This document shows positions 1-23,594 of a DNA stretch of 23,594 bases, piece after piece. A program made the translations under genes and the position numbers. The DNA comes from a virus. The stretch spans positions 1 through 23,594 of IMG/VR virus record IMGVR_UViG_3300009181_000348. The stretch is one strand, 5' to 3'. The notes beneath the pieces were generated by a model. That model did not search any database. It saw only the letters and a list, made by a program, of their open reading frames with translations, and had not been told where the DNA came from. How positions within the stretch are numbered: the stretch's first letter is position 1; each line of letters begins with the position of its first letter.

Positions 1-372
1 GACACGGATGGAGATGGTGTTTTTGAGACCACGCTCGCGGCAACTGACTACATCCTGGAGCCAGTCAACGCGGCGATGTTCGGCAAGCCGTTTACCAGCA
101 TTGAGCTGGCACCAGCGACGACCGTCGCGTTCCCAGCTGATCTGGACAAGGGAATCCGCATCATCGGCAACTTCGGCTGGAGCGCGATCCCCGCGTCGGT
201 AGTCCAGGCGTGCATTATCGCCTCCTCGCACCTATACGAAGCTCGCAAGGCATACCTCGGAGTCATTGGCGGCGCTGACACAGGTGGTGTCATCCGACTT
301 AGCCAGAAGCTGCACCCCGAGGCGGCAATGCTGCTTGAGGGCTACCGCAAGTATGACGGGATGGCGGTCTAG
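1..372 (+). CDS. Head-tail connector protein, 3' part
   Basis: The reading frame is open from the first base, so the 5' end lies outside the window; 123 codons remain. The visible part reads DTDGDGVFETT and then an LEPVNAA stretch, followed by a helical segment (SVVQACIIASSHLYEARKAY) and an Arg/Leu-rich tail. This pattern of a beta region followed by a long helix that packs in a ring is typical of gp6/gp8-type head-tail connectors, which join the portal to the tail terminator. Position immediately before a tail-terminator-like gene supports this. The stop TAG overlaps the GTG start of the next gene by one base, so the two are translationally coupled. Family assignment is from pattern and context. 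Confidence 0.7.
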   Translation, partial: DTDGDGVFETTLAATDYILEPVNAAMFGKPFTSIELAPATTVAFPADLDKGIRIIGNFGWSAIPASVVQACIIASSHLYEARKAYLGVIGGADTGGVIRLSQKLHPEAAMLLEGYRKYDGMAV

Positions 373-806
373 TGAATGATGTCGCAGTCGCGCAAGCCCT
401 AGCCGCACGAGCCCTGGCGGTCTCGGGACCGACTGGCTACGCTGCAATCCGCAACTCATTTGCCTTTCCGCAGTCCGCCATCTCAGCGGTCCCAGCTATC
501 ATCATCCTCCCAGATACCGACTCCGTGGAGTATGGTGGGCAGACGCGCAGAGTCACATGCACCTTTAAGGTCCGCGTCTACCTGGAGCCCGTCGCCGATT
601 TATCCAGACGATTCCAGATGCTGCACGCCTACCGCACTTGGCTACGGAACCTATACAATGGCGCAGTGCAACTTGGCGGCGTCGTAGACATGGCAAGTGT
701 GGTAAACACTGACATGAGCAATGATGAGCTCGGTGGCGACTCGTATTTAACGGTTGAAGCTACTGTAGAATGTGTCAAGCAAGAGGCGGTTGCAATAACC
801 GCATAG
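372..806 (+). CDS. Tail terminator / tail completion-like protein
   Basis: Encodes 144 aa from a GTG start that overlaps the previous stop codon (TAGTG). The sequence has an N-terminal Ala-rich helix, a central beta part (RRVTCTFKVRVYLEP), a helix around RRFQMLHAYRTWLRNLY and a C-terminal strand (YLTVEATVECV). This strand-helix-strand plan and the place between connector and tail tube gene match tail terminators (lambda gpU-like), which cap the tail tube and join it to the head. No catalytic motif is present. It could instead be a head-tail stopper; synteny favours the terminator. Confidence 0.6.
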   Translation: MNDVAVAQALAARALAVSGPTGYAAIRNSFAFPQSAISAVPAIIILPDTDSVEYGGQTRRVTCTFKVRVYLEPVADLSRRFQMLHAYRTWLRNLYNGAVQLGGVVDMASVVNTDMSNDELGGDSYLTVEATVECVKQEAVAITA

Positions 807-817
807 GGAGATAAAAT

Positions 818-1852
818 ATGGCAAACGGCAGCATGATGTTCTCAAAGGCGGTCATCAAGGGCGAGACCACTTACGGGTCTGGCGGAACAGCCGACTACGG
901 CGCAAGCGGCGGGCGCCGCCTTACCATCAACCCCCTTGGCACGCTGACGCTTGGGCAGGAATACGACACGGGGGCAGACCGCAGCGTTTCGCTAAGAAAC
1001 CCAGTAGTCGCCAGCCGAGTCGTAAAGATCTCTGATAATCCAGAAGTTACGCTTGAGGCGCCAGCGGCAACGACTGATGACCTCACTGTCTACTACACGA
1101 TGCTTCAGAACAGCAACGCAGCTGGTACGCCAACTGGCACTGCCTCCCCATACACATGGAACATCCCGATTGGCATGACTTCATCTGCGACCGCGCCAAA
1201 GTCATATTCAGCAGTTCTTGGCGATGGCAACCAGAATTATCTGGTGACTGGCATCCTCCCAACCACCTTAAATATCTCAGCTGAGGCTGGTGGTCTGACA
1301 TCTGTCTCCGTCTCGGCTTTTGCCAAGACGGTGGCAAAGAGCACCTTTGTGCCTGGAGAGTCGCTGCCCACTGACGCACGAGCCCTCCCAGGGCGACTGT
1401 GGACGGCATCCTACGGCACGGCATTCCTATCCGCTGGCACAGCTGGCGGAACTGCGTTTACTCACCTATTTGACTGGGCACTACAGATCAACTCGGGCAT
1501 TGCCCCCATCAACGCCCAGGCTGGCTCGCTGTCGCTGAGCGATTACAACCAGTTCGCCTCGGCATTTGGCGGCACACTTTCGCTTACCGTTGCAAGCAAC
1601 GGATCAGCTGTGGCACAACTCTTTGACAAGCTTGGAACTAAGAGCTTCTGGCGTCTGCACTGGGAGGACGCTGGGAGCCCAGCTCACTCGGCAGACATCC
1701 TCGTATGCGCGGTCCCAACAAGTGTTGAAGTTATGAGTGCTGATGCCGATGGCATCGTTACCTACGCGGCGGAGTTGGCTCTGGCGTATGATGAAACATC
1801 CTCCAGCAGCGTGACGCTCCAGGTCAAGAATAACATGGCAACTTTGCCGTAA
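818..1852 (+). CDS. Major tail tube protein
   Basis: Encodes 344 aa, with GGGAG seven bases before the ATG. It is rich in Thr, Ser, Ala and Gly with alternating beta-type stretches, as expected for a tail tube subunit that forms hexameric rings. It precedes the frameshifted chaperone gene and the tape measure gene, the standard order for siphophage tails. No enzymatic motif is visible. At 344 residues it is longer than the simplest tube proteins, so an extra surface domain of Ig-like type towards the C-terminus (after about residue 190) is plausible, but this is inference. Confidence 0.75.
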   Translation: MANGSMMFSKAVIKGETTYGSGGTADYGASGGRRLTINPLGTLTLGQEYDTGADRSVSLRNPVVASRVVKISDNPEVTLEAPAATTDDLTVYYTMLQNSNAAGTPTGTASPYTWNIPIGMTSSATAPKSYSAVLGDGNQNYLVTGILPTTLNISAEAGGLTSVSVSAFAKTVAKSTFVPGESLPTDARALPGRLWTASYGTAFLSAGTAGGTAFTHLFDWALQINSGIAPINAQAGSLSLSDYNQFASAFGGTLSLTVASNGSAVAQLFDKLGTKSFWRLHWEDAGSPAHSADILVCAVPTSVEVMSADADGIVTYAAELALAYDETSSSSVTLQVKNNMATLP

Positions 1853-1872
1853 GTTAGCTAGAGGAGGGGTAG

Positions 1873-2166
1873 ATGACCGCACCGCAAAAGCCAAACGCTA
1901 GGACGATCCGATTTGACCTTAAGGCGCCCTACGAGGGCTTCTATGTTGAGGCTAAGGCGGACTTTCCAGCTCGTACCCTTGCCGACCTGAGCTCTGGAGA
2001 TTTCTCCAAGGCGATGCTGGCATTTGACAAGCTGGTCATCTCGCACAACTTGACGGATGCAGAGAACAATAAGGTCCAGTCGCTCATGGACGCAGATCCA
2101 TACGATCTTGTCACTAAGGCAATGGAAGGCTGGGTTGACGCGCTGGGAAAACTCCCACCGCGCTAA
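1873..2166 (+). CDS. Tail assembly chaperone, short (G) form
   Basis: Encodes 97 aa, with a strong GAGGAGG ribosome site eight bases before the ATG. In lambda-like tails the short chaperone (gpG) and its frameshifted long form (gpG-T) coat the tape measure protein before tube assembly and are absent from the finished tail. The call rests on position between tube and tape measure genes, on size, and on a canonical -1 slippery heptamer four codons before the stop. The sequence is acidic and helical in its second half (LTDAENNKVQSLMDADPYDL). Confidence 0.85.
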   Translation: MTAPQKPNARTIRFDLKAPYEGFYVEAKADFPARTLADLSSGDFSKAMLAFDKLVISHNLTDAENNKVQSLMDADPYDLVTKAMEGWVDALGKLPPR

Positions 2167-2180
2167 GAACGGCGGCGCGG
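2145..2180 (+). promoter_or_regulatory. Programmed -1 ribosomal frameshift signal
   Basis: The heptamer GGGAAAA lies at 2145-2151 in the correct phase: the zero-frame codons are CTG GGA AAA, so it reads as X XXY YYZ. Six bases downstream an inverted repeat CCGCGC (2158-2163) / GCGCGG (2175-2180) can form a stem with an 11-base loop that includes the zero-frame stop. Spacer and stem position fit the usual -1 stimulatory layout. Slipping back one base opens a frame of 65 codons. The use of the signal is inferred, not measured. Confidence 0.85.
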
Positions 2181-2348
2181 CGCCTAGCGAACGGGAACCC
2201 AGTTAGCCCACCGATTGAGCTGGTATTTATTATCCTGGCTCAAAAGTTCGGCGTTACGCCAGCTGTCATTGCCGAATCCGATGCCGACCAAGTGCTAACA
2301 TGGTGGCAACTCATTGTTGACATGGAGCCACGCCAAAGGAGTAAGTAA
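2151..2348 (+). CDS. Tail assembly chaperone, frameshift extension (T part)
   Basis: After a -1 slip at 2151 the ribosome reads ACT CCC ACC and continues for 65 codons to a TAA at 2346-2348, giving a G-T fusion of about 158 aa. The extension contains PPIELVFIILAQKFGV, then a Trp pair (TWWQLIVDMEP) and a basic end (RQRSK). It has no start codon of its own and fills what would otherwise be an unusually long gap between the short form and the next gene. The stop overlaps the next ATG (TAATG). In lambda the T part binds the tail tube protein. Confidence 0.8.
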   Translation, partial: TPTALRTAARRLANGNPVSPPIELVFIILAQKFGVTPAVIAESDADQVLTWWQLIVDMEPRQRSK

Positions 2349-2953
2349 TGCCACGAAGTCCACTTGAGGTCACTATCAAGGAGGATGTCGTGCTCCGTGA
2401 GATTCGCAATCTCCAACAGGCGCTTGGCAACGCATTCAACCCACGCGAGTTGGACAAGATGGCACAGTTTGCGACAGTCAACGCAGCACGAGCCCTCCAA
2501 GACTCAGTGCGCCAAGAATCGCCAGACCGCAGTGGCTTTATGGACAAACAGGTCAAGGGGCGCCGCTCTAGGCTGACCCGCCCAGGAGCTATCGTCGGTC
2601 CAGTCGGTGGCAAGAAAGGCGCTTGGTACGCCAAGTTTGTGGTCTACGGCACCAAGGCGCACCGCATCTACGGCTCGGTAGGCGGCAAAGCTGACTTCCT
2701 TGGCGCATCTATCAACAAGCCACTCAAGCTCATCACTGGTCAGACAGTCAACGCGGTCCGCCATCCTGGTGCCCAGTCCAACAACTTTGTCGTGCGCGCA
2801 GCCGAGAGGAATATTGACAGGGCAACCGACGCCTATACCGCTAGTATGGCGAAGTTCATCACAGATGACCATTTCCGCCAGAAGGTCGTCGGGCTCCAGG
2901 CAAGCTATCGCTCCAAATACGGGGCAGACACGAGGAAAGTGAATGGCTACTAA
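2348..2953 (+). CDS. HK97 gp10-like minor tail/completion protein
   Basis: Encodes 201 aa from an ATG overlapping the frameshift product's stop. The segment WYAKFVVYGTKAHRI (about residues 96-110), followed by FVVRAAERN near residue 158, matches the pattern of HK97 gp10-family proteins, in which a strand ending in Y/EYGT is followed by a region ending in an F-(L/V)-x-x-A motif. These proteins usually act at the neck or tail terminator. Here the gene lies after the chaperone and before the tape measure, an uncommon position, so its role could be tail-tip or tape-measure related. Its last 11 bases overlap the tape measure start. Confidence 0.6.
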   Translation: MPRSPLEVTIKEDVVLREIRNLQQALGNAFNPRELDKMAQFATVNAARALQDSVRQESPDRSGFMDKQVKGRRSRLTRPGAIVGPVGGKKGAWYAKFVVYGTKAHRIYGSVGGKADFLGASINKPLKLITGQTVNAVRHPGAQSNNFVVRAAERNIDRATDAYTASMAKFITDDHFRQKVVGLQASYRSKYGADTRKVNGY

Positions 2954-4721
2954 CGCACAGGTCAACTTTACGATTGCAGCTCGCAACCAGGCGAGCGGTG
3001 CCATTGCGGGCGTAAACAAGAGCCTGGGCGGTCTGCGAGCCAAAACCGTTGCGGTCGGTTCCGCTATTGGTACCGCGCTCGGCACGGTTGCCGTAGCTGG
3101 CATTGCCAAGCTGACCGACTTTATCGGAAGCTCAATCGGGGCAGCATCAAACCTTGCCGAGTCCATGTCAAAGACCAAGACCATCTTTGGGGATGCGGCA
3201 GACGGCGTTATCGCCTTCGCGCAGACGGCTGGCGATAGCCTCGGACTTAGCCAACAAGCTGCTCTTGACGCCCAGTCAACCTTCGGCATCTTTGCTCAGT
3301 CGGCTGGCTTGTCTGGCAAGGACCTGAGTGATTTCTCTGGAAACCTGACAACCCTGAGCGCCGACTTCGCCTCCTTCTACAACACCAGTCCAGAACAGGC
3401 AATCACGGCAGTTGGCGCAGCGCTACGAGGCGAGTCCGAGCCTATCCGCAAATACGGCATCTTGCTCAACGAAGCGGCGCTCAAGAACCGTGCGTTGCAA
3501 ATGGGGATTATTAAGAACACCAAGACGGCTCTTACCCCGCAGCAGAAGGTGCTTGCGGCACAGGCGGAAATCATGGCGCAGTCCAGCAAGGCACAGGGCG
3601 ACTTTGCCCGAACATCTGGCGGTCTTGCGAACCAGCAGCGCATCCTCTCTGCGGCAATGTCCAACCTCAGCGCGGACCTAGGTACCGCGTTCCAGCCGAT
3701 TCTGTCTGAGGTCATGGGGTTCATCACGGGAACGGTCATCCCAACATTCCGCGAGAAGTTTGTGCCAGCTATTGGCGCGCTGAAGGACATTTTTGAGAAG
3801 GTGGCTACCACCATCAAGGGCGTGGTCGGACCAATCATAGAAGCCCTGCAAAAGCCTGTTAATCGCATTATCGGCACCTTCGGGATGCTGCTCATTACAC
3901 TCCGTCCAGTCATCGCAAGAATCCAGTACGAGCTGCTCGTCGCGTTTCAGAAGCTTGGACGGTTCATCACAGATGTTGTGGCGCCAGCAATCGTAGGATT
4001 TGTCGGACTCCTCAACGGTCCATTTGGTATGGCACTGAAGCTCCTTGCTGGAGCCTTTGTGGGGGTCAAGATTGCGCTGATGCTATATAACGGCATCCTT
4101 GGCGTTTGGAGCGCTCTGCAAGCCGCTGGGACGGCAATTACTGGAGCATTTACGGCTGCACAGGCTGCCCTTAACATCGTGCTGAACATGAACCCGATTG
4201 GGCTCCTGGTCCTGGGGATCGCCGCGCTGATCGGGGCACTAGTTGTCGCCTATGCCTCGTCCGAGGATTTCCGCAACATCATCAACGGCGTCTTTGACGC
4301 TGTGACTAGCGTAATCGGGGTCATCGTTGGCGGGCTGGTCGGGGCGTTCAACCTCCTAGTTGAAGTTGCCAAGACGGTCGGACAGGCGCTCCTGGACTCG
4401 CCACTCGGCATATTCTTTAAGCTTGCAATGATGGTAGCCGACGGGATTGGGAGCATCCTGGGGGCTGTGTTTGGCGGGAGTGATGCCAGCAAGAATGCCA
4501 CCAGGGTTGCCACTGCAACTGCTGGCGGAGTCACAACTGCTACTGGCACAGGCGAAAGGCGCGGATACAGTGCGGCAGAGTTCGCCGCCGCGAGCGGCGA
4601 TTTTAAGCCAGTGACTAATGTCAATGTCACGCTAGACGGCAAGAAGGTTGCGTCAGCTATTGACACAAGGCTCGGAGCAAATGTCGCCGCGCCATCCCGA
4701 ACGACAGGCAGGGGTCAGTAG
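2943..4721 (+). CDS. Tape measure protein
   Basis: Encodes 592 aa. It has an Ala/Gly/Ser-rich helical N-terminal half with repeated small-residue heptads, then a hydrophobic central region (about residues 340-480) with several possible membrane-spanning helices, and a Gly/Thr-rich end. This is the usual tape measure architecture; the protein fills the tail lumen and sets tail length. With the rule of about 0.15 nm per residue it would predict a tail near 90 nm, short for a siphophage. It overlaps the upstream gene by 11 bases and is followed by the tail-tip gene after two bases. No lysozyme or peptidase motif was noticed inside it. Confidence 0.88.
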   Translation: MATNAQVNFTIAARNQASGAIAGVNKSLGGLRAKTVAVGSAIGTALGTVAVAGIAKLTDFIGSSIGAASNLAESMSKTKTIFGDAADGVIAFAQTAGDSLGLSQQAALDAQSTFGIFAQSAGLSGKDLSDFSGNLTTLSADFASFYNTSPEQAITAVGAALRGESEPIRKYGILLNEAALKNRALQMGIIKNTKTALTPQQKVLAAQAEIMAQSSKAQGDFARTSGGLANQQRILSAAMSNLSADLGTAFQPILSEVMGFITGTVIPTFREKFVPAIGALKDIFEKVATTIKGVVGPIIEALQKPVNRIIGTFGMLLITLRPVIARIQYELLVAFQKLGRFITDVVAPAIVGFVGLLNGPFGMALKLLAGAFVGVKIALMLYNGILGVWSALQAAGTAITGAFTAAQAALNIVLNMNPIGLLVLGIAALIGALVVAYASSEDFRNIINGVFDAVTSVIGVIVGGLVGAFNLLVEVAKTVGQALLDSPLGIFFKLAMMVADGIGSILGAVFGGSDASKNATRVATATAGGVTTATGTGERRGYSAAEFAAASGDFKPVTNVNVTLDGKKVASAIDTRLGANVAAPSRTTGRGQ

Positions 4722-4723
4722 TT

Positions 4724-7108
4724 GTGGCATCCGTACCGTTTCAGTTTCTTGTAGATATTGCACCAGTCTATTCGGCGACTAGATCGCTCACCACCGTCAC
4801 CGTTACAACTGGGTATAACTCACCACTTCCACAGATTGACAGTGCAACTAGGGCTTCATCAACTGTCACCATAACGACTGTCATTCCGCACGGCTTGACG
4901 AGCGGAGATTATGTGGTCGTCAGCGGCATTACCACCGCAACTAACATGAATGGAACATTTAGCGTCACGGTCACATCCACAACAACCTACACCTACACAT
5001 CATCTGGGACTGGGGCGACTGGGACTATTGACGATGCAGAGCACGCAAAGCGTGTGCTATCGCCTCATGGCTTGCTCCAGAGCTCTGCCATCCAGGTCGG
5101 CGGATTGACGGCAGATGGCACTGCATACAATGGCTCATACGCTGTTGCTTCTGTTCCAGACTCTACGAGTTTCACGGTCACGACGCTTACATCTGGAGCG
5201 GGAACGGCAACAATTGACACTGGATTTATCTCCGTTGACCTCATGAACCCGTTGTCAAATTACAGCTCAGCCGATAAGAAAACGGCACCATTCGTGTTCA
5301 TTGACAGCCTTAACATGAGCGCATCTGGAGACGGCGGGTCCTCATCTATGTCCGCCACAATTGTGCAAGATGTTACGCCGTCAACGACCCCATTCTGGTC
5401 GCTTTTGCCAGACCAAACGAGGGTCAGGCTCGTAAAAGCCGACACCCTCACCACACCAGCCTCGGACTCCAGCGATGTTTACTTTCTGGGTCTGATCTCG
5501 GCGGTAAGCGTCTCAAAGACTGGCGGAGGATTTGGTACAGTTGCAGAGCTAACTATTGACGATGTAAATTCCGTTCTTGACAAGCTAACCGTTACCAACA
5601 GGGTTGCTGATGTTCCAAAAGCTGTTGAGCCAAAATTTGGCTCGCGCATCTATCGCGCCACTGCAAGTCCGACTAACCTTGTTTGTATTACAACAAAGGA
5701 CCCGCACGGTTATACGGCTGGCACCACAAAAATAGATGTCATGGGCATATTGAACCCTGGACCAGCAAGCATGGCTGGAACATTTAACGGCGTTGGCATT
5801 ACTGTCTTTGCGACACCAACGACTCGCTCTTTCAGGTATCAGTCAACGGGAACAGTTACCCAGGCAGCTGATAGGAGAGTTGGGGGCATTACCTTCGCTC
5901 GCGTCGGGTCAACGCTAGATCAGTTTAAGGTTACATTTGCCGAGAAACACGGCATTATCGCTGGGTGCAGTCTTGAAGTCGGCGGTATCACGAGCGTTGA
6001 AATGGGCACCATTAACGGCATTTACGATCCGTCGCAAATTACAATTACCTCGGATAAGATCTTGACATTTAAGATGTATTCGTCAATTCCGACAGCGGAC
6101 TGGGGGGCATTCACAGGAGCCTATCTTGGCTCGGTTGTCAGCATTACGCCAACTGGAGGAGCTGATCAAACCATTATCAAGCTGGCGCCTAATGTTACTG
6201 AGACAAATGCCGTCAAGAAAATGTTGAGCGCCGTCAATTCGTACAAATCATCGGATTACCCATTGCAACGCCTCTTGTCAACATCAACGGAGACGGGCAT
6301 TGTCGGAGGTACAACTAAAAATAAGATTGGGCTGGATGTCCCCGCAAGCTCGCTAAGGAGCGCGCTGGATACGGTAATTGAGGCATTCCAGGGTCAAGAC
6401 AAGGCGGAGCGGAGATACTTCGTTGGGCTTGACGGCAAGCTCAACTTTGCCCTGGTTGACAGCACGCAAAAACCCACTTATCCGACCGCACCCTACTCGG
6501 TGTCTACAACTGGACCGTGGGACACCTCTGGCACGGCGGTGAAGTCCACCGTGTATCCAGTCAGCCTAAAGCTTGACTATGACAACAACACGACTAAAAG
6601 CGCCTTGCTTAATGTCAACGGTTTTAACAACAAGACAATCACGGCAATTCGCTCGTATACCTCTGGGGATATTGGTTTTACAAAGCGAGGCGGTGCGCCA
6701 GAGTTTGACGAGATTGTTGATTACCCGACCACATCAAATAATCCAGCCAGTGAAATTCAGCGCGCAGCTACAAGCTTTCTGACAGAGCGTCACCGTCCGC
6801 TGTTGAGTGGGTCGTTCACTTTGCGCGGGGCTGGGTCAATTGTGGGGGTCAACGATTACGGATTCTCAGCTGGCTATCGCCAGCTGACGGCAACGCCGAC
6901 ATATGGTCTGGTCAAGCGCTGGGAGCCAGGTCAGTGGGTGGAAATTTATGCTCCAGAAATGGGAATCTCTCCAGCAACGCTTTACCGAGTTGAAGGCATT
7001 AACTGGCGTTTAAGCGGCAACGGAAGCTTCATTCAGGAAATTGAAGTAATATTCAACCGACGCTACCAGTCAACTCTTACGGCTGCAATAGGGAAGGCAA
7101 AAAGCTGA
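4724..7108 (+). CDS. Tail-tip / minor tail protein with inserted beta modules
   Basis: Encodes 794 aa from a GTG two bases after the tape measure stop; there is no clear ribosome site, so coupling is likely. Four related beta modules can be seen, each with an HG pair, a Gly a few residues on and a Val-x-Gly strand: HG at residues 56-57, 115-116, 328-329 and 409-410, with NG(T/S)(F/Y) some 20 residues later in the first two. Between and after them lie Dit/Tal-like stretches (around residues 170-300 and 470-794) that probably form the baseplate hub. The modules probably decorate the tail tip and bind host surface glycans; this is inference. Placement after the tape measure supports the call. 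Confidence 0.7.
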   Translation: MASVPFQFLVDIAPVYSATRSLTTVTVTTGYNSPLPQIDSATRASSTVTITTVIPHGLTSGDYVVVSGITTATNMNGTFSVTVTSTTTYTYTSSGTGATGTIDDAEHAKRVLSPHGLLQSSAIQVGGLTADGTAYNGSYAVASVPDSTSFTVTTLTSGAGTATIDTGFISVDLMNPLSNYSSADKKTAPFVFIDSLNMSASGDGGSSSMSATIVQDVTPSTTPFWSLLPDQTRVRLVKADTLTTPASDSSDVYFLGLISAVSVSKTGGGFGTVAELTIDDVNSVLDKLTVTNRVADVPKAVEPKFGSRIYRATASPTNLVCITTKDPHGYTAGTTKIDVMGILNPGPASMAGTFNGVGITVFATPTTRSFRYQSTGTVTQAADRRVGGITFARVGSTLDQFKVTFAEKHGIIAGCSLEVGGITSVEMGTINGIYDPSQITITSDKILTFKMYSSIPTADWGAFTGAYLGSVVSITPTGGADQTIIKLAPNVTETNAVKKMLSAVNSYKSSDYPLQRLLSTSTETGIVGGTTKNKIGLDVPASSLRSALDTVIEAFQGQDKAERRYFVGLDGKLNFALVDSTQKPTYPTAPYSVSTTGPWDTSGTAVKSTVYPVSLKLDYDNNTTKSALLNVNGFNNKTITAIRSYTSGDIGFTKRGGAPEFDEIVDYPTTSNNPASEIQRAATSFLTERHRPLLSGSFTLRGAGSIVGVNDYGFSAGYRQLTATPTYGLVKRWEPGQWVEIYAPEMGISPATLYRVEGINWRLSGNGSFIQEIEVIFNRRYQSTLTAAIGKAKS

Positions 7109-8847
7109 TGGCACAATTCGGCAGCTCGCGTGGCATTACGGCGCAATCTGTTGCTGGGGTCTTGGCGGACAATGGCGACACAATTGTCAATCCCAGCACG
7201 CAATTTGGAAATTCTCCACTCGGCATTGCGCCGATTAGCCAGGCGCTATACGGCATTGCCAACCCGACATTTGACAATTTGCCGCCAGATCCGTTTGCGG
7301 CAATCAAAGATTCCGTCAACCCCCTTCCTTATTGGTCTATCTCAAATAGCAGCTCCGACGCCATTGACATCAACATGTCATACGACGACACAACCAAGAC
7401 CTACTCGGTGCTCATTGACCCAGCTGGTGCCGTCATCGGGGATTATGTAACTTTGACAACTAGGAGCTTCATTACAACAGACGACAATCTGGCTCTGCGA
7501 CAAAAAGCCCTAGCTATCTTGCAGAAAATTGGGACATATTCAGGCACAACGCAGTTCAATCTTGCTTTAACGGCGACAGTTTATGATCACAATGATGTGG
7601 TGCTAACAACATATACGGTTGGGACGGTTTACGACAACACCACCTGGACCTCAATTAGCGGATTCACAACGACGGGAGTTACTACAGTCAATGCATCTGC
7701 GGAGTATGTTGACCTTTCCTTTGTCCTAACTGTCACCGCAACGGTCACAAGTGGTGTTTCCGTCAAAATCAAGTCACTCATACTGTCCAGCAAAATCGGT
7801 GCAAGCGGGTCATTTGTCGTTACCGAAACCTTTACGAGCAGCTCTACCTGGACGGTTCCCCCTGGCGTGACCAGCTTGATTGCGGTCGTAGGGGTAGGAG
7901 CTGGCGGCGGCGGGGGCGGTGGACCATTTGCAAATACCACGGCTGGACCCAGCGCGTGCGGTGGCGCAGGGGGCGGAGCATCTCCGTGGGTCATTCTGCG
8001 TGACCTAACGCTAGGAACAGCAACCAGCGTATCTGTTGGCATTGGGGCTGGAGGCGTTGGTGGCACTGCGGCGGGCGCGGGGACTGGTAGTTCCAATGTG
8101 TTGCTCCAGGGCGGCATCGGCGCGGCTGGTGGTGCAACTACATTTGGTTCATTCCTGACCATTACTGGCGGCGGAGCTGGTGCCGCTGGCACAGTCACAA
8201 CTACGGGCACGGCGGTCGCAGTGAGCGGCGGCACAGCAGGACAATCAACAGCCGTTTACTACAACACTGGAATAGTTGCTGGGACTGCGGGCGGTAACAG
8301 TGGGGCGGGCGGCACAGCAGTTGGCGCAAGAGATGGAGTGGCTGGGGGAGCAGTCGGTGCGTCTGACAGGTTAATTTATCCATATCTTACCTTTAGCGGT
8401 TCTGCAAATTCCGCTGGTAGCGCAACTATGGCTGGCTGGAACTTACCAAGTGCAAGCCGTGCTGTCGTTGCTGGTACTGCGGGCATTTCTGCATCTGGCA
8501 CCGCAGGATTTGGCGGTTCTGGCGGTGGAGGCGCGGGGGCGCGGCAAAGTGGCAGCGGCACGGCAAGCCTATTTGTTGGAAATGGTGGGAATACAGGAGC
8601 TTGGGGTTCTGGCGGGGCTGGCGGCGCTGCCGTAGCTGGATCGGTGGCAAGCTCTCAATTATCAACTGCGTATACGACACGCGCTGGCGATGGCGGTAGC
8701 GCTGGCGCGAACAGCGGCTGTGGCGGAGGCGGTGGCGGCGCCCTTCTACTGAATGCAGTCGGTAGTGACTCAATAAAACTTGGTGGCACTGCTGGAGCTG
8801 GGGGCGCTGGGGCTGGCGGCTGTATCGTCCTTGTATACGCTGGATAA
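7108..8847 (+). CDS. Glycine-rich tail adhesin
   Basis: Encodes 579 aa, with the ATG overlapping the previous stop (TGATG). Residues 1 to about 235 look like a beta-rich tail-attachment part. From about residue 240 (TFTSSSTWTVP, then a Gly-only run near residue 268) to the end the protein is a glycine-rich array with GGAGG, GAGGVGGT and GGGGGA motifs and short intervening loops. Such domains are known from phage adhesins, where polyglycine type II helices form a sandwich and the variable loops bind the receptor. It is therefore the likely host-range determinant. The Gly-rich DNA gives long proline-rich reading frames on the other strand that are not genes. Confidence 0.72.
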   Translation: MAQFGSSRGITAQSVAGVLADNGDTIVNPSTQFGNSPLGIAPISQALYGIANPTFDNLPPDPFAAIKDSVNPLPYWSISNSSSDAIDINMSYDDTTKTYSVLIDPAGAVIGDYVTLTTRSFITTDDNLALRQKALAILQKIGTYSGTTQFNLALTATVYDHNDVVLTTYTVGTVYDNTTWTSISGFTTTGVTTVNASAEYVDLSFVLTVTATVTSGVSVKIKSLILSSKIGASGSFVVTETFTSSSTWTVPPGVTSLIAVVGVGAGGGGGGGPFANTTAGPSACGGAGGGASPWVILRDLTLGTATSVSVGIGAGGVGGTAAGAGTGSSNVLLQGGIGAAGGATTFGSFLTITGGGAGAAGTVTTTGTAVAVSGGTAGQSTAVYYNTGIVAGTAGGNSGAGGTAVGARDGVAGGAVGASDRLIYPYLTFSGSANSAGSATMAGWNLPSASRAVVAGTAGISASGTAGFGGSGGGGAGARQSGSGTASLFVGNGGNTGAWGSGGAGGAAVAGSVASSQLSTAYTTRAGDGGSAGANSGCGGGGGGALLLNAVGSDSIKLGGTAGAGGAGAGGCIVLVYAG

Positions 8848-8855
8848 GGGCTTAG

Positions 8856-9107
8856 ATGACGCGCTACGCTTTTATCAACGCTGACGGCATTGTGGTGCAA
8901 GTCATCGTTGGCGACCTTGATGAGCGGCAACAGGCGCAATTTCTCAACGACTACCGTGCTATTTTTGGCGCGACTCAGGTCATTCCAGTTGAAGCTGATG
9001 CGGCAGTCTGGATTGGCGGTTCGTATACTGACGGAGCGTTTAAGCCAGAGCCTGTGCCAGAAATCCTGGCAGAGCCTCTGCCCGAAGTTGTCACGGAGAC
9101 CATCTGA
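8856..9107 (+). CDS. Small tail-associated protein, unknown function
   Basis: Encodes 83 aa. It starts with RYAFINADGIVVQVIVG, a beta hairpin often seen at the start of small phage proteins encoded next to tail fibres, has a middle helix, a WIGGSYTDG turn, and ends in a Pro/Glu-rich tail (PEPVPEILAEPLPE). It follows the adhesin gene by nine bases and its stop overlaps the next ATG (TGATGA). A role as adhesin chaperone or small baseplate part is possible from position only. Confidence 0.55.
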   Translation: MTRYAFINADGIVVQVIVGDLDERQQAQFLNDYRAIFGATQVIPVEADAAVWIGGSYTDGAFKPEPVPEILAEPLPEVVTETI

Positions 9108-9292
9108 TGACTGCGAACCAGAGCCAGGAGATTCTTAAGCGTCTTGAGCGCATTGAGCAGGACCTCGGAGAAATTAAGCTGGAGCTTGCAGAGACCCGAG
9201 GTGCGTTTCGCCTTGCCAAAGTCATCGTTGGGCTTTTGGGCATTTCTGGGCTAGGTGGGCTGCTCGCCTGGATTCAGAGCCAGGGTAAGTAA
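9107..9292 (+). CDS. Small coiled-coil membrane protein, holin-like
   Basis: Encodes 61 aa. An N-terminal charged heptad region (residues 6-30, ILKRLERIEQDLGEIKLEL) predicts a coiled coil, followed by one hydrophobic segment (residues 36-56) and a short polar end. This plan resembles XhlA-like holin partners. It sits directly before the endolysin gene, with the LLH-type holin after it, so the three form a lysis cassette. It starts in the TGATGA overlap with the upstream gene. Which of the two membrane proteins is the true holin cannot be told from sequence. Confidence 0.65.
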   Translation: MTANQSQEILKRLERIEQDLGEIKLELAETRGAFRLAKVIVGLLGISGLGGLLAWIQSQGK

Positions 9293-9868
9293 ATGCCCCG
9301 ACCGTTGCCGCAGATCAAGTTGGTCACCCAGCGAAATCCAGGAGATACGCACTGGGATGACTGCGCCCCCAGCTGCACGGCAATGCTGATGCGGCGCGGC
9401 GGATACTCCCAAACCGTCACCTGGCACGAGGTCCGATACGCCATGGAGGTCCGAGGAGTTCACGACCGCAAGGACAAGGCTGACCCGACCACGCCCGAAC
9501 AGAATGCCCAGGCGTTCAGGGACATCACTGGCGATGATGTGAATAAAATCTATCCAAAGTGGGAGAAGCTCAAGTCCATCATTGCTTCTGGCGGCGGAGC
9601 GGCTTTGTCTGGCGACTACGCCAAGCTTCCGCCCTCAGCTCGGCATGCCGACTACGCAGACCAGGCAAAGGCGTCGTTCGGGCATGCCGTCTATGTGGAG
9701 GATTCCGACACCCCTGGGAGCTGGCTTCTGTACGACCCGCTGGAGAAGGCTGGATCTAAGCCTAAACTGGTGCCTATTGACATTGTGAACAAGTATCTCT
9801 ACAAAAGAGCAGATGGGAAAGTCTACGCACTATGCGTAGAAAACCATGTAGGAAAGGTGTGGGTCTAA
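9293..9868 (+). CDS. Endolysin, C39-like cysteine peptidase
   Basis: Encodes 191 aa, starting directly after the previous stop. A candidate catalytic cysteine lies in HWDDCAPSC (Cys24 or Cys28), a His in FGHAVYVED (His131) and an Asp in LYDPLE (Asp148), the Cys-His-Asp order and spacing of papain-like C39 peptidases. Such proteins cut peptide bridges in peptidoglycan. It is a single-domain enzyme with no recognisable wall-binding repeat. There is no signal peptide, so release should depend on the flanking membrane proteins. The lysis role comes from context; a role in virion entry is less likely given the holin neighbours. Confidence 0.7.
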   Translation: MPRPLPQIKLVTQRNPGDTHWDDCAPSCTAMLMRRGGYSQTVTWHEVRYAMEVRGVHDRKDKADPTTPEQNAQAFRDITGDDVNKIYPKWEKLKSIIASGGGAALSGDYAKLPPSARHADYADQAKASFGHAVYVEDSDTPGSWLLYDPLEKAGSKPKLVPIDIVNKYLYKRADGKVYALCVENHVGKVWV

Positions 9869-10225
9869 ATGGAGTCAAACACTGTCCTTAGCGAGATCGC
9901 AACCCAGGCGGTAATCGCCCTGGTTCCAGTCCTAATCGGCGCCCTGGCATTCGTCGCCAAGGAGGTCTACAGCTGGATCAAGTCTCGGGTCACAGTTCAG
10001 CACATGATCATCCTGGAGCAGCTTGCAGTGTCGGCTGTGTCGGCAATTGAGCAGACGCTCAAGTCGTCGCCAGGCAAGGAAAAGAAAGAGGCTGCACTTG
10101 CGATTTGTCGCCAGGCGCTGCTAAAGCGGGGGATCAAGTTGGACGAGGAGCAGATCGCAGCTGCAATTGAAGCTGAGGTCTACAACCGAAAGATCGGATT
10201 CTCTGTAGAGCAAGTCACAGCCTAA
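9869..10225 (+). CDS. LLH-family-like phage holin
   Basis: Encodes 118 aa, abutting the endolysin gene. It has one N-terminal hydrophobic helix (residues 10-31, AVIALVPVLIGALAFVA), then a charged helical region with EQLAVSAVSAIEQ and a C-terminal segment (KKEAALAICRQALLKRGIKLDEEQIAAAIEA). This arrangement, a single TM followed by an amphipathic VxAxEQ helix and an LDEExIxxxIEAxV end, is that of LLH-type holins of phages of Gram-positive bacteria. It would time membrane opening for the endolysin. Confidence 0.8.
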   Translation: MESNTVLSEIATQAVIALVPVLIGALAFVAKEVYSWIKSRVTVQHMIILEQLAVSAVSAIEQTLKSSPGKEKKEAALAICRQALLKRGIKLDEEQIAAAIEAEVYNRKIGFSVEQVTA

Positions 10226-10246
10226 CCAGACCTGAAGGGAGGGATT

Positions 10247-10486
10247 ATGGGAAAGCTCAAGGACCTAGCGATAGAGTTTGCCAACCGTAAGAAAGGACCG
10301 CAGTGCTCTGTCGGTCAGATCTTAGACACACTGAAGCCAGCTGATCGCGCCGAGTTGACCGAGGCAATCACGAGCCGCATTCCTGGACCAGCAATCTGCG
10401 AGGCAGTGTTCAAGATGTATGGCGTTGTGTTGAAAGCGCATATCGTCGGGCGTCACCGTAGGGGGGAGTGCAAATGTCCAAGCTGA
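10247..10486 (+). CDS. Small DNA-binding-like protein, unknown
   Basis: Encodes 79 aa, with GGGAGG seven bases before the ATG. It has GPQCSVGQIL near the N-terminus, a helical middle (ADRAELTEAITSRI) and a basic Cys-containing end (GRHRRGECKC). The helix pattern followed by HRRGxCxC recalls small phage proteins with a helix-turn-helix, and the two C-terminal Cys together with Cys20 could bind a metal. A small-terminase role is conceivable but the gene is far from where the terminase is expected. Its last 13 bases overlap the phosphoesterase start. Confidence 0.5.
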   Translation: MGKLKDLAIEFANRKKGPQCSVGQILDTLKPADRAELTEAITSRIPGPAICEAVFKMYGVVLKAHIVGRHRRGECKCPS

Positions 10487-11670
10487 CAGACGCCTTAGCC
10501 AAGGCGCAGATCATCCAGCAAGCGCGCATGCCGCGCAAGGCGCACCCAGACGGCTGGGAGCCAGGCGTGCGTTGGGATGAGTCCACCCGCACGGGAGCGA
10601 TCACCGTCAGCTCCAACAAGGCGAGCCCAGACTGGGATTTACTCCTGTCCGAGTGGGGCTTTGACCCAGCCAAGTTCTGCGTCGTGGACGACACGATCCA
10701 GTTCCGTACCTGGGACGCAGCTACGGGCGAGGGCAATGTCCAGCGGTTCTATTACTACCGAGCGCAGATCGGTCTGCGTTCGCCAGAGGATGACGCGGAT
10801 GTTGCCAAGCTTGCCGAGCTAATTAGCAAGCGAAAGCCAAAGCCGATCAAAGAGGTCGGGATTGGCGGTCAGCTGGTTGTCGCCCTGAGCGATTGGCAGA
10901 TCGGACAGCGCGGCACCGACGAGTCAGTTGAGCGCATCCTTCGCCTCGTTGACGAAATCCCAGCTCGTTGGCGCGAGCTCCAGAAGCTCGGGGTGCCGCT
11001 GAAGGGGATTACGCTCCTGGGTCTTGGCGACCTGGTTGAAGGTTGCGAAGGCTGGTATCCCGCCCAGGCATTCCTGTCTGAGTTGAACGAGCGCGAGCAG
11101 CGCACCCTAGTGCGCCGACTCCTGGTCAAGATTGTGGAGTCATGTGCCGATGTCGCACCGACGCTCGTTGCGGTAGTCGGCGGCAATCACGGCGAGGCTC
11201 GGCGTGGCGGCAAGGCGTATACCGACAGCTCGGACAACGGGGATGTTGAAGTGGCTGAACAAGCCGCCGAGATATTTGCCGCCAACCCAGCCTACAAAGA
11301 CCGCGTGGCGTTCCTCATCCCTCGGGACGAGTTGACGATTGCCCTGGATGTCGGCGGCACCATTGTCGGGTTGACGCACGGTCACTTGGCAAAGCGTGGA
11401 GCTGGTGCGGCGAACAAGATTGAGAATTGGTGGAAGGGACAGGCACTCGGCATGCGAGCTGCATCCGAGACGACGCTGCTCATCTCTGGGCACTACCACC
11501 ATCTCCTTGTCAACACCATTGGTCCGAGGACGCATATCCAGGCTCCAGCAATGTGCGGACCGTCAGCTTGGTTTAGCGACATCACGGGAGTTGGCGACTC
11601 GCAAGCTGGCGCGCTATCTCTTGTGATCGGCGACGGCACTTGGGACCATCTCCGAATCTTGGCAAAGTGA
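10474..11670 (+). CDS. Calcineurin-like metallophosphoesterase
   Basis: The ATG at 10474 is chosen because GGGGGGAG lies six bases before it; this gives 398 aa. Metallophosphoesterase motifs appear in order: SDWQIG (Asp140, with Gln142 in place of the usual His), GLGDLVEG (Asp186), GGNHGE (Asn238, His239), THGH (His302, His304) and GHYHH (His340, His342). About 130 N-terminal residues precede the catalytic domain and may bind DNA or a partner. Members of this superfamily cut phosphodiesters or nucleotides; the substrate here is unknown, with a DNA end-processing role (Mre11-like) one option. It is the last gene of the late block and is followed by a hairpin. Confidence 0.8.
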   Translation: MSKLTDALAKAQIIQQARMPRKAHPDGWEPGVRWDESTRTGAITVSSNKASPDWDLLLSEWGFDPAKFCVVDDTIQFRTWDAATGEGNVQRFYYYRAQIGLRSPEDDADVAKLAELISKRKPKPIKEVGIGGQLVVALSDWQIGQRGTDESVERILRLVDEIPARWRELQKLGVPLKGITLLGLGDLVEGCEGWYPAQAFLSELNEREQRTLVRRLLVKIVESCADVAPTLVAVVGGNHGEARRGGKAYTDSSDNGDVEVAEQAAEIFAANPAYKDRVAFLIPRDELTIALDVGGTIVGLTHGHLAKRGAGAANKIENWWKGQALGMRAASETTLLISGHYHHLLVNTIGPRTHIQAPAMCGPSAWFSDITGVGDSQAGALSLVIGDGTWDHLRILAK

Positions 11671-11689
11671 TCAGCTAAGATACGAAAGC

Positions 11690-11714
11690 GCCTGGTGGTC
11701 CCTTCCCACCAGGC
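11690..11714. terminator. Hairpin between convergent late and early units
   Basis: A perfect 9-bp inverted repeat GCCTGGTGG / CCACCAGGC with a 7-base loop lies 19 bases after the phosphoesterase stop and before the convergent minus-strand gene. There is no long T run on either side, so it may be a weak or factor-aided terminator. Its position at the meeting point of two opposing units makes a bidirectional terminator the best reading. Confidence 0.6.
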
Positions 11715-11766
11715 ACCCGTTCCGCCGTCAGAAGTGCGCGTACCTCCCGCGACTCTGGCGGCGGAG

Positions 11767-11976
11767 CTACTCCGCGGCGTTCAGCTTGGCGATGCGATAT
11801 TCCATGATCTGGTTGATCTCATTTGCGCGAGCGACAAAGCGCTTGAAGTTCTTGAGATTGCGGGCGTCAAGATTTCCCTGAGCAATCTTTGCCTTAGCGT
11901 TGCCAATGTTAGCCAGGTTGTAAACGATGGCAGCCTCAAGCTCCTGAACATTCATGGTGTAAATGTTGTTTGCCAT
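11767..11976 (-). CDS. Small early protein of unknown function
   Basis: Encodes 69 aa from the ATG at 11976, chosen because GAGGAGGG lies three bases before it; the frame is open further upstream without a comparable ribosome site. The protein is helical and basic in the centre (IGNAKAKIAQ, KNFKRFVARANEINQIM) and has no recognised domain. It is the second gene of a minus-strand unit whose promoter lies near 12158-12186. Its stop codon TAG sits in the loop of a small hairpin (GCGGAG / CTCCGC, 11761-11775), perhaps part of transcription termination on this strand. Confidence 0.65.
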   Translation of the reverse strand: MANNIYTMNVQELEAAIVYNLANIGNAKAKIAQGNLDARNLKNFKRFVARANEINQIMEYRIAKLNAAE

Positions 11977-11987
11977 GTTCCCTCCTC

Positions 11988-12119
11988 TCAGTAAACCCTG
12001 AGATTCAGAACAAAGTTCTGAACCTGGAGCTGGTAGATCGCCAGTCCCCTGACCTGTTGGAACCAGAAGGCGAACTCTTGAACCTTTCGCGCCACTTCCA
12101 CCAGAAACAGCTCGTTCAT
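11988..12119 (-). CDS. 43-aa early protein, unknown
   Basis: A short reading frame starting ATGAACGAG with AGGAGGG a few bases before it, just downstream of a clear promoter and leader hairpin. It encodes 43 aa beginning MNELFLVEVA and ending LNLRVY; the middle is rich in aromatic residues and Gln (FAFWFQQ), compatible with an amphipathic helix. It ends 11 bases before the next gene's start. No family is recognised. A perfect 8-bp inverted repeat, TTCAGAAC / GTTCTGAA at 12004-12022, lies in its 3' part. The gene call rests on the ribosome site and leader. Confidence 0.6.
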   Translation of the reverse strand: MNELFLVEVARKVQEFAFWFQQVRGLAIYQLQVQNFVLNLRVY

Positions 12120-12186
12120 CCGACCCTCCTTCCTCGGGAACCTCTCCCGACAAGTCAAGTATATACCCTAGAGCTTACGCTGTCAA
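12120..12186 (-). promoter_or_regulatory. Early promoter cassette with leader hairpin
   Basis: On the minus strand TTGACA (12186-12181), a 17-bp spacer and TATACT (12163-12158) form a near-consensus sigma-70-type promoter. The spacer holds TAAGCTCTA, the reverse of the TAGAGCTTA box shared by the early promoters. About eight bases after the -10, TCGGGA / TCCCGA (12150-12134) forms a hairpin that would lie at the mRNA 5' end, followed at once by AAGGAGGG and the 43-aa gene. Confidence 0.82.
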
Positions 12187-12519
12187 ATCCTTGAGCAGCC
12201 TCTCCCAGAGGTCCATTGACCTCCTGACCGCAGCTGCCCTCCCAGCGTCCCTGAAGTCGCCAGTGTTGGCGAGTGTGTCCTGGCACATGTCCGCAACATG
12301 GATCAGCTCGGCGAGCTGGAAGGCGGTTGCAACCAGGTTAGTCCCGTTGGACGCGACAGCGTAGATGGCGCGCTTCTCAGCGTATTGCTCAGCTGTGAGC
12401 TCTTGGCAGTCGTAGCACGCGATCCTGTCGGCTTCCTCATGGTTGTAGTGGGACTGGCTAAAGTCCGTTCCCTCCATGAAGTCGGCGAGTGTCGCCCCGA
12501 TCCTGATTCCCTTAGCCAT
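12175..12519 (-). CDS. 114-aa early protein of unknown function
   Basis: Encodes 114 aa from an ATG preceded by AGGGGGTGG. The sequence starts MAKGIRIGATLADF, carries a CYDC pair near residue 35, and is otherwise helical, with ELIHVADMCQDTL and a basic stretch RAAAVRRSMDLWERLLKDL. A single Cys pair is not enough to call a zinc site. Its promoter and untranslated leader (12520-12603) are nearly the same as those of the SprT-like gene 8.4 kb away, so the two should be expressed together. The coding sequence ends inside the promoter of the next minus-strand unit. Confidence 0.7.
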   Translation of the reverse strand: MAKGIRIGATLADFMEGTDFSQSHYNHEEADRIACYDCQELTAEQYAEKRAIYAVASNGTNLVATAFQLAELIHVADMCQDTLANTGDFRDAGRAAAVRRSMDLWERLLKDLTA

Positions 12520-12603
12520 TTGTTACCACCCCCTTTCTTGGAGCTCTGGGTCGCATTCCCGCCCCTACACCCTAAGTCTAAGCTATAGAGCTTACGGTGT
12601 CAA
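12520..12603 (-). promoter_or_regulatory. Early promoter with conserved leader, copy A
   Basis: On the minus strand TTGACA (12603-12598), a 17-bp spacer and TAGACT (12580-12575) form the promoter, with TAAGCTCTA directly after the -35. The transcribed leader contains GGGCGGGA, then ACCCAGAGCTC and GAAAGGGGGTGGT, the last being the ribosome site. The same blocks in the same order occur at 20933-20975. The conserved leader suggests a shared RNA-level function or a recent duplication. Confidence 0.8.
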
Positions 12604-12615
12604 GCGCCCAGGCGT

Positions 12616-12653
12616 GCTCAGCTGAGCCCCCAAAGGTTAAGATTTCTTAACCT
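12616..12653. promoter_or_regulatory. Palindromic operator sites, copy A
   Basis: Between the two divergent promoters lie a perfect 12-bp palindrome, GCTCAGCTGAGC (12616-12627), and an inverted repeat, GGTTAAGA / TCTTAACC with two bases between (12635-12652). The core TTAAGANNNCTTAACCT recurs in the second divergent region at 21047-21063. Position 20 bases before a -35 box suggests a regulator binding site. Confidence 0.6.
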
Positions 12654-12672
12654 AAGAATCTGGTCTAGGGGC

Positions 12673-12742
12673 TTGACAGGCTAGGCGCTAGAGCTTACCT
12701 TTGATATGTAGGGGGCTTCCCCTGGAGACAAAGGAGGAGATC
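12673..12742 (+). promoter_or_regulatory. Early promoter cassette with leader hairpin
   Basis: TTGACA (12673-12678), a 17-bp spacer and TACCTT (12696-12701). CGCTAGAGCTTA overlaps the upstream edge of the -10. A hairpin AGGGG / CCCCT with a four-base loop (12710-12723) follows, then AAGGAGGAG just before the ATG at 12743. It faces away from the copy A minus-strand promoter. Confidence 0.82.
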
Positions 12743-12955
12743 ATGAACGATCTGTTTCAGGTGATCGGACTTTCGGACGAGGACAACAAGCGCATTGAGG
12801 ATGCGCTCGTCAAGGGCTTAGAGCGAGCGGAGCGCGAGCTAGACATCTCGCATCTGTCGGTTGAGAGCCAGGCGGCGGTCGGTCGCCGACGAAACGAGCT
12901 GCGCGGCATGTCGTATGACGAGCAGCTGGACAACCTCCTAAACCTGGAGGACTGA
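12743..12955 (+). CDS. 70-aa early protein, unknown
   Basis: Encodes 70 aa from the ATG that follows AAGGAGGAG by four bases; an upstream in-frame ATA/ATG region lies inside the promoter and is not used. The protein is acidic and helical (LSDEDNKRIEDALVKGLERAERELDI, given here as two joined blocks around residues 10-35) and ends in DEQLDNLLNLED. No domain is recognised. It is alone between two promoters, so it is the first gene of a three-step series of promoter-led small genes. Confidence 0.75.
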   Translation: MNDLFQVIGLSDEDNKRIEDALVKGLERAERELDISHLSVESQAAVGRRRNELRGMSYDEQLDNLLNLED

Positions 12956-12960
12956 GGGAG

Positions 12961-13029
12961 TTGACAGCCCTAGACGCTAGGGCTTACACTCCAGATGCGG
13001 GCAAGAGGCTCGCAGAAAGAGAGGAAAAC
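12961..13029 (+). promoter_or_regulatory. Early promoter cassette with leader hairpin
   Basis: TTGACA (12961-12966) starts five bases after the previous stop; an 18-bp spacer and TACACT (12985-12990) follow, with CGCTAGGGCTTA in front of the -10. A six-pair hairpin (12997-13002 with 13008-13013, one G-U pair) precedes the ribosome site GAGG before the ATG at 13030. Confidence 0.8.
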
Positions 13030-13410
13030 ATGGGGCAGTACGGATGGAAGGAGCCGTCGGAGGTCCAGGTCGGCGATGTGGCTACCCACTTTGTCGGCTC
13101 GGATAGCTACGGAGTCCGCGTTTCTAAGATTCAGCGTTTTGCCAGCGGCAAGCGCAAGGGCGAAATCAAGTATGTCTGGACTCAGAGAATGAACGCCAGG
13201 AACCGAGATGTCATCATCTGCGCGGTGGACGAAAAGGGTTTCACCGAGCTGAACGGTGGCGCAAAGTTCTACGCAAAGCTTGAGAAGGTCTGCCGACACA
13301 TCAAGCGCTGCGAGTGCAACCGAGGACACGAGGTCATCCTGGTCGGGGGCGGCTGGTGGGACAAGCTCCGAGTCGGACAAGCGGTTGATTATTCAGATCC
13401 AAGCTTCTAG
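13030..13410 (+). CDS. 126-aa early protein of unknown function
   Basis: The ATG at 13030 is taken because it follows the promoter, leader hairpin and GAGG; upstream in-frame codons lie within the promoter. The protein begins MGQYGWKEPSEVQVGDV, has a beta-rich, basic middle (SKIQRFASGKRKGEIKYVW) and a Cys cluster in VCRHIKRCECNRGHE, which might bind zinc. It ends in VGQAVDYSDPSF. The alternation of strands around a VGD turn resembles small SH3-like or ASCH-like folds, but no family is claimed. Confidence 0.7.
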   Translation: MGQYGWKEPSEVQVGDVATHFVGSDSYGVRVSKIQRFASGKRKGEIKYVWTQRMNARNRDVIICAVDEKGFTELNGGAKFYAKLEKVCRHIKRCECNRGHEVILVGGGWWDKLRVGQAVDYSDPSF

Positions 13411-13414
13411 GGAG

Positions 13415-13484
13415 TTGCGGGGCGTAGCACACATGTGCTACGCTCCAGTTGGCGGGAGTTCCGCCAGAAGGGAAGGAGGGAATC
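13415..13484 (+). promoter_or_regulatory. Variant promoter cassette with palindromic operator
   Basis: TTGCGG (13415-13420), an 18-bp spacer and TACGCT (13439-13444). The surrounding bases GGGAGTTG and CTCCAG match the 12961 cassette, but the TAGAGCTTA box is replaced by an inverted repeat, GCGTAGCACA / TGTGCTACGC with two bases between (13422-13443). A GGCGG / CCGCC hairpin (13451-13465) and AAGGAGGG precede the ATG at 13485. The palindrome may be an operator for a different regulator. Confidence 0.65.
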
Positions 13485-13709
13485 ATGGTTGACATCGGGC
13501 TGGATGTGCTGGATGTGAGGGCGGCAAGTGGTGCCGAGTTTGTCCCAAACAACAGGAAGGGTGCTGACACTCTGGGCTTGATCCTTGGGTACAAGGTCTA
13601 TGTAAACCAGGTGGTCAGGGTTGACGGCTGGATGTACCAGGCAGTGGTCGCCAAGCTTGTCGCCAGGAAAGTTTCCGTGTTGAATTACACGGCGCTGTCG
13701 GCGCTGTAA
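13485..13709 (+). CDS. 74-aa early protein, unknown
   Basis: Encodes 74 aa; the ATG at 13485 follows AAGGAGGG by four bases, which decides the start over an upstream in-frame ATG inside the leader. The sequence is hydrophobic and beta-rich (DIGLDVLDV, GLILGYKVYVNQVVRVDG, KVSVLNYTAL). No domain is recognised. Its stop overlaps the next start (TAATG), so it is the first gene of the long early/middle operon. Confidence 0.65.
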   Translation: MVDIGLDVLDVRAASGAEFVPNNRKGADTLGLILGYKVYVNQVVRVDGWMYQAVVAKLVARKVSVLNYTALSAL

Positions 13710-14023
13710 TGAGAGCTGCTGGAGAGGGGACACTTTTAGCGGTGGGGTGGGAGGATGAGTTCCTTGGGACAGCCTCCCAGTTCACCACTGCTGGCATACG
13801 CCGAGTTGCGGTCTATGACCTGGTTGCAATCTTAGCCAAGCTTGCAAACGAGGCGCAAGCTATGTGCAAGAAACACACCGAGGAGTGTGATCATATTGAC
13901 GAGGCGATAGAGTTTGCCGAGTTCAACATTTTGAGCGCGTATGTTGGACAGGGAATGCCAGTGTTTATGACGCGCAAGACATTTGCTGAATGGCAGGAGG
14001 AGGTTGACTATGAAGCGGAATAA
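13709..14023 (+). CDS. 104-aa protein of unknown function
   Basis: Encodes 104 aa from an ATG overlapping the previous stop. There is little ribosome site of its own, so expression is by coupling. It has a hydrophobic beginning (TLLAVGWEDEFLGTASQF), a helical middle with LVAILAKLANEAQAM, a Cys/His patch (CKKHTEECDH) and an acidic end (EWQEEVDYEAE) whose codons form the AGGAGGAGG ribosome site for the next gene. The patch could bind a metal, but no family is recognised. Confidence 0.6.
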   Translation: MRAAGEGTLLAVGWEDEFLGTASQFTTAGIRRVAVYDLVAILAKLANEAQAMCKKHTEECDHIDEAIEFAEFNILSAYVGQGMPVFMTRKTFAEWQEEVDYEAE

Positions 14024-14162
14024 GACCTGGAAGGAGCTGCGAGTTGCGCGAGACCAGCGCCGCGTTGACATTGCACGATGGAGGCGAGACTCGCTTTATC
14101 TTTCGTTTGCGCTTGTGGCGGTCCTCGGGCTCTACATGCTTTCCGTCTTAAGGCATGCATGA
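14010..14162 (+). CDS. 50-aa single-TM protein
   Basis: A short gene starting at ATGAAGCGG, nine bases after AGGAGG. Its N-terminal half is strongly basic (KRNKTWKELRVARDQRRVD, then ARWRRDS) and is followed by one hydrophobic helix (residues 30-46, YLSFALVAVLGLYMLSV) and a short LRHA end. This suggests an inner-membrane protein with its basic part in the cytoplasm. Its stop overlaps the methyltransferase start (ATGA). A similar small protein lies at 18028-18171. Confidence 0.7.
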   Translation: MKRNKTWKELRVARDQRRVDIARWRRDSLYLSFALVAVLGLYMLSVLRHA

Positions 14163-14791
14163 TCCCGTCTAAATATCTTGCAGCTCCAGAGTTTCACGAG
14201 AAGTTCCACCGAGAGTTGCTTGCGACGGATCGCTGGAATGCGTTTGCTTACATCTACGACCAGCTGGCTCGGCTGCACCGACCAGTCGGCATCGTTGAGA
14301 CGGGCTGCGCGAGGCTGGCTGGCAATTGGATCGGTGACGGCGACTCCACGGTTGTCTGGGCATGGATTGCCAAGACGCTGGGCGGTCTTGTCACGAGCTA
14401 CGACATCTCACCCGACAGCTGCAAAGTTGCCAGATACCTGGCACCGACCGCGAATGTCGTTGAGATGGATTCCATCAAGGGGCTGGCAACATATCCAGCT
14501 CCAGACATGATTGACTTTCTGTACCTGGACTCTATGGATTACGACGGCGATCCGAGTGCGCTGCATCATCTTAAGGAGCTCGGTACGGTTTGGAACAACT
14601 TGCAGCCAGGCACGATTATTGCCATTGACGACAACCTCGGGGCTGGCGAAGGCAAGCATAAGTTTGTTCTGCGCCGACTTGCAATCTCTGGCATTGAGCC
14701 AGTGGTCTGGGGGCGAGTCGTTATCTGGCGCAAGCCGATCCAGGGACCATCATGGGAGGAGATGACAGACAATGAAGCCAACCATCGGTAA
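14159..14791 (+). CDS. Class I SAM-dependent methyltransferase-like protein
   Basis: The ATG at 14159 overlaps the previous stop and gives 210 aa. Motif I appears as GIVETGCARLAGNW, the acidic post-motif position as TSYDISPDSC, and the motif after it as VVEMDSIKG; DFLYLDSMDYDG and IIAIDDNL follow. This order fits the Methyltransf_24 group of class I methyltransferases. Motif I has lost the usual GxGxG (ETGCARLAG), as in many members of that group. No DNA methylase motif (DPPY or PC) is present, so the target is probably a small molecule, glycan or protein. It overlaps the next gene by 20 bases. Confidence 0.72.
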   Translation: MIPSKYLAAPEFHEKFHRELLATDRWNAFAYIYDQLARLHRPVGIVETGCARLAGNWIGDGDSTVVWAWIAKTLGGLVTSYDISPDSCKVARYLAPTANVVEMDSIKGLATYPAPDMIDFLYLDSMDYDGDPSALHHLKELGTVWNNLQPGTIIAIDDNLGAGEGKHKFVLRRLAISGIEPVVWGRVVIWRKPIQGPSWEEMTDNEANHR

Positions 14792-15632
14792 AGCTATTGA
14801 CCCGAGCCGCGTGGGGCTCAGCAAGTCCACGATTGTCGCCGCATCGCTGTGCCAGCGCAAGGCGTATTTCGGAGAGAAGGTGCGCGATAGTCAAGGGCGC
14901 CGCATCTCTATCCCGATGCCAGAGCGGGTGCTGTTTGGTGTTGCGATTGACAACGCAGTTCAGCACATTCTGTGGAACATCCGCGAAGGCGTGGAGTTCA
15001 GCGACGGGCTGCTAGACGCGGCGGTTGAGGACGGGCTCGCCGCAATGGATGGCAGACCTGGCTCCGAGGAGCTTGACGCGATTGCGATTCAGGACGAGCT
15101 CCAGGAGTCGCTCTACCGATTTAAGACCGAGGTTCTTGACAAGGACATCATCAACACGGAGAAGTCGGTGCTGATGCTCCAAGGTCTGGACGGCGAGTCG
15201 TTGCGATACGGCGATTTGATTGGCACGCCCGACATCTTGCAGCTTGGCATTCACGCGGCGATCTACGACATCAAGAGTTCGCCAAAGCGCAAGTCGGAGC
15301 GCGACCTGTATTCGCCAGAGATGGCACACTACGCAACCATGTATTTGGAGCTGTTCGGCGTGCTGCCAAAGATCGGCTACATCACCTGGGTGCGCTCGCA
15401 GTCAACGAGGGGCTGGCAGTTCCTCGGGGGCGAGTCAACGCTGATGCATACGGTTCTAGCTGAGGGGTACCGCACGGTCACCCGTGCGCTCCTGGAGGCG
15501 GAGTCGGTGGATCGGTTGCCGTTTAATACGGCGTTTTGTGGGTCGTGCGAGTGGAAGCTCCCGCGTCCCGAATTGGCATTTGACGGCTGCGCGATTGGGC
15601 AGTCTGTCACAAGTTTGGAGGTCAGGGCATGA
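14772..15632 (+). CDS. Cas4/RecB-like PD-(D/E)XK exonuclease
   Basis: Encodes 286 aa. GTPDILQLG (Asp154) and AIYDIKSS (Asp166, Lys168) are the nuclease core; GVAIDNAVQH (His65) is the upstream GxxxH-type motif. Four cysteines, Cys27 near the N-terminus and Cys256, Cys259 and Cys273 near the C-terminus, have the layout of the 4Fe-4S cluster of Cas4 and AddB nucleases. It probably resects DNA ends to give 3' single strands for the Rad52-like protein encoded next; the two genes overlap by four bases (ATGA). There is no CRISPR array or other Cas gene here, so it is a phage recombination nuclease. Confidence 0.82.
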   Translation: MKPTIGKAIDPSRVGLSKSTIVAASLCQRKAYFGEKVRDSQGRRISIPMPERVLFGVAIDNAVQHILWNIREGVEFSDGLLDAAVEDGLAAMDGRPGSEELDAIAIQDELQESLYRFKTEVLDKDIINTEKSVLMLQGLDGESLRYGDLIGTPDILQLGIHAAIYDIKSSPKRKSERDLYSPEMAHYATMYLELFGVLPKIGYITWVRSQSTRGWQFLGGESTLMHTVLAEGYRTVTRALLEAESVDRLPFNTAFCGSCEWKLPRPELAFDGCAIGQSVTSLEVRA

Positions 15633-16345
15633 GCGAGAAGTTCAAGCAATTGTCGGCACATTTCCCAGCGTCGGATGTACGCAAGCGCCCAGGGCGCGGC
15701 GGCATTGAGCTTAGCTGGGTTGAGGCACGGGTGGTCACAGATCGGCTCAACGAGGTTCTTGGGCATGACGCCTGGAGCTTCACCGTTCCAGAGATTGTGT
15801 CCAGCGGTTCCCCGTCGGTAGTCAAGGGTCGCCTGGAGGTGTTCCGAGCTGACGGGTCGGTCTCGGTCCGAGAGGACTTTGGCTATTCCACGGGTGGCTC
15901 AGGAGAGGATCTCAAGGAGGCGGTCTCAGACGCCATCAGGCGCGTCGCCAGCCTCGTGGGTGTGAGTTCATACCTTTACGCGCACTCGGGCGGCTCTGAG
16001 AGCCTCCAGAGGGCAAATGCGGGCATTTCTGCGCCACAGACTCGGGCGCCTTTATCGGTGCCTATGGGAGCTCCACTTTCGGCAGACCAGCAGCTCGTGG
16101 TCAAGGCGGCAATGCTGTTCTCGCAGTCTGCCGACACATGCAGCCACGGCGAGCAGTGGCAGCTAAAGCCAGCTGGCACCTCTAAGGTCACGGGCAAGCT
16201 CTATGGACCGTTCTGGGCGGCATCGCATAAGACGCCAGACGGCTGGTGCAAGGACAAGCCGAGCCGAGAGTTTCTGGCTGTAAACCCGACCGAGGTAAAG
16301 CCAAAGATGGTGCCAGAGGACATTGGCGAGGAGCTGCCGTTCTAA
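15629..16345 (+). CDS. Rad52/Sak-like single-strand annealing protein
   Basis: Encodes 238 aa. The N-terminal 130 residues contain ELSWVEARVVTDRLNEVLG, then a beta sheet (WSFTVPEI, VKGRLEVF) and DLKEAVSDAIRRVASLVGV followed by SSYLY, the pattern in Rad52-like annealing proteins in which a helix with xxAxSDAxKR leads to a G-x-x-LY end. The C-terminal half has a separate domain with Cys, His, His and Cys (CSHGEQW, SHKTPDGWC) that may bind zinc. It probably anneals single strands made by the upstream nuclease and supports recombination-dependent replication. Its stop overlaps the next start (TAATG). Confidence 0.75.
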   Translation: MSEKFKQLSAHFPASDVRKRPGRGGIELSWVEARVVTDRLNEVLGHDAWSFTVPEIVSSGSPSVVKGRLEVFRADGSVSVREDFGYSTGGSGEDLKEAVSDAIRRVASLVGVSSYLYAHSGGSESLQRANAGISAPQTRAPLSVPMGAPLSADQQLVVKAAMLFSQSADTCSHGEQWQLKPAGTSKVTGKLYGPFWAASHKTPDGWCKDKPSREFLAVNPTEVKPKMVPEDIGEELPF

Positions 16346-16926
16346 TGGCGGTCACCGAATTTCGCGTTGAGCGAGTGGCGCGAGCAGACATTGCACAGTT
16401 CATAGAGCGGTGGCATTACTCGGGAAGCATAAACGGGTGCATTGCTGATTATTGCTTTGCGTTGTATGACGGACAGACAATGATTGGTGCAATGTTCTAC
16501 GGGAGGATGGCAATGGCAAACCAGTGGAAACGGTTTGGTGTCCGACCAGAGGATGTCACGGAGCTAAGGAGGCTTTGCTGCATTGACGAAACGCCCAAAA
16601 ACACGGAGTCTTTCTTTATCGGGTCAACGCTACGCTGGCTTAAGAAAAACACAGGGGTCAAAACGGTGGTCAGCTATGCCGATTCGGAGTATGGGCACGC
16701 GGGGGTTATCTACCAGGCGAGTAATTTCAGGATGGAGGGGTTTAGAAAGGGTGCCAGGGTCATCATGTTTGGGGGGCGGAGGTATCATGACAAGGCGATT
16801 AGGACAAAATATAAAGGCGAGCTTAAGCCGTTTGCGATGCGAATTGTAGCTGCGCTTGCAAGCGGTGAAGCCGAATACCAAGAGACCGCTGGCAAATTCT
16901 GCTATGTCTACCAGCTTAAGAAGTAG
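16345..16926 (+). CDS. Mom-like DNA modification protein (GNAT fold)
   Basis: Encodes 193 aa from the ATG overlapping the previous stop. Conserved patches of phage Mu Mom relatives are visible in order: WHYSGSI (residues 23-29), a strand with GAMFYG (48-53), ELRRLCCID (73-81), PKNTESFF (84-91), SYADSEYGHAG (110-120) and YQASNF (123-128). Mom modifies adenine in phage DNA and blocks many restriction enzymes. The protein is close to the expected size, with no truncation. Position next to recombination and replication genes fits action on replicating DNA. No Com-like translational activator was recognised, though several small zinc-ribbon proteins are present. Function is inferred from the family. 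Confidence 0.8.
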   Translation: MAVTEFRVERVARADIAQFIERWHYSGSINGCIADYCFALYDGQTMIGAMFYGRMAMANQWKRFGVRPEDVTELRRLCCIDETPKNTESFFIGSTLRWLKKNTGVKTVVSYADSEYGHAGVIYQASNFRMEGFRKGARVIMFGGRRYHDKAIRTKYKGELKPFAMRIVAALASGEAEYQETAGKFCYVYQLKK

Positions 16927-16935
16927 GAGGGATCT

Positions 16936-17373
16936 ATGGGGCTTTGGATTAAGTGGGCGACCAACGCTCACAAGGACGCAATGATCAGCCGACTGACCGA
17001 TTTGCAGTTCCGAGCTGTGATGGTGATTCTGTCGGAGGCAAAGGAGCTACGAAAGGGCGGCGAGTTCAGGGACCGTCGCCACCTGGCGGCGGTAATCGGT
17101 CCGAGGCTGGCGCGAGCCATCCCCGTGTTGATTGCCGAAGGCTTCCTAGGCGAGTCTCAGGGCGGTCTCGTAAGCGTCTCGCACTGGTCTCGCTGGCAAG
17201 TGGACGCGACCGCGACCGAGCGTCAGCAAAGGCATCGTGCGGGAAAAGGGGCTGAGTCACGGTTTAGTCACGCGCTAGAGCAGAGCAGAACAGAACAGAG
17301 CAGAACAGAGTCTCTTACTAATACAAAAACCATTAGCTCAATTGGTGAAATTATGAGAGGGGTAGGCAAGTGA
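16936..17373 (+). CDS. Replication-initiator-like winged-helix protein
   Basis: Encodes 145 aa; TAGGAGGG lies before the ATG. The N-terminal 90 residues (LWIKWATNAHKDAMISRL, LTDLQFRAVMVILSEA, then RHLAAVIG and a helix pair ending GGLVSVSHW) match the winged-helix domain of phage replisome organisers. The linker holds two QSRTE repeats coded by a 15-bp repeat. The protein is short: the usual helicase-loader or DnaD-like C-terminal part is missing. It probably binds the origin, which may be the repeat inside its own gene. It is coupled to the next gene by a GTGA overlap. Confidence 0.65.
   Translation: MGLWIKWATNAHKDAMISRLTDLQFRAVMVILSEAKELRKGGEFRDRRHLAAVIGPRLARAIPVLIAEGFLGESQGGLVSVSHWSRWQVDATATERQQRHRAGKGAESRFSHALEQSRTEQSRTESLTNTKTISSIGEIMRGVGK
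17281..17310 (+). repeat. Six tandem CAGAR pentamers inside initiator-like gene
   Basis: The pentamers CAGAG and CAGAA alternate six times without interruption, giving a 15-bp higher-order repeat that encodes QSRTE twice. In lambdoid phages the origin iterons lie inside the initiator gene, so this is a candidate origin. It could also be a simple replication-slippage expansion in a linker. Confidence 0.7.
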
Positions 17374-17579
17374 GTCCGACATTTGAGTACCGATGCGATA
17401 AGTGCAATGCCAGCGAGGATTATGTGTTTCCGATCAACAATGACCCAGAGGTCATCTGCCAGAAATGCGGAGTCACGATGTGGAGGGCTTACGCAGTCCC
17501 GAGTGTCGTATTCCGAGGCGGAGGCTGGGCTAAGAACGACCGAGCGAAGGAGGGTAAAAATGACAGCACCAAAGACTGA
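17370..17579 (+). CDS. FmdB-like zinc-ribbon protein
   Basis: Encodes 69 aa from a GTG in a GTGA overlap with the preceding stop. The start SPTFEYRCDKCNASED and the second pair VICQKCG (Cys9, Cys12, Cys31, Cys34 approximately) are the FmdB-type zinc ribbon, followed by a basic, Gly-rich tail. FmdB-like proteins are often found as small regulators in bacteria and phages; the exact role is unknown. Its 3' end carries GGAGGG, the ribosome site of the next gene. Confidence 0.8.
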   Translation: MSPTFEYRCDKCNASEDYVFPINNDPEVICQKCGVTMWRAYAVPSVVFRGGGWAKNDRAKEGKNDSTKD

Positions 17580-17823
17580 TACGCAAAGAGATCAGGTGCT
17601 CCGACTTCTGTATTCCAGGGGCGAGGCGGGCATCTCTGCCATTGAGCTTGACCGCAAGTGGGGCATCTACCGAGCTGCGGCGCGAGTCAACGAGCTGCGG
17701 AAGCTCGGGCACCGCATCACAACGACGCGGAAGCATGAGCAGACGGCGGTCTATGTCCTGGAGTCGCCAAAGCGGGAGACCGACATGGGCAATGGGCTCA
17801 TGCAGCAGGAGGTGTTCGGATGA
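17560..17823 (+). CDS. Small winged-helix/HTH DNA-binding protein
   Basis: The ATG at 17560 follows GGAGGGTAAAA and gives 87 aa. TQRDQVLRLLYSRGEAGISAIEL and the following YRAAARVNELRKLGHRI form a helix-turn-helix with a wing (TTRKHEQTAVYVLE), typical of small phage proteins with a HTH domain used for regulation or replication. It overlaps the FmdB-like gene by 20 bases and the next gene by four (ATGA). A regulator role for the early promoters is possible. Confidence 0.7.
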   Translation: MTAPKTDTQRDQVLRLLYSRGEAGISAIELDRKWGIYRAAARVNELRKLGHRITTTRKHEQTAVYVLESPKRETDMGNGLMQQEVFG

Positions 17824-18041
17824 AGGTCTCGGACGCTGCGATCCTGGACGCCATTGGTCGGCTCAGGGCGGCAAGTGGCGTAGCTCCGACCTACCGCGAG
17901 CTCGCAGTTGAGCTAGGGCTTGCCAGCTGGTCCTCGGCTCGGTACCGTGTGCTACAGCTGCAAGTTGGCGGCAGTGTAGAGCGGCGGGATCGGGTTGCCC
18001 GATCCGTGCAGCTGAAGGGGGACAATCATGGACAAGCATGA
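17820..18041 (+). CDS. Stand-alone LexA-like DNA-binding domain
   Basis: Encodes 73 aa. ILDAIGRLRAASGVAPTYREL, followed by AVELGLASWSSARYRVLQL and RVARSVQLKG, follows the LexA N-terminal domain: the G-x-x-PT-x-REL element, the recognition helix and the A-R-S-x-x-L end. The LexA peptidase domain is absent; the gene stops after the DNA-binding part. It could therefore bind DNA as a repressor that is not cleaved in the SOS response. It is a candidate regulator of the early promoter boxes. Start and stop overlap its neighbours. Confidence 0.72.
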   Translation: MKVSDAAILDAIGRLRAASGVAPTYRELAVELGLASWSSARYRVLQLQVGGSVERRDRVARSVQLKGDNHGQA

Positions 18042-18171
18042 TCCGTATGGAGAGTTTAGCTATCGCCGCGACATGCGGCATTGGGAGCGCCAGTCGCGGA
18101 TTCTGCATGCGACGGCTGCGGCGATCATCCTCGGGCTGTTGTTGCTGTTTGCTTGGGCGGTTGGGCTATGA
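18028..18171 (+). CDS. 47-aa single-TM protein
   Basis: A short gene from an ATG preceded by AAGGGGGAC; 47 aa. A charged N-terminal half (KHDPYGEFSYRRDMRHWERQ) is followed by one hydrophobic helix (residues 28-45). It has the same plan as the 50-aa protein at 14010-14162: an Arg-rich cytoplasmic part with RRD and a single TM. Its stop overlaps the kinase start (ATGA). Function unknown; membrane-bound anti-host or superinfection proteins of this size are common in phages, but this is only a possibility. Confidence 0.7.
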   Translation: MDKHDPYGEFSYRRDMRHWERQSRILHATAAAIILGLLLLFAWAVGL

Positions 18172-18740
18172 CGGCGCCAGTCTGGGCAGTTGATCTACCT
18201 AAGCGCATCGCATTCGCTGGGGAGATGGGTGCTGGCAAGTCGGCATCAGCGTCGGTGCTCCAGGACATCGGCTATTTTAGGCTTGCGTTTGCCGATGTGC
18301 TCCGAGAGTGCCTATCGCCGATCTACGGGCTGATTGACAAGCGCGAGACATATTTTGTGCACCAGGGCGACGGGACAGAAACAGGTCCAGTGCTGACGGG
18401 GCGCGAGTTGCTCCAACAGATGGGCACGGCAATGCGAGCGGTTGACTCAAACATCTTTATGCGAGCTATCGCCCGCCGAGTCTACGAAATGGGCAATGTC
18501 CAGATGGTGATAGACGATGTGCGGTTCCCAGCTGAAGCTCGGTTCCTGGAGGAGCACGGGTTCAAGGTGTTTAAGCTCGTGTGCCCAAGTCCGATTAGGC
18601 GAGAGCGCGTAGGGAAGTCATGGATCGGCAACGGCGACATCAGCGAAATGGCAGTCTCGCAGATCGTGGCTCCCGAGCTAAATACAGCGGCTATGCTTCC
18701 GATGCAAGTGGTACAAGAGATTGCAGCTAGGAGCCGCTAA
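18168..18740 (+). CDS. Deoxynucleoside monophosphate kinase-like protein
   Basis: The ATG at 18168 overlaps the upstream stop and gives 190 aa. The P-loop is AGEMGAGKS (residues 17-25). LTGRELLQQMGTAMR, then FMRAIARRV and MVIDDVRFPAEARFL follow, the sequence of motifs in phage dNMP kinases of the T4 gp1 type. These turn dNMPs from host DNA breakdown into dNDPs for phage DNA synthesis. It is cytoplasmic. The stop overlaps the next start (TAATG). Confidence 0.8.
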   Translation: MTAPVWAVDLPKRIAFAGEMGAGKSASASVLQDIGYFRLAFADVLRECLSPIYGLIDKRETYFVHQGDGTETGPVLTGRELLQQMGTAMRAVDSNIFMRAIARRVYEMGNVQMVIDDVRFPAEARFLEEHGFKVFKLVCPSPIRRERVGKSWIGNGDISEMAVSQIVAPELNTAAMLPMQVVQEIAARSR

Positions 18741-19174
18741 TGCCGAAAGCCAGGTCCAAAGTCAAAGAGGCGTCTCTGTGCGTCCATCAGTTCGCCGACC
18801 TTGAGCAGTATGTCGGCATGCTCCAAGGGCATCTAAATTTGCACCAGTGGCAGATTGCAGTGGTCAGAGATGCGTCGGATGTTGAGGCGTGGGCGGACAT
18901 TGCGCCGCACTCCCAGGCGCAAACAGCCGATCTGCGGATCAGTCATGACTTCTGGTCCCAGCCAGCCGAGCGACAGCGCGAGGTGCTCGTTCACGAGCTG
19001 ATCCATTTGGTGACATGCCGCGCAGACCAGCTGGTGGAGAATCTTGAGTTGACACTCGGAAAAATCGCCTGGTCCGCCTTTGAGCTGCAATACGAGGATG
19101 CGGCAGAGCGAAGTGTTGACCACATGGCGCGGGTTCTTTCGCAGGGCGTCCCGTTGCCAGAGTTCCGTAAGTGA
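18740..19174 (+). CDS. Phage zincin-type metallopeptidase-like protein
   Basis: Encodes 144 aa. VLVHELIHLV (His85, Glu86, His89) is the HExxH zinc site, and AAERSVDHMARVL offers Glu123 as third ligand. This pattern, with an N-terminal WQIAVVRD strand, is seen in small phage metallopeptidase-like proteins. Whether it cuts protein is unknown. It is encoded between the kinase and a resolvase-like nuclease, with overlaps on both sides, so it is co-expressed with DNA metabolism genes. Confidence 0.7.
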   Translation: MPKARSKVKEASLCVHQFADLEQYVGMLQGHLNLHQWQIAVVRDASDVEAWADIAPHSQAQTADLRISHDFWSQPAERQREVLVHELIHLVTCRADQLVENLELTLGKIAWSAFELQYEDAAERSVDHMARVLSQGVPLPEFRK

Positions 19175-19530
19175 ATGACGAGCTGCGCGCTCAACGAGCT
19201 CGGCGCGGCAAAAACAATCGCGCCAGGGGCAATGCGATTGAGCGGTGGGCGTGCCAGGTGCTTGGCATAAAGCGAGTCGGCATGTTTGGCGGAAAAACTG
19301 ACGGTGGCGCATACGATGATTGGATCGCAGTCCAAGTTAAGTCTGGCAAGAGCTACCCAGAGCGTCTTGATGCCCTAGTCAACAGCGTCCCGCGCCGCGC
19401 AGACCAGCTACGCGCCCTTGTAACGACCGATGCGCCAGGTCCTGGTACTAGGCGCCGTGCGCTGATCGTCATGCACCTAGACGAGTTCCTGGAGTGGCAC
19501 GGCAAACCAGCTACGGAGTTAGACAGTTGA
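19171..19530 (+). CDS. PD-(D/E)XK Holliday-junction-resolvase-like nuclease
   Basis: Encodes 119 aa from a GTG in a GTGA overlap. RGNAIERWACQVLG (Glu24), a Gly-rich turn GGKTDGGAYDDW (Asp44 or Asp50) and AVQVKSGK (Gln55, Lys57) give the E-D-QxK order of Hjc-like nucleases. The basic N-terminus (RARRGKNNRAR) fits DNA binding. It would resolve branched DNA made during recombination and packaging. The small size matches this group. Confidence 0.7.
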   Translation: MNDELRAQRARRGKNNRARGNAIERWACQVLGIKRVGMFGGKTDGGAYDDWIAVQVKSGKSYPERLDALVNSVPRRADQLRALVTTDAPGPGTRRRALIVMHLDEFLEWHGKPATELDS

Positions 19531-19922
19531 TCGCGCTGCTCTTGTCCATTTCGCTGCTCATCCAGCCAAATGCGACAGTGAGCGGCAAGGCGTCCTATTA
19601 CGACGCCACCAAAAACAACGCCTGGTACACACGCGGCTCCTGGGACCTTGAGTATTACGCCGCCGCTGGTCCCGAGCTACGAAAGCTGCACCCGTTCAAG
19701 TGGGGTGAGCCTTGGGCGGTATACATTTACAACCCAAAAACAAAGCGCGGCAAAACGGTGCTGATCGTTGATTGGTGCCAGTGCAGCAAGGGTAAAGACT
19801 CCGAAAAGCTGATTGACCTTAGCCCTAAGCTCTGGCAGTGGCTCTGCAATTGCAGCATGGGGCTTGGCGTGCAACGAGTTCGGGTGACGGTGCTATCGTT
19901 GGTCGGTGAAGGAAACCAGTGA
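19494..19922 (+). CDS. Secreted RlpA-like double-psi beta-barrel protein
   Basis: Encodes 142 aa if started at the GTG at 19494. This start gives a signal peptide with two Arg (residues 3 and 10) and a hydrophobic core (LIALLLSISLLI). A TTG at 19527, in a TTGA overlap and eight bases after GGAG, is the alternative and would give 131 aa. The mature part has GKASYYDA, then VYIYNPKTKRGKTVLIVD and IDLSPKLWQWL, with V-x-V-T-V at the end, the pattern of RlpA-like double-psi barrels. Four Cys (WCQC, LCNC) may form disulfides. RlpA-type domains bind or cut peptidoglycan. An exported wall-acting protein inside a DNA-metabolism operon is unexpected. Confidence 0.68.
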   Translation: MARQTSYGVRQLIALLLSISLLIQPNATVSGKASYYDATKNNAWYTRGSWDLEYYAAAGPELRKLHPFKWGEPWAVYIYNPKTKRGKTVLIVDWCQCSKGKDSEKLIDLSPKLWQWLCNCSMGLGVQRVRVTVLSLVGEGNQ

Positions 19923-20331
19923 GCAGTTCCGCGCCATAGTTGACGAGCTTGCCGCGCTCCAGGGCTGGAGCGTTGCGGCGGTGATTCGGCTTGCTGGAAA
20001 ACACGGGCTCAGCGCGTCATGGGTTAAAGAACGCTACTACCAGCGTGCGGCAGTTCAGCCAGGCGACCTAGCTCGCCTGGACACAGTGCGGGTGCATCTT
20101 ATTGCCGACAACGACTTGGACGACTCGGACCCAAAGAGCTCGGCGGCATTCTACCGAGAGCGCATCCAAGAGTTGAGCTGGGGCGTAGAGCACCATCGTG
20201 CAGCCGTTGAGCGCATGTGCATGGCGTGCGCCGATCCAGACGAAGGCGAGGATGCGACATGCTGGTTGCCGAGTTGCCCGCTAAGAAAAGTCAGCCCGCT
20301 ACCGTTGCGGGATAAACAGAAGCGGCGCTAA
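19906..20331 (+). CDS. HTH-like protein with C-terminal Cys cluster
   Basis: Encodes 141 aa from a GTG that overlaps the previous gene by 17 bases. Residues 8-45 (LAALQGWSVAAVIRLAGKHGLS, then ASWVKERYYQ) look like a helix-turn-helix. The middle has an acidic stretch (DNDLDDSDP) and the end CMACADPDEG followed by CWLPSCPL, four Cys that could hold zinc. It is the last gene of the plus-strand operon; its stop lies in the loop of the terminator hairpin. No family is recognised. Confidence 0.6.
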   Translation: MKETSEQFRAIVDELAALQGWSVAAVIRLAGKHGLSASWVKERYYQRAAVQPGDLARLDTVRVHLIADNDLDDSDPKSSAAFYRERIQELSWGVEHHRAAVERMCMACADPDEGEDATCWLPSCPLRKVSPLPLRDKQKRR

Positions 20332-20342
20332 TTCGCGCCGCT
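20321..20342. terminator. Bidirectional terminator hairpin
   Basis: AGCGGCGC / GCGCCGCT, a perfect 8-bp stem with a six-base loop, lies between two convergent genes and includes the plus-strand stop codon. On the minus strand it is followed by TCTGTTTAT, a moderately U-rich tail, so it should best stop transcription of the SprT-like gene; plus-strand termination is likely weaker. Confidence 0.72.
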
Positions 20343-20347
20343 CATGT

Positions 20348-20932
20348 CTAAGCTCGCTGCCACTCCTTAAACTCCGCGCCCTTTCGGAACAGCTTGGCGG
20401 CTTGCCTTGCCACCGTTGTGTGGTATCCATATTCTTGGCACCTAGCGTCGGCTGCATCCTCGGCATTGAGATACCGACCGTAAAGCTCAAACGCAACTTT
20501 GTGGAACTCAAGATTGTGAACACATGCACAAGCCCCACCCCGAGAGCATCCCTTAAAGCACCGAGCCCCGACGATTATGTGCGCCATTTCGTGCAGCAAA
20601 GTCTTACTCCAGGAATCACCCAGCACTCGCTGTCGGACCCCGTTGACATAGCTCATATACCGACCAGCGCCAACCGTGATCCGACCTTGACCTCGGTAAG
20701 CGTGACCTCCCCAACTGCGAGTCATTTGGATAACCAGCCCATTGAGAGCTTGTCCATGTTGAGCGCGCAGCACTCGGCGAGTCAGAACCGCAACCTCGGC
20801 TCGTTCGGCGGCGGTAAGTCCGACAACATACGCGATCCGCGTCCCGTTAAGAGCTTCAACCCGATTGGCAATTTGCCCGCCCTGGATGCGGACCTCGTTT
20901 TGTCCGAGTCCCGCCCGATTCCTCCGTCCCAT
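20348..20932 (-). CDS. SprT-like metallopeptidase-like protein with Cys insertion
   Basis: Encodes 194 aa; GAAAGGGGGTGG precedes the ATG. LLHEMAHIIVG (His114, Glu115, His118) is an HExxH zinc site and a later HNLEFHK (His139, His144) offers the third ligand. Between them lies a Cys-rich insertion, CFKGCSRGGACAC. The preceding strand (RITVGAGRYMSY) and the helix after HNLEFHK fit an SprT-type zincin. The gene stands alone on the minus strand, with its own promoter and a leader shared with the 12175-12519 gene. It is the second HExxH protein in the window, not closely similar to the first. Confidence 0.72.
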   Translation of the reverse strand: MGRRNRAGLGQNEVRIQGGQIANRVEALNGTRIAYVVGLTAAERAEVAVLTRRVLRAQHGQALNGLVIQMTRSWGGHAYRGQGRITVGAGRYMSYVNGVRQRVLGDSWSKTLLHEMAHIIVGARCFKGCSRGGACACVHNLEFHKVAFELYGRYLNAEDAADARCQEYGYHTTVARQAAKLFRKGAEFKEWQRA

Positions 20933-21014
20933 TTCTCACCACCCCCTTTCTCAGAGCTCTGGGTGTCACTCCCGCCCTCACCTATAGTATACACCCTAGA
21001 GCTTAGAGCTGCAC
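20933..21014 (-). promoter_or_regulatory. Early promoter with conserved leader, copy B
   Basis: On the minus strand a weak -35 GTGCAG (21014-21009), a 17-bp spacer with TAAGCTCTA and a consensus -10 TATACT (20991-20986). The transcribed leader repeats the blocks GGGCGGGA, ACCCAGAGCTC and GAAAGGGGGTGGT of copy A at 12520-12567. The good -10 with poor -35 suggests dependence on an activator or lower basal activity. Confidence 0.72.
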
Positions 21015-21023
21015 GAGGCGATA

Positions 21024-21063
21024 GTTAAGATTATGTTGAGATTTGATTAAGAAAACTTAACCT
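21024..21063. promoter_or_regulatory. TTAAGA operator cluster, copy B
   Basis: GTTAAGA (21024-21030), TTAAGA (21047-21052) and CTTAACC (21056-21062) lie in an AT-rich stretch between two divergent promoters. The right-hand pair reads TTAAGANNNCTTAACCT, the same core as at 12637-12653. A binding site for a regulator of both divergent regions is inferred. Confidence 0.58.
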
Positions 21064-21092
21064 CATTTCTGGCTCAAAAAGCTCCTAAACGC

Positions 21093-21164
21093 TTGACAGC
21101 TCTACGCGCCAGGGCTTATGGTGGGGATGTCGGGAGTTCCCGATGCGATCAAGAAGGAGGGTCC
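21093..21164 (+). promoter_or_regulatory. Early promoter cassette with leader hairpin
   Basis: TTGACA (21093-21098), an 18-bp spacer and TATGGT (21117-21122), with CGCCAGGGCTTA at the upstream edge of the -10. A TCGGG / CCCGA hairpin (21130-21143) and AAGGAGGG follow, then the ATG at 21165. It faces away from the copy B minus-strand promoter. Confidence 0.82.
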
Positions 21165-21287
21165 ATGAATCAGGAAGTCAACCAGGAGGAAGTCCAGTTC
21201 GTCGTTGAGTCGCTGGACGCGGAACAGCTGCTGGAGCTAATCCAGGCGGTCCTGGCATCGGTTGAAGCTGAGGAGGAAGTTGCATGA
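21165..21287 (+). CDS. 40-aa acidic early protein
   Basis: Encodes 40 aa from the ATG placed after AAGGAGGG; an in-frame ATG upstream is inside the promoter. The protein is very acidic and helical (QEVNQEEVQFVVESLDAEQ, then a Leu-rich helix) and ends in EEEVA, whose codons form the ribosome site for the next gene. Small acidic proteins of this kind in phages sometimes mimic DNA, but no specific evidence exists here. The next gene starts in the ATGA overlap. Confidence 0.65.
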   Translation: MNQEVNQEEVQFVVESLDAEQLLELIQAVLASVEAEEEVA

Positions 21288-21517
21288 TTGAGCTTCGCGG
21301 AGTCAACGGGGAGCTTCGCCAGCGAGTGCTGGCGGCTCAGGTCGCCGTGCGCGAGAATCGTAGCTTTGCTGCGCGCCAGTTGTATGCGGCAATTGAAGTC
21401 ATGGTCGGGGCAAATGTGGAGACTCTGAATCTGACTGCGGTTGCCGCCGCCAAGCTGACCACTGAGCTGGCTCGGGCGGCACGAGCCGCCAGGGTTGCAG
21501 CCAAGCTTGTCAACTGA
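21284..21517 (+). CDS. 77-aa Ala-rich helical protein
   Basis: Encodes 77 aa, starting in an ATGA overlap. It is rich in Ala and Arg (LRQRVLAAQVAVRENRSFAAR, then ARAARAARVAAKLVN) and should be entirely helical, perhaps DNA- or RNA-binding. No family is recognised. A new promoter begins five bases after its stop. Confidence 0.6.
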   Translation: MIELRGVNGELRQRVLAAQVAVRENRSFAARQLYAAIEVMVGANVETLNLTAVAAAKLTTELARAARAARVAAKLVN

Positions 21518-21521
21518 GGGG

Positions 21522-21589
21522 TTGACAGGGTAAACGCTAGAGCTTAAGATGGTGATGTCGGGAGATGTTCCCGACAGAAGGGGGTCCAG
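21522..21589 (+). promoter_or_regulatory. Early promoter cassette with leader hairpin
   Basis: TTGACA (21522-21527), a 17-bp spacer and TAAGAT (21545-21550), with CGCTAGAGCTTA in front of and overlapping the -10. The leader has a 7-bp hairpin GTCGGGA / TCCCGAC (21557-21575), then AGAAGGGGG and the ATG at 21590. The hairpin sequence is almost that of the 21093 and 12186 cassettes. Confidence 0.82.
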
Positions 21590-21793
21590 ATGACAAAGCA
21601 AGAGGCAGAGAAGCTGATCGCTCGGGTCAAGGAGCTTACGGCTGAAAACTTCGCGTTCCAGTCCCAAATCATGACGGCGGTGCAGCGCATGAATCACAAC
21701 TCCCTGGAGCTTGCAGGGATTGCCGAGATGGAGCTCTATGTGAAGGTCTTTGCGGCAAACAATGCGGAACAGGTAGAGGAGGTGGTTGCATGA
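21590..21793 (+). CDS. 67-aa helical early protein
   Basis: Encodes 67 aa. The N-terminal half is a charged helix (KQEAEKLIARVKELTAENF) likely to form a coiled coil; the rest has AGIAEMELYVKVFAANN and ends in EEVVA. It shares the MTKxxA start with the next protein (MTKEQAVQLL), suggesting distant duplication of the first residues or convergent ribosome-site context. No domain recognised. Confidence 0.62.
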   Translation: MTKQEAEKLIARVKELTAENFAFQSQIMTAVQRMNHNSLELAGIAEMELYVKVFAANNAEQVEEVVA

Positions 21794-22089
21794 CAAAGGA
21801 ACAGGCGGTCCAGCTGCTCCAACAGATCGGAGCAAACATCTTTGCGATCTCTGGTGGTCGCAGGGCGCTCGTCAATGGGGAGCTCGTGCTGAAGGTCGGG
21901 AGCGGCTACAGCGTGAGAATCGCGCTGGCTGGGAATGACACTTACACGGTCCAGAGGATTTACCAGCGAGCTGGCAAGATCACGGTCAAGGGGGAAGTCG
22001 CCAATGTCTACTTTGAGGAAGTGGGCGAAGTGGCTTACCAGGCGAGCTGTTTTGTGAATGTGGAATTTGGAGAGGGGGTGCTTGCATGA
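21790..22089 (+). CDS. 99-aa early protein of unknown function
   Basis: Encodes 99 aa from an ATGA overlap, with GAGGAGGTGG as ribosome site inside the previous gene. A short N-terminal helix (KEQAVQLLQQIG) is followed by a beta-rich part with alternating hydrophobics (LVLKVGSGYSVRIALAGN, KITVKGEVANVYF). It looks like a small compact beta domain. No family is recognised and no Cys motif is present. Confidence 0.62.
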   Translation: MTKEQAVQLLQQIGANIFAISGGRRALVNGELVLKVGSGYSVRIALAGNDTYTVQRIYQRAGKITVKGEVANVYFEEVGEVAYQASCFVNVEFGEGVLA

Positions 22090-22316
22090 ACGGGATTATC
22101 GCGTTTGAGTCCGCAACAAGCGAGTTTCTGGAGTGCAGCTGCGGCAACAGCGTCATGGCGTCGGGCTTTGACCAGCTTGGCGCCGAGAATTGCGAGCTGA
22201 TGCATTACCAGTGCCTCAGCTGCAACGCCTTTGCGTGCGTTGACTACAGCAACCGAGTTGTGACGGGAGCTGATCATCATGTCCTGACAAATATCGTAGA
22301 GGAGGTGCTGGCATGA
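22086..22316 (+). CDS. 76-aa zinc-ribbon-like early protein
   Basis: Encodes 76 aa from an ATGA overlap. Cys pairs CSCGN (residues 18-20) and CLSCNAFAC (about 44-51) with a nearby His (MHYQ) give a possible zinc ribbon. The end, NIVEEVLA, is encoded by the GAGGAGGTG ribosome site of the following gene. The function is unknown; the protein could be an adapter or regulator. Confidence 0.62.
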   Translation: MNGIIAFESATSEFLECSCGNSVMASGFDQLGAENCELMHYQCLSCNAFACVDYSNRVVTGADHHVLTNIVEEVLA

Positions 22317-22480
22317 CGGAGGAACAGGTGTGTTTGTCCTGCGAGTATGAAGCTGAGTGGGTCGCCACTGGACAATGGAGAAATGACCAGGCGAGAAATC
22401 ATTGGATGATGTGGGGATGCACTTGCGACTGGGAAAAAACGGCAAACGAAGTGCAAGCGTATATGGAGGTGATTTCATGA
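22313..22480 (+). CDS. 55-aa Trp-rich, Cys-containing protein
   Basis: A short gene starting in an ATGA overlap, preceded by GAGGAGG, and ending in another ATGA overlap. Its 55 residues include an N-terminal CLSC pair, a WVATGQWRND stretch and a WGCTCDW pair, so four Cys could bind one zinc ion. Five Trp in 55 residues is unusual. No family is recognised. Overlaps on both sides and a good ribosome site make it a likely real gene. Confidence 0.65.
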   Translation: MTEEQVCLSCEYEAEWVATGQWRNDQARNHWMMWGCTCDWEKTANEVQAYMEVIS

Positions 22481-22749
22481 CGGCAGCTGAGGTATTCCAG
22501 GCGGGAGTTGAGCTGACACATTTGCGCTGGCAGCGAATGGACCAGGAAGGTCGCCACGAGCTTTGTGGCGACACGGAATATGGCTATTGCGGGCTGTGCC
22601 AGGAAATCAACCGAGCGAATGCTCTGATCGCTGATTCTGGCATTTGGCTGGACTGGCAAGCGGTTGAAAAAGTCGCCCGAGGCGAGGAAATTGCTGGATA
22701 TGCCGCCATTGTGGAAATGGGCGGAAGTCTGGATGAGGAGGAGGTCTAA
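22477..22749 (+). CDS. 90-aa protein with CxxC motif
   Basis: The ATG at 22477 lies in an ATGA overlap behind GGAGGTG and gives 90 aa. The sequence has a helix (AAEVFQAGVELTHLRWQRM), Cys in ELCGDTEYGYCGLCQE (three Cys, perhaps a metal site) and an acidic end (LDEEEV) that encodes the next ribosome site. Unknown function. Confidence 0.62.
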   Translation: MTAAEVFQAGVELTHLRWQRMDQEGRHELCGDTEYGYCGLCQEINRANALIADSGIWLDWQAVEKVARGEEIAGYAAIVEMGGSLDEEEV

Positions 22750-22893
22750 ATGGCGGAAAATCCAAAGTGCCCGAACAATCCACGGCATGGCGAGCTCGCC
22801 CCGCATGGGAAAGGTGGTCTTACATGCCAAAAGTGCCAGGAGGAGCGCACAGCTCGCTCCAAGACGCCAACTCGCTGGGGAAATCCCAGCTAG
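22750..22893 (+). CDS. 47-aa zinc-ribbon-like protein
   Basis: A short gene whose ATG directly follows the previous TAA and is preceded by GAGGAGGAGG. Its 47 residues contain PKCPNNPRHG, LTCQKCQEE and a basic end (RTARSKTPTRWG). Cys7, His13 and the CxxC pair could form a zinc site. It is the last gene before a new promoter, which starts five bases after its stop. No family is recognised. Confidence 0.62.
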   Translation: MAENPKCPNNPRHGELAPHGKGGLTCQKCQEERTARSKTPTRWGNPS

Positions 22894-22897
22894 GGGC

Positions 22898-22961
22898 TTG
22901 ACAGGCATAATCGTTAGAGCGTAAGCTCGGAAAAGCCGAAAATCGGCAGAAGGAGAAAAAC
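22898..22961 (+). promoter_or_regulatory. Early promoter cassette with leader hairpin
   Basis: TTGACA (22898-22903), an 18-bp spacer and TAAGCT (22922-22927), with the box variant CGTTAGAGCGTA before the -10. A GCCGA / TCGGC hairpin with three A in the loop (22935-22947) is followed by AGAAGGAG and the ATG at 22962. It is the most diverged member of the set. Confidence 0.78.
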
Positions 22962-23189
22962 ATGGAGCTTGAAAATCGGGAAATCCAGGAATCTGAGAAT
23001 TGCGTTGGTTGCGGCGCCGAATATGAGGTCCGAAAAGCGGCTCTTTCTCGGTACGACAATAAAACGCACATTTGCAGCACATGCGGTCTGCTAGAAGCGA
23101 GTATTCAGCTTGACGCATTGCGAATCGGTCTTGATCCGCATGCTGTCCTATCGGCGCCAGGTAAGCGCGCTGGATTGGGGCTCGCATGA
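22962..23189 (+). CDS. 75-aa zinc-ribbon protein
   Basis: Encodes 75 aa. ENCVGCGAEYEVRKA and THICSTCGLLEA give two CxxC knuckles about 24 residues apart, a typical small zinc ribbon. The C-terminal part (QLDALRIGLDPHAVLSA) is helical. It is led by its own promoter and coupled to the following HTH gene by an ATGA overlap. It could be an RNA- or DNA-binding regulator. Confidence 0.68.
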   Translation: MELENREIQESENCVGCGAEYEVRKAALSRYDNKTHICSTCGLLEASIQLDALRIGLDPHAVLSAPGKRAGLGLA

Positions 23190-23374
23190 CAGAAAGGCTA
23201 ATAACGCTCCCTATGGCAGCGGAAATCCTAAAGATGTCCCCTACAACGCTAAGAATCCAGGCAGAGAAGGGCGTCCTGAAGGCAGACAAGCTAGGTAGGG
23301 ATTGGGTGGTCTATGCATCCGAGGTGGAGCGATACGCTAAGGAGCACAGGCGAGGAATCGCTAATGGCGCCTAA
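23186..23374 (+). CDS. MerR/excisionase-like HTH protein
   Basis: Encodes 62 aa. ITLPMAAEILKMSPTTLRIQ followed by AEKGVLKADKLGRDWVV and a YASEVERYAKE helix is the HTH_17 pattern, in which a winged helix-turn-helix reads DNA and the R-D-W segment forms the wing. No integrase is seen, so a transcription regulator or packaging-associated role is more likely than excision. From about this gene rightwards the DNA becomes unusually rich in CTA triplets. Confidence 0.78.
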   Translation: MTERLITLPMAAEILKMSPTTLRIQAEKGVLKADKLGRDWVVYASEVERYAKEHRRGIANGA

Positions 23375-23516
23375 GCGCCCGCCTAATACATGTGTTCTAT
23401 GTAAACAGCCCTATAGGGCAGCATATGAATACCGTATAGCAGGGAAGGCTAAGCATGGCTATTGCAGCTATGCATGCGCCATGCGTGCAGCTAGGGCTAA
23501 CATAGAGACACGATGA
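23364..23516 (+). CDS. 50-aa treble-clef-like zinc protein
   Basis: The ATG at 23364 (CTAATGGCG) gives 50 aa and overlaps the upstream gene by 11 bases. NTCVLCKQPY and YCSYACAMRAARA give a CxxC and a CxxxC about 20 residues apart, like a small zinc finger in which the second pair starts a helix. The function is unknown; the next gene is an HNH-like gene, and such small fingers are common at that place. The ATGA overlap links them. Confidence 0.65.
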   Translation: MAPKRPPNTCVLCKQPYRAAYEYRIAGKAKHGYCSYACAMRAARANIETR

Positions 23517-23594
23517 AACGCCCATGCCTGGTATGCGGTACGCCTAGCAATAATTCTCGGTGTGCCACGCACACCATGCCTAGGCATAGGGAGA
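23513..23594 (+). CDS. Probable HNH endonuclease, 5' part
   Basis: Only 27 codons are in the window, starting in an ATGA overlap. RPCLVCGTPSNNSRCATH, with CxxC then C-x-x-H, is the N-terminal zinc knuckle common in phage HNH endonucleases encoded next to the terminase. The catalytic HNH part lies outside. If right, the terminase genes should follow soon to the right, and the map would continue round to the connector at the left end of the window. Confidence 0.55.
   Translation, partial: MKRPCLVCGTPSNNSRCATHTMPRHRE

Follow-up and report, generated by a model that had tools for sequence, protein, structure and literature searches.

At the junction between the gene at 13030-13410 and a long operon, the viral DNA analysed here carries an inverted repeat, which we tentatively read as an RNA stem-loop (H1) embedded in a decayed promoter cassette. 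Its pairing is kept in relatives through matched changes on both arms, and the promoter hexamers around it are poor. Such an RNA hairpin appears somewhat more likely than the swapped regulator site proposed in the initial annotation, the operator being a close rival. The window, that is, the whole stretch analysed, corresponds to virus record IMGVR_UViG_3300009181_000348 (23,594 bases, positions 1-23,594). Its tape-measure-like gene matched 521 phage records, every one below 60% identity and mostly from Arthrobacter (199), Microbacterium (172) and Gordonia (93) phages, so that the host is likely actinobacterial. Against isolated phages, the kinase gave 64 records, also below 60% identity, and no match was obtained for positions 11000-18000 by megablast or, by tblastn, for the 14778 and 15629 proteins (E 1e-5) and the 13709 protein (E 0.01).

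The 13415 cassette and its palindrome

The palindrome, GCGTAGCACA-CA-TGTGCTACGC at 13422-13443, has 10-bp perfect arms and a 2-base centre (Table 1). The cassette runs in the order TTGCGG, 18 bases, TACGCT, CCAG, TTGGCGGGAGTTCCGCCAG, the ribosome-binding site GGGAAGGAGG and the ATG at 13485, CTCCAG overlapping the candidate -10 and extending past it. This organization over 13415-13466 agrees with the initial annotation, which had described a cassette keeping the outer frame of the 12961 cassette, with TTGCGG as -35 and a palindrome spanning the spacer and the -10. Ordinary cassettes consist of TTGACA, 17 or 18 bases, TAxxxT, a predicted hairpin starting 4-10 bases on and then a ribosome-binding site, and most of them have near the -10 a CTAGRGCTTA-like box in either orientation (repeated box, TARRCGCTAGRGCTTA). 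As had been claimed, this common box is absent from the 13415 cassette and another palindrome stands instead, in the window as well as in the three orthologues described below (L037, L004 and L032); only the letters given for the 12961 box need correction, since CTAGGGCTTA and not TAGAGCTTA is found there. The 13415 cassette is indeed palindromic, but this is not its unique trait, the spacer of the 12961 cassette being palindromic too (AGCCCTAG-ACG-CTAGGGCT, 12966-12984).

Table 1. Features of the 13415 cassette, its neighbouring genes and the ordinary promoter cassettes of the window
Feature	Position	Strand	Remarks
Ordinary promoters of the window	12186-, 12603-, 12673+, 12961+, 21093+, 21522+		Counterparts in L037, L004, L032
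Ordinary cassette TTGACA-17-TACCTT with CTAGAGCTTA box	12673..12701	+	
Ordinary cassette TTGACA-18-TACACT, palindromic spacer	12961..12990	+	Likely read-through source for the operon
Upstream gene	13030..13410		Stop codon 13408-13410; 57% identical in L037
GGAG, frame common to the 12961 cassette	13411..13414	+	Directly 3' of the upstream stop codon 13408-13410
Candidate -35 TTGCGG	13415..13420	+	3/6 to TTGACA; TTGACG in L004 and L032
Hairpin H1	13419..13446	+	Folds as RNA into 12 pairs, one of them G.U (13419-13430 with 13435-13446), around a 4-base loop
Perfect palindromic core of H1	13422..13443	+	
Candidate -10 TACGCT, TGC before (extended -10 like)	13439..13444	+	18-bp spacing; GACGCT in L004 and L032
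Hairpin H2, TTGGCGG-GAGTT-CCGCCAG	13449..13467	+	Position of the leader hairpin in ordinary cassettes
Ribosome-binding site GGGAAGGAGG, purine-rich	13470..13479	+	By eye
Operon first gene	13485..13709	+	74 aa from ATG; 55% identical in L037
Operon second gene, phrog_13182	13709..14023	+	104 aa, function unknown; 54% identical in L002/L003

Length alone makes this palindrome only mildly unlikely and would not convince. It is the only inverted repeat of the window with perfect arms of at least 10 bp separated by 8 bases or fewer, against a mean of 0.27 in 30 first-order Markov sequences, a chance figure that is optimistic because inverted repeats are abundant in the window as a whole (18 vs 3.9 for arms of at least 8; 5 vs 1.0 for arms of at least 9). 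When one G.U is allowed, the repeat grows to 13 pairs (13419-13446), and one repeat of at least 12 pairs with at most one G.U is seen vs a mean of 0.12 in 60 Markov sequences. The palindrome is judged real because it is conserved in relatives with paired changes, and comparison of these sequences confirms it.

Conservation in related viruses

Three other contigs span the locus, and the orthologous cassette is present in all of them: IMGVR_UViG_3300031857_016204 (L037), 3300032287_003417 (L003/L004) and 3300032303_001454 (L002/L032/L074). In L037, the cassette precedes the orthologous first gene, after which the contig ends; the 22 letters of the palindrome are identical to those of the window, and one base turns the outer G.U of H1 into A-U, giving 13 perfect pairs. 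In L004 and L032, where the cassette precedes the second gene onward, the arms are GCGTCCCAC and GTGGGACGC around a 3-base centre. Compared with the window, two arm pairs of H1 are changed on both sides, the loop or centre of H1 differs in length by one base, being one base shorter, and H2 has its own double change. The cassette is therefore kept across relatives, with arms identical in L037 only.

The neighbouring genes suggest that it is the operon, rather than the preceding gene, that the element accompanies. Indeed, the gene upstream in L003 does not align with the 13030 gene of the window, and the second gene (54%) and the 14778 gene follow the cassette there, although the first gene of the operon differs. 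The 14778 protein is 72-73% identical in the L003/L004 and L002/L032/L074 contigs; neither this protein nor that of the first gene (13485-13709) has a family match. The L003 upstream gene is weakly like the window 21284 gene (24/66 residues), downstream of which the window has an ordinary cassette at 21522. In L002, the first operon gene (116-394) has a start module like the window 12743-12955 gene (19/27 residues) and a body like the window 22086-22316 gene (33/59 residues), which suggests that modules are shuffled among small genes.

Several candidate relatives were discarded. L088 is a close relative that ends short of the locus, and L031, which matches distantly at the protein level, has three promoter-pattern matches that were judged by eye not to be cassettes. 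Among viral contigs, a first pattern scan returned 25 stretches, of which L004 is a true orthologue and the others were judged chance by eye from their flanks; a second returned 51, with only L004, L037 and L074 real, the other 48 having 4-7 matching arm pairs and unrelated flanks. A search with the first operon gene gave 8 stretches of viral contigs with no relative among them. In genome contigs, 199 pattern stretches obtained with the alignment of the 14778 protein included no relative, and the regulon pattern was found in none.

Covariation and RNA folding

In the alignment of the four orthologues (window, L037, L004 and L032; 19 pairs of H1 and H2, 76 cells), 97.4% of the cells are paired; shifting the partners by 1-3 columns lowers this to 39.5-46.1%. 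L004 and L032 are near copies, and only two arm versions, in effect two lineages, stand behind these four sequences. Double changes affect three of the 19 pairs, two belonging to H1 and one to H2. Another pair of H1 is A-U in L037 and G-U in the other three sequences, and one outer pair is no longer formed in two of the sequences. Among 500 shuffles, 2 attained the observed values for cells with a double change and for the covariation score; the number of doubly changed pairs (reached in 293/500) and of further pair types (384/500) is unexceptional. The -10 hexamer begins within one of these doubly changed pairs, at a base that is T in the window and G in L004. By hand arithmetic, two changes per 9-base arm at matching places and with matching letters would be expected about once in 324 (1/36 x 1/9). 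Pairing is thus kept through two-sided changes, which is not exclusive to RNA: the matched arm changes speak against an accidental palindrome and would fit an RNA stem or a symmetric operator equally.

The leaders containing H1 and H2 are predicted to fold with z of -5.0, -6.1, -2.7 and -2.0 in the four orthologues (0, 0, 3 and 8 of 200 shuffles as stable), the H2 region alone having z -2.1; Rfam gave no match at the gathering threshold. A leader stretch with z <= -2 is found in 14 of the 25 folded cassettes, 13415 among them. When the promoter stretch itself is folded as RNA, z <= -3.0 is reached in 6/25 cassettes, namely the 13415 type in four contigs and the 12961 type in the window (z -4.3) and L037 (z -3.6). 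At the base of the 12961 fold, GGAG pairs with CTCC, letters common to the 13415 frame. Other same-strand cassettes downstream of a gene fold poorly (21522, z 0.9; L004 7701, z -0.5; window 12186-, z -0.1; L037 7844-, z -0.5). Values of -2.0 for L004 8443 and -2.3 for L032 7688 come from a run using 17-bp spacing for both, which misplaced their -10 (matrix scoring used 18), and the divergent L037 8260- has z -2.4. Strong folding of the promoter stretch is particular to the 13415 and 12961 cassettes and is no general trait.

A faint promoter and proposed read-through

With a -35/-10 matrix applied leave-one-out, the 21 ordinary cassettes, 13415 excluded, score 13.3-20.6 bits, a range favoured by the fact that the matrix was built from cassettes picked by hexamer (TTGACA-like, TAxxxT) and including several mutual orthologues. 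From this set, window 6086-, L032 12907+ and L089 6512+ were dropped as chance, and L004 71- and 461+ were added. The 13415 cassette has 1.46 bits in the window and L037 (0.9% of all positions are equal or better) and 6.76 bits in L004 and L032 (best 0.15% of all positions). The loss differs between lineages: in the window and L037 the -10 is kept and the -35 is poor, whereas the reverse holds for L004 and L032 (-35 part, -5.2 bits in the window and 6.0 in L004/L032; -10 part, 6.7 and 0.7), and the hexamers are spaced by 18 in the former and 17 in the latter. On the plus strand at 12660-13700, the best sites are 12961 (18.5 bits) and 12673 (15.1), 13415 lying outside the best nine, and the L004/L032-type site is the second-best place in L004 440-1100. 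A plain promoter scan listed 6 sites vs 8.3 in shuffles; five of them are ordinary cassettes and 13415 is unlisted.

The proposed operator swap is borne out in part: it keeps its frame, its loss of the common box and its palindrome, but an acting promoter is doubtful (1.5 or 6.8 vs 13.3-20.6 bits). That the long operon would leave the common regulon does not follow either: no terminator-like site is listed between the 12961 promoter (12990) and 13485 in a scan of low power (18 found, 16.8 expected), and read-through is possible. Between the divergent promoters 12603- and 12673+, the palindrome AGGTTAAGATTTCTTAACCT (window 12634-12653), whose L037 counterpart (8291-8310) is a perfect 20 bp, AGGTTAAGAATTCTTAACCT, is a good candidate for a classical operator.

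On the RNA reading, the 13415 cassette would be related to the ordinary promoter cassettes, with its promoter decayed, and the operon message would mainly stem from transcription that starts at the standard promoters 12673 and 12961 and reads through. Provided that transcription passes through H1, as we infer, H1 and H2 would be tandem hairpins directly before the ribosome-binding site of this message. They would then most likely mark an intercistronic boundary, acting in processing, in protection of the downstream message or in partial reduction of read-through. This reading is favoured because the centre changes in length, a G.U pair is present and the promoter is faint; indeed, a one-base change of the centre would be harmless to a loop and awkward for a dimer operator. 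Against it, the identity of the 22 letters in the window and L037, beside an upstream protein of 57% and a first-gene protein of 55% identity, suggests that the sequence itself, and not the pairing alone, is constrained, and for this reason, given above all the 57%-identical upstream protein, the RNA reading has been weighted lower and the operator higher. Moreover, the position of H2, that of a leader hairpin, the TG before the -10 in both lineages (TGCTACGCT, TGGGACGCT) and the rank of the L004/L032 site argue against decay, and the promoter may survive. In an unlikely variant, the left arm of the hairpin would lie upstream of the start point, being carried by read-through RNA and absent from locally started RNA, and the phage would exploit this to handle both types of message differently. 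The 12961 cassette, whose promoter stretch likewise folds when carried in read-through RNA, would then be another instance.

Alternative roles of the element

A possible alternative, only slightly less credible, is a dyad operator over a weak extended -10 promoter. Its ligand would be a dimeric protein distinct from the common regulator, acting as repressor or activator, whose specificity would have drifted between the two lineages. The palindrome is placed as such a site would be, from the -35 to the -10, in a frame with spacing common to the 12961 cassette and with the common box absent in all four orthologues; it is the same in the window and L037 despite their diverged flanking proteins, and symmetric changes would be expected of dyad operators also. 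A dyad is present, over a promoter that is weak. As an operator, it is weakened by arms and a centre length that differ between lineages, by one base for the latter, while pairing is kept. It is also weakened by the perfect pairing over 12-13 positions, which exceeds what dimer operators usually need. The search for palindrome-like sites returned no second good one: there is no further copy within 3 mismatches in the window, where a single site at <=6/22 is found, at 23402, and none at <=5 mismatches in the window, L037, L004, L032 and L089, these contigs being fragments, in which the best others have 6 mismatches (window 23402 and L032 5446, one each).

Candidate regulators are at hand: among the operon's products are an HTH_39 protein and one with a LexA-type DNA-binding domain. 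However, the HTH_39 protein (window about 17560-17823 vs L002 2839-3099), the one HTH protein compared, is 60% identical between lineages though the arms differ, its GIYRA-AR--ELRKLG stretch being nearly unchanged by eye. The LexA-type domain is the only one of a 73-aa protein (window 17820-18041) that by eye has no counterpart at the same place in L002/L003. A LexA-type box was also considered for the palindrome and set aside, the actinobacterial SOS consensus being unlike it. Among known phages, promoters of Adephagia (cluster K) that are SigA-like overlap inverted repeats, and the available text of PMC11373665 calls regulator binding plausible; that of PMC3203893 describes a repeat consensus varying between cluster K subclusters, and both would suit the operator.

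It is improbable that H1 is a terminator or attenuator ending part of the transcription from 12961. Its predicted stem is very stable and lies directly 3' of an open reading frame; however, no T-run follows (AGTTGGCGGG after the stem), it is unlisted among the terminator-like sites, and a different gene precedes it in L003, so that it would not be the upstream gene's own end. Elsewhere, two hairpins are likely terminators: one in L089 (6519-6552; 12 bp, 10-base loop, then CTCTTTCT), after a capsid-like gene and also resembling a promoter cassette, and GCCTGGTGG/CCACCAGGC, conserved in the window (11690-11714) and L037 (7348-7372) between the ends of apparently converging genes.

A role of H1 as DNA, either as an extruded cruciform or as the target of a nuclease, a recombinase or a replication protein, is very improbable, since the perfect palindrome with its small centre and the Erf/Rad52-type annealing protein encoded in the operon are opposed by its location in a leader, with the ribosome-binding site downstream and another RNA-like hairpin alongside. 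The operon also encodes a Mom-like DNA modification protein (window 16276-16926), whose gene is by eye missing between those of the annealing protein and the next one in L002/L003.

Known systems and biological meaning

The nearest known kind of element is the extended start-associated sequences (ESAS) of cluster K mycobacteriophages, promoter-linked inverted repeats of actinobacteriophages, described in the available text of PMC3203893, PMC11373665 and PMC12699233 as lying just 5' of start codons and overlapping SigA-like hexamers 17-18 bp apart. By analogy, the 13415 repeat is 5' of a start, over candidate -35 and -10 hexamers spaced by 18 (17 in L004/L032), and its arms vary between lineages as the repeat consensus there does between subclusters. 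As far as these sources describe them, however, ESAS are imperfect 15-17 bp repeats found several per genome, whereas here a single copy (in fragments) has perfect 10-13 bp arms, poor hexamers (1.5 or 6.8 vs 13.3-20.6 bits) and a second hairpin after it. Nor does the 13485 start have by eye the 13-bp SAS, its leader being GGGAAGGAGG and not GGGATAGGAGCCC (consensus from PMC3203893).

Cluster O mycobacteriophages, with a 17-bp repeat (PMC4351075), and Microbacterium cluster EG phages, with an 18-bp inverted repeat (PMC7302621), likewise have, in what these texts report, palindromic repeats, many in short intergenic regions of actinobacteriophages. Those are multicopy and of one sequence, in contrast to the single copy with arms differing between relatives found here. 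Microbacterium clusters EC, EF and EI are described in the same available text (PMC7302621) as having repeated intergenic motifs; a short motif repeated 5' of genes recalls the TARRCGCTAGRGCTTA box of ordinary cassettes, although its sequence is another one and the 13415 cassette is without the repeated motif.

Promoter-linked inverted repeats recur in actinobacteriophages, with a role that the available literature calls unknown or unverified. With arm changes that are matched and hexamers that fade, the 13415 element is a case for which an RNA role and an operator role would predict opposite, testable outcomes.
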